Shown here: piece by piece, positions 1 to 64,000 of the stretch
Numbering within the stretch: position 1 is the stretch's first letter
Layout of the letters: every line of letters begins with the position of its first letter
Assembly: GCF_038049925.1 (NCBI RefSeq)
Contig: NZ_CP145809.1
Span: 2,638,599 to 2,702,598 of the forward strand
Reading direction: 5' to 3'
Length of the DNA: 64,000 nucleotides
DNA from: Georgenia sp. M64
Lineage (GTDB): Bacteria; Actinomycetota; Actinomycetes; Actinomycetales; Actinomycetaceae
Notes under the pieces: model-generated
Database searches by the model: none
Told to the model about the DNA's origin: nothing
The model's input: the letters and a program-made list of their open reading frames with translations, nothing else
Translations under genes and position numbers: made by a program

Positions 1-2181
1 GGGCTCCCTTTCTCCGCCGGCACAAGCGCCACCTCGTCGTCGTTCGTTGTGTTGATCTCGAACGTCCTGAGGTAGTCGGCGTACAACCGGGTTGTGTCGA
101 GCGACGAGGACAGCCGCGACACCACTTGCTGGTATCCCGTCACCGAGTCCGAGACAACGAAAGCGTGCGACAGGGGGCGGCCAGCGTCCTCCCGGGCCTG
201 CACCGCTTCTACGAAACCCGCCCATTGGGTGATGTCGAACAGCACCCCGTACGCCGCGCCATCGGGAAGCGACCACCCGCGCTCAGTGTCGATCTCGTCT
301 ATCCGGATGCCCCTAGCGCCGGCCTTGAGCCAAAGGAGGGGTGCGATCGCGTGAAAGCGGCGCCCGAGGGATACCAGAGCTGGATCCTCGTAGGTGAGCT
401 CGAAGAACTCCACGTTCTCCTCGAACCCCTCCGCCATCGGGAACTCGTCGGTGAACTTGTAGTCGCCCTCAATCGGGTCACCGTTCGGGGTCAATCCAGT
501 TACCGCAGCTCTCACGCGCGGCCAGGCGATTGACTCGGCAATGCCCTGGGCCTCCCACTCCACGTCACCGGGGTTAATGCCCTGCTTCCGCAGTTCCCTG
601 GCCTCGTCAGCGCTCACTTCGTTGTTGGTGACCACGATCGCGCGCCGCGTGCCACCGTCCTCATGGTTCAGCCTCATGACAGCGTGTGCGGTCGTTGCCG
701 AGCCGCCGAAAAAGTCGAGAATCAATGCATCTGGCTTGTCCTTCACGAAAAATCGGAGGGCGTCCTCGACTGCGTACAGCGACTTGGGGAAGGGGAACCG
801 TCGGCCAGGTATCAGATGACGCAGGAGGCTGGTCCCCCCCAGGACCGCCGGCCTCATGGGAGGCAATCCTCCACTGGGTTCCTGGAATGAAGACGGGGGT
901 ATAGCCAGAGGAATCAACGATGATGGAGCCATCTGCCCGTTTCCCCAGGACCGGGAAGAGTCCCTGCTCGACCTTCCGCTGCTCCCCCCGCTTGAGGTAG
1001 GCGATGGTGGTGCGCTCCCCGCGCCAGTTGCCCATCTTCACGTACCCCTGCTCGATGAGATCCACAAGCGCACCTGGGCTTATCTGCCAGTTGCCCTCAC
1101 TCCCATCTGAGCGAATGGGCCACACTGCGACACAGCCTTCAGGCGGAATTACGTCGTCCCGGTCAGCGCCTAGGAAACTTTCACCCACCGAATCGAAGAC
1201 CGGACCATCTTCCGTGTTGCGCACGAAGACCGGGTAGAACAGTGCGGGGCGGTCCTCTCTCCTGGCATTAGTTCCAGAGCGCAGCAATTCCGCCCAGCGG
1301 AGCTTCTCGGCACGCAGGTCACGTACGACCTTCCACTCGCTCGTCAACGGGAGTGCGCGTGGTGCTGCCCGGCCAAACATCACGAAGTAGACGTATTCAT
1401 CAGTTCGCCCGAAGGCAGCAGATCGTGTCGCGCCCTTTGGGTTAATGACGCTGCTGATCATCTGGATCCGAGCCTCGGGGAACACCTGCTCCAGCAGGAG
1501 GCCCAGGCGCAGATACTCCTTCTCGTCGATGGTGACGATGAGAACGGAGTCGCTGTGGTTGAGCAGGCGCTTGGTGAGCTTGAGTCGGCGCTCCATAAAG
1601 GACAGCCACTTGGAGTGGCGGTACTCGTCGGCATTGTCGACGTAGTCGTTGTTGTACTTCCAGTCCTTCGCACCGGTGTTGTAGGGCGGGTCGATGTAGA
1701 TGGCGTCAACCTTGCCCTCGTACGGGTAGAGCAGGGCCTCGAGGGCGTGATAGTTCTCGGCGTTGATAATGGAGTGCCAGGGCTGGTCCGTGGGGCCGTT
1801 CTGGACCCGAGCGACGCTCCGCAGGCCTGGGTAGATGGGGTCCCCGAACTCGCGGGTAACGACCAGGCGGTCACGCTCGACGATGTCTGTACGCCCGTCG
1901 CTGTCCTGCAAGGCGGCCATGCCGGTCTGGGCGTTGATCTGCATGACGATCCAGACACCGGAGTCGTTAACAGCGGTGCAGTCGGTGGTGCCTTCTCCAA
2001 GGATTCGGACCTTGTCGCCGCGGCGGACCTTGAACTTCGGCAGCAGCACGGACTCGGGCTTGTGCGGATCGAAGACGAGACCGAACTGCCGGCCCTTCGT
2101 GACCTTGCGGTACTCGGCGCGTAGGGCGGCGCGCAGGGACTCGTCCTTGATGGAGTCGATCAGGTTATCAATGTGGGCCAT
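1..2181 (-). pseudogene. mod: Type III-like DNA methyltransferase (Mod), frameshifted and cut by window edge
   Basis: This is an N6-adenine DNA methyltransferase of the beta-type (motif order IV then I) used as the modification subunit of type III restriction systems. The ATG at 2181 lies 10 bp after the res stop. The target-side catalytic motif DPPY is at residues 164-167. The open frame then runs through a seven-G tract (plus-strand C at 834-840), after which the reading frame is wrong and a stop follows at 661. With one G fewer the protein continues without a stop to the window edge, and it includes the SAM-binding motif DFFGGSATT (about 690-716). As written the two motifs are in different frames, so the enzyme should be inactive. 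It could be a true mutation, a phase-variable tract or a sequencing error. The 3' end lies outside the window. Confidence 0.85.
834..840 (-). repeat. Seven-G homopolymer at the mod frameshift
   Basis: The coding strand has seven consecutive G. Six G join the codons for GGPGG directly to TSLLRHLIPG in the frame that carries methyltransferase motif I. Seven G send translation into an unrelated frame that ends at 661. This tract is therefore the exact site of the frame change. Confidence 0.85.
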
Positions 2182-2191
2182 CGGGCAGCTT

Positions 2192-3897
2192 TCAGTACTC
2201 GGTGCCGTGCTGGCGGAACAGTTCGGCGGAGGCGGTGCCCGGGAAGGCCAAGATGGAGTCGCGCACCTCGGGGTTCTTGTGGTTGAGCATCAGGTACTTC
2301 CCGTCGACGAGGGCGATGGACTGCACCCGCTGGTAGGTGTCGCCGTGCTGCGCGGTGTACTTCGCCAGGCCCTTGAGCTTGTCGACGGCATCCGCGAGGT
2401 GGGTGCCGTGCGGGTCGATCAGGGACGGGACGAGGCTGCCTCCGACCTCGTGGATGAAGACGAAGTCGGGCACCATGCCCTTGATGCCGGATGAGGTGGT
2501 GTACGGGATCTGCAGGGCATGCCGGCCGCTGTTGGGGTTGCGGTACCAGGCCACGGCGCCGTGGGCGAGCTCTGTCTCCAGGATGTGCTTCTCCCATTTC
2601 TGCAGGGAGACGCGGAACTTGCCGTTCTCGTCGGAGATCAGGTGCTTGTCGTACGGGTCGCCCTCGGCCTGTTCATCGCGCTGGTCAGGGATGGTGACCG
2701 AGGTCCGCAGCGGGCGGTCGGACTCACGCTTGATCCGGTCGAACCGCTCCTGGTCCATAGGAGACAGGCGGGTGATGGCAGAGTCGAACTTGAGGAACCA
2801 CTGCTCAATGAGGTGATTCGCGCGGACGTTGATCTCTTTGACGATCTCGGCGTCCGAGGCGAGGGCGATGGTCTCGAGCATCGCGTCGATGACGTCATCG
2901 TCGTTCGGTGCGACCTTATTGACGTACGCGTTCGCCAGGCCCTGCGGGAGGGTGCTGCGGGCCCGGTCCATCAACATCTTGATGCCGCGGGTGTCGAGGG
3001 CGATCTTGGTGTCGGTCTCGTTGACCTTCTCGGTCTTCGTCCCAAACGCGACGTTGCGTTCGAACAGGTGCGTCTGCCCGGCCTGCTCGAGCATCTTGTC
3101 CCACTCCCCCGCAGCCTGGAGGTTCTCCTTGCGGGTGCTGATAACGGACAGCAGCTCGTTGGTGGCCTGCGTGGGTGCGTAGGGCAAGAGCTGGTGGCCG
3201 TCGTGCTCGCCGGCGAGCAGGGTGGCGAGGGCGTACAGGCGGGCCACTGGGCCGCGCAGTGTGCGGCGCGGGATGGTGTAGGACGGCAGGGACCGAATGA
3301 CGCCGAAGACGTCCTGGGGTGCGTCAGTGGTCAGGGTTTGCGTCTCGCCCTGGTTGAACAGGTCGGCGCCGTCGGCGCCGCCACCAAGGGCTGGGGACGG
3401 TGCAGGGGTATCCGTGCTGGCGGGGGCCACTGCGGTGCCGGAGGAAACGGACGTGGACATCTGGCCCGATGCGGCGGTGTCATCGGCGGCCGGTTCCGGG
3501 TCGCCGCCGTACCAGGCCTCCAGGTCCGCGTCGCTGGGCCCACCACCGTCCGTGGCGGGTGCGGGCGAGGGTGGGGTGGCCGGGGCAGGGTTCGCGGTGA
3601 GGAACGGGTTGTGCTTGTAGGTGATCGGGTCCTTGATGATCCGGGTGCCACCGGTGAGGTTGTCGGCGTCGCCTTCCTCGAACCGGGCCGCGATGGCGTC
3701 CACCGCGGCGGCGTCGAACTTCGGCAGGATGCAGTGGACGGAGTTGAGGGTCTCGTCGGTAAGGATCCGCCGGGCCAGCGGGGTGCGGACCATCCGGCCC
3801 ATGATCTGTGTGATCAGGTCGGCGTCCTTCGCGACGCGCATAGAGACGAGTACCTCGGCGCGCGGGCAGTCCCACCCGGTGGTGATGGCCGTCTTAG
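2192..3897 (-). pseudogene. res: Type III-like restriction subunit (Res), C-terminal fragment cut off by IS
   Basis: This is the second half of a superfamily 2 helicase/nuclease restriction subunit. Reading begins at the insertion site (3897) with the codons TAITTGWDCPRAEVLVS. It continues through helicase motif VI (QIMGRMVRTPLA) and ends at 2192 after a nuclease-like region containing VPDFVF and SLIDPHG, where a PD-(D/E)XK-type enzyme would normally show ExK. Joining it to the upstream fragment with one copy of CTTAG (plus strand) restores an unbroken protein of about 921 residues, a normal size for Res. A short alternative start exists at 3841, but it would lack the ATPase motor. The residues after PDFVF are an atypical catalytic arrangement, so nuclease activity of the intact protein is an inference. 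Confidence 0.85.
3893..3897. repeat. Target-site duplication, left copy (CTTAG)
   Basis: The 5-bp CTTAG next to the left inverted repeat of the IS is repeated at 5561-5565 beyond the right end. One copy is needed to rebuild the res codons GCT AAG. Confidence 0.9.
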
Positions 3898-5560
3898 CCT
3901 CGATCCACCGATGGTCCGCGGCTCGCTCGTTGATGCGGTCGGGACGGCGGTGGTGGTTCTCGGGCGTGGGGTGGTTGCCGGTCTGCCCGGCTTTTCCACT
4001 GATGGTCCTCGGTCGTGGGGCGATGGGTCGGGGTTCAGGTGACCCGGGCGCTGCGCGGGAGGACGGCGTCGTAGAGCGTTGTCCAGGCGCTCTGCCAGGG
4101 CCAGGCGGTGGGCAGGTGCAGCCGTAGCCGCCGGGCGGAGGTCGCGATCCGGGCGGGGACGTTGATCAGCTTGCGGCGGATCGTCTCGGTCGTTGCCCGG
4201 ACCAGCGACGGTGCCCTGGTCACCGTGGCGGCGGCGCGGGTGAGGTTGAACGCCATGACGGCACAGACGAGCCAGGCGGCGTTGGCGGCGAAGACACCGG
4301 AGGGCAGGTGTGCCAGGGCGGAGGCCTTGAGGTCGGCGTGGACGTTCTCGATGATCGCGTGGGCCCGGTGGGTCTGGTCAGCGGCGACCGCGCCGAGCGC
4401 CTCGGGTGCCGTGGTGGTGAAGAAGGCGTGGAAGCGCCAGGTCTCGAACAGCGTCTCCTGGCCCTGACCCTGCTTGGGGTTCAGGTCGGGGATGCGCCGG
4501 ACCACGAGCCGGCCGGGGACCTGCTCGGCCTTCTTCTTCGAGGAGAACGCGGTGAACGGGACCTCAGCGACCTCGGCGCGTGAGTTCCATACCCCGGTGG
4601 TCTCGTCGTAGATGGCATCGGTGTACCGGATCGCGGTCCACGCATCGGCGTCGATCGTGGCGATGGCGCGTTTGACGGCCGGGTCCATCCGCGCGGTGAT
4701 CGAGACCTGCGCGCCGGCCTTGAGCGCCGCGGTGACCAGAGTGTGGGAGTAGAACGCCGAGTCGGCCCGCACCAGCACACCACGGCCGGCCAGCCGGCTG
4801 CGGCGGATCAGCGCCAAGGTGTCGGTCGCCAGCCGGGCCGCCCCGCGCGGGGAACCCACCGACCCTTTGCGGAGCCGCTGGGCGGCGATCACCGGTGCGA
4901 CCTGATCGGTGGAGACGGTGGCAAGCAGGGCGTTGAGCCCTCGCACGCCGGAGTACCCGAACGCCGCCCCCTGCTTGGCGTAGCCGTGGACCTCAACGAT
5001 GGTGTCGTCGATGTCGACCATCACCATCCCCGCGTCCGCCGCGCCGCCGAGCAGGGTGGTGTGCTCGGCCAGGGCGAGGAAGAACCGTGAGGCGACCGCG
5101 TCGACCTGGCGGACGTGGCCGAAGGTGAACGAGCGCAGGAACGAGCCCAGCGTCGAGGGGGCGTAGGCACCGGAGAAGACCTTGCCCATGCCGCCGTGGC
5201 GCAGCAGGGCCATGTCGTCGATGCTGTCCGCGCCGGCGGCCATGCCCGCGACCAGCGAGGACAGCTTCAGGCCGGCGTTGGCGCCCTTGTCCGTGGGCAC
5301 GCTCAGCCGCTCGTCGGCCAACTCCCGCAGTCCCGCCCGACGGGCCAGGGCCATCACCGGGACCAGGCCGGCGGCCGACACGAGGTTGGGCTCATCGAAC
5401 GTCGCGGACACGACCGGACGGGTGTGAGAAAGTTGCATCTACGAGATGCCCTTCTTGAACTGGCGATACGGACCTTCGACAAGTCGTATCTTCCCAGCTC
5501 AGAGGGGCATTCTCGCGTTCCCGCGCCTACCCGTAACAGTCAGCCCTCGGTGGATCGAGG
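3898..5560 (-). mobile_element. IS1380-family insertion sequence inside res
   Basis: The element is 1,663 bp with one transposase gene. Its ends are inverted repeats: CCTCGATCCACCGA at 3898-3911 and the reverse complement at 5547-5560, with two more matches after one mismatch. The 5-bp sequence CTTAG flanks it on both sides (3893-3897 and 5561-5565), and removing the element plus one copy rejoins the res reading frame. The length, single DDE transposase and short direct repeat all fit IS1380. The undecayed repeats and intact transposase suggest a recent insertion. Confidence 0.93.
4035..5438 (-). CDS. IS1380-family transposase
   Basis: This 467-residue DDE transposase mobilises the surrounding IS. 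Candidate catalytic residues are the Asp in the MVDIDDTIVEVHG segment, the Asp in RADSAFYS, and the Glu in IIENVHADLK near the C terminus, which match the IS1380/IS1676 pattern. The frame is intact from the ATG at 5438 to the stop at 4035 and fills most of the element. About 120 bp remain upstream for its promoter, where GATACG (5465-5470) and CGTATC (5485-5490) form a possible hairpin or operator. Its base composition is like the surrounding genes, so composition alone would not reveal the insertion. Confidence 0.93.
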   Translation of the reverse strand: MQLSHTRPVVSATFDEPNLVSAAGLVPVMALARRAGLRELADERLSVPTDKGANAGLKLSSLVAGMAAGADSIDDMALLRHGGMGKVFSGAYAPSTLGSFLRSFTFGHVRQVDAVASRFFLALAEHTTLLGGAADAGMVMVDIDDTIVEVHGYAKQGAAFGYSGVRGLNALLATVSTDQVAPVIAAQRLRKGSVGSPRGAARLATDTLALIRRSRLAGRGVLVRADSAFYSHTLVTAALKAGAQVSITARMDPAVKRAIATIDADAWTAIRYTDAIYDETTGVWNSRAEVAEVPFTAFSSKKKAEQVPGRLVVRRIPDLNPKQGQGQETLFETWRFHAFFTTTAPEALGAVAADQTHRAHAIIENVHADLKASALAHLPSGVFAANAAWLVCAVMAFNLTRAAATVTRAPSLVRATTETIRRKLINVPARIATSARRLRLHLPTAWPWQSAWTTLYDAVLPRSARVT

Positions 5561-5565
5561 CTTAG
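5561..5565. repeat. Target-site duplication, right copy (CTTAG)
   Basis: This is the second copy of the duplicated target, directly after the right terminal repeat that ends at 5560. Confidence 0.9.
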
Positions 5566-6625
5566 CCAGGACGACGCGCACGTCGTGACGGTCCTGGATG
5601 TCCTCGGGCGGGCAGTACGCGATGGCGTGGCCGCCGGCGTCCTCTGGCGCGTGGGAAGCGAAGGTGTGAACGATGTTCTCCACGCCGACCCCGGGCCACT
5701 CGCTAAGCACCACGGAGACGAGGTCGCCGAGCTCCTTGGACGTGGGCATGTCGTCAACCTGGATGACCAGGATCGGGTCGACGGTCGGCTCACCGTTGGC
5801 CTCGGTGTAGTCGTTCCACTTCGCCTCGTACTCGCGCACTTTCCGTACCGCGTGCACGACGAGGGTCGACTCGGCGGCTTCGACGCCCTTAGTGTGGCCG
5901 AGGATGATCTGGTCCTTGAGCAGACCGGAGGAGCGCACGTCCTCGATGGAGATCGTGTGGCTGTACGGGCGCCGGTTCAGGTCCGTCATGGAGTCGCGGA
6001 ACTTCTTCGGTGTCGCGGAGATGCCCCACACCGCGGGTACCGCCGGACGCCCGGTCTCACCGCCGCCGATGATCTGGGAGACGATCGTGTCCCGGGTGCC
6101 GTTGCGGGTACCCATGCCGCGGTGCGCCTCGTCCACCACGACGACGAACCCGTGGGGGCGCAGGGCGATGGTGTTGCTGATCGTGTCCCACAGCGAGTAG
6201 GTCCGGCCGTCCACGCGGCTCTTCGACAGGTTCGCGGCCGAACTGAGCTTCTGGATGTTGAGGAAGTAGACCTTTCCCGGGGCGAAGACCTCCTCGTCGA
6301 AGTCGTTCTCGATCGGGATGAGCCGATTCAGCTTCAGCGCGGATGATGCAGCCATCATCTTGTTCAAGGTCTGCCGGTTCAGTGACGGGTCGTCGGTGAC
6401 CCACAGGAACGTGGCGGTGTCGATCCCCGGGGTGCTCTCATCTCCATCAAGGGCGGCCTCGATGACCGCGGTGGCGATGACGGTCTTCCCCGCACCGGTA
6501 GGGGCGGCGAGCACGACGGCACCGTTGTCGGTGGGGTCCTCGCCGTGGTCGCGGGCGATCTTGAGCAGGGCGCGACCCACTTCTGACTGCGCGATCTCCT
6601 GGTACGGGAACAGCTCGTACTTCAC
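5561..6625 (-). pseudogene. res: Type III-like restriction subunit (Res), N-terminal fragment
   Basis: This first half of Res carries the helicase motor: Walker A APTGAGKT at about residues 41-48 and the DEAH box at about 165-168. About 355 native residues remain before the IS. Translation then runs into the element and stops at 5540 after six foreign residues. The start is the GTG at 6625, eight bases after GAAGG. An in-frame TAG shortly upstream limits other choices. The gene precedes mod on the same strand, the reverse of the usual mod-res order. Without the second RecA lobe and the nuclease region this fragment should be non-functional. Confidence 0.87.
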
Positions 6626-6836
6626 CAGCGGGGGCCCTTCAGAGCGCTATCGGACGATGTGCTCACCTTAGGGCCGCGCTGAGCCGCTTTTTCGCGGAGG
6701 CTCGAGTAACCCACCCCCTGGCTTGTCGGGCGTCCCAGGTCGACGACGACGACCATTGACAAGGTGCACCGACACCTTGACCTGGTGCTTCGCCTGGTTC
6801 GAGGGCGATGTCAGTGGTCGCACCTACGTTCGAGGC

Positions 6837-8783
6837 ATGAGTTCGAGACGTGGTCGCAAGATCGACCTCGCGGCGGTGAGGGCCCGGGGCTGGGACAGCA
6901 CCGTCGAGGCCTACCTCGCCGAGGTCCGCGACGTCGCGATCGCCAACGCTAGTGCGGCGGGCACGACGCCGGCGTCCGTCCCCACTGCTGGCCCGAGGCG
7001 GCTCAGGCTCGTGGACGCGGTCTACGCCGAGCCCGTCGAGCTGGCCGTCGCGTTCAGAGAGCCCGACAGCGACACCGACACCGGGCTCGACACCGGCATC
7101 GAGCCCGGCACCACCGACGACACCGAGAGCCAGACCGGTCCTGGGCCCGGCACCACCGACGACACCGAGAGCCAGACCGGTCCTGGGCCCGGCACCACCG
7201 ACGACACCGAGAGCCAGGCCGGCGCCGAGCCCGACCCGGAGACGGAGGCCGAGGACCCGGGGATGCCGACGCAGGAGGAGATCACCGCCGCCGCCGCAGT
7301 TCTCGCACGGGCCGCGGGCCTGCACGGCGCCCCACTCGCCACCGCCCTGGACCCCGTCCCTGCCCAGGGACAGGACCCCGCCGTCCTCATCGAGCTCATC
7401 GCCAACTGGAACCGCGTGATCTCCTGGTCCACCGCCCGCCGAGGCGAGGTGGCCGCCGCCCTGGCCGACGCCGCCGCCGAGCACGCCCGTCACTCCCCCG
7501 GTCCCTCCGTCGACCCCGTCACCGTCGCCGCCACCGAGATCTCGATGCGCCTGACCACCACCAAGCAGGCCGCCACCCGCATGATCACCACCGGTGCCCT
7601 GCTCACCGGCCCCCTGACCGCCACCGGCGCCAGCCTCGAACACGGCGCGATCGACCCGGTCAAGGCACAGATCATCGCCGACGCCCTGCACCACATCCCC
7701 CACCAGATCGCCTGGGACATCGAGGATGCCGTGCTTCCCGGCGCCCAGGGCCGCACCCTCGCCCAGCTGCGCCGTGACCTGACCCACGCCCTCATCGCCG
7801 CGGACCACCACCACGCCGAGGACCGCCACCGCCGCGCGCGCACCGCCCGTCGCGTCTGCCACCCCAAGGCGCTCCCGGACGGCATGGCCTCCCTCTACGC
7901 CGTCCTGCCCGCCGAGGACGCCATCGCCATCGACCTCACCCTCGACAACGCCGCCCGGCACGCCAAGGCCACCGGCGACACCCGCACCCTCGACCAGCTT
8001 CGCGCCGACACCCTCGCCACCATCGCCGTCAACGCCCTCAGCACCGGCCAGATCCACTTCACCGCCCCGGCATCCGAGCAGGTGGCCGGGACGGCACACC
8101 CGCTGACTACCGCGTCCGGTCCCGCGCCCGGGCACGCAGCCAACGCGTCGCCCACAACGTCGTCCTCAGCTCCAACAACCGGCCCCCCGCCCGGCCCGGT
8201 GCCGTTGACGGCCATCAGGCTCAGCCCCGCCCCGGTCACGATCCTCGTCACCGTTCCCCTGACCACCCTCCTCGGTGGTGGCGAGCCCGCCGTCCTGGAC
8301 GGCTACGGCCCCATCGACCCTGTCACCGCCCGCGCCCTCGCCCTCGGGGGAACCTGGCGACGCCTGGTCACCGACCCCCTCACCGGTGCCGTCCTGGACC
8401 ACGGCCGCACCCGCTACCGACCCCCGAAGGACCTCGCGGACCTAGTCCGCGCCCGAGACCGCACCTGTATCCGCCCCGCCTGCAACACCCCCGCCACGCG
8501 CTGCGAGCTCGACCACTCCCTCGCCTGGTCCCAAGGCGGCACGACCGCTCTGACCAACCTCGGCTCCGCCTGCGACGGCGACCACGACCTCAAGACCTGC
8601 GGCCACTTCGCCGTCCGACAGATCACCAACGGCGTCTTCGAGTGGACCTCCGCCCTCACCGGCCACACCTACCGTCGCGAGCACGACGGCAGCGTCACCT
8701 ACCTCAACCCGCACCTCCCCCGACAGCCGCGCACCGACCCCCAGCACGACCCCACCAGACCGACCTCCACACCGCCCTACTAG
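6837..8783 (+). CDS. DUF222/13E12-type HNH endonuclease-like protein
   Basis: This belongs to the DUF222 plus HNH family that is repeated many times in actinobacterial genomes; its role is unknown. From the ATG at 6837 it has 648 residues. An acidic, repeat-containing N-terminal segment (about residues 60-140) is followed by the DUF222 helical region (about 145-500) and a C-terminal HNH domain with CIRPAC, CELDHSLAWSQGGTT, NLGSACDGDHDLK. The paired Cys and the DH pair expected for metal binding are all present. The frame stays open back to 6723, but that stretch looks non-coding. The direct repeat GTTCGAG spans the start codon. A recent 42-bp tandem expansion lies in the N-terminal segment. 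Confidence 0.85.
   Translation: MSSRRGRKIDLAAVRARGWDSTVEAYLAEVRDVAIANASAAGTTPASVPTAGPRRLRLVDAVYAEPVELAVAFREPDSDTDTGLDTGIEPGTTDDTESQTGPGPGTTDDTESQTGPGPGTTDDTESQAGAEPDPETEAEDPGMPTQEEITAAAAVLARAAGLHGAPLATALDPVPAQGQDPAVLIELIANWNRVISWSTARRGEVAAALADAAAEHARHSPGPSVDPVTVAATEISMRLTTTKQAATRMITTGALLTGPLTATGASLEHGAIDPVKAQIIADALHHIPHQIAWDIEDAVLPGAQGRTLAQLRRDLTHALIAADHHHAEDRHRRARTARRVCHPKALPDGMASLYAVLPAEDAIAIDLTLDNAARHAKATGDTRTLDQLRADTLATIAVNALSTGQIHFTAPASEQVAGTAHPLTTASGPAPGHAANASPTTSSSAPTTGPPPGPVPLTAIRLSPAPVTILVTVPLTTLLGGGEPAVLDGYGPIDPVTARALALGGTWRRLVTDPLTGAVLDHGRTRYRPPKDLADLVRARDRTCIRPACNTPATRCELDHSLAWSQGGTTALTNLGSACDGDHDLKTCGHFAVRQITNGVFEWTSALTGHTYRREHDGSVTYLNPHLPRQPRTDPQHDPTRPTSTPPY
7103..7224 (+). repeat. 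42-bp in-frame tandem repeat, about 2.9 copies
   Basis: Units begin at 7103, 7145 and 7187 and encode the 14-residue block PGTTDDTESQTGPG. The first two units are nearly identical and the third diverges only at its end. The repeat lengthens the acidic linker of the HNH-family protein without changing frame. Confidence 0.9.
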
Positions 8784-8870
8784 CGGTGGCCGGTGCGCGA
8801 CGTCGCAGTCACCGAAGCAGTGGCCTCTCTCTCGTTCGTGATCCGAGCTCGTTGTGCGCCGGGACCCCGA

Positions 8871-9992
8871 TCACAGGACTCGGCGCACACCGGGCAGCCG
8901 GGCGACGAGATGACCGACCACGAACACCGTCGGGACCGCCGCGACCGCGACCAGGACGAACTTCGCCGCCGGCGACCAGGGCAGCGGTCGAGCCGCTGCG
9001 GAGATCGCGACGAGGACGAGTGGGTGGACGAGGTAGGCGGCGTACGACGCGCGGGCCGCGAGTGCCGCGACAGGACCCACAGGACGGTCGTGCCGCCGGA
9101 AGAGGTCGAGCACCCACACGGAGAAGGCGAGCGCCACCACCGCCGAGATGGGCGCCACGGCAACGTTCCCAGCGAGCGTCAGGTCCGCACCGTCGCCGCT
9201 CACCTCCGTGCCGAGCACCAGGGCACCGAGGAAGGCGACGGTGCCGCCCGCCGCGACCAGCCCACAGCCCCGCGCCAGGGCGTGCGCCACGACCAGGCGC
9301 CGCTCGGCGAGGACCACGCCGAGCACGAAGAGCGCCCCGGACTGCGGCCACTGCGCCCAGCGCAGGTTCCACAGGTGTTCAGTGAGGTAGTCCCAGCGCA
9401 GCCAGACGACCGCATCGACGGCGACGATCGCGAGCGCAAGCGCGCCGAGGACACCCAGACCGAGCTCCCCACCGGTCGCGGGCGGCGGCGAGCGCCGGGC
9501 CCGCCATGCCGCGTAGCCGAGGTTGAAGGCCAGCAGGGCGAGCACGAACCAGAACACGCCGATGTCGCGATCCCCACGGAAGTCGGACAGGAACGCAGCA
9601 AGGGGGCGATCACCACCTTCGGCGCCGGCCCCCCAGAAGTCGGCGACCGGGTCGATCAGGAGGAAGACCACGAGCACCGGGACGCCGAGCCGCAGGAGCC
9701 TTCCGCGGACGAAGGACGCCGGACCGCGACGCGCGAACGAACGCACCGCCATCATCCCGCCGACGACGAACAGCGGTCCGAGCCCGAAGTTCGCCAGAGG
9801 CGCGACGAGCAGGAAGAGCACGCGCTCGAGCAGGTCCGAGTCGACCCTCTCCTCGTAGTACCAGCCGATCGGCACGAGGTACGCGGTCCCGACGTGCACC
9901 ACGACGACGCCGGCGATGACGACGACGCGGAGCCGGTCGACCCACGCAGCGCGCGTGTCGGCCGGCGCCACGGGCAGCTCGCTCACGGTCAT
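8871..9992 (-). CDS. Acyltransferase family (Acyl_transf_3) membrane protein
   Basis: This is a 373-residue integral membrane protein with about ten hydrophobic segments, typical of acyltransferase-3 enzymes that O-acetylate sugars or lipids at the membrane. The early motif DRLRVVVIAGVVVVHVGTAY carries the conserved Arg and the membrane His of the family. I start it at the ATG at 9992 (MTVSELPVAP). The open frame extends further upstream, but that part overlaps the flavodoxin gene and has no membrane character. It follows the flavodoxin gene on the same strand after 25 bp, so the two are probably co-transcribed. The acyl acceptor cannot be told from sequence. Confidence 0.8.
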   Translation of the reverse strand: MTVSELPVAPADTRAAWVDRLRVVVIAGVVVVHVGTAYLVPIGWYYEERVDSDLLERVLFLLVAPLANFGLGPLFVVGGMMAVRSFARRGPASFVRGRLLRLGVPVLVVFLLIDPVADFWGAGAEGGDRPLAAFLSDFRGDRDIGVFWFVLALLAFNLGYAAWRARRSPPPATGGELGLGVLGALALAIVAVDAVVWLRWDYLTEHLWNLRWAQWPQSGALFVLGVVLAERRLVVAHALARGCGLVAAGGTVAFLGALVLGTEVSGDGADLTLAGNVAVAPISAVVALAFSVWVLDLFRRHDRPVGPVAALAARASYAAYLVHPLVLVAISAAARPLPWSPAAKFVLVAVAAVPTVFVVGHLVARLPGVRRVL

Positions 9993-10017
9993 GGCGCCAC
10001 CGCCGCCTCGTCGAGGC

Positions 10018-10551
10018 TCAGGCGACGAGTCCCGCGAGCTCGGCTCCCCACGCACGGGCTCGGTCGAGCTCACCCGCCCGCAGCGGGCCCTTGCCGCCGT
10101 CCAGGACGAACCCCTCACGCGCGATGACGTCACGACCGTGCCGGCGCAGCGCCCGCGCGATCGGACGGGCAGCGCCGCCCGCGAGCGGGTTGCCCAGGTG
10201 CGTGTCGAAGGTGGCCGCCTTGCCACCGGTGGTTCCCAGATGTGCGAGCCAGTCCCTGACCCCCTGCGACGTCGCCTGGTCCGTGTCGTCACCACCGCCG
10301 CCGTCGGGCGCGTCGCCACCGCCGCCGTCGGGCGCGTCCTCGGCCGCCTTGCCCCGGGACCAGGCCGTGCTCATCCCACGGACGTGCGTGGGGCCACCGA
10401 CGACGAGCAGGTCCGGCTCACGCTCGGCGAGCTCCTCGGCGACCTCCCGCACCGTCACGCTCGCACCGGCTCCACGGGCGCCGTCGGCGATCGCCTCGGC
10501 GACCTCACGGGTCGTTCCGTACACCGTCTCGTAGACCACCGTCATCTCCAT
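10018..10551 (-). CDS. Flavodoxin domain protein
   Basis: This 177-residue protein has a flavodoxin fold. The N-terminal MTVVYETVYGTTREVAEAIA matches the phosphate-binding loop for FMN (T/S-x-T-G-x-T type, here ETVYGTT), and LLVVGGPTHVRGMST is the second flavin loop. The start ATG at 10551 sits eight bases after AAGGAGGTG, a strong ribosome site. An insertion of two DAPDGGGG blocks (24-bp DNA repeat around 10293-10340) lies in a loop. It lies between a membrane protein gene (61 bp upstream) and the acyltransferase gene and is probably part of that operon. It may be a protoporphyrinogen oxidase-like or general electron carrier; the partner is unknown. Confidence 0.8.
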   Translation of the reverse strand: MEMTVVYETVYGTTREVAEAIADGARGAGASVTVREVAEELAEREPDLLVVGGPTHVRGMSTAWSRGKAAEDAPDGGGGDAPDGGGGDDTDQATSQGVRDWLAHLGTTGGKAATFDTHLGNPLAGGAARPIARALRRHGRDVIAREGFVLDGGKGPLRAGELDRARAWGAELAGLVA

Positions 10552-10612
10552 GACGGGCCACCTCCTTGCCTCTCTCCGGACCGGTCGGTCGACCGGTCCG
10601 CGAACCGGTCGT

Positions 10613-11281
10613 TCAGTCGGCCACCCGGCCGAGCACGGGGACGAGGACTCCGCTGACCGCCCCGAGCACGGCGCCGGCGAGTGCACCGGTACCCGCTCCG
10701 AGCGCGACGACGGCGAGGTCGGACCACGTGGCGGGCGCCGCCGTCGCCCCGGCGAAGATGACCACCATCGCCGGTGTCCAGGCGGTCGCACTCACCGCGA
10801 CCCAGCGCCACGGGCGGGCGACCGTGCCGCGCAACGCACCCGCCTGTGCGGCGCCGAGCACGGCGCCCATGAGGAGGCCGAGCCCGGCTGCGCCGGATGC
10901 GACCAGCAGCGCCGACGGGCCGGCACCGGCGCCGTCGTCGCCACCGAGGACAGCGGGGGCGGAGACGGCCGCCCAGCCGAGCCCGGCGACGGCGACAGTC
11001 ATCAGGACCCAGTGCCGACGGCGCAGGCCCGGCGCATCGGGACGCAGGGCTGCGCTCTGCGCGAGACCGAGGGCGGTCCCCTCGACGAGGCCGGCCGCGA
11101 CGACGAGGCCCCAGGCCAGTGCCGTCCGGTCAGGAGCCAGCGCGGTGGCAGCGCGAGCCGCACCGGCGGCGGCGGCCATGCCGACCGCTTCCGCCCCGGC
11201 GCACAGGAGCACCCAGCGACCCAGCCGGGTCGGCGCCCGGACGGCCGGCCGGGCCGGCGGTTCCGCCGTCGTGCGGACCAT
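10613..11281 (-). CDS. Hypothetical multi-pass membrane protein
   Basis: A 222-residue protein with about six hydrophobic segments rich in Ala and Gly and several GxxxG-like stretches, typical of small helical membrane bundles. I do not recognise a named family. The ATG at 11281 follows GGAGG by five bases; a GTG six bases earlier would overlap that ribosome site. It is the first gene of the set that continues with the flavodoxin and acyltransferase genes. A strong hairpin at 11408-11445 separates it from the hemerythrin gene upstream. Confidence 0.65.
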   Translation of the reverse strand: MVRTTAEPPARPAVRAPTRLGRWVLLCAGAEAVGMAAAAGAARAATALAPDRTALAWGLVVAAGLVEGTALGLAQSAALRPDAPGLRRRHWVLMTVAVAGLGWAAVSAPAVLGGDDGAGAGPSALLVASGAAGLGLLMGAVLGAAQAGALRGTVARPWRWVAVSATAWTPAMVVIFAGATAAPATWSDLAVVALGAGTGALAGAVLGAVSGVLVPVLGRVAD

Positions 11282-11407
11282 CGCCACCTCCAGGGCGCCG
11301 GTTCACCCGCGCCCCAACCTCCATGGTGCGCACGGCGTGGCACGCGGTCCCAGGGTCGGAGGTCCCCGGGGCCCGCCGTAGAGGAGGACGCCGGCCCGGC
11401 ACGCATG

Positions 11408-11445
11408 ACGGCGCCGGCCGGACCACGTGGGCCGGCCGGCGCCGT
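11408..11445 (-). terminator. Hairpin terminator after hemerythrin gene
   Basis: Perfect 14-bp arms (ACGGCGCCGGCCGG and its complement) surround a 10-nt loop that itself contains CCACGTGG. It lies 27 bp beyond the hemerythrin stop codon. There is no T tract, as is common for terminators in high-GC actinobacteria. Confidence 0.75.
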
Positions 11446-11471
11446 CGCGTCGTCGTCGGGTGTCCCGACAC

Positions 11472-12038
11472 TCAGTCCTCCACGGCGTCCTTGAGCTCGT
11501 CCTTCGTCATGGTCGAGCGCCCGGGGACGTCCTGCTCCTTGGCCTTCTCGTAGAGCTCGTCCTTGGTGGGCTCGTCAGACCCGCCCGTCGAGCCGGACCC
11601 GCCGGCCGGGACGGCGGCGCCGGTCTCGCGGACGAACCGGGCGCCCATCTCCTCGCGCTCGGCGGCGCTGAACTCCTTCTCGAGGACCGGCAGGAGGTCC
11701 TGCTCCTCCTCCTCGACGTGGTGCTCCAGCTCACCGACCATCGCGGCCAGCTTGCCGTCCCAGCCGGCCTCGTCCGGGTCCCCCGCGACGAGCTCGGCCA
11801 GCATGCCCTCGATGTGCTTGTGCTCCTCGACGCTGTCGTGGACCTGGTCGGCCTCCTCGCCCTGCCGTTCCCGGATCGCCGGGTACACGAAGGACTCCTC
11901 GGCCTCGGAGTGCGGCATGAGGAGGTCGCTCACCTGCTGGAGCGCGGCAGCGGCCTCGGCGCCGCCCTCCTGAGCCTTGGCGAGGAGCTTCTCGACCTCG
12001 CGGTGCTGTCCCTTGATGACCTCGACGATGTCCGGCAT
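11472..12038 (-). CDS. Hemerythrin HHE-domain protein with Rho-N/SAP-like tail
   Basis: This 188-residue protein has an HHE cation-binding domain expected to hold a di-iron centre. Candidate ligands are His in KGQHREVEKL, LMPHSEAEE, VEEHKHIEG and GELEHHVEEEEQ, with nearby Glu. Such proteins sense or scavenge oxygen, NO or peroxide. A Gly/Ser linker leads to a C-terminal TKDELYEKAKEQDVPGRS-type motif seen in small Rho-N/SAP-like modules that may bind nucleic acid. The start is the ATG at 12038. Reading further upstream would translate the hexanucleotide repeat into a Cys-Pro/Cys-Arg run, which is not credible protein. It faces the GNAT gene across a repeat-rich promoter region. Confidence 0.87.
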   Translation of the reverse strand: MPDIVEVIKGQHREVEKLLAKAQEGGAEAAAALQQVSDLLMPHSEAEESFVYPAIRERQGEEADQVHDSVEEHKHIEGMLAELVAGDPDEAGWDGKLAAMVGELEHHVEEEEQDLLPVLEKEFSAAEREEMGARFVRETGAAVPAGGSGSTGGSDEPTKDELYEKAKEQDVPGRSTMTKDELKDAVED

Positions 12039-12145
12039 GGGGCGTCCTTTCAGTACGTGGGGAGGCTCATCCTGCCGCCCCGGCGGCGGACGGCAACCGG
12101 AGCGGCGGCGGACCGGTTCGGCACGGGTACCGCGCCACCGGCGCC

Positions 12146-12259
12146 GGCACCGGCACCGGCACCTGCACCGGCACCTGCACCGGCACCTGCACCGGCACGG
12201 GCACCGGCACGGGCACGGGCACGGGCACGGGCACGGGCACGGGCACGGGCACGGGCACA
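12146..12259. repeat. Hexanucleotide microsatellite between divergent genes
   Basis: About 19 hexamers of two related units fill this stretch. GGCACC/TGCACC types come first, and then a perfect run of eight GGGCAC at 12211-12258. The plus strand therefore has eight GGG runs separated by CAC, a textbook G-quadruplex pattern with 3-nt loops. It occupies most of the 268-bp region between the divergent hemerythrin and GNAT genes, so changes in copy number would alter promoter spacing. Confidence 0.92.
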
Positions 12260-12307
12260 CTGCTGCACCGGGACCGGGCATCGGCGCCGGCGGGCTACCG
12301 TGGCTGC

Positions 12308-12916
12308 GTGGGCATCGACGTGAGGCCGGCCACGCTCGAACGGTTCGACGACGTGGCGACCATGCTCGGGCCGAGGAACCCCGGGTCCAACGTGTGCTGG
12401 TGCCTGAGCCACCGGGTCGACTCCAGGACCAACCGCAAGCTGGTCGGCCCCGCGCGCGGGGAGTACGTGCGCGACCTGTGCGCCCGCCCGGTCGCCCCGG
12501 GCGTGCTGGCGTACGACGCCGGCGAGGTCGTCGGCTGGGCGGCCGTGGCCCCGCGGGCGGAGCTGCCCTTCGCCCGCTCCCGGAAGATCCCGCACGTCGA
12601 CGACCTGCCCGTGTGGTCCCTGTGGTGCATCCGGGTCCGGCCCGGCCACCGGGGCCGAGGCATCGCGCACGCGCTGGTCGACGGTGCGGTGACGTACGCG
12701 CGGGCCGAGGGAGGCCCCGCGATCGAGGGCTACCCGGTGGACAACCAGGGTCGAAAGGTCGACCTGACCATGGCGTACGTCGGCACGAGGAGCCTCTTCG
12801 AGGGGGCGGGCTTCGTCAAGGCCGCCGACACCGACGCCGTCTCCGGCGGCTTCCCCCGGGTGCTCATGCGGCTCAGCCTCGGCAGCAGCGCGGACACGAC
12901 CGCGCCGAACAGCTGA
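12308..12916 (+). CDS. GNAT family N-acetyltransferase
   Basis: A 202-residue acetyltransferase of the GNAT fold. The acetyl-CoA pyrophosphate loop is visible as CIRVRPGHRGRGIAHALV (V-R-P-x-x-R-G-x-G-x-A pattern, about residues 106-122). An N-terminal CWCLSH segment resembles the subgroup sometimes annotated near YjdJ/antibiotic-type acetyltransferases. It starts at GTG 12308. The substrate is unknown. It lies immediately downstream of the hexanucleotide repeat and is transcribed away from the hemerythrin gene. Confidence 0.82.
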   Translation: MGIDVRPATLERFDDVATMLGPRNPGSNVCWCLSHRVDSRTNRKLVGPARGEYVRDLCARPVAPGVLAYDAGEVVGWAAVAPRAELPFARSRKIPHVDDLPVWSLWCIRVRPGHRGRGIAHALVDGAVTYARAEGGPAIEGYPVDNQGRKVDLTMAYVGTRSLFEGAGFVKAADTDAVSGGFPRVLMRLSLGSSADTTAPNS

Positions 12917-13028
12917 ACGACTGACCTGCTGACCTCACCTCGATTCTCCTCCTTCGCGCCTCGCCTGACTGCCAAAACCTTCCGCGCTCGCCCACGGAGG
13001 GCGACGATGGGCCCCGGAGGAGATGCCC

Positions 13029-13898
13029 ATGAGCGACCAGCCGGCCATCGTCGCGACCGACCTGTCCTTCTCCTACGGCGACCACCGTGCGGTGGACGGG
13101 GTGACCTTCGCGGTCGCGCCGGGCGAGATCCTCGGCTTCCTCGGCCCCAACGGCGCAGGCAAGTCCACCACGATCAAGATGCTCACCGGCCAGCTGCCGC
13201 CGGGTGGTGGCACGGTCGAGGTCCTCGGCCTGCCGATGCCTGCGCGCCGCACCGAGATCCAGTCGCGGATCGGGGTCTGCTTCGAGGAGAAGAACCTCTA
13301 CCCGGCCATGAGCGCAGCGGAGAACCTGCGCTTCTTCGCGCGGCTCTTCGGCATCCGCGGCTTCGACCCGGCCCCGCTGCTGGAGCGGGTCGGGCTCGCC
13401 GAGCGCGCGAAGGACCGGGTGTCCGACTTCTCCAACGGCATGCGCCAGCGCCTGATGATGGCCCGCGCCCTGGTCAACACCCCGGACGTGCTCTTCCTCG
13501 ACGAGCCCACCGACGGACTGGACCCGGTCTCGGCACGAACCATCCGAGCCCTCGTCGTGGAGGAGACCCGGCGCGGTGCCGCCGTCCTGCTCACCACCCA
13601 CGACATGGTCGAGGCCGACGAGCTCTCCGACCGGGTGGCCTTCATCAACGCCGGGCGCGTCCTCGTCCTGGACACCCCCGAGCGCCTCAAGCTCGCGCAC
13701 GGCGAGCGCTCGGTCCGGGTGCGCAGCCTCGGCTCCGACGGCGCCGTGGCCGAGCACCTGGTCCCCCTCGACGCCGCGGACACCGCCGAGCGCATCGGCG
13801 CCGCCGTGAGCGCCGGGGAGGTGCTCACCGTCCACACCGAGGAGGCCACGCTCGAGGACATCTTCGTCCTCTACGCCGGCCGGGGGCTGGCGTCGTGA
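13029..13898 (+). CDS. ABC-2 type exporter ATP-binding protein
   Basis: This 289-residue ATPase drives the two permeases encoded next. It has Walker A GPNGAGKS, the ABC signature in the shortened form FSNGMRQRL, Walker B LFLDEP and the switch His in TTHDM. This pattern is typical of ABC-2 exporters of the NatA/drug type. Two ATG codons lie after GGAGGAG. The second (13029) has normal spacing and is preferred over 13023, which is too close. The stop overlaps the GTG of the next gene in GTGA, indicating coupled translation. Confidence 0.9.
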   Translation: MSDQPAIVATDLSFSYGDHRAVDGVTFAVAPGEILGFLGPNGAGKSTTIKMLTGQLPPGGGTVEVLGLPMPARRTEIQSRIGVCFEEKNLYPAMSAAENLRFFARLFGIRGFDPAPLLERVGLAERAKDRVSDFSNGMRQRLMMARALVNTPDVLFLDEPTDGLDPVSARTIRALVVEETRRGAAVLLTTHDMVEADELSDRVAFINAGRVLVLDTPERLKLAHGERSVRVRSLGSDGAVAEHLVPLDAADTAERIGAAVSAGEVLTVHTEEATLEDIFVLYAGRGLAS

Positions 13899-14968
13899 AC
13901 GCCGCCATCGTCACCGCCATCCTCCGCAAGGACCTCGCCGCCTTCCGCCGGGACCGGTTCTACGTCCTCATCACCGCCGCCTCGGTGGTGCTCTACCCGC
14001 TGGTGTTCTGGCTGCTGCCGGCCACGGTGGACGAGACGATCAGCCTGGGCGTCGCGCCGGGTGAGGTCCGTGAGCTCCTCGGCGGGGACGCGGCCGCGCA
14101 GGGCGGCCTCGACATCGTCGCGTTCGACGACGTCGCCGCCCTCGAGGGCGCGGTCGACGACGGCGACCTCGTGGCCGGCCTGGCGTTCCCCGCCGACTTC
14201 GTCGAGGCGACCGCGGCCGGCGAGCGCACCTCCGTGACGCTCCTCCTCAGCGCCGCGACGCCACCGGAGCTGAGCGGGACGATGCGCGCGTTCGTCGGGG
14301 AGATCGCCTACGCCGTCGCCGGGCAGGCCCCGCCGGTCGACCCCCGCACGGAGATCGTCGTCCTGGGCGAGGACCGCGCCGGGGACCAGGTCACGCTGCG
14401 CGAGCAGCTGCGCCCCCTGCTGGCGTTCCTCGTCCTGCTCACCGAGACCCTGGCCCTCGCGGCGCTCGTCGCCGCGGAGGTGCAGCAGCGCACCGTCACC
14501 GCGGTGCTCGTGACGCCCGCGACCACGACCGACTTCCTCGCCGCCAAGGGGATCCTCGGCACGGCCATGGCATTCGTCGAGGCGGTCCTCATCACCGCGC
14601 TCATCGGCGGCCTCGCCACCGGCGCCCCCATCCTGCTCCTCGCCCTGCTCCTGGGCGCCATGCTCGTCACCGGGTTCGGGATGATCGCCGGCGCCTTCGG
14701 TCGGGACTTCATGACCGTGCTCTTCCTGTCGGTGGTGTTCATGGTGCCGCTCATGATCCCCGGCTTCGCCGCCCTCTTCCCCGGCAGCGCGTCGGGCTGG
14801 GTGCAGGCGCTGCCGTCCTTCCCCCTCGTGGACACGATCGTGCGCGTCACGACCCAGGGCGCCGGGTGGTCCGACGTCGCCGGGTCGCTGCTGCTGCTGG
14901 CGGGGTGGTGCGTGGCTTCGTTCGCCGTCGGGGCACTCGTCCTGGGCCGGAAGGTGGCGCGGCTGTGA
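13895..14968 (+). CDS. ABC-2 type exporter permease, NatB-like (first)
   Basis: A 357-residue permease. One membrane segment near the N terminus (about residues 25-45) is followed by an extracytoplasmic domain of about 130 residues. Five or six C-terminal membrane segments come last. This layout is shared by NatB and related exporter subunits. It starts at GTG 13895, overlapping the ATPase stop, and its own stop overlaps the next GTG at 14965. The pair of similar permeases suggests a heterodimeric channel. The cargo (sodium, drug or peptide) is not evident. Confidence 0.85.
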   Translation: MNAAIVTAILRKDLAAFRRDRFYVLITAASVVLYPLVFWLLPATVDETISLGVAPGEVRELLGGDAAAQGGLDIVAFDDVAALEGAVDDGDLVAGLAFPADFVEATAAGERTSVTLLLSAATPPELSGTMRAFVGEIAYAVAGQAPPVDPRTEIVVLGEDRAGDQVTLREQLRPLLAFLVLLTETLALAALVAAEVQQRTVTAVLVTPATTTDFLAAKGILGTAMAFVEAVLITALIGGLATGAPILLLALLLGAMLVTGFGMIAGAFGRDFMTVLFLSVVFMVPLMIPGFAALFPGSASGWVQALPSFPLVDTIVRVTTQGAGWSDVAGSLLLLAGWCVASFAVGALVLGRKVARL

Positions 14969-16092
14969 ACGCGTCCGCGCACGCCGTGCGGGCAGACGCC
15001 GCGGCCGCCGCGCGGACGGGGTTCAGCCTCGGCCGCGCGCTGCGCGTGACGGAGAAGGACCTCCGGCTGGGGCCGCGGTCGCCCATCTTCCTGTGGGCGA
15101 TCGTCCTGCCGGTGGTGCTCACGTTCGTGCTCACCGCCGTCTTCGGCACCCTGTTCGCCGCACCGCCGCGCCTGGGGATCGTCGACGCCGTCGGCTCGGC
15201 CGTCACCTCGGCCCTGCGCGACGCCGAGGGCCTGGTCGTGGTCGAGCTCGACGACGAGACCGAGCTGCGCGGGGCCGTCGAGGCGCACGACGTCGACGCC
15301 GGCCTGGTGCTGGGCGCCGGGTTCGACGAGACGCTCGCCGCGGGCGGTCAGCCCGAGATGGAGTTCTTCGTCTCCGGCTCGTCCCTGACGTCGGACCGGG
15401 TGATCCTCGGGGTGACCACGGTGTCGGTGCTGCGCGAGCAGGCCGGGCAGAGCCCACCGGTCGACGTCGTCGTCACCCAGGTGGGCGACGCGGACTTCGT
15501 CCCGGTCGAGGACCGGCTGCTGCCGCTCATCGTGTTCTACGCCGTCGTCATCGCCGGCATGTTCCTGCCGGCGGCGTCCCTCGTGGACGAGCGGGAGAAG
15601 CGCACGCTCGACGCCCTCCTCGTCACCCCCACCCGGATGTCGGAGGTGCTGCTGGGCAAGGGGGTCCTCGGTGTCTCGCTGGCGATGGCGATGGGGGTGA
15701 TCACGCTCTGGCTCAACGGCGCGCTCACCGGACGAGGGCCGGGACTCGTGGTCTTCCTCCTCCTCGGCGCCGTCATGGTCGCCGAGATCGGGCTCGTCCT
15801 GGGCTGCTGGGCGCGCGACAGCAACACCCTCTTCAGCGCCATCAAGGGCGGCGGGCTGCTCATCGCCCTGCCGGCGTTCTTCTTCCTGTTCCCCGCCCTG
15901 CCGCAGTGGGTCGCCCGGCTGGTGCCGACGTACTATTTCCTCGGCCCGATCTACGAGATGGCGAACGCCGGGACGACGCTGGGCGACCACCTGGGCGACC
16001 TCGCGATCGGCGTGGCGGTGTGCGTGCTCCTCGCGCCCGCCGTCGTCGCGATGGGCCGGCGGACCGAGCGGCGCGCCGCCATCACGATGTGA
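14965..16092 (+). CDS. ABC-2 type exporter permease, NatB-like (second)
   Basis: A 375-residue permease with the same plan as its neighbour: an N-terminal membrane segment, a soluble loop and a C-terminal membrane bundle with DEREKRTLDALLVTP, a motif typical of ABC-2 permeases before the membrane bundle. It begins at GTG 14965 within GTGA, so all three exporter genes are translationally coupled. It is probably a partner of the preceding permease rather than an independent pump. No separate terminator is evident before the opposing gene at 16160. Confidence 0.85.
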   Translation: MNASAHAVRADAAAAARTGFSLGRALRVTEKDLRLGPRSPIFLWAIVLPVVLTFVLTAVFGTLFAAPPRLGIVDAVGSAVTSALRDAEGLVVVELDDETELRGAVEAHDVDAGLVLGAGFDETLAAGGQPEMEFFVSGSSLTSDRVILGVTTVSVLREQAGQSPPVDVVVTQVGDADFVPVEDRLLPLIVFYAVVIAGMFLPAASLVDEREKRTLDALLVTPTRMSEVLLGKGVLGVSLAMAMGVITLWLNGALTGRGPGLVVFLLLGAVMVAEIGLVLGCWARDSNTLFSAIKGGGLLIALPAFFFLFPALPQWVARLVPTYYFLGPIYEMANAGTTLGDHLGDLAIGVAVCVLLAPAVVAMGRRTERRAAITM

Positions 16093-16159
16093 CGGGCGCC
16101 GGCCCCAGCCCGCCGCCCGCGCCGGCCGCCGGCGCGCACGCCTGGACGTGCCCGGGCGC

Positions 16160-16630
16160 TCAGGTGCTGGGCCAGAGAACCATCGGCCGGGTGTACGTCT
16201 CCGCCCACGGCGCCTCGCCGTGCCCGGACCGCTGCCAGCCCTCGGCCGTCAGCCGGGTACGCAGCTCGCTGAGCGCCTCGTCCATGCCGGGCGCCCACGC
16301 CTCCTGGGGCGTCATCGAGTCGGGCAGCCCACGAACACGCGGGAAGGTCGCGCTCCTGATCTCGTAGTTTCCCCAGCGCGGGTCCGTGCTCTGCGCCCGG
16401 CCGACGAACCGGCTGTACGCGTTGCCGCTCTGCGACGCGAGGGTAGCCAGGACCGCGACCCACCAGCCGGCTCTGTTGACGTCCTCGAGCTCGATCTGGA
16501 GGGTGTCGTGGTCGGCGCCCACCGGGAGCCACGACCGCGTGGCATCGTCGAACCACCCGCGCCCGTCCTCGGAGTAGTGGCCCGGGCCCTGCGGCGGACC
16601 GGTCCGCTCCGCGGTGAGTCGGCTCATCAT
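16160..16630 (-). CDS. Hypothetical protein
   Basis: A 156-residue soluble protein that I do not recognise. It has no signal peptide or membrane segment. Near the N terminus is SEDGRGWFDDATRSWLPV, a Trp-containing motif. I start it at the ATG at 16630, eight bases after GAGG. The ATG at 16636 is nearly on top of that site. It follows the pentapeptide-repeat gene on the same strand after about 54 bp and may be co-transcribed. It converges with the ABC exporter operon. Confidence 0.6.
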   Translation of the reverse strand: MMSRLTAERTGPPQGPGHYSEDGRGWFDDATRSWLPVGADHDTLQIELEDVNRAGWWVAVLATLASQSGNAYSRFVGRAQSTDPRWGNYEIRSATFPRVRGLPDSMTPQEAWAPGMDEALSELRTRLTAEGWQRSGHGEAPWAETYTRPMVLWPST

Positions 16631-16683
16631 GTCCATCACCTCGGGGTCAACGCTCCTCCCGTCCCGTAGCCGGACCGAGAGTC

Positions 16684-17577
16684 CTACGTCCTGACGTCGC
16701 GGACGCCGGCCCAGTGCTCCGGGCGCCCCAGGTGCGGCGCGACCCTCGTCGCCCCGTCGCCCTGCGCGGCGGCGAGCTGCGGGCCGGTGAGGAACAGGGT
16801 CTCCCTGAGGTCGGCGCCGGCGAGACGGGCACCGCGCAGGTCCGCGCCGAGGACGTCCGCGGCCCGCATATCCGCCTCGCGCAGGTCCGCACCGACGAGC
16901 ACGGCGCCCCGCAGGTCCGCACCGCGCAGGTCCGCCCCGGCGAGCCGCGCGCCCACGAGGTCCGCCCGGCGGAGGTCCCGCCCGGTCGGCACGTCCCGGG
17001 CCCGACGTGCCCGCGCCTCGTCCACCGGCACGTCCCGCAGGTAGGCCGCTCGCACGTGCGCGCTCACCCGGTCCAGGAGCTCCCCCACGGCGCCCCGGCG
17101 GGCGGCGACGTCGAGCGCGAGGATCGTCGACGGTGCGCCCCGGGTGAGCGCGTCGACGGCACCGAACGCGCGGTCGGCCTCGTCGGCGAGGGCCGGCGGG
17201 ACGGCCAGCCGTCGCGCCTCGTCGAGGTGTCGCAGCATCTCGTGGAGCTGGCGCACCACGACGAAGACGGCGAACATCTCCTCCGCGTCGCCGGCGCGCC
17301 AGTCCCGCCCGCCGTAGGTCAGCCGGGCGACCTTCTGCCCGGCGCCGAAGCAGTCGTACACGGTGCAGCCGGGGAACCCCTTCTCGCGCAGCCGGGCGTG
17401 GATCCCACAGCCGTGGTCCGCCCGCAGGTTCGGGCAGGGCACGCCGGGCGCCTTGTCGATCGCGAAGTCCGCGGAGGCGACCAGCGGCAGGGCCACGCAG
17501 CACAGCGCGACGCACCGCGAGCAGTCGGCGGCCAGCTCGGTGGGGACGCCGCCCGCCACGGCCGGGGTGCCGGTCAC
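16684..17577 (-). CDS. Pentapeptide-repeat protein with N-terminal Cys cluster
   Basis: A 297-residue two-part protein. The N-terminal part (about 1-85) is Cys-rich, with DCSRCVALCC, CPNL, GCGIHARL and GCTVYDC. It resembles the YkgJ-type zinc or iron-sulfur binding module. A helical middle follows. The C-terminal part (about 195-265) has about nine pentapeptide repeats of the A-D-L-R-G kind, which fold as a right-handed beta-helix and in some proteins mimic DNA. The GTG at 17577 lies eight bases after AGGAGG; a GTG at 17586 overlaps that site. The function is unknown. Confidence 0.82.
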   Translation of the reverse strand: MTGTPAVAGGVPTELAADCSRCVALCCVALPLVASADFAIDKAPGVPCPNLRADHGCGIHARLREKGFPGCTVYDCFGAGQKVARLTYGGRDWRAGDAEEMFAVFVVVRQLHEMLRHLDEARRLAVPPALADEADRAFGAVDALTRGAPSTILALDVAARRGAVGELLDRVSAHVRAAYLRDVPVDEARARRARDVPTGRDLRRADLVGARLAGADLRGADLRGAVLVGADLREADMRAADVLGADLRGARLAGADLRETLFLTGPQLAAAQGDGATRVAPHLGRPEHWAGVRDVRT

Positions 17578-17671
17578 GGTCGCCACCTCCTCAGCCAGGG
17601 TCCGCGAGCGCCCATCGTAGGCACCGGCCGAGTCGGTGCGGGGGCGCGCGCACGGGCCGCTGTCGCTGAGC

Positions 17672-18829
17672 TCAGCGAGTGGCGGCGTCGAGGAACCCCA
17701 CGACCGTCGTGGTCCAGCCGTCGGGGTCGGCGCCCAGGCCGCCCATGTGGTCCGCGCCCTCCACCGTCCACACCGTGACCGCCCCGTGCTCGGCGAGGTC
17801 GGCGGCGGCCAGGGCCTCCTCCTCGACCGTGCCGGCCACGACGAGCAGCACCGGCCGCGGGGCCGTCTCGGCGACGGCGTCGCGCAGCGGCGGCGGCGGG
17901 GCGGCCGGGCTGAGCAGGTCGGCGGCCGCCGTGCGCACCACCTCGAGCGCCTCCTGCAGCGAGCCGCGCCACCCGTAGCCCTCGGAGAGCCAGCCGAGGT
18001 CGGCCGCCGTGCGCCCCGTCACACCCTCGGCGACGACGGCGCGGATCCGCTCGTCACCAGCGGCCGCGCCGATGACCTCCTCGCCGCCCATCGACAGCCC
18101 CACGGCGGCGATCCGCGCCGGGTCGACGTCGTCGCGGCCGGTCAGGTAGGTCACCGCGGCGCCGACGTCGGCGTCGCCGAACCAGCCCCACCGCATCCCG
18201 CGGCCGGAGCTCTCACCGTGCCCGCGGGCGTCGACGGCGAGCACGCCGTAGCCCGCCGCCGCCAGCACCTCGGCGTGGTCCACGACCGCCGCCCGGGACG
18301 AGCCGGACCCGTGCATGAGCACGACGGCGGCCCCCGTACCCGACGGGACGTACCACGCGGCGAGCCGGACGCCGTCGGCGGTGCGGAAGAAGACCTCCTC
18401 CGCCCCCGCCGGGGGTGCTGCGGTCCCGGCTGCGCTGCGCGGGGGCACGGAGGCGATGACCGGGGTCGTGAGCAGGTAGGCCCCGAGCAGGGACGCGACG
18501 GCGGCGACGAGCGCCACCGGTACCCGCCACCACCCCCGGCTCACGCGCACGAGCGCGAGCGTGCCGGCGACGACGAACACGACGCCCACGACTGCGACCG
18601 ACAGCGCGAGGACGGCGCCGACGATCCCGACCCCGAGGCGGGGCAGGCCGATGCCCAGCCCGACGGCCGCGAGGACCGTCCCGAGGACGACGGCGAGCAC
18701 CCCGAGCGCGGCCTGCCAGCGCCGCCGCCGCCACGAGCGGGGCCGACGCCAGCGGTGCCGGGCCCCGGACGTCCCGGACGTCCCGGACGCGAGCGCGCCG
18801 GCCGCGCGCCCACCCTGCGCCGTCGGCAT
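17672..18829 (-). CDS. Membrane-anchored alpha/beta hydrolase
   Basis: A 385-residue protein. An Arg-rich cytoplasmic start leads into three hydrophobic segments (about residues 40-130) and then a C-terminal alpha/beta hydrolase domain, probably outside the membrane. The nucleophile is the Ser in GLSMGG, the oxyanion region is LMHGSGSSR and the catalytic His is in GADHMGG. An acid near VAGTVEEE completes the likely triad. The start ATG at 18829 follows AGGAGG. The family includes esterases and dienelactone hydrolase-like enzymes; the substrate is not identifiable. Confidence 0.84.
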   Translation of the reverse strand: MPTAQGGRAAGALASGTSGTSGARHRWRRPRSWRRRRWQAALGVLAVVLGTVLAAVGLGIGLPRLGVGIVGAVLALSVAVVGVVFVVAGTLALVRVSRGWWRVPVALVAAVASLLGAYLLTTPVIASVPPRSAAGTAAPPAGAEEVFFRTADGVRLAAWYVPSGTGAAVVLMHGSGSSRAAVVDHAEVLAAAGYGVLAVDARGHGESSGRGMRWGWFGDADVGAAVTYLTGRDDVDPARIAAVGLSMGGEEVIGAAAGDERIRAVVAEGVTGRTAADLGWLSEGYGWRGSLQEALEVVRTAAADLLSPAAPPPPLRDAVAETAPRPVLLVVAGTVEEEALAAADLAEHGAVTVWTVEGADHMGGLGADPDGWTTTVVGFLDAATR

Positions 18830-18924
18830 CGCCGCCTCCTCGTGGGCCGGTTCCCGGACCCCTCAAGCGTGGGGGGACCGACCCGATCCCTCAAGGGACG
18901 AACGGCATGCGGTAGACCTGCCCC

Positions 18925-19287
18925 ATGGACATCGACGACGTGCGCCACCGGCTGGACGAGTTCGCCGCGGAACGTGACTGGGCGCAGTTCCACACCCCGC
19001 GCAACCTCGTGCTCGCGCTCGTCGGCGAGGTCGGCGAGCTGGCGGAGCTCGTGCAGTGGCGCACCGACGAGCAGGTGCTGGCGTACGCCCGGACCGACGA
19101 CGGGAAGGTGGCCCTCGCCGACGAGCTCGCCGACGTGTTCACCTACCTCGTCGGGGTGGCCGAGGCCGTGGGGATCGACCTCGACGACGCCGTCCACGCC
19201 AAGATCTCGAAGAACGCGCAGAAGTACCCGCCCGACCTCTCACGCGGTTCGAACGCGAAGTACACCGAGCTCGGCGGGGCCGGCTGA
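18925..19287 (+). CDS. MazG-like nucleotide pyrophosphohydrolase
   Basis: A 120-residue all-alpha NTP pyrophosphatase of the MazG/dCTPase superfamily, which removes pyrophosphate from abnormal or excess (d)NTPs. The metal-binding pattern EVGELAE (about residues 35-41) and DELADVFTYL (about 72-81) is complete. The ATG at 18925 stands in a short gap after the divergent hydrolase gene. It is the single-domain form, close to the length of eukaryotic dCTPase-like enzymes. Confidence 0.88.
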   Translation: MDIDDVRHRLDEFAAERDWAQFHTPRNLVLALVGEVGELAELVQWRTDEQVLAYARTDDGKVALADELADVFTYLVGVAEAVGIDLDDAVHAKISKNAQKYPPDLSRGSNAKYTELGGAG

Positions 19288-19315
19288 GCGGCGGGCGAAG
19301 GTCCGTGCGGGCGGC

Positions 19316-19690
19316 TCAGCCGACTCGCACCTCGGGCCCGACCCAGATGTCCGCGCCACGCGGGGCACGGGCCTGCCCGGTGCGCCGGACCACGACCGGC
19401 ACGCGCGCAGGCGCGGGCGTGGGTGACGGCCGCCCGTGCCGCTGGCCGTCGTACCGGGCGCGGCGCCCGGGGTCGCGCAGGACCTCGTAGGCCGCCATGA
19501 CACGCCCCAGCGCCCGGTCGTGCGCCGCGTCGCCCGACGGGCCGGCAGCCGCGCGGCTGTCCGGGTGGTGCTCACGCACGAGCGCGCGGTACGCGCGGCT
19601 GATCGCGTCCGCACCAGCGGCCGGGCCGACCCCCAGCACGCGGTAGAGGTCGGTGTCGTCAAGGTCGGTGTCGTCGAGGTCAGGGTTCAC
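19316..19690 (-). CDS. J-domain (DnaJ-like) protein
   Basis: A 124-residue protein with an N-terminal J domain, including YRVLGV, the HPD motif in REHHPDSRA and a following helix ending in DPGRRARYD. It should stimulate an Hsp70 partner, but it lacks the zinc and C-terminal client domains of full DnaJ. The GTG at 19690 follows AGGAAGG and overlaps the stop of the upstream gene in GTGA. A short DLDDT repeat precedes the J domain. The HspR-like regulator encoded just beyond suggests a heat-shock role. Confidence 0.85.
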   Translation of the reverse strand: MNPDLDDTDLDDTDLYRVLGVGPAAGADAISRAYRALVREHHPDSRAAAGPSGDAAHDRALGRVMAAYEVLRDPGRRARYDGQRHGRPSPTPAPARVPVVVRRTGQARAPRGADIWVGPEVRVG

Positions 19691-20061
19691 AGCCGGCCTT
19701 CCTGGGCATGCGGAAAGCGTCGCGCGGCACGGTTCTCCGTGCCGCGCGACGTGCCGTCCGTGCGCCGCGGAGGTGCCCGCTGGTGCGCCCAGCCGTCGGT
19801 GCCGGGTCCGTGCGGGCGCAGGGTGAGCGCGGGTGCGGCCGCGGCGCGCCATCGCCGGGCGGCCGCCGGCCGCCTGGTGGCTCCGCGGCCGGCGCGGAGG
19901 CGCTCCCGGGGCGGGTGAGGGCCGTCCCAGGCCTCCGCGACGATCTCGTCGAACTCGGCGCGCAGCAGGAGCTCGTCCTCGATCACCAGCTCGAGGAACG
20001 CCTCGTTCCGCGCGGTCGCGCCGCCGGGCACGACGGGCGACGTCGCTCGCTGCACGGTCAT
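19687..20061 (-). CDS. Hypothetical protein coupled to J-domain gene
   Basis: A 124-residue protein. Its first half is acidic and helical (NEAFLELVIEDELLLRAEFDEIVAEAWDG) and the rest is Arg/Pro/Ala-rich and probably disordered. The ATG at 20061 begins the operon, and its stop overlaps the GTG of the J-domain gene. I do not recognise the family. The position between an HspR-type regulator and a J-domain gene suggests a small stress-induced protein, perhaps filling the place of Hsp20 or a client adaptor. That is inference only. Confidence 0.7.
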   Translation of the reverse strand: MTVQRATSPVVPGGATARNEAFLELVIEDELLLRAEFDEIVAEAWDGPHPPRERLRAGRGATRRPAAARRWRAAAAPALTLRPHGPGTDGWAHQRAPPRRTDGTSRGTENRAARRFPHAQEGRL

Positions 20062-20098
20062 CGTCGATCCACCTGCCGGGTCCATCCGAAGACGTCCA

Positions 20099-20121
20099 CG
20101 GTCACCGATCTGTGGTGACCG
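20099..20121. promoter_or_regulatory. Inverted-repeat operator between hspR-like and J-domain genes
   Basis: CGGTCACC and GGTGACCG form perfect 8-bp arms around a 7-nt spacer in the 119-bp divergent promoter region. The arm length and 7-nt spacing are like the HspR HAIR element, but the arm sequence differs. A smaller palindrome TAGC-ACC-GCTA lies a little nearer to the regulator gene. Confidence 0.7.
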
Positions 20122-20180
20122 CCACACATTTCTTATAGCACCGCTAGGATCTGTTTTCAAGAGCCGCCGAAGGAGCACCC

Positions 20181-20561
20181 ATGCCGCGCAGAGGGTCCCG
20201 CACGGCCGGGGAGGCCCGACCGGACCTCGGGCCCGGGGCCGATCCCGGGCCGGACCCCGCCCGTGGCGTGTACGGGATCTCGGTGGCGGCACAGCTCGTC
20301 GGGGCGGACCCCCAGAGCCTGCGCCTGTACGAGCGCCGGGGCCTCCTCGAGCCTGCCCGCACCCCGGGCGGGACCCGTCGCTACAGCGCGGACGACGTCA
20401 CCCGGCTCGCCCGCATCGGCGCCCTCCTCGACGACGGTCTCAACCTCGCCGGCGTCTCCGCCGTCCTGGACCTCGAGGCCGACAACGCGCGCCTGCGGGC
20501 ACGGCTGGACGCCCACGAGGCGGCCGAGGGATCGCCGGACGGCGGGCGGCCCGGGCGCTGA
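20181..20561 (+). CDS. MerR-family regulator, HspR-like
   Basis: A 126-residue regulator with a winged-helix MerR DNA-binding domain (about residues 30-100): YGISVAAQLVGADPQSLRLYERRGLLEPARTPGGTRRYS, quoted here only in part as SLRLYERRGLL and GGTRRYS. The Arg/Tyr-rich recognition region and the following GLNLAGVSAVLDLE helix closely resemble HspR, the heat-shock repressor of actinobacteria. The C-terminal tail is short, with no metal- or drug-binding domain. It is divergent from the J-domain operon and probably controls it through the palindrome at 20099-20121. Confidence 0.82.
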   Translation: MPRRGSRTAGEARPDLGPGADPGPDPARGVYGISVAAQLVGADPQSLRLYERRGLLEPARTPGGTRRYSADDVTRLARIGALLDDGLNLAGVSAVLDLEADNARLRARLDAHEAAEGSPDGGRPGR

Positions 20562-20562
20562 G

Positions 20563-20991
20563 TCAGGGCTGCGGCTCGAGGACGAACAGCGGGATCTCGC
20601 GCTCGGTGCGCTCCTGGTACGCGGCGTAGTCGGGGAAGACGGCCACCGCACGCTCCCACCACGCGGCCCGCTCGGCCCCGGTGAGCAGCCGGGCCCGCAC
20701 GTCGACGACCTCCGGGCCGTCCTGCAGGCGCACCGCGGGGTCGGCGAGGAGGTTGTGGTACCAGGCGGGGTGGGCCGGGGCGCCGCCCTGGGAGGCGACG
20801 GCGAGGTAGGCGCCGTCGTGCTCGACCCGCATGACCGGCACCTTGCGGACCTTGCCGCTGCGCGCACCCCGCATGGTCATGACGACGACCGGCAGGTGCC
20901 CGCGCAGTGTGGTCCCGCGCGTCCCGCCCGAGGCCTCGTACTCCTCGACCTGCTCGCGCACCCACCGCTGCGGGCTCGGGCCGTACTCCAT
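20563..20991 (-). CDS. Deazaflavin (F420)-dependent nitroreductase family protein
   Basis: A 142-residue split-barrel protein of the Ddn/nitroreductase family, which is common in actinobacteria. Family signatures include MTMRGARSGKVRKVPVMRVEHDGAYLAVASQGG (phosphate-side cofactor loop; key residues GARSGK and SQGG) and HPAWYHNLLADP. These enzymes use reduced F420 to reduce quinones or nitro compounds. It starts at ATG 20991 and ends one base from the MerR gene, to which it is convergent. Confidence 0.88.
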   Translation of the reverse strand: MEYGPSPQRWVREQVEEYEASGGTRGTTLRGHLPVVVMTMRGARSGKVRKVPVMRVEHDGAYLAVASQGGAPAHPAWYHNLLADPAVRLQDGPEVVDVRARLLTGAERAAWWERAVAVFPDYAAYQERTEREIPLFVLEPQP

Positions 20992-21021
20992 GTGTGCTCC
21001 CCTCGTCAGGGGAGCAGTCCA

Positions 21022-22701
21022 TCACGCGGTGGCCTCCGTCCGCGCGGGCGCCACCACCCGTGGACGCCGCGAGCCCCGCGTGCGCCGGCCCGGTCGCGCG
21101 CCCGCCTCGTGCGGCTCCCACCGGAACCGCAGCGCGAGGACGACGAGACCGGCGACGGTCCAGGCCGCCAGGACCGCCAGGTGCGCCCACCCCGGGCCGG
21201 CGGCGCCGGGCGCGACGGCGTCGGTCATGGCCCGGGCGGCGTGCCGGAGGGGGAAGAACCAGCCGACGGCGTCGACCACCGGCGGGTAGGTCACCCCGAC
21301 GACGAAGATGTCGGAGATGAACGACAGCGGCAGCAGCGTGCCGAGCGCGACGCCGACGGCGCCCTGCGCCGTGTGCACGAGCGAGGCGACCGCGACGCCG
21401 AGCACCGCGAGGCAGACGGTCGCGAGCACGAACGTCCCCAGCGCCACCGCCCAGCCCGGCGGCAGTGGGGTGGCGAACACCACCCGCGCCAGGACGGCGA
21501 TGAGCGCGAGCGTGAGGAGGGCGACGACGAGCGCGCCGGCCACCCGCCCGGTGAGCATCGCCCAGGTCGGCAGCGGGGTGCCGCGCACCCGCTTGAGGGC
21601 GCCTCGCTCGCGGTCCTCGGCCAGGGTCGAGGGCATGTTGACGTATGCCGTCACCGCGGCCCCGTAGACGGCCATCGTCGCGGCGTAGAAGACCCCCAGC
21701 TGCTGACCGTCGTCCATGACGAGGTCACCGCCGCCGTTGACCGTCGGCACGACGGCGACGAGGACGACCGGGAAGACCACCGCGAAGAACACTGCCGAGG
21801 AGTCGCGCCACAGCGTCGCCCAGGTGTGCGCGACCTGCCCGCCGAGCAGGGCGGCCGCGGACGGAGGAGCCGCGCGTCGCGACACGGCGTCGCCGGGCCG
21901 CGCACGGACCCGCCGCGTCCTCGCCGTCGCCTCGGGGCGGCCCGGCCGCAGCGCCCACGCGGCCATCGCGGCGCCGGCCACGCCCCACGCCGCCAGGGCG
22001 CCGAGGTGGTCGAGCTGGAACCCCGAACCCGTGAGGAAGGGGTTGAGCGCGTCCCCGAGGAGCGCCACGAGGTGCTTGAGCGGGAAGGCCCACCCGAGCG
22101 ACTCCATCCAGGCGGGCATCTGCCCGCCGACCATGAAGATGTCGGAGACGAACGCCAGAGGGATGACGATCCCGTTGGTCACCGCGAGGGTCGCCTGCGG
22201 GGTGGGCAGCAGCAGCGCGAGGGCCAGGCCGCACATGCTGAAGGTCAGCGAGGCCACCGCGAGGGTGACGACGACGGCGAGGACGGTCCGGCCGAGGATC
22301 TGGACGCCGTAGAAGGCCGCGCCGGTGCCCAGGACGAGCGCGCACGCGAGGAGCCCGAGGAGGACCGCGGCCCCGACCCGGCCGCCGAGGAGCGCCCAGC
22401 GCGGCAGCGGCGTCCCGCCCTGCCGCTTGAGGACCCCGGTGGCCCGTGCCTCGGCCAGGCCCACGGCGAGGAAGGAGAAGCTCGCCATGACCACCCCGAA
22501 CGACGCCATCCCGGGGGCGAGGAACTGCGCCAGGCGCACCCCGCCGCGCGCGTCGACGGTCTCGTTGCCGAGGAGCGCGGCGAGCAGGACGAAGAAGGCC
22601 AGCGGGAACGCCACGGAGAGGATGAGGGTGATCGGCGTGCGCAGCAGGGTGGCCAGCTCGTGCCGGACCTGGCGCGCGAGGATCCCGGCGTCGCGGCCCA
22701 T
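21022..22701 (-). CDS. ABC-2 exporter permease, fused tandem duplicate
   Basis: A 559-residue membrane protein made of two homologous ABC-2 permease halves (about residues 1-250 and 285-535), each with about six membrane segments. The halves share motifs such as LKRQGGTPLPRWALLGGRV in the first and LKRVRGTPLPTWAMLTGRV in the second. A 35-residue basic linker joins them. This makes one chain serve as the full transmembrane channel. Its ATG overlaps the ATPase stop in TGATG. The substrate is unknown; drug or lipid export is typical. Confidence 0.88.
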   Translation of the reverse strand: MGRDAGILARQVRHELATLLRTPITLILSVAFPLAFFVLLAALLGNETVDARGGVRLAQFLAPGMASFGVVMASFSFLAVGLAEARATGVLKRQGGTPLPRWALLGGRVGAAVLLGLLACALVLGTGAAFYGVQILGRTVLAVVVTLAVASLTFSMCGLALALLLPTPQATLAVTNGIVIPLAFVSDIFMVGGQMPAWMESLGWAFPLKHLVALLGDALNPFLTGSGFQLDHLGALAAWGVAGAAMAAWALRPGRPEATARTRRVRARPGDAVSRRAAPPSAAALLGGQVAHTWATLWRDSSAVFFAVVFPVVLVAVVPTVNGGGDLVMDDGQQLGVFYAATMAVYGAAVTAYVNMPSTLAEDRERGALKRVRGTPLPTWAMLTGRVAGALVVALLTLALIAVLARVVFATPLPPGWAVALGTFVLATVCLAVLGVAVASLVHTAQGAVGVALGTLLPLSFISDIFVVGVTYPPVVDAVGWFFPLRHAARAMTDAVAPGAAGPGWAHLAVLAAWTVAGLVVLALRFRWEPHEAGARPGRRTRGSRRPRVVAPARTEATA

Positions 22702-23618
22702 CAGGTCACCGGCCCCCCGGCCCGCTCCCCCACGAGGTCGAGGTAGACGTCCTCGAGGCTCGGTCGGACCAGCGCGAGGTCGGCGAGCTCGACGCCGCGC
22801 CCGAGCGCCCAGGAGGCGAGGGCCGCGACGTCCGCCGTCGCGGAGCGGGTGCGCACCTCGACGACGTCACCCACCTGCCGCCGGTCGACCCCGAGGGACG
22901 GCAGCTCCCCCACCCCCGTCCCGGGCGGGAGCCGGAAGGAGATGACCGGGGCGAGACCGGCCGCCGTGGCGAGCTCGGCGGGCGTGCCCGCCGCGACGAC
23001 CCGCCCGTGGTCGACGACGACGACGCGGTCGGCCAGGTGCTCGGCCTCGTCGAGGTAGTGGGTGGTGAGCAGGATCGTCGCGCCCAGGTCGCGCAGGCGG
23101 TCCACGAGCTCCCAGGCGCGGCGCCGCGCCGAGGGGTCGAACCCGGTGGTGGGCTCGTCGAGGAAGAGCATCTCGGGCCGGCCGACGATCCCCAGGGCCA
23201 GGTCGAGCCTCCGCCGCTGCCCGCCCGAGAGGGTCCGCACCCGTGCGTCGGCCTTCTCCTCCAGGCCGGTCAGGGCGAGGACCTCGTCGACGGCGCGCGG
23301 GCGGGGGTAGTACCCGGCGTGGAGCCGGACGAGCTCGCGGGGGGTGAACAGCTCCTCGAAGCCGGCCTCCTGGAGCACGACGCCGATGCGCTCGCGGAGC
23401 TCGCGACCGCCGGTCTGCGGGTCCGTGCCGAGCACCCGCACCGTGCCGGCGTCGCGGCGGCGGTACCCCTCGAGGATCTCCACCACGGTGGTCTTGCCGG
23501 CGCCGTTGGGACCGAGCAGCGCCACCACCTCACCGTTGTCGATGGTGAGGTCGAGCCCGTCGACGGCGGTGACGTCGCCGTAGACCTTGCGCAGTCCCTC
23601 GACCTCCACGGCCGCCAT
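22701..23618 (-). CDS. ABC exporter ATP-binding protein
   Basis: A 305-residue ATPase with Walker A GPNGAGKT, signature LSGGQRRR, Walker B MLFLDEP and switch His in TTHYLDEAEHLADR. This is the DrrA/NodI-type subunit of ABC-2 exporters. The ATG at 23618 follows AGGAGG by four or five bases. The open frame extends 33 codons further upstream, but without a ribosome site. It is translationally coupled to the fused permease gene. The C-terminal 90 residues form the variable regulatory tail. Confidence 0.9.
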   Translation of the reverse strand: MAAVEVEGLRKVYGDVTAVDGLDLTIDNGEVVALLGPNGAGKTTVVEILEGYRRRDAGTVRVLGTDPQTGGRELRERIGVVLQEAGFEELFTPRELVRLHAGYYPRPRAVDEVLALTGLEEKADARVRTLSGGQRRRLDLALGIVGRPEMLFLDEPTTGFDPSARRRAWELVDRLRDLGATILLTTHYLDEAEHLADRVVVVDHGRVVAAGTPAELATAAGLAPVISFRLPPGTGVGELPSLGVDRRQVGDVVEVRTRSATADVAALASWALGRGVELADLALVRPSLEDVYLDLVGERAGGPVT

Positions 23619-23728
23619 CGGTCCTCCTGCCCGCCCACCACCAGCCTCCGCCCGCCGGGCGCCCGGCGGCCAGGCACCGAGGTCCCAGGTCACGGCTAGG
23701 GTGGTACGCGAGGACAAGGGGGCAGGCC

Positions 23729-24832
23729 GTGCCGTTCGCCGACGAGCTCATCGGGCCCGGCACCGCCCGGGCGCTGCGCGACGCCGTCCGGGCAGCCGGT
23801 GCGTCCCGTGTCGACGGCGCGTCCGCCGGCCCGCTCGACGAGGCGGTCCACGCCCTGGGCCCGCTCCCCCTGCGCGCACGCAGCGACCTCCTCCGGGACG
23901 CGCTCCTGGCCGAGGTCCCGGGCGACCTCGCGACGCTCGCCGTCACGGTCAGGCGGGCCGCCGGGGACCCCGGGTTCACCGGGTGGCTCATCTGGCCCGT
24001 CACCACCGCCGTCGCCCGGCGGGCGATCGAGGACGGCGCACCGGCGGCGCTCGACGACGCCCTGCGCCTGCTCGCCGAGCTCACCCCGCGGCTGACGTCG
24101 GAGTTCGCGCTGCGCCCGCTCCTGCGCCACGACCTGCCCCGCACCCTGGCCGCCGCCGCCCGCTGGACGTCCGACCCCGACCCGCACGTGCGCCGGTTGG
24201 CGAGCGAGGGCACCCGGCCCTACCTGTCGTGGGCCGTCCGGGTCCCGGCCCTGGTGGCCGCGCCGGTGACCGTCCCGCTCCTGGACGCCCTCTACCGCGA
24301 CGAGTCGGAGATGGTCCGGCGATCGGTGGCGAACCACCTCAACGACCTCAGCCGGCACGCGCCGGAGGTCGCGGTCGAGGTGGCCGGGCGGTGGTCGGCG
24401 GCACCGGCACCGCACACGTCCGCCGTCGTCCGCCACGCGATGCGCACGCTCGTCAGGCGCGGCGACCCCGGCGCGCTCGCCCTGCTCGGCTTCGGCGGCG
24501 CGGCCGCCGAGGTGAGCGGGCCGGTCCTCGACCGGACCGCCCTCGCCCGGGGCGAGACGCTGACCTTCACCGCCACCGTCACGAACCCCGGCCCGGGCAC
24601 CGCACGGCTGTCCGTGGACTACGTCGTCCACTACCGCAAGGCCGACGGCACGCTGCGCCCGAAGACCTTCAAGCTCAGGCAGGTGGTCCTCGACGCCGGC
24701 GAGTCGGTCGAGGTGACCCGGCGCCACGCCTTCCGCGACCTCAGCACCCGGCGCCACCACCCCGGTGAGCACCGCCTCGGGCTGCTCGTCAACGGACGCG
24801 CCACCGACACGGCCGACTTCACGCTCACGTGA
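23729..24832 (+). CDS. AlkC-like DNA alkylation repair glycosylase
   Basis: A 367-residue protein of the AlkC/AlkD HEAT-repeat glycosylases, which remove N3-methyl purines without flipping the base. The N-terminal two thirds (about 1-265) are helical repeats with the motif LRRLASEGTRPYLSWA/VRRSVANHLNDLS. The C-terminal 100 residues are a beta-rich Ig-like domain (GETLTFTATVTNPGPG, LSVDYVVHYRKADG), the feature that separates AlkC from AlkD. It starts at GTG 23729. It stands alone between an exporter operon and tRNA-Ala. Confidence 0.83.
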   Translation: MPFADELIGPGTARALRDAVRAAGASRVDGASAGPLDEAVHALGPLPLRARSDLLRDALLAEVPGDLATLAVTVRRAAGDPGFTGWLIWPVTTAVARRAIEDGAPAALDDALRLLAELTPRLTSEFALRPLLRHDLPRTLAAAARWTSDPDPHVRRLASEGTRPYLSWAVRVPALVAAPVTVPLLDALYRDESEMVRRSVANHLNDLSRHAPEVAVEVAGRWSAAPAPHTSAVVRHAMRTLVRRGDPGALALLGFGGAAAEVSGPVLDRTALARGETLTFTATVTNPGPGTARLSVDYVVHYRKADGTLRPKTFKLRQVVLDAGESVEVTRRHAFRDLSTRRHHPGEHRLGLLVNGRATDTADFTLT

Positions 24833-24890
24833 GGGCCGTACCCGGGCCCACGGCGGGCGGGCCGGCCCCACGGGAGGGCCGAGAAGCACG

Positions 24891-24924
24891 AAGCCCGGCT
24901 CCTCGGGCAGAGGATCCGGGCTTG
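24891..24924 (-). terminator. Terminator downstream of tRNA-Ala
   Basis: AAGCCCGG and CCGGGCTT form perfect 8-bp arms with an 18-nt loop, beginning 16 bp past the tRNA 3' end and lying between it and the convergent AlkC-like gene. Confidence 0.7.
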
Positions 24925-24939
24925 TCGACACCGATCTGT

Positions 24940-25012
24940 GGAGCTAGAGGGATTCGAACCCTCGACCTCTTCCATGCCATGGAAGCGCGCTACCAACTGC
25001 GCCATAGCCCCG
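24940..25012 (-). tRNA. tRNA-Ala (anticodon GGC)
   Basis: A 73-nt cloverleaf. The acceptor GGGGCTA pairs with TAGCTCC with one G-T pair. The T arm has GGTTCGAATCC and the anticodon stem is CTTCC/GGAAG. The loop ATGGCAT places GGC at 34-36 (24977-24979). The discriminator base is A and CCA is not encoded. It reads GCC, a very common Ala codon in this window. Confidence 0.97.
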
Positions 25013-25139
25013 CTGCCCCGTGGGGCGTGGACTACTTTAGGCCATCGGTGGGGCCCAACACCAAATCGGTCCGCCCCGCTCCGGCGTGACCCTCACCACG
25101 GGAGACCGCCCGGCGTGTCGGCGGTCTACCGTGTGGGAC

Positions 25140-25553
25140 ATGAGCGAGAGCACCAGTGCCGCGGAGGAACGCGCGATCGCCTACGCGCAGCACCTGTTCG
25201 ACCTCGCCCGGGACGGCGACGCCGCCGCACTGCGGACGGCCCTGGACGCCGGGGTGCCGGTGAACCTCACCAACGCCAACGGCGACACGCTCCTCATCCT
25301 CGCCGCGTACCACCGCCACGGGGACGTCGTGCGGGTCCTCCTCGACCACGGCGCGGACGTCCACCGGCACAACGACCGCGGCCAGAACGCGCTCGTCTCG
25401 GCGGTCTTCCAGCAGGACGCCCCGGTCGTGCGGATGCTCCTCGACGCCGGCGCCGACCCGGCCGCAGGCACCCCGTCGGCCGTCGACACGGCCCGGGCGT
25501 TCGGCCTGCCCGCGATGGCCGAGCTGCTCGAGGAGCACCGGCCCTCGCCGTGA
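25140..25553 (+). CDS. Ankyrin-repeat protein
   Basis: A 137-residue soluble protein with about three ankyrin repeats (NANGDTLLILAAYHRHGDVV, NDRGQNALVSAVFQQDAPVV and a shorter last one). These form a protein-binding surface. An N-terminal helix (AIAYAQHLFDLARDGD) caps the array. It starts at ATG 25140 and converges with the phosphoglycerate mutase-type gene. No partner is obvious; similar actinobacterial proteins sit beside catalase or phosphatase genes. Confidence 0.87.
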   Translation: MSESTSAAEERAIAYAQHLFDLARDGDAAALRTALDAGVPVNLTNANGDTLLILAAYHRHGDVVRVLLDHGADVHRHNDRGQNALVSAVFQQDAPVVRMLLDAGADPAAGTPSAVDTARAFGLPAMAELLEEHRPSP

Positions 25554-25590
25554 GGACGAGCCGGTCCTGACGACGGGCGAGGACGGGCCC

Positions 25591-26208
25591 TCAGTCCAGA
25601 CCGAGGTTGTAGGCGCTCAGGCGCCAGACGGGCTCCCGGCCGGGGTTGGGGTGCATGAGGGTCCAGGCGCAGTTCTCGAGGCCGGTCAGCCCGAACCACT
25701 CCATGGGGTCCAGGCCCATGAGCACGGTCTGCCCCAGCGTGATCGCGGCGCCGTGCGCGACGACGACGAGGGTGTCGTGCTCGCCGAGATCGGCGGCTGC
25801 CTCGGCGACGGCCTGCGCGACGCGTGCGCCGCAGTCGCCGCGGGTCTCCGCACCGACGCCGTCGGGCTCACGGCCGCGGCGCCACGCCTGGAAGGCGTCG
25901 GGCCAGCCCTGCTTGATCTCGTCCTGGGTCAGGCCCTCCCACGCGCCGAAGCTGCGCTCGCGCAGCCGGGGGTCCGCGATGGGGACGATGCCCGTGAGGT
26001 CGGCGAGGGCCTTGGCCGTCTCGGTCGCGCGCGCGAGGTCGGAGGTGATGATGCGGGTGGGCTCGAGCCCGGTCAGTGCGGTCGCCGCCAGGGTGGCCTG
26101 TCGGCGGCCGTCGTCGTTGAGGCCGATGTCCACCTGGCCCTGGAGACGATGATCCTTGTTGAAGTCGGTCTGGCCGTGGCGCCACAGGACGACCGTGCCG
26201 GCGGTCAT
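25591..26208 (-). CDS. Histidine phosphatase family protein (phosphoglycerate mutase-like)
   Basis: A 205-residue enzyme of the histidine phosphatase superfamily. The phospho-acceptor motif LWRHGQT is at residues 8-14 and the second catalytic His is in VVVAHGAAI. Conserved Arg and Glu occur in RLRERSFGAWEGLT. The physiological substrate in this conserved position after rsfS is not settled; glucosyl-3-phosphoglycerate phosphatase-like roles are possible. Its ATG overlaps the rsfS stop in ATGA, so it is the last gene of the nadD operon. Confidence 0.88.
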   Translation of the reverse strand: MTAGTVVLWRHGQTDFNKDHRLQGQVDIGLNDDGRRQATLAATALTGLEPTRIITSDLARATETAKALADLTGIVPIADPRLRERSFGAWEGLTQDEIKQGWPDAFQAWRRGREPDGVGAETRGDCGARVAQAVAEAAADLGEHDTLVVVAHGAAITLGQTVLMGLDPMEWFGLTGLENCAWTLMHPNPGREPVWRLSAYNLGLD

Positions 26209-26600
26209 GAGTCGCCGGCCTCGTCCTCCGCAGCGGCGTAGAGGTCGGCGGGGAGCTCGACGACCGGGCAGTCCTTCCAGAGGCGCTCGAGCGCGTAGTA
26301 CTCGCGGTCCTCCTCGTGCTGGACGTGCACGACGATGTCGGCGTAGTCCATGAGCACCCAGCGGGCCTCGGTGACACCCTCCTTGCGGACGGTCCGCGCC
26401 CCCTCCTTGTGGAGGGCCTCGTCGATGGCCTCGACGATGGACTTGACCTGGCGCTCGTTGCTGCCGGACACCACGAGGAAGACGTCGGTGAGCACGAGCC
26501 GCTCGCTCACGTCGAGCGCGATGATCTCCTTGGCCTTCTTGTCGGCCGCGGCGCGCGCGGCCACGACGGCGAGGTGGCGCGACTTGTCGTCAGCGGACAC
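26205..26600 (-). CDS. rsfS: Ribosome silencing factor RsfS
   Basis: A 131-residue RsfS/Iojap protein that binds ribosomal protein L14 and blocks subunit joining during starvation. Hallmarks are DVFLVVSGSNERQVKSIVEAI and WVLMDYADIVVHV, followed by REYYALERLWKDCP. It starts at GTG 26600 after GAGGAG. It lies in its usual place downstream of nadD, here separated by the anchored Pro/Glu-rich protein, and overlaps the phosphatase gene. Confidence 0.95.
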   Translation of the reverse strand: MSADDKSRHLAVVAARAAADKKAKEIIALDVSERLVLTDVFLVVSGSNERQVKSIVEAIDEALHKEGARTVRKEGVTEARWVLMDYADIVVHVQHEEDREYYALERLWKDCPVVELPADLYAAAEDEAGDS

Positions 26601-26637
26601 GGGACTCCTCAGAATGGGACGGGACTGAAGAGCGATC

Positions 26638-28008
26638 CTACGGGACCGTCACCACGCCCACACCGCCGGCGCCGCTCGCTGTGTCGCGCATCACCGCCGC
26701 CGCGGCCGGGCCGGCCTCGGCCGCCCCGGCCGGGTCCCGGAAGGCGAGCAGGCCGATGAGCAGACCGATGATGACGGCGGCCAGCACGAGCGCGACGATG
26801 CGCACCACCGACGCGGCAGGGTTGCGCGGACGCATCTCCTCGACGTAGGCGGCGTCGTCCTCGACCTCTGCGGCGCTGGCCGCCGAGACCGCGTCGGCGA
26901 CCGCGCCCATCCGCTCACGCACCGATCGCCGGGGCGCCGGCTGCCGCCGGGCCCGACGGCTGGTGGTGGCCTCCGCCTCGTCGGGCGAGGAGCCCGAGGC
27001 GGCCGTGAAGCCGCTCACCGGTGACCAGTTCGGGCGCAGCGGCGCGTCGTCGTCGTCCTCCGCCGCGAGGGCGGCCGCGGCGTAGGCCTCGGGGCTGCTC
27101 GTCGCCGAGCGGGCCGAGCCCGCCGAGACCGGCGGCATCGCGACGGTGCGGTCGAGCTCGGAGACGGCGTCCGGCGACGACGCCGACACCGCCGACCACC
27201 GTGGCGCGGCGAAGCCGCCGGTCGCCGTGCGGGGCTCGCCGCCCGGGGCGCGCGTGCCCTCCGCCGTCCGGTCGCCCTGCTCCGGCAGGAGCTCGTCCTC
27301 AGGCTCGGTGGTGGACGCCGCCTCGGGCTCGGCGGCGTGCTCCGCGAGGTGGTCCTCCACGCGGATCGTGTGCTCGTCGTCGGGCACCACGGGCAGGGAG
27401 ACGGCGGACTCCCAGGACACCGGGTCGGCGCTGACCTCGGGCGCGGGCTCGGGCGCGGGCTCGGGGGCGGACGCAGGGCGCGGCACGTCGCCGGTGCGGG
27501 CGGCGGGGGCCGTCTCGGGCCCCGCTGCCGTCACGGGCTGGACGCCGGTGATCGTCCCGGTGGAGTCGAGCGTCCGCACCCCCTTGGCCATCGGGGGCGT
27601 CCGCACGACGGGCCGGCGCACGACGGAGCGCTGGGCGGGCCGCCGGTCGGCGGGGCCGGCCGGCTCGTCGGCGCCCGCGGCTGGCGGGCCGGACGACCCC
27701 GGGCGCTGCGCGCCCTCCTCGTCACCGTGGTCGGCCTGGTCGCCCTGGTCGGCTTCGACGGGGTCGCGCGAGGCGGCGCCGGCGAGCCGGAGCGCCTCCT
27801 CGGGCGCGAGCTGTCGGCCGTCCTCGCCGACGAGCGGCAGCTCACCGGTGGCGATCGCCTCCAGGCGCGCCTGCTCCTCCAGGGCACGGCGACGCATCTC
27901 CTTGCGGGTGACGCGCACCTGGCCGGCGGCCTCGGCCGCGCGCCGTGCCTCCTCCTGCGCCTGCCGCCGGCGGCGGCGCTCCCCGCGGCTCTCCTGCTGC
28001 TCGCTCAC
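26638..28008 (-). CDS. Single-pass membrane protein with long disordered region
   Basis: A 456-residue protein. The first 60 residues are charged and helical ([19 protein letters not shown]). About 300 residues of Pro/Ala/Glu-rich low complexity follow, with a short [10 protein letters not shown] repeat. Near the C terminus is one membrane helix (about 415-435, [20 protein letters not shown]). The topology is probably cytoplasmic N terminus with a short outside tail. The GTG at 28008 overlaps the nadD stop in GTGA. In other actinobacteria this slot between nadD and rsfS is often a LytR-type or similar envelope gene, but this protein lacks such a domain. The function is unknown. Confidence 0.78.
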
Positions 28009-28700
28009 TGCTCGGCCCCCACGGCACGCCGGGGCGGGAGTCCCGCCGTCGCGCCCTCGTTCCTGCTGCCCGTCCGCCCGTGGGGCGCCGCCCCGTCGCG
28101 GTACAGGCCGTACTTGTTGATGTACTGCACCACACCGTCGGGCACGAGGTACCAGACGGGCTGGCCGGCCGCGACGCGCGCGCGGCAGTCGGTGGAGGAG
28201 ATCGCCATCGCGGGGACCTCCATGAGCGAGACGCCCGACGAGGGCAGCGCGCCGAGGTCGAGCTCGTGCCCGGGTCGCGTCACCCCCACGAAGTGGGCGA
28301 GCGACCACAGCTCGTCCGCGTCCTTCCACGTGAGGATCTCGGGCAGGACGTCGGCGCCGGTGATGAAGTAGAGCTCGACGTCGGGCAGCTGGGCGTGCAG
28401 CCGGCGCAACGTGTCGATGGTGTAGGTGGTGCCGGGCCGGTCGATCTCCGCCCGCGAGACGGTGAACCGCGGGTTCGACGCCGTCGCCACCACGGTCATG
28501 AGGTAGCGGTGCTCGGCCTCGGTGACCTCACGGTCGACCTTGAACGGCTGGATGCCCGTGGGCACGAAGATGACCTCGTCCAGCCCGAAGGTGTTCGAGA
28601 CCTCGCTGGCGGCGACGAGGTGCCCGTGGTGCACCGGGTCGAAGGTGCCACCCATGACACCGACCCGGCGCTTCGCGCGGTCCTTCATCGCGTCCGGCAC
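28005..28700 (-). CDS. nadD: Nicotinate-nucleotide adenylyltransferase
   Basis: A 231-residue NadD that joins nicotinate mononucleotide and ATP to make deamido-NAD in NAD synthesis. The nucleotidyltransferase motif [12 protein letters not shown] is near the N terminus and [14 protein letters not shown] carries the ISSTxxR motif. The GTG at 28700 begins four bases after the stop of the small membrane protein; the ATG at 28688 is an alternative, and neither has a clear ribosome site. This supports coupled translation from the upstream gene. Confidence 0.94.
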
Positions 28701-28704
28701 GGGC

Positions 28705-28866
28705 TCAGCGGTGGCGGGTACGGATGTTGCGGAACCCGTAGACGAAGAGCAGCAGCACGAGGAAGGCCACCAGGGTGATCCCGCCGAGCAGGTACGGGCT
28801 GACCTCCGCCGCCTCGGCGGCGTGCTCGGCCTCCTGGGCGGCGAACGTCATGAGCGAGCTCTTCAT
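28705..28866 (-). CDS. Small single-pass membrane protein upstream of nadD
   Basis: A 53-residue protein with an amphipathic acidic start ([13 protein letters not shown]), one membrane helix ([20 protein letters not shown], about 27-46) and a basic end (RNIRTRHR). The ATG at 28866 follows AAGGAT. Its stop is four bases before the nadD GTG, making it the first gene of the nadD-rsfS operon. Small proteins of this kind upstream of nadD occur in other actinobacteria, in my recollection, but have no assigned function. Confidence 0.82.
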
Positions 28867-29007
28867 CGAAGATCCTTCCGAACCACGGTCCTGAGAGGGG
28901 CCAGTCTTGCACGGTCGGCGCCTCGTCGTGGAGGACGCTCGCGGGCCGGGCGCCGGTGCCGCGGCCGCGTCGTGGGCCCTGGCCCGGACGACGTCGCAGG
29001 TGGTGCG

Positions 29008-30198
29008 TCAGGGCCGCGTGGGGAACCCGCGCCGTGCGAGCAAGATCACCACGAGGCAGGCGAGAAGCACGCCCGCGGCGAGGAGCGGAACGGCCCCGAC
29101 GCCGGCCGAGCCCACGACGACGCCACCCAGGGCCGCGCCGACGGCGATGCCCAGGTTCGACGTGCCGTTGACCAGGGCGCCGGCGATGTCCGGGCCGACG
29201 TCCCCGGTCCGGAGCGCGGCCGCCTGGGTCAGGGTCGGCACCGAGCCCATCGCCGCGGACCACAGCACCGCCGCCGCGACCACCCAGCCCAGCGAGTCCT
29301 GCCCGAGCCACAGGCCGACGAGCGCGAGGACCATCGCCGTGAGGGTGGTGAGCAGCCCCGCCCGGGGCCGACGGTCGACGAAGAGCGCCGCCCCCCAGAC
29401 CCCGATGATGCCGACGCCGCCGAGCAGGAGGAGAACCGGACCGACCTGGTTCTCCCGTGCGCCGGCGGCGAGGAGCAGCGGGGCGATGTAGGTCCAGGCG
29501 GCGAAGTGGCCCAGGAAGACGAGGGCGTTGGCCCCGCCGACGGCGGTGATGGTCGGGCGCCACCACGACCGGGTCGGGCGAGGCCCGGTGCGCCGTGGCA
29601 CGCCCTCGGCCGCGGGCAGCAGGAGGGCGACGACGACGGTCAGCGCGGCAGCCATCGCGGCCACCGTGACGAACGCGGGCCGCCAGCCGATCGCCGTCCC
29701 GATGGAGGTGGCCAGCGGCACGCCGAGGATGTTCCCCAGGGACGCGCCCGACAGGACGATCGTGATGGCGCGGCCGACGAGGAGCGGCGGCACCAGGCGC
29801 GGGCCGTACCCGATGGCGACCGAGAAGAACAGGGCGTGGGAGACCCCGCCCAGCGCGCGCCCGAGGGCGAGGGTGGCGAAGCCGGGGGCGAGCGCCACGA
29901 GGACGTTGCTCAGCGTGTACCCGACGAGGGTCGCCAGGAGCACCGGCTTGCGCGGGAGCCGCGCCGTCACCATGGTCATCGGCACCGCCAGGACGGCGAC
30001 CATGACGGCGTAGACGGTCACCAGCAGGCCCGCGCGGCCCTCCCCCACACCGAGGTCGCGGCCGATCTGGGGCAGGAGCCCCACGGGCAGCATCTCGGTG
30101 GTGATGGCGACGAACACCGCCAGCGCGAGCGCGAGCAGGCCCGGCAGGGCCGGGCGCAGGCCGCGCGCCTCGGGCGACGCCGGAGGGCTGGTGGGCAT
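29008..30198 (-). CDS. MFS transporter, DHA1/arabinose-efflux type
   Basis: A 396-residue major facilitator with twelve predicted membrane segments. Early motifs TTEMLPVGLLPQIGRDLGV and loop 2-3 MVTARLPRKPVLL match the sugar/drug efflux (SotB/AraJ) group, which exports small solutes by proton antiport. The ATG at 30198 follows GAGAGG. It stands alone between the nadD operon and the subtilase gene. The substrate cannot be inferred. Confidence 0.88.
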   Translation of the reverse strand: MPTSPPASPEARGLRPALPGLLALALAVFVAITTEMLPVGLLPQIGRDLGVGEGRAGLLVTVYAVMVAVLAVPMTMVTARLPRKPVLLATLVGYTLSNVLVALAPGFATLALGRALGGVSHALFFSVAIGYGPRLVPPLLVGRAITIVLSGASLGNILGVPLATSIGTAIGWRPAFVTVAAMAAALTVVVALLLPAAEGVPRRTGPRPTRSWWRPTITAVGGANALVFLGHFAAWTYIAPLLLAAGARENQVGPVLLLLGGVGIIGVWGAALFVDRRPRAGLLTTLTAMVLALVGLWLGQDSLGWVVAAAVLWSAAMGSVPTLTQAAALRTGDVGPDIAGALVNGTSNLGIAVGAALGGVVVGSAGVGAVPLLAAGVLLACLVVILLARRGFPTRP

Positions 30199-30318
30199 GG
30201 ACGACCTCTCGCTCGGCGGGCGATGACGAGAATATCCGCCGCCGTGGTCCGCTCCCCCGGGCCGGGCCCCTGCCGGCCTGTGCCGCTGGTCACCGTGCAC
30301 TGGTCGCCGCGGCGCGGC

Positions 30319-31503
30319 TCAGGGCGCGCGGACCAGCCCCACCCCGCGGTCGGCGACGTCGACCCCCGGGGCCAGCGCCGTCACGTCGGCGCGGGCGAGC
30401 ATCCGCGCCGCGACCGTGTCCGCCCGGTAGGGCAGCGCGGAGGCACCGACCTCCTCCCACCACAGAGCGGCGACGCCCGCGACGTGCGGGGTGGCCATCG
30501 ACGTCCCGCTGAGCGAGACGAGCCCGCCGGTGCCCGCCTCGGCGGACAGCACGCCCACGCCCGGGCCGGCGATCGCCGGGAAGGTGTTGGAGAAGGGGGC
30601 GATCTCCAGCCCCTGAGCCCCCTGCGCCAGGGCCCCGGTGGAGACGACGCCGTCGGCGGCCGCCGGGAGGGAGACCCCGATCTCGTACTCGGGGTCGACC
30701 GTGCGCCGCGACTCGTTGCCGGCGGCCGCGACGAGGATCATGCCGGGGCCGAACGCGGCCTGCGAGCGCACGAGGCCCATGAGGGCGTCGAACATGCGCA
30801 GGTTGGCGCGGTAGCCCTCCAGGGCGGCGGAGGTGGCGAGGTCGGCGGGCCAGCCGTCGTCGACGAGGCGCTGGACCAGCCCGGGGAAGTCGAAGCCGAG
30901 GGACATCGAGGTGACCTGGGCGCCCTGCTCCAGCGCCCACTGGATGCCTCGGAAGATCATCTCCGAGGTGCCGCCGCCGTCGTCGCCGAGGACCTTGCCG
31001 ATGAGTGCGCGGCCCACCCCCGGCGCCACACCGATCCGCGTGCCGCCGACGTCCCGGCCCAGGACCGTCCCGGCGCAGTGCGTGCCGTGCCCCTGGCTGT
31101 CGCCGTTGCCGGAGCCGGAGAAGTCCTCCTCGACGACGTCGACCCCGGCGAAGGCGGGGTGGGCGGCGTCGATCCCGGTGTCCAGCACCGCCACCGTGAC
31201 GCCCGCGCCGGTGCGCGCGGAGACGTCGGCGCGCACCGCGGTCACCCCCCAGGTCGGTCCGGGGACGGCCGTGGCGGCGGGCCCGGCGGTGGGGACCGGG
31301 AAGATGAGCGAGGTCGGGATGACCGGGGCGACGGCGCGGACCTCGGGGTCCCGGGTGAGCTCACGCAGGTCGGACCGGTCCAGCTCGGCCGTCTCCACCG
31401 ACGGCACCGCCGGACCGGGCTGCCCGCGCTCGGCCGCCGCACCGCGCCAGGGGTCGGCCGGACGGGCCAGGCTCATGTCCCGCAGGACGGTGTAGTGGCT
31501 CAT
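30319..31503 (-). CDS. S8 family serine peptidase (subtilase) without signal peptide
   Basis: A 394-residue subtilisin-like protease. The catalytic triad is complete: Asp108 (VAVLDTGID), His139 (QGHGTHCAG) and Ser in LSGTSMATPHVAG. The first 85 residues resemble a short inhibitor-like propeptide (DLRELTRDPEVRAVAPV). No signal peptide or membrane segment is present, so it may act inside the cell. The ATG at 31503 follows GAGGAG. Its start region is a duplicate of a sequence 23 bp upstream that opens an eight-codon frame. Confidence 0.87.
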   Translation of the reverse strand: MSHYTVLRDMSLARPADPWRGAAAERGQPGPAVPSVETAELDRSDLRELTRDPEVRAVAPVIPTSLIFPVPTAGPAATAVPGPTWGVTAVRADVSARTGAGVTVAVLDTGIDAAHPAFAGVDVVEEDFSGSGNGDSQGHGTHCAGTVLGRDVGGTRIGVAPGVGRALIGKVLGDDGGGTSEMIFRGIQWALEQGAQVTSMSLGFDFPGLVQRLVDDGWPADLATSAALEGYRANLRMFDALMGLVRSQAAFGPGMILVAAAGNESRRTVDPEYEIGVSLPAAADGVVSTGALAQGAQGLEIAPFSNTFPAIAGPGVGVLSAEAGTGGLVSLSGTSMATPHVAGVAALWWEEVGASALPYRADTVAARMLARADVTALAPGVDVADRGVGLVRAP

Positions 31504-31526
31504 GACCGCTCCTCGTCGTGGCTCAT
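31500..31526 (-). CDS. Eight-residue upstream peptide created by start-region duplication
   Basis: ATG at 31526 opens MSHDEERS, and its TGA overlaps the subtilase ATG. The 20-bp block GAGGAGCGGTCATGAGCCAC occurs twice (31518-31537 and 31495-31514), so both frames have the same ribosome site. Ribosomes ending the small peptide would be placed to restart on the protease gene. Expression is unproven. Confidence 0.5.
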   Translation of the reverse strand: MSHDEERS

Positions 31527-31627
31527 GACCGCTCCTCACGCTCGCCGGGTGGGGTCACCGTACGGCCGCGCGGCTCCCCCTGAACAGGGGTCGTCCCGAC
31601 GGCTGGGTGCCCCGCGGCTCCGGGTTC

Positions 31628-32929
31628 TCAGGGCTCGAGCACCGCCCAGCCGTGCGCGGGTACCCGCGTGCCGGCCTCCCCCGCCGCCTCCGCGTGCCCG
31701 GCGACCACGGCGCCGGCGGCGGGGACCTCCGCCGGCTCGTCGGAGATGTTGAGCACGACGACGAGGCGGTTCTCGCCGTCACGGGCCTCGTACGCGAGGA
31801 CCTCGTTGGACAGGGCGAGGCCGGCCGTGCGGGCGCGGTGCAGCCACGGGTGCCGGCGCCGCAGCGCGATGAGCTCCTGGTGGAGGTGGTAGGTCTCCCA
31901 GCCGTACGGGGCGAGGTCCGCCGGCCGCTGCGGAAGGGCGGGCCGGATCGCGTCGTCGCCGCCGAGGCGCTCCTCCTTGAGCCCCTCGAACGCCTGCTCG
32001 TCCCCGTAGTAGATCGACGGCGTCCCCCCGACGGTGAGGAGCACCACCAGCGCGTGGGCGAGGTGACGGCGGTCGGTCAGCCGGGTGGCGATGCGGGTGA
32101 CGTCGTGGTTGCCGACGAAGGTCTGCGGGGCGAAGGTCCCGAGCATCTCCCCGTGGCGGGTGAGGGCGTGGTCGAGCTCGTAGAGGTTGGTGTCGTTGAG
32201 GGCGCTCCAGATCGCCTTCCACAGCTCGTACTGGGTGACCGAGTCGACCCCGGACCCCGCGACGAAGCCGGCGTAGTCGCCGTGGATGACCTCCCCGAGG
32301 AGGTAGGCCTCCGGATGGGCGGCGCGAACGCCGGGCAGCACCCGCTGCCAGAAGGGGAGCGGGACGGCGTAGGCGGCGTCGAGCCGCCAGCCGTCGAACC
32401 CGGCGCGGAGCCAGTGGTCCATCACCTCGGTCACCAGCTCCGCGACGCCGTCGTCGTCGTGGTCGAGGGCGACGAGGGCCTCGTGGCCCTCGAAGCTCTC
32501 GTGGACCGGCTCGCCGCCCCCGTCGGGCCAGGTGAGGCGGAAGAGCGCGGCCTCGGGCGCCGTCGGGCCGCCCTCGAGGGCCCGCAGGAAGAGCGGGTGC
32601 TGCGAGCCGACGTGGTTGAAGACCCCGTCGAGGACCACCTTGAGCCCGCGGTCGTGCGCGGCCGCGAGGAGCGCGTCGAGGTCGGCGCGGTCACCCAGGC
32701 GCGGGTCGACCTCGAAGTGGTCGATCGTGTCGTACCCGTGGCTGCGGGAGGTGAAGACCGGCCCGAGGAGCAGGCCCGAGACCCCGAGCTCCACGGCGTA
32801 GTCGAGCCACTCCACCAGGCGCGGCAGCCGGTGGGTGACCGGTGCGCCGTCCTCGAGGACCGGCTCGGCGCCGAGGGCCCCGAGGGGGTAGACGTGCCAG
32901 AAGATCGCGTGCTCGTGCCAGGTCGTCAC
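31628..32929 (-). CDS. GH13 alpha-amylase family enzyme
   Basis: A 433-residue glycoside hydrolase family 13 protein with a (beta/alpha)8 barrel and a short C-terminal beta domain. Conserved regions are DGVFNHVG, GWRLDAAY (nucleophile Asp), YLLGEVI (acid/base Glu) and FVGNHDVTR (transition-state Asp). No signal peptide is seen, so it probably acts on cytoplasmic alpha-glucans such as glycogen or maltodextrins. It starts at GTG 32929, with GGGGGAGG upstream. It lies alone, divergent from a VOC-family gene. Confidence 0.9.
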   Translation of the reverse strand: MTTWHEHAIFWHVYPLGALGAEPVLEDGAPVTHRLPRLVEWLDYAVELGVSGLLLGPVFTSRSHGYDTIDHFEVDPRLGDRADLDALLAAAHDRGLKVVLDGVFNHVGSQHPLFLRALEGGPTAPEAALFRLTWPDGGGEPVHESFEGHEALVALDHDDDGVAELVTEVMDHWLRAGFDGWRLDAAYAVPLPFWQRVLPGVRAAHPEAYLLGEVIHGDYAGFVAGSGVDSVTQYELWKAIWSALNDTNLYELDHALTRHGEMLGTFAPQTFVGNHDVTRIATRLTDRRHLAHALVVLLTVGGTPSIYYGDEQAFEGLKEERLGGDDAIRPALPQRPADLAPYGWETYHLHQELIALRRRHPWLHRARTAGLALSNEVLAYEARDGENRLVVVLNISDEPAEVPAAGAVVAGHAEAAGEAGTRVPAHGWAVLEP

Positions 32930-33015
32930 GGGACGACATCCTCCCCCGGGCGACGCGGCTCCGCACTCCCGTCACCGCTCTTGCCCCGACCCGCGTGGTG
33001 GAGTTGGCTACCGGC

Positions 33016-33411
33016 ATGGGCCAGGTACGCCAGCTCCGTGTCGTCGTCGAGGCCGAGGACTACGACGAGGCGGTCGCGTTCTTCCGCGACGTCCTCGGCA
33101 TGCCGGAGCAGGAGGCCTACGCCGGCGAGGGAGGGGCGTCGGTGGTCATCCTCGACGCGGGCCGCGCGACCCTCGAGATCGCCAACCCGGCCCAGAAGCG
33201 GATGATCGACGACGTCGAGGTCGGCCGCCAGGTGGCCCCCCACATCCGGCTCGCGCTGGAGGTGGACGACTCGGCGGCGACCACCGAGCGGGCGGTGGCG
33301 GCGGGCGCGGAGCTGGTGGCCCCGCCGGTGCGCACGCCGTGGGACTCGCTCAACGCCCGGCTCGACGTCCCCGCCGGGCTGCACGTCACCCTCTTCACCG
33401 AGCTGGGGTGA
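33016..33411 (+). CDS. VOC/glyoxalase-family protein
   Basis: A 131-residue protein with two beta-alpha-beta-beta-beta modules of the vicinal oxygen chelate fold (RVVVEAEDYDEAVAFFRDVLGM in the first, IRLALEVDDSAATTERAVAAGAEL in the second). The family includes glyoxalases, dioxygenases and antibiotic-binding proteins. It starts at ATG 33016. The metal ligands are not clearly conserved, so it could be a binding protein rather than an enzyme. Confidence 0.85.
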   Translation: MGQVRQLRVVVEAEDYDEAVAFFRDVLGMPEQEAYAGEGGASVVILDAGRATLEIANPAQKRMIDDVEVGRQVAPHIRLALEVDDSAATTERAVAAGAELVAPPVRTPWDSLNARLDVPAGLHVTLFTELG

Positions 33412-33458
33412 GGTGAGCGTCGGAGGCGCTCCAGCTCACCGAGGTGGGGCGAGGAGCG

Positions 33459-33692
33459 TCAGAGGCGCTCGAGCCGGGGGCTGTTGAGGGCCACGCGACG
33501 CAGGTGGCCGCCGCCGAAGTCGATGACGACGGTGTCCGCCTCGAGGGTGACGACCCGGCCGACGCCGTGCCGTTCGTGGCACACGCGCTCGCCCACCGGG
33601 ATGGGGTCACCGGGGCGCACCTCGGCCGCGCGCCCGGCGTTGAACGGGCTGTTGGGGAGGTAGTTCCGACCGGTCGGTGCATGTGAGGCCAT
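33459..33692 (-). CDS. Small DUF3553-like beta-barrel protein
   Basis: A 77-residue protein whose C-terminal half (GERVCHERHGVGRVVTLEADTVVIDFGGGHLRRV) looks like the DUF3553/CarD-N or tudor-like barrel also found next to UvrD helicases. The ATG at 33692 lies directly after GGAGGC. An in-frame ATG at 33713 is also possible. The role may be binding to RNA polymerase or nucleic acid, by analogy only. Confidence 0.65.
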   Translation of the reverse strand: MASHAPTGRNYLPNSPFNAGRAAEVRPGDPIPVGERVCHERHGVGRVVTLEADTVVIDFGGGHLRRVALNSPRLERL

Positions 33693-33805
33693 GCCTCCAT
33701 GGTCCCCCACCATGGCCCCTCGTGTGAACAGGGGATGTCTCACAGGTGGCACGTCCGGATCTGTCGGTCCGGTCGCGTCGGCCCGCTGCGCGAGAAAGGC
33801 GCAGG

Positions 33806-34123
33806 TCAGCGCGACGGATCGTGCCCGAGGGAGCGCAGCTTGGTCTCCCGGTCCGGGTCCGCCGCGTCCCCCTCCAGCAGGCCGCGGATCTCCTCCACGA
33901 CCGAGCGCATGACGACGACGTCGTCGTCGCCCAGCTCCTCCCGCGGCCGCTCGAGCAGCTCGAGGAGGGCCCGGGAGCGCTCGGGGCCGGCATGGTCGGG
34001 CAGCGCCTCGACGTCCTGCCCGCCGGCGGTCGTGGTGAGCCACTCGCGCAGCTCCGGTGCGGTCATGGTGACGAGCCCGTGGAAGTCGTCCCACAGGGCG
34101 TCGTCGACGGCGGTCTCAGCCAT
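33806..34123 (-). CDS. DUF3140 family protein
   Basis: A 105-residue soluble helical protein. The segment DDFHGLVTMTAPELREWLTTTAGG and the later DVVVMRSVVEEIRGLLEG match DUF3140, a small family in actinobacteria and some others, sometimes annotated as DNA-binding or stress-related. It starts at ATG 34123 and probably forms an isolated unit between two other small genes on the same strand. Confidence 0.75.
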   Translation of the reverse strand: MAETAVDDALWDDFHGLVTMTAPELREWLTTTAGGQDVEALPDHAGPERSRALLELLERPREELGDDDVVVMRSVVEEIRGLLEGDAADPDRETKLRSLGHDPSR

Positions 34124-34240
34124 GGTTCCCCCTCGCTGGTGTCCGGTGCGACGACCGTACGGTCCGGCGGGGCGACGCGCACGGCGGGGCGACGGGCGGC
34201 GCTCGGCCGCGACGTCGGCGCGCGTGGTGGAGGCGTCCCG

Positions 34241-34537
34241 TCAGGCGTGCGAGGGGGCGGTGGGGGCGTTCTGCAGCTCGAAGGTGAGCTCGTCGGGGTA
34301 GCAGTGGAACCACTCCTCGCCCGGCTCGTACGACCGGACGATCGGGTGGGCCGTGGTGCGGTGGTGGGCCGTCGCGTGCCGGTTCGGCGAGGAGTCGCAG
34401 CACCCGATGTGCCCGCACGCCTGGCAGGCGCGCAGGTGCACCCACGTCGCGCCGATCGGCAGGCAGTCCTCGCACCCCGGGGCGGCGTCCGGCACGACGT
34501 CGTGGTCGATGGTGTCGAGGTGGCTGCAGAAGGTCAT
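34241..34537 (-). CDS. UBP-type zinc finger protein
   Basis: A 98-residue protein that is essentially one UBP/ZnF-UBP domain. Ligands are visible in FCSHLD, GCEDCLPIG, RACQACGHIGCCDSS and RHATAHHRTTAHP. In eukaryotes this fold binds ubiquitin ends. In actinobacteria it is a common stand-alone small protein of unknown role. The C-terminal GEEWFHCYPDELTFEL is the usual family ending. It starts at ATG 34537 and is divergent from the DsbA-like gene. Confidence 0.9.
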   Translation of the reverse strand: MTFCSHLDTIDHDVVPDAAPGCEDCLPIGATWVHLRACQACGHIGCCDSSPNRHATAHHRTTAHPIVRSYEPGEEWFHCYPDELTFELQNAPTAPSHA

Positions 34538-34705
34538 CGGACAATGAGAGCGCACACCGCCAGCGCTCCGCCAGGGTTTGGCCGGAGCAATATCCGTCGG
34601 GAGGCGTCCCGTCACCCGGGCGGCGCGGGCCGGGGCTGTGCCGGGACGTGCCGGGAAATCGGACAGGGACGGAACAATCGCCTCACGGAGGGTGTTGCCC
34701 CGGTC

Positions 34706-35425
34706 ATGAGCGAACCGATCTCCGTCCACGTCTGGTCCGACGTCGCCTGCCCGTGGTGCTTCATCGGCAAGCGCCGCTTCGAGCGGGCCGTCGCCGGCTT
34801 CGACGGGGAGGTCGCCGTGCAGTACCACTCCTTCGAGCTCTCCCCCGACACCCCGGTCGACTTCGCGGGCAGCGCGGCGGACTTCCTCGCCGGCCACAAG
34901 CGCCTCCCCGCCGAGCAGGTGGAGCAGATGCTCGCCCAAGTCACGGCCCTCGCCGCCGCCGAGGGGCTGCGCTACGACTACGCCGCCGTGCGGCACACCA
35001 AGACCCTCAAGGCGCACGAGCTCATGCACCTCGCGCTGGAGCGCGGGAAGCAGCTGCCGATGGTCGAGGCGCTCTTCTCCGCCTACTTCGAGCAGGGCCG
35101 GCACGTCGGCCACGTCGACGACCTCGTCGAGCTCGCCACCGCCGTCGGCCTGGACGCCGAGGAGACGCGTGCGGCACTGACCGCGGGGACGTACGCCGAC
35201 CGCGTGGCCGAGGACATCGACCAGGCGCGGCGGCTGGGCATCAACGGCGTCCCGTTCTACGTCGTGGACGGGCGCTACGGCGTCTCGGGAGCCCAGTCCC
35301 CGGAGACCTTCCTCTCGGTGCTGCGCAAGGTCGCCGACGAGCGACGCACCGCCGCACAGGTCGGCGACGGACCCTCCGGCGACATCGGTACCCACGACGT
35401 GGCACCCGCCGGGGCGGTGCGATGA
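34706..35425 (+). CDS. DsbA family oxidoreductase (FrnE-like)
   Basis: A 239-residue thioredoxin-fold protein of the DsbA/FrnE type with the active site CPWC at residues 15-18 and the helical insertion typical of the family. The cis-Pro motif GINGVPFYVVDGRYGVSGAQ lies near residue 185. No signal peptide is present, so it works in the cytoplasm as a dithiol-disulfide exchange enzyme or isomerase. The stop overlaps the ATG of the next small gene (ATGA), suggesting a functional pair. Confidence 0.9.
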   Translation: MSEPISVHVWSDVACPWCFIGKRRFERAVAGFDGEVAVQYHSFELSPDTPVDFAGSAADFLAGHKRLPAEQVEQMLAQVTALAAAEGLRYDYAAVRHTKTLKAHELMHLALERGKQLPMVEALFSAYFEQGRHVGHVDDLVELATAVGLDAEETRAALTAGTYADRVAEDIDQARRLGINGVPFYVVDGRYGVSGAQSPETFLSVLRKVADERRTAAQVGDGPSGDIGTHDVAPAGAVR

Positions 35426-35631
35426 GCGCCGCGGGCGCGGCCGACCGGTCGGGCCACCCGCGCGTCCGCTCCCTGCCGCCGGCGGCCCCGGAGCCGGCGA
35501 GCGTGGGGCCCGGGAGCCCGGAGCCCGGGAGCCGGGCGCCCGGGAGCCTGGAGCTCGTTGCGCCCGACCCGGACGCGGGCTGGTGCACCGACGGCGTCTG
35601 CCTGCCTGGGAGCGGGGCGAGCGACCTCTAG
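35422..35631 (+). CDS. Small Cys-containing protein coupled to DsbA-like gene
   Basis: A 69-residue protein. The first 45 residues are Pro/Gly/Ser-rich with degenerate PGSxEPGS-type repeats. The C terminus is DAGWCTDGVCLP, with two Cys spaced by four residues. The ATG at 35422 overlaps the DsbA-like stop in ATGA, which supports real translation. The paired Cys makes it a possible thiol substrate or partner of that oxidoreductase. This is inference; no family is recognised. Confidence 0.6.
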   Translation: MSAAGAADRSGHPRVRSLPPAAPEPASVGPGSPEPGSRAPGSLELVAPDPDAGWCTDGVCLPGSGASDL

Positions 35632-35634
35632 CCG

Positions 35635-36948
35635 CTACTGACGGATCTGGCCGTCGCCCTCGACGATCCACGTCGTCGTCGTCAGCTCGGCCAGCCCCAT
35701 CGGCCCGCGGGCGTGGAGCTTCTGCGTGGAGATCCCGATCTCGGCGCCGAGCCCGAACTGGCCGCCGTCGGTGAACCGCGAGGATGCGTTGACGATGAGT
35801 GCGGCGGAGTCGAGCTCCGTGGTGAACCGGCGCACCGAGGTGACGTCCTGGGTGCAGATCACCTCGGTGTGGCCCGAGGAGTAGCGGGAGATGTGCTCCA
35901 GGGCCTCGTCGAGGGAGTCGACCACCTTCACGGCGAGGTCGAGCGAGAGGTACTCGGTCTCCCAGTCGCGCTCGGTGGCGGGCTCGAAGCGCAGCCCGGC
36001 CGGCAGGGCCGCGGCGGTGGCCTCGTCCCCGTGGATGGTCACGTCCTTCTGCCCGAGCGCGGCCAGGACCGCCGGCAGGAAGGTCGCGGCGACGTCGCGG
36101 TGGACGAGGAGGGTCTCCGCGGCGTTGCACACCCCGGTGCGCTGGGTCTTGGAGTTGAGCACGATCGGCACGGCCTTGGCGACGTCGGCCGTGGCGTCGA
36201 CGAAGACGTGGCAGTTGCCCACGCCGGTCTCGATGACGGGCACGACGGACTCGCGCACGACGGTCTGGATGAGGTCGGCCCCGCCGCGGGGCACCAGGAC
36301 GTCCACCAGGCCGCGGGCGCGCATGAGCTCGACGGCGCCGGCCCGGCCGAAGGCGTCGATCGACTGCACGAGCGTTCGGGGCAGCCCCTGGGCGGCCAGC
36401 GCGTCGCCGAGGACCTCGACGATGACCTCGTTCGAGCTCGCGGCCGCTGACCCGCCGCGCAGGATGACGGCGTTGCCGGACTTCAGGGCCAGCCCCGCGG
36501 CGTCCACCGTGACGTTGGGCCGCGCCTCGTAGATCATGCCCACCACGCCCATGGGCACGCGGACCTGCCGCAGACGCAGGCCGTTGGGCAGGGTGGATCC
36601 GCGCACGACCTCCCCGACGGGGTCGGGCAGGGCGGCGAGCTCGCGCAGGGCGTCGGCGATCGCGGCGATCCGCAGCGGGTCGAGGGCCAGGCGGTCGAGT
36701 AGGGACTCCTTCATCCCGCCCCGCCGGCCCCGCTCGAGGTCCTCGGCGTTGCCCGCGACGATGCGGTCCGAGGCGTCGACGAGCGCCTCCGCCATCGCGT
36801 GGAGCGCCGCGTCCTTGGTCGCGCGGGTGGCCGTGGCCAGGACGCGCGAGGCCTTCTTCGCCTCCCGCGCGATCGCCGTGACGGCGGCGTGGGCGTCGGG
36901 CCCCGGACCGGTCGCGCCGGCCGGTGCGGTCGTCATCGTCTCGCTCAT
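35635..36948 (-). CDS. proA: Glutamate-5-semialdehyde dehydrogenase (proline synthesis)
   Basis: A 437-residue ProA that reduces glutamyl 5-phosphate with NADPH in proline synthesis. The catalytic Cys is in [12 protein letters not shown], the cofactor region is [16 protein letters not shown], and the family signature [10 protein letters not shown] is intact. It starts at ATG 36948. In many actinobacteria proA stands directly upstream of the nadD operon. Here the two are on the same strand but separated by about 6.8 kb of other genes. proB is not in the window. Confidence 0.96.
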
Positions 36949-37047
36949 GGACCCAGGCTAGACGCGCGGACCCTGCGGCGGCAGGCCCCGTCTCACGGAC
37001 GGGCCCGGACCTCTGACGTGCGCACCGGCCGAGCGCCCAGCACCCTG

Positions 37048-38142
37048 GTGCCCGTGACCGTCCTGCTCCTCCTCGCCGGCCTCGCCCTGCTCGTCCTCGG
37101 CGGGGAGGTCCTCGTCCGAGGCGCCGGTGGCCTCGCCCGTGCGGCGGGGATGTCGCCGCTGGTCGTCGGGCTCACCGTCGTCTCCTTCGCCACCTCGGCG
37201 CCCGAGCTCGCCGTCACCGTCGACGCCGCCCTCTCCGGCAGCCCGGGGCTGGCGGTCGGCAACGTCGTGGGTTCCAACGTCGTCAACATCCTGCTCGTGC
37301 TGGGGGTCTCCGGGCTGATCCTGCCGCTGGCCGTGCGCAGCGCGCTCGTGCGCCGCGACGTGCCGGTGATGATCGGGGCGTCCGTCCTCCTGCTGCTCCT
37401 CGCGCTCGACGGAGCCGTCACACCGGTCGACGGCGTCGTGCTCATGGCGGTCCTCCTCGCCTACGTCGGCTGGACGGTCCTCGGGAGCCGGCGGTCCGGC
37501 GTCACCGCGCGCGACCCCGCCGAGGTGCCGCGCACGGCCCGGCACGTGGCCCTGGACCTGCTGAGCGTCGCCGCCGGGGTCGGGCTGCTCGTCCTCGGGG
37601 CGCGGTGGCTGGTCAGCGGTGCCACCGACGTCGCCACCGCGCTGGGGATGAGCGACCTCGTCATCGGCCTGACGGTGGTCGCGGTGGGTACCTCGCTGCC
37701 GGAGCTCGCGACGTCGGTCATCGCGGCGGTGCGCGGCTCGGTGGAGATGGCGGTGGGCAACGTCGTCGGGTCGAACATCTTCAACATCGGGGCCGTCATG
37801 GGTGTGGCCGCGGTCGTCGCCCCCGGCGGCGTCCCGGTGGACCCCGGCGCGGTCCGCTTCGACCTGCCGGTGATGGTGGCCGTCGCGTTGGCGCTGCTGC
37901 CGGTGGCGTTCACCGGGTTCACGGTCGCCCGCTGGGAGGCGGCGCTGTTCGTGGCCTACTACGCCGCGTACGCCGCCTATCTCCTCCTAGACTCCGCGGG
38001 CCACGACGCCCTCGCCCCGTTCAGCACGGTCATGCTCGTCTTCGCCCTGCCGATGACCGCGCTGACCCTCACCCTCCTCGTGGGGTACGAGCTCGGGCGG
38101 TCCCGCGGGGGTGGCCCACCTCGCACCGGCGTGCCGGAATGA
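37048..38142 (+). CDS. CaCA-type sodium/calcium exchanger
   Basis: A 364-residue antiporter with about ten membrane segments in two inverted halves. Each half has its alpha-repeat: TSAPELAVTV with GNVVGSNVVN in the first and TSLPELATSV with GNVVGSNIFN in the second. This matches YrbG/K-dependent exchangers that move calcium or sodium. The start is GTG 37048 or GTG 37054; no strong ribosome site is visible. It reads away from proA. Confidence 0.9.
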   Translation: MPVTVLLLLAGLALLVLGGEVLVRGAGGLARAAGMSPLVVGLTVVSFATSAPELAVTVDAALSGSPGLAVGNVVGSNVVNILLVLGVSGLILPLAVRSALVRRDVPVMIGASVLLLLLALDGAVTPVDGVVLMAVLLAYVGWTVLGSRRSGVTARDPAEVPRTARHVALDLLSVAAGVGLLVLGARWLVSGATDVATALGMSDLVIGLTVVAVGTSLPELATSVIAAVRGSVEMAVGNVVGSNIFNIGAVMGVAAVVAPGGVPVDPGAVRFDLPVMVAVALALLPVAFTGFTVARWEAALFVAYYAAYAAYLLLDSAGHDALAPFSTVMLVFALPMTALTLTLLVGYELGRSRGGGPPRTGVPE

Positions 38143-38207
38143 TCTCGGCGCGGCAGTGTTGACACCACTGAGACCGACCCGCCGTCCGCCGACCCGGAAG
38201 AGGAAGC

Positions 38208-38582
38208 ATGGCTACCAAGAACATCACGCTCGAGCAGTTCGAGCAGACCGTCAGCGCCGAGGGCATCACGCTCGTCGACTTCTGGGCCGACTGGTGCCAG
38301 CCCTGCAAGCGGTTCGCCCCCGTGTTCGAGGAGGCGTCGGAGACGCACCCGGACATCACCTTCGCCAAGGTCGACACCGAGGCCGAGCAGGAGCTCGCCC
38401 AGCAGCTGCAGATCACCGCGATCCCCACGCTCATGGCGTTCCGCGACGGCATCCTCGTCTTCTCCCAGGCCGGCGCGCTGCCGGCCAAGTCCCTCGAGCA
38501 GCTGGTCGACGGCGTGCGCGAGCTGGACATGGACGACGTGCGCAAGCAGATCGCCGAGCACGAGGAGAGCCACCAGCACTGA
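38208..38582 (+). CDS. trxA: Thioredoxin with WCQPC active site
   Basis: A 124-residue thioredoxin. The redox motif is WCQPC (Cys30, Cys33) rather than the common WCGPC; Gln in this position changes redox potential in some thioredoxins. The cis-Pro is in ITAIPTLMAF. A C-terminal acidic/His extension (EEHEESHQH type) adds about 15 residues. The ATG at 38208 follows GAAGAGGAAG. A strong terminator follows 18 bp after the stop. Confidence 0.93.
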   Translation: MATKNITLEQFEQTVSAEGITLVDFWADWCQPCKRFAPVFEEASETHPDITFAKVDTEAEQELAQQLQITAIPTLMAFRDGILVFSQAGALPAKSLEQLVDGVRELDMDDVRKQIAEHEESHQH

Positions 38583-38600
38583 CGCGCTGCCGGTGACGCA

Positions 38601-38630
38601 CAGGGCCCACCCCGTTCGGGGTGGGCCCTG
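38601..38630 (+). terminator. Thioredoxin gene terminator
   Basis: CAGGGCCCACCCC and GGGGTGGGCCCTG form perfect 13-bp arms with a GTTC loop, followed by TCTC, right after the trxA stop. Confidence 0.9.
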
Positions 38631-38755
38631 TCTCATCCCGTCGGTCGGTCGGTCGAGCCGAGGCCGGTTCAGCGGGGAAGAAGCGTCGGACCGGGGCAGA
38701 TACGACGGCGCACCGCCGTCGAATGCTCCCCGGCATCGTCCCCAGCAACGTTGAG

Positions 38756-38810
38756 CGCTCGGCGCGCCCGGCCGTGCCGCCCACGCCGACCGCTCGGCGC
38801 GCCCGGCCGT
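38756..38810. repeat. 20-bp direct repeat in intergenic region
   Basis: CGCTCGGCGCGCCCGGCCGT occurs at 38756-38775 and 38791-38810. The 220-bp gap between the trxA terminator and the CGNR gene holds no gene that I can support; this repeat is its only clear feature. Confidence 0.8.
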
Positions 38811-38852
38811 CCCGATCAAACCGGCCGTTCGCGCCTGCTCCGACCGTGAGCG

Positions 38853-39383
38853 CTACGCGGGCCGGGCCGCCGCGCGCCGACGGTGCTCGGCGACCTTGTG
38901 GCGGTTGAGGCACCCGGCCGAGCAGAACTTCTTCCGGCCGGCCGGCGAGGAGTCGGCGAACGCGTCCGCGCACCGCACCCCCTCGCAGAGGCCGAGCCGG
39001 TCCGCGCCGCGCACGTGCACCCAGTCGAGCAGGCCCACCCCGAGGGCGGCGCGCAGGGTGGCGCGCGCGTCCTCGACCTCCCAGGCGATCTGGCCGTCCG
39101 TGCCCAGGCGCGGCGTCGGTCCGGCCGGAGCGAGCAGGTCGTTGACGGCGGCCGTGACGTCCTCGTCGTGCTCGGACCTCACGAAGACCTCGTACGCGTC
39201 GTCTGCCAAGGTGTGGAGCTTCTCTACGGCGAACGGCGGCAGGTCCTGCGCGACCGGCCCGAGCACCTCGTCCAGGGACCGGTACCCCTTGTCCTCGTCC
39301 TGCGCCGCCCGGCGCGCACGGACCGAGTAGTGGTTGACGAAGTCGACGACGGCGGTGATGTCGAGCCGCGGGACGGTGACCAT
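38853..39383 (-). CDS. ABATE-domain CGNR zinc-finger regulator
   Basis: A 176-residue protein of the ABATE/CGNR family, thought to be stress-induced transcription regulators. The N-terminal 120 residues form the ABATE domain (VDFVNHYSVRARR). The C-terminal zinc finger reads CEGVRCADAFADSS then FCSAGCLNRHKVAEHRRR, with CLNR in place of the name-giving CGNR. It starts at ATG 39383. Six GGTTAC/GTAACC motifs lie between this start and the next gene, pointing to autoregulation. Confidence 0.85.
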   Translation of the reverse strand: MVTVPRLDITAVVDFVNHYSVRARRAAQDEDKGYRSLDEVLGPVAQDLPPFAVEKLHTLADDAYEVFVRSEHDEDVTAAVNDLLAPAGPTPRLGTDGQIAWEVEDARATLRAALGVGLLDWVHVRGADRLGLCEGVRCADAFADSSPAGRKKFCSAGCLNRHKVAEHRRRAAARPA

Positions 39384-39391
39384 GCCCCCAT

Positions 39392-39547
39392 GGTAACCCC
39401 TCGCTGCCACTCTACGGGTTACATACGACCCGGCCCCGATCCGCGATCCGGACGGGAACATCGCGGCACACCCGGTGGTTGTAACCCGCAACACCTTGCC
39501 ATAGGGTTACATCTCAGGTAACCTGTATCACATCACCAACAGGTTAC
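39392..39547. promoter_or_regulatory. Cluster of six GGTTAC/GTAACC motifs
   Basis: Copies lie at about 39392 (GGTAACC), 39416 (GGGTTAC), 39481 (GTAACCC), 39504 (GGGTTAC), 39517 (GGTAACC, inside CAGGTAACCTG) and 39542 (GGTTAC). They fall in both orientations within the divergent region between the CGNR regulator and the small gene at 39638. This looks like a multi-site operator. Confidence 0.78.
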
Positions 39548-39637
39548 TTCTGGGGGTCGGGGCCCGCCCCGACCACCCACCCCGGCACCTCGGTGCCGAC
39601 GGCAACGAAGCCAGACACGAGCAGCAGGAGATGGACC

Positions 39638-39847
39638 GTGGACCACAGCTGGGGATACGCGACCGTGATGTTGAGCTCCGTCCGCCACGCCGAGCTCATC
39701 GCCGAGGCGGAGAACTACCGGCGGCTGCAGGCTCTGCCCCGTGCGCCCCGCCCGCGGACCGGCCGCACCGGCCGGGCGCTGCGCGAGCTCGCGGCGTGGC
39801 TGCGCCACCCGGCGCGGGTCGAGGAGCGCTGGACGCTGGCCCACTGA
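39638..39847 (+). CDS. Hypothetical small protein
   Basis: A 69-residue protein, basic and Arg-rich in its second half, with a helix containing RHAELIAEAENYRRLQAL. The GTG at 39638 follows AGGAG by seven bases. An in-frame ATG at 39593 would place the start within the promoter motifs and lacks a ribosome site. It faces the CGNR regulator across the GGTTAC cluster and is a likely target. No family is recognised. Confidence 0.65.
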   Translation: MDHSWGYATVMLSSVRHAELIAEAENYRRLQALPRAPRPRTGRTGRALRELAAWLRHPARVEERWTLAH

Positions 39848-39876
39848 GCCGCTCGAGGGCGGCGGGCCTGGCCCGG

Positions 39877-40155
39877 CTACAGGGTGACGTACCCGCCGTC
39901 GGCGGCGATGCGGTCGGCGTCCGGGTCGTCGAACCAGGTGCCGTTCTCGCCCAGGTACCGGAAGTGGACGTCCGTGCCGGCGGGCACCGTCACGGCGACG
40001 GACATGGTCCCGTTGCTGCGCCGCTTGAGCACGTGCGCGCCGGGCGTCCAGTCGTTGAACGTCCCGACGACGCTCACGACGCCGGCCGGGTGGTCGGCCG
40101 GGAGGGCGAAGGTGAGCTTGCGGCCGGCGGCCGGGGCGGTGGACTGCTTGATCAC
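39877..40155 (-). CDS. CBM48/isoamylase early-set domain protein
   Basis: A 92-residue stand-alone carbohydrate-binding module of the CBM48/AMPK-glycogen-binding type. Key features are VVGTFNDWTPGAHVLKRR, the aromatic/Lys surface that contacts alpha-glucan, and FRYLGENGTWFDDPDAD. It starts at GTG 40155, six bases after GAGAGG. Such proteins may attach partners to glycogen; no catalytic domain is present and no partner is adjacent. Confidence 0.88.
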   Translation of the reverse strand: MIKQSTAPAAGRKLTFALPADHPAGVVSVVGTFNDWTPGAHVLKRRSNGTMSVAVTVPAGTDVHFRYLGENGTWFDDPDADRIAADGGYVTL

Positions 40156-40498
40156 GGTGTTCCTCTCGACGGTGGCCTCTCACGGCGAGCGCCAGCACGG
40201 ATTCTGCTGGGACGCGAGCCGGGAGCGGGGCAACCGACGGGTGAGGTCCGACACAGGCGACGTCGGCGCAGGTCACGCGCCCCGATCGGCTCCTCGCCGG
40301 CGTGTCCCGCCGCTGCGGGCCTGCGGTCCCGACCAGCCAGGAGCCGACGCGCGCGGTGGGTACCCCGAGCGGGAGGGCCTGACCGCGGGGCCGGGGTCAG
40401 GGGGATCTCAGGGGCCGTTCAGGGCCGATCCCCGATGACCGCCCACCTCGCCGGTGCCAGGCTCGAGACGACCCCGAACACGAACCGAGGAAACTCCC
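40156..40498. other. Intergenic region between divergent genes
   Basis: 343 bp with no supportable gene. Apart from the 11-bp direct repeats at 40397-40424 I see no clear structure. It must carry the promoters of the CBM48 gene (minus) and the DUF2807 lipoprotein gene (plus). Confidence 0.7.
40397..40424 (+). promoter_or_regulatory. Three TCAGGG repeats at exact 11-bp spacing
   Basis: TCAGGG begins at 40397, 40408 and 40419, one DNA turn apart, 75-102 bp before the lipoprotein start. Direct repeats with 11-bp period are typical of sites for OmpR-type response regulators. Confidence 0.65.
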
Positions 40499-41215
40499 AT
40501 GCTGCTCCCCCGTCTCCCCCTCTTCATCGCCGCCGTCGTCAGCTCGGTCCTCCTCGTCGGCTGCTCCACCCCGCTGACCTCCGGCCCGCGGACCGGCGAG
40601 GACCGTGACATCGACGGCACCGTCACCGCCGTCGACCTCGACGGCTTCGGTCGCGTCCGGCTCACCGTCGGCGCGGAGCCGTCCCTGCACGTCACCGCCG
40701 GCCGCAACGTCCTCGACGACGTCGTCACCGAGGTCCGCGACGGCGTCCTCCACCTCGACGTGCGCGGCGGCGGTCTGCGCATGGTCAACCAGGACATCAC
40801 CTACGACGTCGTCCTGCCCGAGGTCCAGGGCATCACGGTCGGGGGCGCGGGCGACGTCGAGGCCCTCCTGGAGCCGGGCGACGCCCTCGCCGTCGCACTC
40901 GACGGAGCCGGCCGCATCGTGGTCGACGGTGTCGACGTCGACGTCCTGCGCGTCGAGATCGACGGGGCCGGCGAGGTCGAGCTCGTCGGCAGCGCGCAGC
41001 GGCAGTCCGTGAGCCTCGGCGGGGTCGGCAGCTACTCCGGGGAGAACCTCGACTCCGTCGACGCCGAGGTCGTCGTGGGCGGCGCCGGCAGCGCCGACGT
41101 CACGGTCACCGGCTCGCTCGACGCCCGGGTCGACGGCGTGGGCTCCGTCTCCTACGCCGGCGGCGCGGACGTCACCGAGCAGGTCGACGGCGCCGGGTCC
41201 GTGCACGCCCGCTGA
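40499..41215 (+). CDS. DUF2807 (GIN-domain) lipoprotein
   Basis: A 238-residue exported lipoprotein. The signal peptide ends in a lipobox LVGC (Cys about residue 22). The mature part is the DUF2807 putative auto-transporter adhesin/head-GIN domain, a repetitive beta-helix with many short turns such as VGGAGDVEALLEPGD, DGAGRIVVDG and DGVGSVSYAGG. The ATG at 40499 follows CCGAGGAAA. It is probably a cell-surface sensor or structural protein; the upstream 11-bp repeats suggest control by a two-component system. Confidence 0.87.
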   Translation: MLLPRLPLFIAAVVSSVLLVGCSTPLTSGPRTGEDRDIDGTVTAVDLDGFGRVRLTVGAEPSLHVTAGRNVLDDVVTEVRDGVLHLDVRGGGLRMVNQDITYDVVLPEVQGITVGGAGDVEALLEPGDALAVALDGAGRIVVDGVDVDVLRVEIDGAGEVELVGSAQRQSVSLGGVGSYSGENLDSVDAEVVVGGAGSADVTVTGSLDARVDGVGSVSYAGGADVTEQVDGAGSVHAR

Positions 41216-41287
41216 CCCCTGGAACGCAGCCGCCCTGGGCCACGCGCCCGGGGCGGACTACCGTGGGGACCGAGCAAGGAGGCCGCC

Positions 41288-41755
41288 ATGAGCAACGAGC
41301 CCGCGGACGCCGACGCGCTGGGTCCTCTGGTCAAGTCCCTGGTCGTCCCGCTCCCGCCCGAGAAGGCGTTCGAGCTCTTCACGACCGGCATGAGCCGGTG
41401 GTGGCCGCTGGACTCCCACTCCGTCGGCGAGGACCACGCGCACGCCGTCCTCGTCGACGGCACCGTCGGCGGCGCCGTCACCGAGTGGATCGACGACGGC
41501 CGGTCGGAGGTGTGGGGCCGTGTGACCGCGTGGGAGCCCCCCGGGCGCGTCGCGCTCGACTGGTTCCCCGGGCACCCCGAGAAGGAGGCCACGCACCTCG
41601 AGGTGACCTTCGTGCCCGCCGACGGCGGGACACGGGTCGAGCTGACCCACTCCCGGTGGTCGGCCCGGTCCGACGGCGAGCTCGCCCGGGCGGAGTACGA
41701 CCCCGGCTGGGACTACGTCCTCGGGCGGTACGCCGGCCGCGCCGCCGCCCCCTGA
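41288..41755 (+). CDS. SRPBCC/AHSA1-like protein
   Basis: A 155-residue START-like (SRPBCC) protein of the AHSA1 group, with LPPEKAFELFTTGMSRWWPL at the front and a ligand cavity formed by a beta-sheet and a long C-terminal helix (DYVLGRYAG). Such proteins bind hydrophobic ligands or act as cyclase/stress proteins. It starts at ATG 41288 after AAGGAGG. It stands alone; no ligand can be inferred. Confidence 0.85.
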   Translation: MSNEPADADALGPLVKSLVVPLPPEKAFELFTTGMSRWWPLDSHSVGEDHAHAVLVDGTVGGAVTEWIDDGRSEVWGRVTAWEPPGRVALDWFPGHPEKEATHLEVTFVPADGGTRVELTHSRWSARSDGELARAEYDPGWDYVLGRYAGRAAAP

Positions 41756-41830
41756 CCACCGCCACCAGCCACTCGTGACCACCCGGGCCGGCGAGACCTC
41801 GCCACACGCGGCCCCGCGACGCCCCGGTGG

Positions 41831-42370
41831 CTACCCGCCCGGGCCGAGCACCCGCCCGAAGCAGAGGCTGACGTCGGCGATGGCGGCGTACTCGCCGTAG
41901 ACGGGGATCGCCGCCCAGCCGGCCGCCTCGTAGAGCGCGACCGCCTCGGGCTGACGGGTCCCGGTGTGCAGGACGAGGGCCCCGGCTCCCCGCCGGGAGG
42001 CGGCGGCGGTCACCTCGGTGAGCATGCGCGAGGCGAGGCCGAGCCGCCGGTGCGTGGCGGCGACGAAGAGCTTCTTGACCTCCAGCGGCGCGGGCACGCC
42101 GGCGACGTCCACCGGCTCGGGCAGGCGCCGCAGCGACCCGCACGCGACGGGCTCGTCGCCGTCGAACGCGACGAGGGTCAGGACCATCTCCGCCGGGACG
42201 GGGCTGAGCGCGGGCCCGAGCCGGTGCGCCTGGTCGGCGTACCGGGGGTCGATCTCGGCGCCCATGCCGGTGCGCAGCGCGACGGCCGCCGGGTCGTCCC
42301 AGGTCACCTCCCGGACGACGACGGCACCCGCCCCGCGGGTCGCGTCCGACGTGGCGAGCCCCGAGCTCAC
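41831..42370 (-). CDS. GNAT family N-acetyltransferase
   Basis: A 179-residue GNAT. The acetyl-CoA binding segment is VKKLFVAATHRRLGLASRML (core R-R-L-G-L-A), followed by LHTGTRQPEAVALYEAAGW. It starts at GTG 42370, overlapping the stop of the VIT gene in GTGA, so it is the second gene of a two-gene operon. The substrate is unknown. The last helix ends with a Cys-containing SLCFGRVLG stretch. Confidence 0.87.
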   Translation of the reverse strand: MSSGLATSDATRGAGAVVVREVTWDDPAAVALRTGMGAEIDPRYADQAHRLGPALSPVPAEMVLTLVAFDGDEPVACGSLRRLPEPVDVAGVPAPLEVKKLFVAATHRRLGLASRMLTEVTAAASRRGAGALVLHTGTRQPEAVALYEAAGWAAIPVYGEYAAIADVSLCFGRVLGPGG

Positions 42371-43089
42371 ACGACCCCCGCGGTGCCCAGCGCCGTGCCC
42401 ACCGCGAAGGTCACGGCGAGCGCCAGCGCGCCGCCGACGACCACCCGGGCCGCCGCCCGGCCCTTCGACCCGCCACCGATCCACGCCGCCACCGTCCCGG
42501 TGGCCGCGAGGGCGAGGAGGGTGGCGACGAACGTGACCGGCACCCGCACGCCCGGCCCGGGCAGGAGGATCGCCAGGAGGGGCAGGACCGCACCGAGCGT
42601 GAACGCGATCGCCGAGGCGAACGCGGCGTGCCAGGGGCTGACGACGTCGTCCTGGTCGATGTTGAGCTCCATGGACAGGTGGGCGGCGAGGGCGTCGACC
42701 TCGGTGAGCTCGGTCGCCACCTGCCGGGCCGTGCGCGGGGTGAGGCCACGGGCCTCGTACATCGACGCGAGCTCGTCGAGCTCGCCCTCGGGGTCCTCCG
42801 CCAGCTCGCGGGTCTCCCGGGCGATGAGCGCCCGCTCGCTGTCGCGCTGGCTGCTCACCGAGACGTACTCGCCCAGCGCCATCGAGATCGCCCCGCCGAC
42901 CAGCGCCGCCGCACCGGCCGTCGCGATGGGCCCGGTCGCCGACGTGGCGCCGGCGACGCCGACGACGACGGCGGCCGTGGAGACGATGCCGTCGTTGGCG
43001 CCCAGGACGCCGGCGCGCAGCCAGTTCAGACGCTGGGCGAGGTTGGTCCGGCTGTGCGGCTCGACCGGGGCCTGCGGGGTCTGCGTCAT
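42367..43089 (-). CDS. VIT1/CCC1-type iron or manganese transporter
   Basis: A 240-residue membrane transporter of the VIT/CCC1 group. The N-terminal motif NWLRAGVLGANDGIVSTAAVV and GGAISMALGEYVSVSSQRDSE are the hallmark first two membrane helices. A charged metal-binding domain (about 90-145) and three more helices follow. It moves Fe2+ or Mn2+ out of the cytoplasm. It starts at ATG 43089 and is translationally coupled to the GNAT gene. Confidence 0.93.
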   Translation of the reverse strand: MTQTPQAPVEPHSRTNLAQRLNWLRAGVLGANDGIVSTAAVVVGVAGATSATGPIATAGAAALVGGAISMALGEYVSVSSQRDSERALIARETRELAEDPEGELDELASMYEARGLTPRTARQVATELTEVDALAAHLSMELNIDQDDVVSPWHAAFASAIAFTLGAVLPLLAILLPGPGVRVPVTFVATLLALAATGTVAAWIGGGSKGRAAARVVVGGALALAVTFAVGTALGTAGVV

Positions 43090-43173
43090 GGGCCCAGCAC
43101 ACCACCGGTCCCGGCCGTACGGCAACGCAGGCAAGGCTTGGCTCTCCCGGCTCCGCGCCCGCCCAGGACGGAC

Positions 43174-45738
43174 TCAGGGCGACTCGACGACGACGTCCCC
43201 GGGCGCCTTGTCGGGTCGCCACCCGCGCCAGCGGGGGTGGCGCAGACGGCCGTCGCCGGTCCACTCCGAGAGCTCGACCTCCGCGACCCGGTTCGCGGTG
43301 ACCCAGCGCGCGTCCTTGGCGTCCGGGCGCGGCACGTCCGCCACGGGCGGGGTCCGCCGTTCCTGGCGGGAGAGCTCCTCGACCCAGGTGCGGGCCTCGC
43401 GTTGGGTGAAGCCGGTGCCCACGCGTCCGGCGTAGCGCAGCTCGCCGTCGTCGCCCGGCACGGCGACGAGGAGGGAGCCGACCGCCCCTGAGCGGTTGCC
43501 CCGGCCGGGCCGCCAGCCCACGACCACCACCTCCTGGGTGAGGGTGTGCTTGATCTTCACCCAGGCGCCCGAGCGCCGTCCGGGGGTGTAGGCGGAGTCC
43601 CGCCGCTTGGCGACGACCCCCTCCAGGCCCCACTCCCGGCTCGCGGCCATGGCGGCGTCGACGTCGCCGTCGAACGCCTCGGGGATCTCCACCCGGGAGT
43701 CGGCGGAGGCGTCCACGAGGTCGCGCAGGAGCGCCCGACGCTCGTCGTAGGTGCGCCGCAGGGACGACGCGCCGTCGGCCTCGAGGACGTCGAAGAGCAT
43801 GAGGTGGACCGGCGCGGACGCGCGGGCCCGCTCGATGTCGCGGGGCCGGACGAGGTTGAACCGCTGCTGGAGCAGGGAGAAGCTCGGGCGGCCGCGCCGG
43901 TCGAGCGCGACGATCTCGCCGTCGAGGACCGCCTCGCCGGCGCCGGTGAGGCAGCCGGCGACGTCGGCGAGCTCGGGGTAGAGCGTGGTGACGTCGTTGC
44001 CGTTGCGGCTGAGGAGGCGCACGTCGTCACCCTCGACGACGACGATCGCCCGGGCGCCGTCCCACTTCATCTCCAGCGCCCAGTCGTGCCCGGCGGAGAG
44101 GTCGCCGACGTCCCCGGCCGTGGCGAGCATCGGCGATGGCACGTCGCGGCGGGCGCCGCGGCTCGCGGCCCGCGGCGTCGTCGACCCGGTCGCGGGCCCC
44201 GGCACGGTCCTCGGGCTCCTCGACACCGGGCTCCGCGGTGCGGTGTCCTTCGACGCCGCACCCCTCGCCGCGGGCCTCCTCGCCGGGGCGCCCGTCGGCG
44301 ACGCGGCCCGCCGGCCGTCCGCCATGAGGTGGATGAGCCAGCTGCGCGGCTCCTGCCCGCCCCGCCCGCCGGTGTGGATGAGCGCGAGCCGCGCCGTGCG
44401 CCCGGGGCCGTCGGTCTCGAGGCCGCCGCCCTCCTGACCGGTGAGGGTGACGATGACCTCCTTGCCCTCGTGCCACTTGTCGTACTCGTAGGTGCCGGAG
44501 TCGAAGATCCGCACCTCCCCGGCGCCGTACTCGCCCTCGGGGATCGTCCCGGCGAACGAGCCGTACTCCATCGGGTGGTCCTCGGTCTGGACCGCGAGGT
44601 GGTTCTGGGCCGGGTCGGTGGGCACCCCCTTGGGCAGCGCCCAGCTGACGAGCACACCGTCGTGGGCGAGGCGGAAGTCCAGGTGCCACCGCCGGGCGTG
44701 GTGCTCCTGGATGACGAACGTCTGGGTGGCGCCGGTGGTGGGGGCGACGGCGTCGGGCACCGGCTCGGGGGTGCGCTCGGGGTTGCGCATGGACCGGTAG
44801 GTGCCGAGGAAGTCGTGACCGGGTACGCCCTGGCCGAACTCGCCGTCACTCTCGGGGAACATCGCGGCCATGGGGTCGCCGAGCCGCCGGGCCCGGTCGA
44901 GCACCTCGGCGTGCTCGAGGTGGCGCAGCGTGGGCGAGGCCAGCTCGCGCCACGTCCGCGGGGCGGCCACGGTCGGGCGGGTCCGGCCACGCAGCGAGTA
45001 CGGCGCCACCGTGGTCTTGCTCCCGTTGTTCTGCGACCAGTCCACGAGCACCTTGCCGGCCCGCAGCGTCTTCCTCATGTCCGAGACGACGAGGTCGCCG
45101 TGGTCGGCCTCGAGCGCCCGCGCGAGCTCGTGCGCGATGGCGCTGATCTCGTCCGAGGTGTGCGTGCCGTCCAGGGCCGTGTAGAGGTGGATGCCCTTGG
45201 AGCCCGAGGTCACCGGCACCGGCTCCAGCCCCATCCCGCGCAGGAGCTCGCGCGCCCACCGGGCCACCTCGGCGCACTCCGCGAGCCCGGCACCCTCGCC
45301 GGGGTCGAGGTCGAGCACCATCCGGTCGGGGTTGTGGCGGGTGCCGTCGTGGGCGAAGCGCCACTGCGGGACGTGGATCTCCAGGGCGGCCACCTGCGCG
45401 AGCCAGGCGAGCGTGGCCGGGTTGTCCACGAGCGGGTAGGTCTTGGGACCGGAGGAGTGCTCGATGTCCGCCCGCACCACCCACTCGGGCGCCCCGGCCT
45501 CGAGGTTCTTGATGAAGAACACCGCCCCGGGCTGCTCGTCCGTGCCCACCCCGTCCGGCCAGCGCTTGCGGGTGGCGGGCCGGCCGGCGCAGTGCGGCAG
45601 CATGTACGGCGCGATCTCGGCGTAGTAGGCGAGCACGTCGGCCTTCGTGGTGCCGGTCGCCGGGTAGAGGACCTTCTCGAGGTTGCTCAGCCGCAGGCGG
45701 CGGCCGTCGATGCTCACCGTCTGGGTGGTCGCGGGCAT
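43174..45738 (-). CDS. ligD: LigD: polymerase, phosphoesterase and ATP-dependent DNA ligase
   Basis: An 854-residue multi-enzyme for non-homologous end joining. Domain order is polymerase/primase (about 10-300; catalytic Asp143 and Asp145 in VLDLDPG), 3'-phosphoesterase (about 335-475; His346, His347 and His352 in EHHARRWHLDFRL) and ligase (about 535-854; adenylated Lys558 in EMKWDGAR). A 60-residue Ala/Arg/Pro linker precedes the ligase. This order is that of mycobacterial LigD, not the Pseudomonas order. It starts at ATG 45738. Its partner Ku is encoded about 10 kb away at 56123-57328. Confidence 0.96.
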   Translation of the reverse strand: MPATTQTVSIDGRRLRLSNLEKVLYPATGTTKADVLAYYAEIAPYMLPHCAGRPATRKRWPDGVGTDEQPGAVFFIKNLEAGAPEWVVRADIEHSSGPKTYPLVDNPATLAWLAQVAALEIHVPQWRFAHDGTRHNPDRMVLDLDPGEGAGLAECAEVARWARELLRGMGLEPVPVTSGSKGIHLYTALDGTHTSDEISAIAHELARALEADHGDLVVSDMRKTLRAGKVLVDWSQNNGSKTTVAPYSLRGRTRPTVAAPRTWRELASPTLRHLEHAEVLDRARRLGDPMAAMFPESDGEFGQGVPGHDFLGTYRSMRNPERTPEPVPDAVAPTTGATQTFVIQEHHARRWHLDFRLAHDGVLVSWALPKGVPTDPAQNHLAVQTEDHPMEYGSFAGTIPEGEYGAGEVRIFDSGTYEYDKWHEGKEVIVTLTGQEGGGLETDGPGRTARLALIHTGGRGGQEPRSWLIHLMADGRRAASPTGAPARRPAARGAASKDTAPRSPVSRSPRTVPGPATGSTTPRAASRGARRDVPSPMLATAGDVGDLSAGHDWALEMKWDGARAIVVVEGDDVRLLSRNGNDVTTLYPELADVAGCLTGAGEAVLDGEIVALDRRGRPSFSLLQQRFNLVRPRDIERARASAPVHLMLFDVLEADGASSLRRTYDERRALLRDLVDASADSRVEIPEAFDGDVDAAMAASREWGLEGVVAKRRDSAYTPGRRSGAWVKIKHTLTQEVVVVGWRPGRGNRSGAVGSLLVAVPGDDGELRYAGRVGTGFTQREARTWVEELSRQERRTPPVADVPRPDAKDARWVTANRVAEVELSEWTGDGRLRHPRWRGWRPDKAPGDVVVESP

Positions 45739-45940
45739 GCCTCATCGTGGCGCGCGCCGCTGACCTGCGCATCCTTCCGGCCGGATCACCGGTTGGTTGC
45801 GATTCCGTGACGAGTGCCAGGGGTGTCTCTTCCACGAAACACACCTGTGCTAGACAGTCCTCCACACCTGAGCGGGTCGGACCCGCCCAGGGCCGGACCG
45901 ACGTCGGCCCGGGCCGATCATCGAACCAAGGAAGTGGACC

Positions 45941-47596
45941 ATGGCATCAGCTGGACACCGGCGCCGGGGCCTGACGGCCCTGGGCGTCTCCGCAGCCCTC
46001 GCGCTCGTCCTCGCCGCCTGCGCCGAGACCGAGACCCCCGACGACGCCGCGGGCGGCGACGCCGGGACCGACGGTGGCGGCAGCTCCGAGGCGATCGCCG
46101 TCGGCACGACCGACGTCATCACCTCCCTGGACCCCGCGGGCAGCTACGACAACGGCTCCTTCGCGGTGCAGAACCAGGTCTTCCCGTTCATCATGAACAC
46201 CCCCTACGGCAGCCCCGACGTCGAGCCCGACATCGCCGAGAGCGCCGAGTTCACCTCCCCCACGGAGTACACGGTCACCCTCAAGGAGGGCCTGACCTTC
46301 GCCAACGGCAACGAGCTGACCGCCTCGGACGTGAAGTTCAGCTTCGACCGCCAGCTCGCCATCGCCGACGGCAACGGGCCGTCCTCCCTGCTGTACAACC
46401 TCGACAGCACCGAGGCCGTGGACGACCTCACGGTCGTCTTCCACCTCAAGAGCGAGAACGACCAGATCTTCCCCCAGATCCTGTCCTCCCCCGCCGGCCC
46501 GATCGTCGACGAGGACGTCTTCGCCGCCGACGCGCTGACCCCGGCCGACGAGATCGTCGAGGGCAACGCCTTCGCCGGGCAGTACGCCATCACCGACTAC
46601 ACCGAGAACGAGCTCATCGCCTACGAGGCGTTCGAGGACTACCAGGGCGTCCTGGGCCCGGCCGAGACGGCCAACGTCACCGCCCAGTACTTCGCCGACG
46701 AGACCTCGCTCAAGCTCGCCGTCCAGGAGGGCGACGTCGACGTCGCGTTCCGCTCCCTCAGCCCCACGGACCTGGAGGACCTGCGCGGCGACGACAACGT
46801 CGTCGTCCACGACGGCCCCGGTGGCGAGATCCGCTACATCGTCTTCAACTTCAACACCCAGCCCTTCGGTGCCACCACCGAGGAGGCCGACGAGGCCAAG
46901 GCGCTGGCCGTGCGCCAGGCCGCCGCGCACCTGCTCGACCGCGACGCCCTGTCCGAGGAGATCTACGCGGGCACCTACACCCCGCTGTACTCCTACGTCC
47001 CGGAGGGCCTCACCGGTGCGGTCGAGCCGCTCAGGGACCTCTACGGCGACGGCGACGGCGGGCCCGACGCCGAGCAGGCCGCCCAGGTCCTCGCCGACGC
47101 CGGCGTGGCGACCCCGGTCGAGCTGAACCTGCAGTACAGCCCCGACCACTACGGCGCCTCCTCCGACGAGGAGTACGCCCTCATCGAGTCCCAGCTCGAG
47201 GCGGACGGCATCTTCGACGTCACCCTCCAGTCGACCCTGTGGGACACCTACTCCACCGAGCGCCGCGAGGACCTCTACCCGGCCTACCAGCTCGGCTGGT
47301 TCCCGGACTACTCCGACGCCGACAACTACCTCACCCCGTTCTTCCTCACGGAGAACTTCCTGGGCAACCACTTCTCCGACCCGGCCGTGGACGAGCTCAT
47401 CCTCGAGCAGGCCACGACCGAGGACGAGGGCGAGCGCACCGCCCTCATCGAGGAGATCCAGACGACGGTGGCCGAGCAGCTCTCGACCCTGCCCTACCTC
47501 CAGGGCGCCCAGGTCGCGGTGTCCGGCACGGACATCGACGGCGTCACGCTCGACGCGTCGTTCAAGTTCCGCTACGCCCCGCTGACCCGAGGCTGA
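45941..47596 (+). CDS. ABC importer substrate-binding lipoprotein (family 5, peptide/nickel type)
   Basis: A 551-residue extracellular solute-binding protein of the DppA/OppA family. The signal peptide has a lipobox LAAC (Cys about residue 27) and is followed by an Asp/Gly-rich linker. Signature regions are YTVTLKEGLTFANGNELTASDVKFSFDRQ and AVRQAAAHLLDRDALSEEIYAG, named here by their key words GLTFANG and DVKFSF. It captures peptides or similar solutes for the permease genes that follow. The ATG at 45941 follows AAGGAAG. A strong hairpin lies after its stop. Confidence 0.93.
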   Translation: MASAGHRRRGLTALGVSAALALVLAACAETETPDDAAGGDAGTDGGGSSEAIAVGTTDVITSLDPAGSYDNGSFAVQNQVFPFIMNTPYGSPDVEPDIAESAEFTSPTEYTVTLKEGLTFANGNELTASDVKFSFDRQLAIADGNGPSSLLYNLDSTEAVDDLTVVFHLKSENDQIFPQILSSPAGPIVDEDVFAADALTPADEIVEGNAFAGQYAITDYTENELIAYEAFEDYQGVLGPAETANVTAQYFADETSLKLAVQEGDVDVAFRSLSPTDLEDLRGDDNVVVHDGPGGEIRYIVFNFNTQPFGATTEEADEAKALAVRQAAAHLLDRDALSEEIYAGTYTPLYSYVPEGLTGAVEPLRDLYGDGDGGPDAEQAAQVLADAGVATPVELNLQYSPDHYGASSDEEYALIESQLEADGIFDVTLQSTLWDTYSTERREDLYPAYQLGWFPDYSDADNYLTPFFLTENFLGNHFSDPAVDELILEQATTEDEGERTALIEEIQTTVAEQLSTLPYLQGAQVAVSGTDIDGVTLDASFKFRYAPLTRG

Positions 47597-47602
47597 CGAC
47601 CC

Positions 47603-47640
47603 GCGAACGGGATGCCGCCCACCGGCGGCATCCCGTTCGC
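47603..47640 (+). terminator. Strong hairpin between binding protein and permease genes
   Basis: Perfect 17-bp arms beginning GCGAACGGGATGCCGCC with a CACC loop. It stands directly after the binding-protein stop and ends 18 bp before the permease GTG. It may partly terminate or protect mRNA, giving more binding protein than permease. Confidence 0.88.
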
Positions 47641-47658
47641 GCGTGAGAGGAGACGTCC

Positions 47659-48738
47659 GTGACGATCGTGGACGACCGCGCCGTGGGGACCACCGCGGCG
47701 GCGAAGACCGGCGGGGGGTCGGGCCTGGGCCGCTACATCCTCGTGCGGTTCCTGCTCATCATCCCCACCATCTTCATCCTGGTGACGCTCGTGTTCGGGC
47801 TCATGCGGGTGGCCGGCGACCCCATCACCGCCTCGGTCGGCGGCCGGCTGAGCGCGGACCAGCTCGCCGAGCGGCTCGCGGCGGCCGGGTACGACCGGCC
47901 GATCCTCGTGCAGTACGTGGAGTACCTCGGGCAGGTCTTCACCGGGGACTTCGGCCGCACGATCACGGACAACCGCGAGATCAGCGACATCCTGCTCACC
48001 TACGGCGCGGCCACGCTCGAGCTCGTCCTGTTCTCCCTCGTCGTGGCGTTCGTCCTCGGCGTGCCGCTGGGCATGGTCGCCGCCTACGTGCGCGACCGGT
48101 GGCCCGACGCGGTGCTGCGGGTCGCGGCGATCCTCGCCTACGCCACCCCCGTGTTCTTCCTGGGGCTCATCCTCAAGCTCGTCTTCTCCGTCTGGCTGGG
48201 CTGGTTCCCCCTGGGCGGGCGGGCGAGCACCGACGTCCAGCTCGTCCTCGGGCGCATCTCCGGCTCGACCGGCATCAACATCGTCGACGCCCTGCGCACC
48301 GGGCGCTGGGACCTCATCTCCGACGTCCTCGCCCACGCCGTCCTGCCCGCCACGGCGCTGGGCCTGCTCACCGCCGGGGTGTTCCTGCGGCTGGTGCGCA
48401 CCAACCTCATCGGCACCCTGCAGATGGACTACGTCGACGCCGCCCGCTCCCGCGGCGTGGCCGAGTCGCGGCTGGTGCGCCGGCACGCCTACAAGCCCGC
48501 CCTCATCCCCATCATCACGGTCATGGGTCTGCAGATCGCGCTCATGCTCGCCGGCGCCGTCCTCACCGAGACGACGTTCGGGTGGCGCGGCCTGGGCTTC
48601 CAGCTCGCCCAGTACCTGGCCTCGCGCGACTTCGTCGCCGTCCAGGGCATCGTGGCGCTGCTCGCCGTCATCGTGGCCGTGACCAACTTCGTCGTCGACG
48701 TCGTCGCGGCGCTCGTCGACCCGAGGGTGAGGTACTGA
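47659..48738 (+). CDS. Peptide-type ABC importer permease, DppB-like
   Basis: A 359-residue permease with six membrane segments. The first helix follows RYILVRFLLIIPTIFILV and the EAA loop is MDYVDAARSRGVAESRLVRRHAYKPAL, which binds the ATPase. It starts at GTG 47659 after AGAGGAG. Its stop overlaps the ATG of the second permease in TGATG. Confidence 0.94.
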   Translation: MTIVDDRAVGTTAAAKTGGGSGLGRYILVRFLLIIPTIFILVTLVFGLMRVAGDPITASVGGRLSADQLAERLAAAGYDRPILVQYVEYLGQVFTGDFGRTITDNREISDILLTYGAATLELVLFSLVVAFVLGVPLGMVAAYVRDRWPDAVLRVAAILAYATPVFFLGLILKLVFSVWLGWFPLGGRASTDVQLVLGRISGSTGINIVDALRTGRWDLISDVLAHAVLPATALGLLTAGVFLRLVRTNLIGTLQMDYVDAARSRGVAESRLVRRHAYKPALIPIITVMGLQIALMLAGAVLTETTFGWRGLGFQLAQYLASRDFVAVQGIVALLAVIVAVTNFVVDVVAALVDPRVRY

Positions 48739-49802
48739 TGCGCCCCGACGACCACACCGGCACCGACCTGGGGACCGCAGTCCCCGGCAGCGCGGCCCCC
48801 GACGCCGACGAGCTGACCCAGGAGGCGCCGGCCGCGAGCGTCCCGCACGGCACCGCTGCCGAGCCGCGGTGGAAGAAGCTGCCCGTGGTGTGGCAGCTGC
48901 GCCGCAGCGTGGGCCTGCAGCGCGGGATGCTCGTCGCGGGCCTCGTCCTCGTGGCCGGGTTCGTCCTCCTCGCCGTCCTCGCCCCCGCGCTCGCCCCGTA
49001 CGGCTACAACCAGCTCAGCGGCCCCGACGGGAGCTTCCCCCGCCAGGCGCCGCCGTCCCCCGAGCACCTGTGGGGCACCACGGTCGGCGGCTACGACGTC
49101 CTCTCGCGGGTGATCTGGGGCTCGCAGACGGCGATCCTCACCGTCGTGATCGCCGTCGTCGCCTCGATCTTCCTCGGCGTGACCCTGGGGCTGGTCTCCG
49201 GCTACCTCGGCGGCTGGCTGGACCGGGTGCTCGTGACGATCGCCGACGCGATCTACGCCATGCCCACCCTGCTGCTGGCGATCGTCGTCTCCATCATCAT
49301 CTCCGGCGGGCAGTCGAGCTTCCTCGGCGGCATCATGGCCGCGGCGCTGTCGATCACGGTGGTGTTCGTCCCCCAGTACTTCCGGGTGGTGCGCGCCGAG
49401 ACGGTGCGGCTCAAGAGCGAGCCGTTCGTCGAGTCCGCCCGGGTCGTGGGCACCCCCACCACCCGCATCCTCACCCGGCACGTGCTGCGCAACGCCACCC
49501 GCTCGCTGCCCCTCATCGTCACGCTCAACTCCTCCGAGGCGATCCTCACCCTCGCAGGCCTGGGCTTCCTCGGCTTCGGCATCAACCCCACCGCCGCCGC
49601 CGAGTGGGGCTACGACCTCAACCGGGCGCTGTCCGACGTCGCGTCGGGCATCTGGTGGACCGGCGTGTTCCCCGGCGCCGCCATCGTGCTGCTCAACCTG
49701 GGGATCACCCTCGTCGGGGAGTCCCTCAACGACCTGTCCGACCCGCGTCTGCGCATCAGGCGCCGGGCCACGACGCCGACCCCGAAGGCAGCGACCGCAT
49801 GA
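48738..49802 (+). CDS. Peptide-type ABC importer permease, DppC-like
   Basis: A 354-residue permease with an N-terminal soluble stretch of about 65 residues and six membrane segments. PPSPEHLWGTTVGGYDVLSRVIWGSQTAI is the OppC N-terminal signature (key words HLWGTT and DVLSRV). The EAA loop is EPFVESARVVGTPTTRILTRH. It starts at ATG 48738 within TGATG, and its stop overlaps the ATPase ATG. It pairs with the DppB-like subunit. Confidence 0.94.
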   Translation: MRPDDHTGTDLGTAVPGSAAPDADELTQEAPAASVPHGTAAEPRWKKLPVVWQLRRSVGLQRGMLVAGLVLVAGFVLLAVLAPALAPYGYNQLSGPDGSFPRQAPPSPEHLWGTTVGGYDVLSRVIWGSQTAILTVVIAVVASIFLGVTLGLVSGYLGGWLDRVLVTIADAIYAMPTLLLAIVVSIIISGGQSSFLGGIMAAALSITVVFVPQYFRVVRAETVRLKSEPFVESARVVGTPTTRILTRHVLRNATRSLPLIVTLNSSEAILTLAGLGFLGFGINPTAAAEWGYDLNRALSDVASGIWWTGVFPGAAIVLLNLGITLVGESLNDLSDPRLRIRRRATTPTPKAATA

Positions 49803-51529
49803 GCTCCGTCGTCGACATCCGCGACCTGCACGTCACGTTCGCCACCGACGTCGCCCCCGTCGTCGCCGTCGACGGGGTCAGCCTCACCGTCGAGCCGGGC
49901 AAGGTCCTGGCGATCGTCGGCGAGTCCGGCTCGGGCAAGACCGTCACCGCGCGCTCGATCCTCGGCCTGCTGCCGGAGACCGCCCACGTCGACGGCGCCG
50001 TCGTCCTGGCCGGCAACGACGTCGTCCAGCTCGACGCCCAGCAGCTGCGGGACGTGCGCGGACGGGACGTCGCCATGATCTTCCAGGAGCCCTCCACCGC
50101 GCTCAACCCGGTGTTCACCGTGGGCTGGCAGATCGTCGAGGGCCTGCGCGCCCACGGGAACGTCTCGCGCAAGGAGGCCCGCGCCCGCGCCGTGGAGATC
50201 CTCGGCCGGGTCGGCATCCCCGAGCCGGAGAAGCGGGTGGACCACTACCCCCACCAGTTCTCCGGCGGGCAGAAGCAGCGCATCGTCATCGCCATGGCGC
50301 TCGTGCTGGGGCCGAAGGTGATCGTCGCGGACGAGCCGACGACGGCCCTCGACGTCACGGTGCAGGCCGAGATCCTCGACCTGCTGCGCCGCGTCCGCGA
50401 CGAGTTCGGCTCCGCGATCGTCCTCATCACCCACAACATGGGCGTCGTGGCCGACCTCGCCGACCGGGTCGCGGTGATGTACAAGGGCGAGGTCGTCGAG
50501 GAGGCGGACGCCCGCGAGCTCTTCTCCGACCCGCGCCACGAATACACCCGCGCCCTCCTCGCCGCGGTGCCCAAGCTGGGCGAGCACACCAAGGCCTGGG
50601 CGCCCGGGCCCTCCCCCGCCGCGCGCGGCGGGGCGCACGTCTCCGGTGCCGACGCCGTCACCGCGGCGGCCGTCGACAGCGCCGCCGCCACCCGGGCCGG
50701 CGGGGTCGACGCCGTCGTCACCGCCCGGAAGCTCACCATCGACTACCCGGGCCGGCTCGGGCAGGGCGGCTTCCGCGCCGTGGACGAGGTGTCGTTCCAG
50801 ATCGCTCCGGGCGAGGTGCTCGGGCTGGTGGGCGAGTCCGGGTCCGGGAAGACGACGATCGGCCGGGCCATCGCGGGTCTGACCCGCGCCACCGGCGGGT
50901 CGCTGTCGGTGCTGGGGCACGAGATGGTCGGGTTCCGCGAGCGGGCGTTCCGGCCGCTGCGGGCGCGGATCGGGTTCGTCTTCCAGGACCCGGCCACGAG
51001 CTTCAACCCGCTGCTGACGATCGACGAGTGCATCGCCGAGCCGCTGGTCGTCCACGGACGCGCGCGCGACCTCGCCGCCGCGCGGCCGCGGGTGCGCGAG
51101 CTGCTCGACGCGGTCCACCTGCCCACGTCCTACGGGGCGCGGTACCCCCACGAGCTCTCCGGCGGGCAGCGCCAGCGCGCGTCCCTCGCGCGGGCGCTGG
51201 CGCTGGACCCCGAGCTGCTCGTGGCCGACGAGCCGACCTCGGCCCTGGACGTCTCGGTGCAGGCGCGGGTGCTGGAGGTCTTCACCGAGCTCCAGGAGCG
51301 GCTGGGCTTCGCGACGCTGTTCATCAGCCACGACCTTGCCGTCGTGGGCATGCTGGCCGACCGCATCGCGGTGCTCTACCGCGGGCGCCTGGTCGAGGAG
51401 GGCACCGGCGAGCAGGTCCTCGGCTCCCCCGAGGACCCCTACACCCAGCGCCTGCTCGCCTCCGTGCCCGTCCCGGACCCGGTCGAGCAGGAACGGCGGC
51501 GCGAGCTGCTCGCGCGGTTCACGGGCTGA
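49799..51529 (+). CDS. Peptide-type ABC importer ATPase, DppD-DppF fusion
   Basis: A 576-residue protein carrying both ATPase subunits in one chain. Half one (about 1-265): Walker A GESGSGKT, signature FSGGQKQR, Walker B VIVADEP, and HEYTRALLAAVPK in the OppD-type C-terminal region. Half two (about 300-576): Walker A GESGSGKT, LSGGQRQR, LVADEP and PYTQRLLASVP. The Cys-rich iron-sulfur segment found after the Dpp-type YT-LL motif is absent. The ATG at 49799 overlaps the DppC stop in ATGA. This completes the importer. Confidence 0.95.
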   Translation: MSSVVDIRDLHVTFATDVAPVVAVDGVSLTVEPGKVLAIVGESGSGKTVTARSILGLLPETAHVDGAVVLAGNDVVQLDAQQLRDVRGRDVAMIFQEPSTALNPVFTVGWQIVEGLRAHGNVSRKEARARAVEILGRVGIPEPEKRVDHYPHQFSGGQKQRIVIAMALVLGPKVIVADEPTTALDVTVQAEILDLLRRVRDEFGSAIVLITHNMGVVADLADRVAVMYKGEVVEEADARELFSDPRHEYTRALLAAVPKLGEHTKAWAPGPSPAARGGAHVSGADAVTAAAVDSAAATRAGGVDAVVTARKLTIDYPGRLGQGGFRAVDEVSFQIAPGEVLGLVGESGSGKTTIGRAIAGLTRATGGSLSVLGHEMVGFRERAFRPLRARIGFVFQDPATSFNPLLTIDECIAEPLVVHGRARDLAAARPRVRELLDAVHLPTSYGARYPHELSGGQRQRASLARALALDPELLVADEPTSALDVSVQARVLEVFTELQERLGFATLFISHDLAVVGMLADRIAVLYRGRLVEEGTGEQVLGSPEDPYTQRLLASVPVPDPVEQERRRELLARFTG

Positions 51530-51544
51530 GCCGCCGGGCGGCTC

Positions 51545-52405
51545 TCAGGCCCGTCCCCCGAGGGCCGCGCCCACGGCCTCCGCCAGCGTGGTGGCGCGGC
51601 GGCCGAGCAGCGACTCCAGCCGCGCGGGCTCGCCGTCCAGCGCACCCTCGGCGATGTTGGCGTCCACCGCGACGAGGAAGCCCGCCGTCGCCGCGTCGAG
51701 GCCCGCCTCGGCGAGCGCGACCGAGAGCTCCTCCGGCGAGACGGACCGCTCGACCACGGGCGTCCCGGTGGCCTCGCTCACCGCCGCGGCCAGCTCGGCG
51801 TAGGTGAAGGCGGGGCCGGCGAGCTCGTGGACGACGTCGCCGCCGTCGTCCTCCATGATGGCGACCGCGGCCGCCTCCGCCAGGTCGGCCCTGGTCGCGG
51901 CGGCGACGCGGCCCTCGCCCGCGGCGTGCGTCACGGCGCCGCCGGACGTGTACGCCGCGAGTGCCCCGGTGAAGTTCTCCGTGTACCAGGTGTTGCGCAG
52001 CAGCGAGTGCGCGATACCGGAGCGGGCCAGGACCTCCTCGGTCGCCCGGTGCTCCGGGGCGATGACGAGCGGCGTCTCGCCGGCGCGCAGCACGGACGTG
52101 TAGGCGATGCGCGAGACCCCCGCCCGCACCGCGGTCTCGACGACGTTGCGGTGCTGCGGCACCCGTCGTCCGACCTCCGAGCCCGAGACGAGGAGCAGCC
52201 GGTCGACGCCGGCGAGGGCCTCGTCGAGCGGCGCGTCGTAGTCGCCCTGACGGACCTGGACGCCGCGGGCGGCGAGGTCGGTGGCGCGGGCGGGCGTGCG
52301 CACGATCGCGACCACGTCGGCCGGCTCCACGCCCCGGTCGATCAGCCGGTCGATGGCGGTGCGGCCGAACGGACCGGTGGCTCCGGTGACGGCGAAGAGG
52401 GTCAT
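51545..52405 (-). CDS. NmrA/QorB-like NAD(P)-binding oxidoreductase
   Basis: A 286-residue atypical short-chain dehydrogenase. The dinucleotide-binding motif TGATGPFGR is at the N terminus and NTWYTENFTGAL corresponds to the active-site region of the NmrA/quinone oxidoreductase 2 (QorB) group. It probably reduces quinones or senses NADPH. The ATG at 52405 follows CAGGAG. It lies downstream of the F420-reductase-like gene on the same strand with a 200-bp gap, so co-transcription is uncertain. Confidence 0.85.
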   Translation of the reverse strand: MTLFAVTGATGPFGRTAIDRLIDRGVEPADVVAIVRTPARATDLAARGVQVRQGDYDAPLDEALAGVDRLLLVSGSEVGRRVPQHRNVVETAVRAGVSRIAYTSVLRAGETPLVIAPEHRATEEVLARSGIAHSLLRNTWYTENFTGALAAYTSGGAVTHAAGEGRVAAATRADLAEAAAVAIMEDDGGDVVHELAGPAFTYAELAAAVSEATGTPVVERSVSPEELSVALAEAGLDAATAGFLVAVDANIAEGALDGEPARLESLLGRRATTLAEAVGAALGGRA

Positions 52406-52607
52406 GACGCTCCTGGTGGGTGGGCCGGCCCTTCGGACCGGGGGTCAAGCGTGGCGCTGTCGAGAAGAGGTGCCGGCGAGCAGGGTCCTGCCGGAGGGAT
52501 CTCCCGAGAAGGGATCCGCGTGGTCGGGCGCGGCGCTCGCGCTGCCCCGCCCGGCCCCGGCGTGAGGCGCCGGGGCCGGGCGGTGCGTGCGATCGCTGGG
52601 CCGAGGA

Positions 52608-53366
52608 TCAGGCGCCGAGCACCTTGACGCCGGTGCTCCAGGTGTTGCCCAGGGTGCCCTGGAGGGTCATGTGCAGGAAGCCGACCGCCTCGAGCTGCTG
52701 CGCGCGGCGCAGCGGGCCCGCGTCGACGCCGCGCAGGCCGGCCGAGTCGGCGAGGGCGATGACCTCGGCCTTGGCGGCGGCGTCGTCGGCGGCGACGAGG
52801 ACGTCGAGGGGCTGCCCGGCGACCTCGCCGGCCACCAGGGTGCCGGCGAACGTGGTGTTGAAGGCCTTGACGACCTTCGCCTCGGGAGCGACCTTGGCGA
52901 TCTCCTCGGCGGCGGAGCTGCCGGCGGGCACGACCAGGGAGTCGAAGGTGGCGAAGTCGACCGGGTTCGTGATGTCGACGACGACCTTGCCGGCCAGTGC
53001 CTGGCCCAGCCGGCCCGCCACCTCGAGCGCGGCGTCGTAGGGCAGCGCGAGGACGACGACGTCGCCGGCGATCGGGGCGTCCACCGGGCCGGTGGTGACG
53101 TCGCCGGAGAGCTCGCCGGCCAGCGCGGCGGCGGCCTCGGTGTCCCGGGCGAGGATCTGCACGGTGTGGCCGGCGGCGAGAGCGCGGGTGGCGATGCCGC
53201 GGGTCATGTTGCCGGCGCCGATGATCGTCAGGGTGCTCATGGTGCTCCTCAGGGTCGTGGTCTGGGTGGTCTGGGTGTCGTGCGTGGTCTCGGAGGTGCT
53301 GGTCGCGTCGCTGCGCGGCGCGGGGTCTGCGGTACGCGTGCGGCGGAACAGGTCGAACAGGCCCAT
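52608..53366 (-). CDS. NADPH-dependent F420 reductase-like protein
   Basis: A 252-residue protein. The core from residue 43 has a Rossmann motif TIIGAGNMTRGIATRAL and DITNPVDFATFDSLVVPAG, as in Fno-type NADP:F420 oxidoreductases. Start sites compete. ATG 53366 (MGLFDLF, after GAGAGG) adds a 42-residue Thr/Ser-rich extension; ATG 53240 (MSTLTI, after GAGGAG) gives the family length. I keep the longer form, since both have ribosome sites. It is divergent from the MarR gene and an operator-like repeat lies upstream. Confidence 0.83.
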   Translation of the reverse strand: MGLFDLFRRTRTADPAPRSDATSTSETTHDTQTTQTTTLRSTMSTLTIIGAGNMTRGIATRALAAGHTVQILARDTEAAAALAGELSGDVTTGPVDAPIAGDVVVLALPYDAALEVAGRLGQALAGKVVVDITNPVDFATFDSLVVPAGSSAAEEIAKVAPEAKVVKAFNTTFAGTLVAGEVAGQPLDVLVAADDAAAKAEVIALADSAGLRGVDAGPLRRAQQLEAVGFLHMTLQGTLGNTWSTGVKVLGA

Positions 53367-53451
53367 GGGGTCCTCTCGGGCTGACGTGCCTCGCCCGGTG
53401 TTGGCGACGACTGCACACTTGAAGGTACAACTGAGACTCTAGCGCGAGATA

Positions 53452-53465
53452 GTTGAGCTGTCAAC
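53452..53465. promoter_or_regulatory. Inverted repeat GTTGA-N4-TCAAC, site 1
   Basis: GTTGA GCTG TCAAC lies about 86 bp upstream of the F420-reductase-like start. The same pattern occurs just before the divergent MarR gene, so both are probably sites for that regulator. Confidence 0.75.
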
Positions 53466-53587
53466 CATCTGCGTTCACTCTGCACTGGCGCCGCCCTTTC
53501 CTGCCTCCCTCACCGATTCGCCCACCCCTGCCGCGCTCCCCGCTGCACCCGCCACAGTCGCGCTCCCTCGCTCGATCCGCCGTGTAC

Positions 53588-53603
53588 CGTTGAACGGTCA
53601 ACG
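53588..53603. promoter_or_regulatory. Inverted repeat CGTTGA-N4-TCAACG, site 2
   Basis: Six-bp arms with a 4-nt spacer end 21 bp before the MarR start codon, a position that would allow autorepression. The core matches site 1. Confidence 0.8.
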
Positions 53604-53624
53604 CCCCCGGGTACCCTGGCGGGT

Positions 53625-54197
53625 ATGGACGACGACCCTTCGGTGTGGCTGACCTCGGAGCAGGAGGAGGCCTGGCGGTCCCTCATGGCCGCGATCCTGC
53701 TGCTGCCCGGAGCCCTGGACGCCCAGCTCCAGCGCGACGCCGGGCTCACGCACGGCGGCTACGTGGTCCTGTCGGCGCTCTCCGAGGCGCCCGAGCGGCA
53801 GATCCGGATGCGGCGGCTCGCGGAGATGGCGAGCATGTCGATGTCGCGGCTGTCCCACCTCGTCGACCGCCTCGAGGCGCGCGGGTGGGTGGAGCGCCGG
53901 CCGGTCCCGGGCGACGGACGCAGCACGATGGCCGGGCTCACCGACGCGGGCTGGGAGAAGGTCGTCGAGACCGCACCCGGGCACGTCGACGCCGTGCGGA
54001 GCCTCGTCTTCGAGGGGCTGAGCGCGGAGCAGACCCGCCAGCTGAAGTCGATCTTCGACACGATCGTGCCGAAGATCGACCCCGAGAACCGGCTGTCCGC
54101 GTGCGGTGCGACCCGGCGGGGCGCCGCGCCGGCCAGCGCCGCGCCGGCCAGCGCCGCGCCGGCCAGCGCCGCGCGGGCGAGCGCCGCGCGGTCGTAG
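53625..54197 (+). CDS. MarR-family transcription regulator
   Basis: A 190-residue winged-helix regulator. The DNA-binding domain is at about 55-115 (RMRRLAEMASMSMSRLSHLVDRLEARGWVERR; wing PGDGRSTMAGLTDAG). N- and C-terminal helices form the dimer. A low-complexity tail of APASA repeats ends the protein. It starts at ATG 53625. Such regulators respond to phenolic or oxidative signals. The likely targets are its own gene and the divergent F420-reductase-like gene through the GTTGA-N4-TCAAC sites. Confidence 0.9.
   Translation: MDDDPSVWLTSEQEEAWRSLMAAILLLPGALDAQLQRDAGLTHGGYVVLSALSEAPERQIRMRRLAEMASMSMSRLSHLVDRLEARGWVERRPVPGDGRSTMAGLTDAGWEKVVETAPGHVDAVRSLVFEGLSAEQTRQLKSIFDTIVPKIDPENRLSACGATRRGAAPASAAPASAAPASAARASAARS
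54121..54190 (+). repeat. 15-bp tandem repeat at 3' end of marR-type gene
   Basis: GCGCCGCGCCGGCCA repeats three times exactly (54121-54165), then with small changes to 54190. It encodes the APASA tail of the MarR protein and keeps the frame. Confidence 0.92.
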
Positions 54198-54298
54198 CTC
54201 CAGCCGGCGGCGACCGGCGACGCGCCTTGCCGGCGGGGAGGGTGCGCCCACCGACGGAGGGTGCGGGTCTGTGCCCCCGTCGACGGTGCGCCCGTCTG

Positions 54299-54409
54299 CG
54301 ACGTGCCGGTCAGTGCCGTCGTCGAGCGTGCGTCGAGTTGGGGGTTGTGGTTGTCGGGATGACCTCCTCGACAACCACAACCCCCAACTCGACGACGACC
54401 GGCACGTCG
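54299..54409. repeat. Large nested palindrome in intergenic region
   Basis: Inner perfect 26-bp arms (54331-54356 and 54369-54394, starting CGTCGAGTTGGGGG) enclose a 12-nt loop. Outer perfect 12-bp arms (CGACGTGCCGGT at 54299-54310 and its complement at 54398-54409) surround them, with a 20-nt bulge on the left and 3 nt on the right. It is far larger than a normal terminator. Confidence 0.9.
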
Positions 54410-54487
54410 TAGAAGGGTGCGCCGCCGACCGGCAACGGATGCTGACATCGCTGTGGTCGAGCGTCCCTGGGCGACGCCACCCGACCC

Positions 54488-54545
54488 GCGATGTCACGCT
54501 GTGGTGGTCCCCGGTGCGCGAACAGTCGCAACAGCGTGACATCGC
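54488..54545. repeat. 15-bp inverted repeat
   Basis: GCGATGTCACGCTGT (54488-54502) and its complement (54531-54545) with a 28-nt loop. Shorter relatives of the same words occur at about 54445 and 54555. Confidence 0.88.
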
Positions 54546-54562
54546 CTGGGTGAACAGCGTGA

Positions 54563-54604
54563 CGGGGACGCCGGCCACCCGGTGCGGGGACGCCGGCCAC
54601 CCGG
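54563..54604. repeat. 20-bp direct repeat, two copies
   Basis: CGGGGACGCCGGCCACCCGG at 54563-54582 and 54585-54604, offset 22 bp. Confidence 0.9.
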
Positions 54605-54678
54605 AGCCGGGCGCACCGGACCTCGCGGCGGAGCGCGCTCGGCCGCAGCCCGGGGCGACCCGCCGCGAGGACCGACGG

Positions 54679-55524
54679 TCAGTACTGGGAGTAGCTGAAC
54701 GTCGCCGGGTCCGCGCCGATGCGATCGTCGGAGTCGAGTCCAGCGACGGCCGCCATCTCCTCGTCGCTCAGCTCGAAGCCGAAGAGGTCGATGTTCTCCA
54801 CCATGCGGCGCGGGTTGACCGACTTCGGGATGACGATCGTGCCCTGCTGGACGTGCCAGCGCAGGACCACCTGCGCGGGCGTCACCCCGTGCGCGGCGGC
54901 GACCTCGGTCACCGCGGGCGACTCGAGGTCCCGGCCCTGCCCCAGCGGGGAGTACGCCTCGACGGCGACGCCGGCGCGGCGGGTGGCCTCGAGCGTGGCG
55001 GGCTGCTGGAACGTCGGGTGGAGCTCGACCTGGTTGACCGCCGGGACGATGTCACTCTCGGCCACGAGCCGCTCGAGGTGCTCGGGCAGGAAGTTCGACA
55101 CCCCGATGGCGTGGACCGCTCCCTCGGCGTAGAGCTTCTCCAGCGCCCGCCAGGTCTCGACGTACAGGTCGAGGTCCGGCCGCGGCCAGTGGATGAGGTA
55201 GAGGTCGACGACGTCGAGGCCCAGCGCCCGGCGCGAGGCGTCGAAGGCCTTGAGCGTCGAGTCGTGGCCCTGGTCGCCGTTGCGCAGCTTGGTGGTGATG
55301 AACAGCTCCTCGCGCGGCAGCGCCGACGCCCGCACGGCAGCCCCCACACCCTCCTCGTTCCGGTACGCGGCCGCGGTGTCGACGTGGCGGTAGCCCAGCT
55401 CGAGGGCGTGCTCGACCACCTCCTGCGTCTTGCCGTCGGGGACCTGGAAGACGCCGAGCCCGACCTGCGGGATGAGGACGTCGTTGTTGAGGGTGATGTC
55501 GGGAACGGTGTGCAGGGAGGTCAT
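54679..55524 (-). CDS. Aldo/keto reductase
   Basis: A 281-residue NADPH-dependent AKR, TIM barrel. The catalytic Asp is in GYRHVDTAAAY with Tyr following, the Lys is in FITTKLRNGD, and the His is in YLIHWPRPD. The cofactor motif IPKSVNPRRMVENIDLFGF is near the C terminus. It resembles the AKR5 group (2,5-diketogluconate reductase-like), with broad aldehyde specificity. It starts at ATG 55524. Confidence 0.93.
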   Translation of the reverse strand: MTSLHTVPDITLNNDVLIPQVGLGVFQVPDGKTQEVVEHALELGYRHVDTAAAYRNEEGVGAAVRASALPREELFITTKLRNGDQGHDSTLKAFDASRRALGLDVVDLYLIHWPRPDLDLYVETWRALEKLYAEGAVHAIGVSNFLPEHLERLVAESDIVPAVNQVELHPTFQQPATLEATRRAGVAVEAYSPLGQGRDLESPAVTEVAAAHGVTPAQVVLRWHVQQGTIVIPKSVNPRRMVENIDLFGFELSDEEMAAVAGLDSDDRIGADPATFSYSQY

Positions 55525-55629
55525 GGGTCAGTTCTATACCGAACGGCTCCGTCCGGCCCGGTGTAACGGCGTCGACACGGCACGCCCAGCGGTGGGATCG
55601 TGGGAGCACCGAGTGCAAGGGAGCACGAG

Positions 55630-56022
55630 ATGTTCGAGGACACCAAGGCCTTCAGCAGCTTCTCCGTGGACGACGCCGCCGCGGCGAAGGACTTCTACGA
55701 GGGGGTGCTCGGGCTCTCGGTCTCCGAGGGCGCCATGCCGGGCATCCTCTCCCTCCGGCTCCCCGGCGGGGCGGAGGTGATGGCGTACGAGAAGCCCGAC
55801 CACACTCCCGCCTCCTACACCGTCGTCCACTTCCCCGTCCCCGACCTCCCGGCCACGGTCGCCGACCTCGCCGGCCGCGGGGTCACGTTCGAGCACTACC
55901 GAGATACGGCCGTGGAGACCGACGACGACGGCATCTTCCGTGGCGGCGGGCCGCTCATCGCCTGGTTCACGGACCCGGCGGGCAACGTGCTGGCCGTCCT
56001 GGAGGAGGAGCGCGACGACTGA
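55630..56022 (+). CDS. VOC/glyoxalase-family protein
   Basis: A 130-residue vicinal oxygen chelate protein (SVDDAAAAKDFYEGVLGLSV at the start, WFTDPAGNVLAVLEE at the end). The second half keeps the DPxGN turn and final Glu typical of metal-binding members. It starts at ATG 55630 after AAGGGAG. The function (glyoxalase, dioxygenase or binding) cannot be told apart here. Confidence 0.86.
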   Translation: MFEDTKAFSSFSVDDAAAAKDFYEGVLGLSVSEGAMPGILSLRLPGGAEVMAYEKPDHTPASYTVVHFPVPDLPATVADLAGRGVTFEHYRDTAVETDDDGIFRGGGPLIAWFTDPAGNVLAVLEEERDD

Positions 56023-56122
56023 GGCCGCGCGGAGCCTGTGGGTTCGCAGGTCAGATGGGGTGGCGCCGCGACACGCCGGGCTGTTGACTGGGTGCAACGC
56101 TCCGACGTCGGAAGGCTGACCC

Positions 56123-57328
56123 ATGCGCGCGATCTGGAAGGGTGCCATCACCTTCGGTCTCGTGAACGTGCCCGTGAAGCTGTTCAGCGCCACCGAGAGC
56201 CACGACATCTCGCTGCACCAGGTCCACGACGCCGACGGCGGCCGGATCCGCTACCAGCGCCGGTGCGAGAAGTGCGGCGAGGTGGTGCCCTACTCCGACA
56301 TCGACAAGGCCTACGACGACGGCGACCGCACCGTCGTCCTCACGGACGAGGACCTCGAGTCGCTGCCGGTGGAGCGCTCCCGGGAGATCGACGTCATCGA
56401 GTTCGTCCCGAGCGAGCAGATCGACCCGATCATGATGCAGAGCGCCTACTACCTCGCGCCGGACTCGAAGTCCTCGAAGTCCTACGTCCTGCTGCTGCGG
56501 ACGCTGGAGGAGACCGAGCGGACCGCCGTCGTCACCTTCACGCTGCGCCAGAAGACCCGGCTCGGCGCGCTGCGCGTGCGCGACGGCGTCCTCGTGCTCC
56601 AGAGCCTGCTGTGGGAGGACGAGGTCAGGGCGGCGGACTTCGACATCGACGACTCCGTGACGCTGTCGAGCAAGGAGATGGAGATGTCGGCCGCGCTCGT
56701 GTCGAGCTTCGAGTCCGACTTCGACCCGGGCTCGTTCACCGACGAGTACCAGGTCCAGCTCCAGCAGCTCATCCAGGCCAAGCTCGAGCAGGGCGAGGCG
56801 CTGGACACCGAGGAGACGTTCGGCGCGCCGGCCGAGGAGGAGGGCGGGGAGGTCCTCGACCTCATGGAGGCGCTCCGTCGGTCCGTGGCGGCGTCCCGCG
56901 GCAAGCGGACCGGTGGCGAGGAGGCCGCCGAGGAACCCGCCGCCGACGACTCGGCCGCCGGCGAGGAGCAGGAGGAGGCGGCGACCGGCACGGAGGGCCG
57001 GCGGTCAACAGGCGGGCGGGCCCCAGCCAAGAGCTCCACGGCCAAGGGCTCCACAACCAAGGCCGCTACCGCCAAGGGCTCCACAACCAAGGCCGCCACC
57101 GCCAAGGGTGCCTCCGCCAAGGGTGCCTCCGCGAAGACTCCCGCCAAGAGCTCCACGACCCGGAGTGCGGCGGCCAAGACCAAGTCCACCAGCGCGAAGT
57201 CGACCAGCGCGAAGTCCGGCGGCTCCACCGGCAGGACGAGCAAGACCTCGTCCCGGTCCACCGCGTCCACCGAGACCGAGAGCAAGCCCCGGGCCACCCG
57301 CGCGAAGACGGAGAAGAAGTCGGCCTGA
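56123..57328 (+). CDS. ku: Non-homologous end joining protein Ku
   Basis: A 401-residue bacterial Ku. The core (about 1-260) forms the DNA-encircling ring: MRAIWKGAITFGLVNVPVKL, RRCEKCGEVVPYSDI and EMKMSAALVSSF-like EMEMSAALVSSFESDFDP. An acidic hinge and a 110-residue Lys/Ser/Thr/Ala-rich tail follow. The tail is about twice the usual length and carries 9-10 residue repeats such as AKGSTTKAAT. It probably adds non-specific DNA binding and helps recruit LigD, encoded 10 kb away. It starts at ATG 56123. Confidence 0.96.
   Translation: MRAIWKGAITFGLVNVPVKLFSATESHDISLHQVHDADGGRIRYQRRCEKCGEVVPYSDIDKAYDDGDRTVVLTDEDLESLPVERSREIDVIEFVPSEQIDPIMMQSAYYLAPDSKSSKSYVLLLRTLEETERTAVVTFTLRQKTRLGALRVRDGVLVLQSLLWEDEVRAADFDIDDSVTLSSKEMEMSAALVSSFESDFDPGSFTDEYQVQLQQLIQAKLEQGEALDTEETFGAPAEEEGGEVLDLMEALRRSVAASRGKRTGGEEAAEEPAADDSAAGEEQEEAATGTEGRRSTGGRAPAKSSTAKGSTTKAATAKGSTTKAATAKGASAKGASAKTPAKSSTTRSAAAKTKSTSAKSTSAKSGGSTGRTSKTSSRSTASTETESKPRATRAKTEKKSA
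57041..57130 (+). repeat. Tandem repeats encoding the Ku Lys-rich tail
   Basis: A 30-bp unit at 57041-57070 and 57071-57100 (one mismatch), then two 15-bp units GCCAAGGGTGCCTCC (57101-57115, 57116-57130). All are in frame, so copy number changes would lengthen or shorten the tail. Confidence 0.92.
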
Positions 57329-57431
57329 CGGATCGACCGACAGCCGTTGCCGGCCGGCCGACGGGTCGACCGAGGGCGTTGCCGGCTTCAGGCTCGGCCC
57401 GGTACCGCCGGCCCGGAGGTAGCGTGGGCCC

Positions 57432-57671
57432 GTGCGCAAGCCTCTCGCCCTCGCCGCCCTGGGCGCGATCCTGCTCGTCGCCGGTTCGTGGTTCGCGCTG
57501 CGCCCGCGCGCCTTCGGCTGGGCCGCGTACACGCCGCTCAGCGATGCCCCCCTGTCGCCCGGGGCGATCGTGCTCGACGGCACCGGCGTCGTGGCGCTCC
57601 TGGCGGCGGCGACAGGTCTGGCTCTGGTCGCCGGCGTCCTCGGGTACCTGCTCGCCGTGCGCCGCAGGTGA
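57432..57671 (+). CDS. Small two-helix membrane protein
   Basis: A 79-residue protein with membrane helices at about 5-23 and 50-75, a short outside loop (SWFALRPRAFGWAAYTPLSDAP) and a basic RRR end. It starts at GTG 57432. It lies downstream of Ku and converges with the LLM gene 7 bp beyond its stop. No family or function is recognised. Confidence 0.7.
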   Translation: MRKPLALAALGAILLVAGSWFALRPRAFGWAAYTPLSDAPLSPGAIVLDGTGVVALLAAATGLALVAGVLGYLLAVRRR

Positions 57672-57678
57672 CCGCTGG

Positions 57679-58662
57679 TCAGCTCGGGGCGGCGGCGCGG
57701 ATCTTCTCCAGCAGCGGCTCGGCAGCGCGGTCGAGGAAGTCGTCCTGGCCCTCGTCGCCGACCTGGACCACCGCGACGTCGGTGAACCCCGCCTCCCAGT
57801 AGGGCTGCACGGCCGCGACGATCTTGTCGAGATCCGGCCCGCACGGGACGGACGCGGCGACGTCCTCCGGCCGCACGGCCGCGGTCGCCGCCTCGAAACC
57901 GCGCGTGGTCGGCAGGTCGGCGTTGACTCCCCACCCCAGGCCCGACCAGCGGAACATCTCGTGCGCCCGGGCGACGGCGGAGGCCTCGTCCCGGTCCCAG
58001 CAGATCGGGACCTGACCGATGACGCGTGACGGAACGAGCGCGTTCTCCGCCCGTGCGGCCGACCACTGCTCCACGAGCGCTGCCTCGGGCTCGGTGGTGA
58101 CGAGGTGGTCGGCGAGCGGGGCGAACCGCGAGACCGACTGGGCGCCGGAGACCGCCACGGCGATCTCCACCCCGTCCTCCGGACGGTCCCACAGCCTCGC
58201 CGAGTCGACCCGGAAGTGCTGCCCGTCGAAGGTGAGATCCTCGCCGTCGAGGAGGTCGCGGATGATGACGACCGCCTCCTCGAGCATGCCGTGCCGCTCC
58301 CCCACCGCCGGCCAGCGCTCCCCCACGACGTGCTCGTTGAGGTTCTCCCCCGAACCGAGGCCGAGGATGAACCGGCCGTCGCTGAGCAGGCCCATCGTCG
58401 CTGCCTTCTGTGCGACGACGGCGGGGTGGTACCGCATGGTCGGGCAGGTCACGTAGGTCATGAGCTCGACCCGCTCCGTCACCTGCGCGACGGCCCCCAG
58501 GACGCTCCAGGCGTAGGGCGAGTGCCCCATGGCGTCCAGCCACGGGAAGTCGTGGTCCGAGCTGACCTCGAAGTCGAAGCCGCGACGTTCGGCCTGCGCC
58601 GCGTAGCGGACGAGGTCCTTCGGACCGCTCTGCTCGGTCATCAGCGTGTACCCGAATCGCAT
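57679..58662 (-). CDS. F420-dependent LLM enzyme (TIGR03557-type)
   Basis: A 327-residue TIM-barrel enzyme of the F420-dependent luciferase-like group. Key regions are MRFGYTLMTEQSGPKDLVRYAAQAERRGFDF (first strand; key words GYTLMTEQ), SSDHDFPWLDAMGHSPYAW, and GRFILGLGSGENLNEHVVG, with the SGENLNEH motif of the G6PDH-like subfamily. It should reduce F420 while oxidising an unknown substrate. It starts at ATG 58662. Another 650 codons remain open upstream, but they are antisense to the kinase gene and not real. Confidence 0.9.
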   Translation of the reverse strand: MRFGYTLMTEQSGPKDLVRYAAQAERRGFDFEVSSDHDFPWLDAMGHSPYAWSVLGAVAQVTERVELMTYVTCPTMRYHPAVVAQKAATMGLLSDGRFILGLGSGENLNEHVVGERWPAVGERHGMLEEAVVIIRDLLDGEDLTFDGQHFRVDSARLWDRPEDGVEIAVAVSGAQSVSRFAPLADHLVTTEPEAALVEQWSAARAENALVPSRVIGQVPICWDRDEASAVARAHEMFRWSGLGWGVNADLPTTRGFEAATAAVRPEDVAASVPCGPDLDKIVAAVQPYWEAGFTDVAVVQVGDEGQDDFLDRAAEPLLEKIRAAAPS

Positions 58663-58758
58663 GACCCCACGCTGGCACCGCGTGGCGGCCCCCGCACGCC
58701 GGACCGGGAGAAGGCCACTTGCCGGACGGCAGCGCGACGGGCTGGAAGACTGCTGGGC

Positions 58759-60738
58759 GTGAACGAGCAAGGTGGCCTCATCAGTGTCCTGGCGGTCGTC
58801 TCCTACGTCGTCTTCACGCTGCTCTTCATGGGCGTGGTCCGGCGGCTGCTGGGGGTGCGCGTCTCGTTCCTGCGCACGGCCGTCGCCACCCTCGTCGCCA
58901 TCTGGGTCTCGCGCCCCCTCCTGGACGCTCTCGTGGGCGAGCCCGTGCTGACCGTCCCGTCGGTCGAGCTCGGCCTGTACCTGACGTTGCTCGGGGCGTT
59001 CACGTTCGTCGTCGCCATGGTCCTCATCGTGCTGGCCGAGCTCCTCGTGCCCGAGGGCACGCTGCCCGGACCGTTCGACGCCTGGCACAGCTGGCGCGCC
59101 CGGATGACCCGCTCGGGCCGGTACGTCGAGATCCTGCGCATCGCGACCCGGCACGGCCTCGGCAGGTTCCTGCGCGGGCGCCGGCACCTCGCGCTGGGCA
59201 CCGTGGCCGAGCGCCGCGACCTGGCCCGCTCGCTGCGCCGGGCCCTCGAGGACGGCGGCGTCACGTTCGTCAAGCTCGGTCAGCAGCTCTCCACCCGCAA
59301 CGACCTGCTCCCCCGCGAGCTCATCGACGAGCTCGTCCAGCTCCAGGACAACGCCGCACCGGTCGACTGGGAGGTGGTGCGCGGGACGATCGCCACGGAG
59401 ACCGGCCGCGACCCGGGCGAGGTCTTCCGTGAGCTCGACCCCACACCTCTCGCCGCGGCCTCGGTCGCCCAGGTCCACGCCGCCGTCCTCCACGACGGGC
59501 GCAAGGTGGTGGTCAAGGTCCAGCGCCCCGGCATCGAGCACGACGTGGACCGGGACCTCGACATCGTCGCCCGCCTCGCCACCACCCTGGAGGGCCGCAC
59601 CGACTGGGGCCACGACATCGGGCTCGTCGACCTCGCCGACGGGTTCTCGGCGGCGCTGCGCGAGGAGCTGGACTTCACCATCGAGCGCGACAACATGCTC
59701 GGCGTCGCCGCCGCGCTCGACGGCAGGGACGGGATCGTCGTCCCCACCCCCGTGCGGGGGCTGAGCGGGCCGCGGGTGCTGGTGATGGACCGCCTCCCCG
59801 GTCTGCCCGTCGGCGCGGCGCACGAGGTGCTCGCCGCGCTGGGCCCGCAGCGGCGGACAGCCCTGGCCAAGACCCTGCTGGAGACGGTCATGGACCAGCT
59901 CCTCGAGAGCGGGATCTTTCACGTCGACCTCCACCCGGGCAACGTCCTCGTGGCCGACGACGGCACGCTGTCCATGCTCGACCTCGGCTCTGTGGGCCGG
60001 CTCGGGGCCAAGACCCGCCAGGCGATGGGCCACTTCCTCGCCGCCGTGGGCACCGGTGACTCGATGGCGGCCACCGACGCCCTCCTCGAGCTCGTCGAGC
60101 GGCCCGAGGACATCGACGAGCGCAACCTCGAGCAGGCCCTGGGGGTGCTCATCCTGCGCTACAGCGCGGGCGGCTCCGCCGAGGGGGCCGCCGCGTTCAC
60201 CTCCCTCTTCGCGCTCATCAACTCCTTCCACCTCGGGGTGCCGCCCGAGGTCGCCGCCGTCTTCCGCGCGATGGCCACCCTCGAGGGCACCCTGCGGGCG
60301 ATCGACCCCTCCTACGACCTCGTCACCGAGGCGAAGGGGATGGGTCGTGAGCGGATGGCGGGGATCACCGGCGCCGCGCGGCTCAAGGAGACCCTCGAGC
60401 AGGAGGTCAGCGGCCTGCTGCCGGTGCTGCGCCGCTTCCCCCGGCGGGTGGACCGCATCGCCGACGCCGTCGAGCACGGCCGTCTCACGGCCAACGTGCG
60501 GCTCTTCGCCGACCCGCGGGACCGGCAGATCGTCACCCACCTCGTCCACCGCACCCTGCTGACCGTGCTCGGCGCGACCGCGGGGATGATGTCCGTGGTG
60601 CTCTTCAGCGTCACCGGCGGGCCGATGGTCACCAGCACGGTGAACCTCTACACGGTGCTGGCGACCGCCCTGTTCGTCGTCGCCGTAATCCTCGTCCTGC
60701 GCGTCCTCATCATCATCTTCCGGCGCGAGGAGCCCTGA
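58759..60738 (+). CDS. UbiB/ABC1-type atypical kinase, membrane-anchored
   Basis: A 659-residue protein. Three N-terminal membrane helices (about 10-100) come before the ABC1/ADCK kinase-like domain: GVTFVKLGQQLSTRNDLLP (KxGQ motif), DPTPLAAASVAQVHAAVL (Ala-rich loop), VVKVQRPGI (ATP Lys), GIFHVDLHPGNVLV (catalytic Asp) and MLDLGSVG (metal Asp). Two C-terminal helices complete the protein. Family members act in quinone or lipid metabolism. It starts at GTG 58759. Confidence 0.92.
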   Translation: MNEQGGLISVLAVVSYVVFTLLFMGVVRRLLGVRVSFLRTAVATLVAIWVSRPLLDALVGEPVLTVPSVELGLYLTLLGAFTFVVAMVLIVLAELLVPEGTLPGPFDAWHSWRARMTRSGRYVEILRIATRHGLGRFLRGRRHLALGTVAERRDLARSLRRALEDGGVTFVKLGQQLSTRNDLLPRELIDELVQLQDNAAPVDWEVVRGTIATETGRDPGEVFRELDPTPLAAASVAQVHAAVLHDGRKVVVKVQRPGIEHDVDRDLDIVARLATTLEGRTDWGHDIGLVDLADGFSAALREELDFTIERDNMLGVAAALDGRDGIVVPTPVRGLSGPRVLVMDRLPGLPVGAAHEVLAALGPQRRTALAKTLLETVMDQLLESGIFHVDLHPGNVLVADDGTLSMLDLGSVGRLGAKTRQAMGHFLAAVGTGDSMAATDALLELVERPEDIDERNLEQALGVLILRYSAGGSAEGAAAFTSLFALINSFHLGVPPEVAAVFRAMATLEGTLRAIDPSYDLVTEAKGMGRERMAGITGAARLKETLEQEVSGLLPVLRRFPRRVDRIADAVEHGRLTANVRLFADPRDRQIVTHLVHRTLLTVLGATAGMMSVVLFSVTGGPMVTSTVNLYTVLATALFVVAVILVLRVLIIIFRREEP

Positions 60739-60744
60739 GCCGGC

Positions 60745-60766
60745 CCGCGGTGTCGTGACACCGCGG
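60745..60766 (+). terminator. Hairpin terminator after UbiB-like gene
   Basis: CCGCGGTGTC and GACACCGCGG pair perfectly around a minimal loop, 6 bp after the stop codon. Confidence 0.8.
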
Positions 60767-60868
60767 ACCGACCCGGCCCATCGCGACGGCGCACGTCCAG
60801 GACGGCGGCAGCGGACGGCGTTGGTCCGGACCGGCCGGTCGGGACCGGGCCTGTCAAGAGTGCGAGCG

Positions 60869-61852
60869 TCAGGACGGGACAGCCACCCGGGCGGCGGCGG
60901 GACGCCGGGCTGCCGCGACGCGGGCAGCCGGCGCGGAGGGGACGCGGACCGGTCGCACCGCCGTCGTCGCGGGGGCCAGGAGGCCGCGGCCCCGCAGCTC
61001 GGGCAGCAGCCCGTGGACGAGGGCCGCGACGTCGGCCGGGACCGAGCCCGGGACGACGACGACGCCGTCCGCGGACCCGCCCGTCACCCACGCCTCGATC
61101 GTGTCGGCGACGTCGCTGACCGTGCCCACCCCGGCCAGCGCCCCGGTCCACGGGGCGCCGCCGGCGATGTCGGCCACCAGGGCCGCCCGCTCGACCGCGG
61201 CGCTGCGCTGGGTGGAGACCACGGCGTGGAGGTCGACCAGGACCGGGATGTCCCCGCGCCCGGCGGCCCGGGCGGCGGCGCGCACCGCGAAGCGGAGCTC
61301 CCGTGCCCACGCGGCGTCCTGCTCGCGGATGCGCACGACGTCCGCGAAGGACCCGGCCGTCTCGACGTCGCGCTCGTCGCGCACCTCGACGACGACGCGC
61401 GTGCCGGTGCCGCGGGCGGGCCGCTCCTCACCGGCGAGGCGGGCCGCGGGGGCGCCGGCCCGGGTCTGGACGCCGGCCCAGGCGGTGCCGACCAGGCCCA
61501 CCTGGGCGAGCTCGGCGGCGACGGGGCGCAGGTCGGCCCCGGCCGGGACGGCGGCGACGAGCCCGCCCGGTCCGGCGTGCGGGCCGATGCGGCGGGCCGC
61601 GACCACGGGGTCGAGCCACGACTCGGGACGCAGGACCCGGTCCGTGCGCAGGCGGAAGCCCTCGCCGAGTGCGACGAAGTCGACGCCGGCCTCGTGGGCG
61701 GCGCGGGTGTAGGAGGCGAGCCGGGCCAGGTCGGCCTTGGCGACGGGCAGGTCCGCCCCGAGGTCGTCGTCGGCGGTGACGCCGAGCGCGGTGAGGTCGA
61801 GGGCGACCTGGGCGGGGCGGTTCTCGGAACGCGGGAGCAGCAGAGCGGTCAT
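60869..61852 (-). CDS. LLM (luciferase-like) monooxygenase family protein under SAM-IV control
   Basis: A 327-residue TIM-barrel protein with LLM features (YTRAAHEAGVDFVALGEGF, DPVVAARRIGPHAGPGGLVAAV, VSDVADTIEAWVTGGSADGVVVVPGSVP). It fits FMN-dependent monooxygenases of the NtaA/SnaA/DszA type, many of which cut sulfur or nitrogen from organic compounds. The N terminus has an unusual aliphatic lead. The start is ATG 61852; ATG 61864 (MCAP) is possible, and neither has a clear ribosome site. It is the only gene after a promoter, riboswitch and Met/Cys leader peptide, which points strongly to sulfur metabolism. Confidence 0.8.
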   Translation of the reverse strand: MTALLLPRSENRPAQVALDLTALGVTADDDLGADLPVAKADLARLASYTRAAHEAGVDFVALGEGFRLRTDRVLRPESWLDPVVAARRIGPHAGPGGLVAAVPAGADLRPVAAELAQVGLVGTAWAGVQTRAGAPAARLAGEERPARGTGTRVVVEVRDERDVETAGSFADVVRIREQDAAWARELRFAVRAAARAAGRGDIPVLVDLHAVVSTQRSAAVERAALVADIAGGAPWTGALAGVGTVSDVADTIEAWVTGGSADGVVVVPGSVPADVAALVHGLLPELRGRGLLAPATTAVRPVRVPSAPAARVAAARRPAAARVAVPS

Positions 61853-62000
61853 GGGAGCACACATCCAGGTGTCGGCGCGCCGGCGGCGGGCGCGGCGGAA
61901 GGAAGGCTGACCGGCCGGTCCCGCGCGTGGCGTGCCAATCGCCCGCGGCGGGGGGCTCGAGATCAGGGGTGACGCGTCGGCAGGTGCCGGGGCGTCGCGG

Positions 62001-62024
62001 GGTATGTCGTCAGATGGACATACC
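62001..62024 (-). promoter_or_regulatory. Hairpin at the end of the Met/Cys leader peptide
   Basis: GGTATGTC and GACATACC are perfect 8-bp arms around an 8-nt loop. The leader stop codon (62010-62012) lies in the loop, so a ribosome stalled on the Cys/Met codons or released at the stop would change its folding. Confidence 0.75.
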
Positions 62025-62099
62025 GGGACGACACATGCACATGCACATCGAGCGGCGCGGCGAGAAGACGTTCTGCCCGGGGCCCTGGTGCGTGTTCAT
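62010..62099 (-). CDS. Met/Cys-rich leader peptide
   Basis: A 29-codon open frame from ATG 62099 (after AGGA) to TGA at 62010, ending in SMCMCMCRPGMSI. An internal ATG at 62048 gives the 12-residue form MCMCMCRPGMSI. Alternating Met and Cys codons next to a hairpin are what a translation attenuator sensing charged tRNA-Cys or tRNA-Met would need. It lies between the SAM-IV riboswitch and the LLM gene. The plus strand here also has an open frame, but nothing lies downstream of it. Translation is unproven. Confidence 0.7.
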   Translation of the reverse strand: MNTHQGPGQNVFSPRRSMCMCMCRPGMSI

Positions 62100-62114
62100 T
62101 CGTCCTGAGTTTCC

Positions 62115-62230
62115 TTCGTGCTCGGCGGTTGTCCCGCGCACTCGCGGGACCAGGTCATCACCCGGGGCACCCCCCGCACGTGGGGGGTTGCCGGCCAGCG
62201 AGCCGGGGCTTGACGCTGACGCTCTTGACC
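62115..62230 (-). ncRNA. SAM-IV-type riboswitch
   Basis: The minus strand carries the conserved SAM-binding core. The run from GGTCAAGAG (62230) includes AAGCCCCGGCTCGCTGGCCG, GGCAACC, a P3-like stem ACCCCCC/GGGGGGT (62169-62188) and GGGTGATGACC. GGTCA pairs with TGACC to close P1. The next hairpin GTCCCGCG/CGCGGGAC (62131-62150) fits the downstream stem of SAM-IV. This closely matches the mycobacterial SAM-IV sequence as I remember it. The 3' limit is approximate. It should turn down the LLM gene when SAM is high. Confidence 0.88.
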
Positions 62231-62238
62231 TCGACATG

Positions 62239-62268
62239 ACAGTAGGTGGGCGTTGCTTCAGGTGTCAA
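62239..62268 (-). promoter_or_regulatory. Sigma-70-type promoter for the riboswitch transcript
   Basis: TTGACA (62268-62263) and TACTGT (62244-62239) are separated by 18 nt. The expected start near 62232 coincides with the 5' end of the SAM-IV aptamer at 62230, so promoter and RNA predictions support each other. Confidence 0.82.
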
Positions 62269-62274
62269 CCATCG

Positions 62275-62301
62275 GTCCCGGTGCGTGGACCGCACCGGGA
62301 C
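62275..62301 (-). terminator. Terminator after the CMD/alkylhydroperoxidase gene
   Basis: GTCCCGGTGCG and CGCACCGGGAC are perfect 11-bp arms with a 5-nt loop, 11 bp past the stop codon. It separates the upstream operon from the riboswitch promoter. Confidence 0.85.
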
Positions 62302-62311
62302 GTGGGCTGCC

Positions 62312-63658
62312 TCACACCCCCGGTTCCGCTGGCTCGCCGAGGGACAGCATGAGCCGGTTGGCCCACCCGAAGAAAGCCGCACCGTGGACGAGATCGGCGA
62401 TCTCGAGGTCGTCGAGCCCGGCGGCCCGCAGCGCGCCGACCTCCTGCGCGCCGAACGTGGGCGGGGTGCTGCTCAGCGCGACCGCCGCGGCGACCACCGC
62501 GTCCCACCGCGGTCCGAGGTCGGCGAAGACGCCCTCGTCGAGCAGTCGCTGGACGTCCTCGGGACGCCGCGAGTGGTGCGCAGCGAAGCGGGCGTGGACC
62601 GAGGCGCAGAAGACGCAGCCGTTGAGGCGGCTGGCCGCGGTGGCCGCGAGCTCGCGCTCGGCCCTCGGCAGACCGCCGCGGGTGTTGTAGAAGATGTCGT
62701 TGTCGGTGCGGGTGCGCGCCGCGAGGACCTCGGGGTCGCGCACGAGCAGCCGGAAGTAGTCGTTGTCCGCACGGCGCCGGTCGACGAGCCCGTCGAGGTG
62801 CCGCTCGGTGAGCTCCTCGCGGGGCAGGGGCTCGAGCCACGGGACCCACCCGAGCTGGTCGCGGGTGAACGCCTCGGGACGACGGAGGTCCGGGTAGGTG
62901 AGGACCTGGGCGGGCGCCCGCTCAGCCGGCCCGGGCTCCGGACGGTCGCCGGCGAGACCGTCCGGCGCCTCGCCGGCGACGCCGTCGGGTGCCTCGGCGG
63001 TGCCACCATCCGGTACCTCGGCGGCCAGCGCACCGAGGCCGTGGACGACGCGGACCTGGAAGGCGAGGAACGACACCAGCTGGGCGAGCGTGACGATGCC
63101 GTCGGTGCTCCAGCCCGCCGCGGCCAGGCGCTCGAGCGCCGCCGGGCTCGCCTCGCGGGGCCGCAGGACGAGCAGGTGCGCGTGCTCGAGCGCCGCGGTG
63201 AGCCGGGCCCCGAGCGCCTCGCCGTCCTGGACCCGGTACACCGGGCCCGGCCTGCTCTCCCCGGCCAGCGCCGGCTCACGGTAGGCGCCGTACGGTCCCG
63301 TGGTCGCGCCGCTCGCCACCTCGCGTGCGACGACGCGGGCGAGGTGCGGGTCGGCCGCCCCGAGGTGGGCGGCGTAGCGGGCGGCGACGGGACCCGAGCC
63401 GTGCAGTGCCGAGACGAACGCGGCCACCACCGAGCGCTCGAGGAGCGAGACGTGGGTGGGGTCGACCGGCTCGAGGAGGGCCTCGTGGCTGCGCTGGGCG
63501 TTCGCGCGGGCGGCGGGCCGCGCGCCGCGGATCTCGTCGAGCCGGCTGCCCGGCCGGGTGCCGAGGAGGTGGTCGACGACGTCGGGGACCGCCGGGGGGA
63601 CGTCGGGGTCGGTGGGGACGGTGGTGGGTGCGGAGGCGGTGGTGGGTGCGGTGCTCAT
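62312..63658 (-). CDS. CMD domain and alkylhydroperoxidase domain fusion (Avi_7170/Avi_7169-like)
   Basis: A 448-residue fusion. The N-terminal half (about 20-215) resembles the CMD-domain family Avi_7170 (DVVDHLLGTRPGSRLDEIRG). A short repetitive linker (EAPDGVAGEAPDGLAG) leads to the AhpD-like half (about 245-448), family Avi_7169: the redox pair and proton relay sit in GCVFCASVHARFAAHH (CxxC with His). In other bacteria these are separate adjacent genes beside an LLM monooxygenase and a peptide-type ABC importer. The ATG at 63658 follows AAGAGG; an ATG at 63688 overlaps the upstream stop. Confidence 0.87.
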   Translation of the reverse strand: MSTAPTTASAPTTVPTDPDVPPAVPDVVDHLLGTRPGSRLDEIRGARPAARANAQRSHEALLEPVDPTHVSLLERSVVAAFVSALHGSGPVAARYAAHLGAADPHLARVVAREVASGATTGPYGAYREPALAGESRPGPVYRVQDGEALGARLTAALEHAHLLVLRPREASPAALERLAAAGWSTDGIVTLAQLVSFLAFQVRVVHGLGALAAEVPDGGTAEAPDGVAGEAPDGLAGDRPEPGPAERAPAQVLTYPDLRRPEAFTRDQLGWVPWLEPLPREELTERHLDGLVDRRRADNDYFRLLVRDPEVLAARTRTDNDIFYNTRGGLPRAERELAATAASRLNGCVFCASVHARFAAHHSRRPEDVQRLLDEGVFADLGPRWDAVVAAAVALSSTPPTFGAQEVGALRAAGLDDLEIADLVHGAAFFGWANRLMLSLGEPAEPGV

Positions 63659-63684
63659 GTCGGGTCCTCTTCTGGTCGGGGAGG

Positions 63685-64000
63685 TCATGCCACGGGGGCG
63701 GGGAGCCCGGCGCGCAGCCCGGTCCGCAGCGCAGGGGCCACCTCGGTGGCGATGAGCTCGATGGAGCGCAGGACGTCCTCGTGGGGCGGGTCGATGGAGT
63801 GGACCTGGAACGAGACGTCCGTGGCGCGGGCCAGGGCCGTGTCCTCGGCCAGCTCCGCGAGGACCTGCTCGGGCGTGCCGAGGTGGCTGTCGGTGCGCCG
63901 CAGGAGCGCGTCGACGTCGTCCTCGGGCAGGTGGTGGCCCTGGCGCCGCAGGCCTTGGGCGGCGCGTCGCAGGCCTGCCTCGGCGTGGGGCCGGAGGCGG
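63685..64000 (-). CDS. LLM monooxygenase, C-terminal part (window edge)
   Basis: The last 104 codons of a gene entering from the right edge and ending at TGA 63685-63687. The text GTPEQVLAELAEDTALARATDVSFQVHSIDPPHEDVLRSIE, here cited by the words TPEQV and RSIELIATEVAPAL, is the usual end of FMN-dependent luciferase-like monooxygenases. Its stop overlaps a possible ATG of the CMD/alkylhydroperoxidase gene. This neighbour pairing matches the known LLM (KPN_01858-like) plus Avi_7170/7169 set, implying joint action on one substrate. Confidence 0.8.
   Translation of the reverse strand, partial: RLRPHAEAGLRRAAQGLRRQGHHLPEDDVDALLRRTDSHLGTPEQVLAELAEDTALARATDVSFQVHSIDPPHEDVLRSIELIATEVAPALRTGLRAGLPAPVA

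Follow-up and report, generated by a model that had tools for sequence, protein, structure and literature searches.

Short Met/Cys leader frames behind SAM-IV riboswitches in Actinomycetes and their possible role as a second sulfur sensor

In the window, the 64,000-nucleotide stretch of the Georgenia sp. M64 genome analyzed here, the minus strand carries a SAM-IV riboswitch aptamer followed by a 29-codon leader frame with alternating Met and Cys codons, then by three hairpins (H1, H2 and H3), and finally by a monooxygenase-like gene. The parts and their order are conserved among relatives and the combination recurs in the class, so the pairing of SAM-IV with a leader is wider than the original prediction assumed. 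That prediction, a tandem of alternating Met/Cys codons 3' of a SAM riboswitch, is borne out in the window by the RF00634 match and the frame. With slightly more confidence than doubt, the arrangement is interpreted as a two-stage sulfur attenuator, in which SAM-IV would gate the leader frame and the leader would read charged tRNA-Cys and possibly tRNA-Met.

The aptamer (62230-62120, minus strand) is a full-length match to Rfam model RF00634 (model positions 1-116) and belongs to this family, its 92 bits exceeding the gathering score of 38. It is the sole SAM-IV match in the 4.18-Mb genome in a genome-wide RF00634 search. A possible promoter, TTGACA and TACTGT with an 18-nt spacer (62268-62239, minus strand), is graded as weak because it was picked by eye and a consensus scan gave no promoter-like site at the locus.

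The leader ATG (62099-62097) lies 20 nt behind the aptamer end. The frame, MNTHQGPGQNVFSPRRSMCMCMCRPGMSI, spans 62099-62010 on the minus strand and consists of 29 codons and a TGA (62012-62010), with the C-terminal end MCMCMCRPGMSI; its position, its ends and its Met/Cys codons are conserved in 17 loci. Six alternating codons, ATG TGC ATG TGC ATG TGT (62048-62031, minus strand), encode MCMCMC. Two purine tracts on the minus strand may serve as the ribosome-binding site: GAAGGA (62117-62112), 12 nt 5' of the ATG and present at 17 of 17 loci of the class-A leaders to which the window's leader belongs, and AGGA (62106-62103), 3 nt 5' of the ATG. As in an attenuator, the frame is short, preceded by a Shine-Dalgarno (SD) sequence, and has its Cys/Met codons clustered close to the stop. 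The frame, ribosome site and coordinates originally predicted, with the stop in the loop of a hairpin of 8 perfect base pairs, are all correct. The same reading frame is also open farther 5' into the aptamer, from an ATG at 62237 (75 aa). The pattern ATGTGCATGTGC occurs once in the genome, as does the control pattern read backwards. The window's peptide matched no NCBIfam family at E values up to 10 and thus falls outside the leader-peptide families NF042934, NF042933, and NF042936.

RF00634 matches were found in 57 of 119 relatives and in 35 of 213 family genomes. Aptamer and leader occur together in all nine genomes of the same genus and at eight loci in three other genera (g8, g9, and g35). 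The class-A leaders have the build MxTH.S.RQ.....RSMCM[CS]M..RMSA or near it, and the number and position of Cys vary among them (MCMCMC, MCMSMCC, MCMCMCC, LCMRMPMC, MCMCGRPC). Codon conservation, the check proposed with the original prediction, gave a mixed picture: all 17 class-A loci, in four genera, keep the Met/Cys codons, but in g22, with six SAM-IV/monooxygenase loci, Cys is reduced to 0-1 at 6 of 6. Five of these six retain a frame that has 3-4 Met beyond its start and 0-1 Cys and ends in RRMFMWHKSMA, HRMYMRTHKSMA, RRMRMWHKSMA or RRMYMCMHKSMA (L055, L108, L111, L112, and L114); the sixth, L049, has a single Met and lacks Cys. In g22 the Cys codons are mostly gone and the Met codons retained, and the stop hairpin is retained with a new sequence, the unrelated stem TGGCC-TGATCC-GGCCA.

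Alignment A1 has distinct gap runs of 3, 3, and 6 in its coding columns, each divisible by three; among the 37 gap runs of its non-coding columns this holds for 6. The pN/pS values of the leader (0.78 in g1, the window's own genus; 0.59 in g9; 0.90 over all) are no lower than those of other frames, and purifying selection on the peptide was dropped as unsupported. They indicate that the peptide as a whole is without visible amino-acid selection, which is equally expected of a leader peptide and of a functionless one.

The 256-nt leader RNA of the window is more stably folded than its shuffles (z score -2.36), 4 of 200 of which were equally good. Hairpin H1 (62024-62001, minus strand) has 8 of 8 pairs between the arms GGTATGTC (62024-62017) and GACATACC (62008-62001), and its loop CATCTGAC holds the TGA. 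It is present in the minimum-free-energy fold and persists in relatives through compensatory change: the second pair is A-U in L031, L038, L040, and L041 and U-A in L059 (the window's locus), L104, L105, and L046. RNAalifold does not call H1, since the variable loop length blurs it in the MAFFT alignment. In averages over 16 related, non-independent sequences, the outer five pairs of H2 (61996-61971, minus strand) have a mean probability of about 1 and the core pairs of the larger H3 (61967-61906, minus strand) about 0.92-0.94. Among the 16 sequences, the third pair of H2 occurs as C-G (7) or U-A (9), and one pair of H3 likewise as C-G (11) or U-A (5). The RNAalifold consensus contains 23 pairs, 5 of them with changes on both sides, at an energy of -20.66.

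Two further pairings are predicted at lower probability in the same averages. The CCTTCCTTCC tract behind H3 (with CCTTCC; 61906-61897, minus strand) is complementary to the leader's GAAGGA (mean about 0.4-0.6). A longer pairing of this type is found in L046 (GAAGGACGT/ACGTCCTTC) and L104 (GAAGGAAGT/ACTTCCTTC), with a matching double change between the two; in L040 and L044 it is limited to 5 pairs. For the MCMC codons the predicted partner is the start region of the leader itself, ATGAACACGCAC (mean about 0.4-0.7), and this pairing may be a second reason for their conservation. The placement of the stop in a hairpin loop is a general feature of the leaders: 26 of 45 leader stops reach an enclosing-stem score of 14, which is attained by 12.4% of the remaining positions in these leaders, in a set that includes related, non-independent sequences; 5 of the 45 have no enclosing hairpin.

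The intrinsic-terminator scan gave no terminator-like site before the gene, so this mark of attenuators is missing from the locus, and H3 has no terminator-like T run. All 31 spacers tested behind leaders are richer in C than in G, with a mean skew of 0.20, a modest excess (percentile 0.72-1.00 within the own locus) in related, non-independent sequences. The missing intrinsic terminator and the C-rich spacers point to Rho. When ribosomes were simulated at different codons, accessibility of the gene start shifted little, from 0.39 to 0.47 (mean of 11 sequences). The idea that the leader directly masks the monooxygenase start (TGTCGTC against CGACGACACC, which several relatives have ahead of the gene) was rejected, as accessibility barely changed and the complementarity is lost in g9. 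Pairing of the invariant spacer CACCCC with the aptamer core was also dropped; in sequence so rich in G+C it is indistinguishable from chance.

The gene behind the leader (61852-60869, minus strand; start at 61852 or 61864) begins 157 nt after the leader stop and encodes a 327-aa protein resembling LLM/NtaA-DmoA-type flavin monooxygenases, though divergent. Its match to TIGR03860 (E 1.2e-12) scores 47.4 bits against a cut-off of 279.7; judged by its sequence, the product is a relative of the NtaA/DmoA-family FMN monooxygenases and not a member. A Pfam search found no family at 0.01, and the PDB gave weak matches, to monooxygenases acting on EDTA (E 0.0018) and on dimethyl sulfide (E 0.0099). 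These distant relatives, together with the SAM-IV setting, suggest that the enzyme may scavenge sulfur. The upstream neighbor (62312-63688, minus strand) is a CMD/alkylhydroperoxidase gene of the Avi_7169 type (TIGR04029, TIGR04030). Beyond the window end, in the longer stretch L059, the upstream frames on the same strand are taken to resemble parts of a peptide-type ABC transporter.

Leader, riboswitch and gene do not always occur together. At 28 of 186 SAM-IV loci the gene that follows is homologous to that of the window (tblastn, E up to 1e-5), and all 28 have an intervening short frame; two or more Cys occur in 22 of these frames, and the remaining 6 are the g22 loci with 0-1 Cys. The monooxygenase gene is found in 72 of 213 family genomes, and about 49 of these (72 less 23) have it without a preceding SAM-IV. 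At 13 such loci inspected, cmscan found no SAM-IV at E values up to 1. Four of them have a Cys/Met frame (L196, L202, L204, and L206) and the other nine no clear one. L196, in genome G021, carries an MCMCMC leader, MNTHRTLGQSPSTLRSEVMCMCMCGRARMSA, with H1 intact before the same gene; the frames at L202, L204, and L206 are ...RRMCS or ...HCRMCR. A leader without a detectable riboswitch in G021 shows the two sensors to be separable modules. Ahead of the L196 leader lies a short 5' stretch with GGACCACCCGGCAAGC, which looks like a possible remnant of an aptamer end. No exact match to the leader start was found in viral contigs.

Of 296 class genomes searched, 188 had SAM-IV. The loci read numbered 186: 102 of 103 matches of the first search (one G102 contig omitted), 19 family matches and 65 class loci, with one more family match inside the L109 stretch not counted separately. 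The class loci were, among the matches listed, the 26 best-scoring and 39 chosen before their sequences were seen, a choice that omitted most members of the commonest families. After removal of near-duplicates 149 loci remained. SD-preceded short frames rich in Cys (5-60 codons, two or more Cys, a Cys share of at least 5%, starting 5-95 nt past the aptamer) were present at 26 of these, a few of which (e.g., L117, L118) resemble chance frames next to a direct gene, against 3.2 expected from 60 dinucleotide-preserving shuffles (mean 3.2, sd 1.5, maximum 6). At stricter thresholds the observed and shuffled counts were 18 vs 0.8, 14 vs 0.5, and 8 vs 0.1. Examples are MCCCCRMTRR (L261), MCCCRMN (L266), MCIRRMCCR (L212), MTCRMCR (L161), MRASLHPLTRCCCR (L223), and MGISIRELTTTPLRVSRPMCCCPMPAMSAMPVQA (L137). 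Peptides at L126 (32.6 bits), L129 (30.2), and L245 (40.2) pass the cut-off of 27 bits of NF042934, "putative leader peptide", and stay below the Ms4527A/Ms5788A cut-off of 45.

Sorted by rule, the 149 loci comprise 23 with a leader only, 91 with a direct gene, 3 with both and 32 with neither; several of the last have short frames with one Cys or Met only (VSKRMR, VTCRMRR). At most of these SAM-IV (RF00634) loci a direct gene comes first, unlike the window, where the 29-codon leader does. The median start distance from the aptamer is 33 nt at the 23 leader-only loci and 34 nt at the 91 direct-gene loci. Since these distances match, the leader occupies the usual place of the regulated gene, and it is chiefly for this reason that SAM gating of the leader is proposed.

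In the first stage of the proposed mechanism, the aptamer, presumably by binding SAM, would set translation initiation of the leader frame. In the second, the leader ribosome would sense charged tRNA-Cys, and possibly tRNA-Met, at the MCMCMC codons right before the stop. When SAM is plentiful, the leader would stay untranslated and the long C-rich spacer would be exposed to premature, probably Rho-dependent, termination. When SAM is low and Cys plentiful, the ribosome would reach the stop inside H1 and be released, and expression would remain low. With both SAM and Cys low, the ribosome would stall on the MCMC codons, H1-H3 would refold or Rho would be excluded, and the monooxygenase gene would be expressed. 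With this presumed direction of regulation, the logic would be that of an AND gate for sulfur shortage. Whether Met is read is uncertain: in g22 its codons have been kept where those of Cys were lost, yet Cys runs dominate elsewhere.

A broader proposal is more tentative, and we give it somewhat less than an even chance: that throughout the Actinomycetes SAM-IV recurrently regulates a tiny Cys/Met leader and not an enzyme gene, as a modular two-input AND gate assembled repeatedly with unrelated peptides, in which SAM would decide if the sensor of Cys/Met charging comes into play. If true, a well-studied riboswitch class would often control a second sensor instead of its gene directly, and the way in which one transcript distinguishes SAM shortage from Cys shortage would be explained. 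It would also supply a naturally recurring case of combined logic in a single mRNA, with several dozen test cases named. An annotation of the form "SAM-IV upstream of gene X" overlooks the intervening short frame.

Other explanations share some of this evidence. Riboswitch and leader might act independently, as two attenuators in series with OR or additive logic, so that leader translation would not be gated by SAM. The G021 leader without a riboswitch and the riboswitches without a leader at the 91 of 149 direct-gene loci are consistent with independent action, which nevertheless seems unlikely: the leader starts at the distance of a directly regulated start (medians of 33 and 34 nt), where a translational platform would act, and no second platform was found. 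More serious, at not far short of an even chance, is the possibility that only Cys is read, with the Met codons serving start-region pairing or RNA structure and the checkpoint consisting of SAM and Cys. In many leaders across the class Cys comes in runs and Met is scarce (MARSPMRCCCQ, MRASLHPLTRCCCR, MCCCRMN), the predicted pairing of ATGAACACGCAC with the MCMC codons offers Met another role, and SAM already reports Met limitation. Against a Cys-only reading, g22 retains Met codons while losing Cys, and VSKRMR, at 5 of 65 class loci among the matches listed, has Met without Cys.

It is also conceivable, if quite improbable, that RNA structure alone is conserved and that the open frame is incidental, with no regulatory translation. 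This would fit the pN/pS values, which are not low, the strong H2 and H3, and the MCMC stretch within a predicted pairing. It fits poorly with the gaps, which are in frame only (3 of 3 distinct runs), with the recurrence of Cys-rich frames of unrelated nucleotide sequence at the same place, and with the three peptides that match a known leader-peptide family. Least probable by far is that the nascent Met/Cys peptide senses metal or redox state instead of charged tRNA, by analogy with CruR, in which a nascent CXXC serves to sense copper. Alternating Met and Cys would make a plausible soft-metal ligand, and the published account, in the parts cited here, describes a Cys-containing copper-sensing uORF with Rho-dependent termination (PMC9426467). 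At the present locus, however, no metal gene lies nearby and the context is a SAM riboswitch; Cys spacing varies among loci (MCMC, MCCAR, CCCC, CTCEC), and short forms of the MCCCRMN and MTCRMCR type would be unlikely to bind a ligand inside the exit tunnel.

The two-stage attenuator favored here joins two halves that are already known, SAM-IV and the Cys leader peptides of actinobacteria. The Cys-codon leaders at actinobacterial sulfur genes mentioned in the original prediction are in print (PMC1262725). As described in the parts of that paper cited here, they share with the window a short frame, Cys codons near the stop and a sulfur-type gene context; they also lack a clear intrinsic terminator, and Rho involvement was proposed for the mycobacterial cys leaders. 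The window differs in alternating Met with Cys, in its SD and in the preceding riboswitch. The polycysteine sORFs of Canestrari 2020 (cited in PMC13236596), a mycobacterial set, are leaderless by their title, whereas the window's leader has an SD. The claim that no tandem of this kind had been described has to be narrowed: SAM-IV joined to a Cys/Met leader did not turn up in searches of open-licence PMC papers, but a Met/Cys leader before metNIQ (PMC8079986) and a riboswitch combined with alternating Pro codons in mgtL (PMC6460261) have been published. The metNIQ leader, metL of S. lividans, has 29 aa and alternates Met and Cys near its end (ARCMCRRMCAF, with CMCRRMC), but it is described as leaderless, precedes another gene, and appears with no mention of a riboswitch in the passages of PMC8079986 cited here.

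In the mgtA leader, according to the cited sections of PMC6460261, a Mg2+-sensing riboswitch is combined with mgtL and its alternating Pro codons. The two systems are alike in placing a metabolite or ion sensor and an alternating-codon frame that reads charged tRNA in one leader; ligand, amino acid and phylum differ, and both mgtA sensors use one shared fold. The Xanthomonas SAM-I riboswitch, which also binds uncharged initiator tRNA, likewise reads SAM and Met charging in a single leader, but in the account cited the tRNA contacts the RNA directly, without a leader peptide (PMC7270179). In mycobacteria a riboswitch controls or cooperates with a translated uORF in the B12 (PMC11260477) and Mbox (PMC12810186) leaders, the latter with Rho-dependent termination; the parts of these two papers cited here do not describe the uORFs as sensing amino-acid supply through codon runs.

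Several minor patterns were seen among the SAM-IV and leader loci. In genus g85 the GTG-started, Met-only VSKRMR of six codons lies 40-58 nt behind SAM-IV (L222, L225, L228, L229, and L234). CGA-ATG (Arg-Met) recurs right before the leader stop, as CGAATGTG or CGAATGTC, in otherwise unrelated peptides (L031, L033, L035, L038, L040, L041, L044, L052, L064, L067, L122, L124, L153, L161, L196, and L204); CGA is a rare codon in such G+C-rich genomes. Eight SAM-IV copies in the family (L032, L034, L036, L045, L048, L050, L053, and L103) are followed after 11-20 nt by small proteins (about 108-156 aa) that have a GHxxHxIQ motif in common and for which we know of no name. In two of these eight cases the genome also has the leader type at another locus. 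At L042 (G010) SAM-IV is followed by MQINSAAPRATTASSLMAACMCTCECRR and then by a membrane protein, which we take to resemble the YeeE/YedE sulfur transporter.
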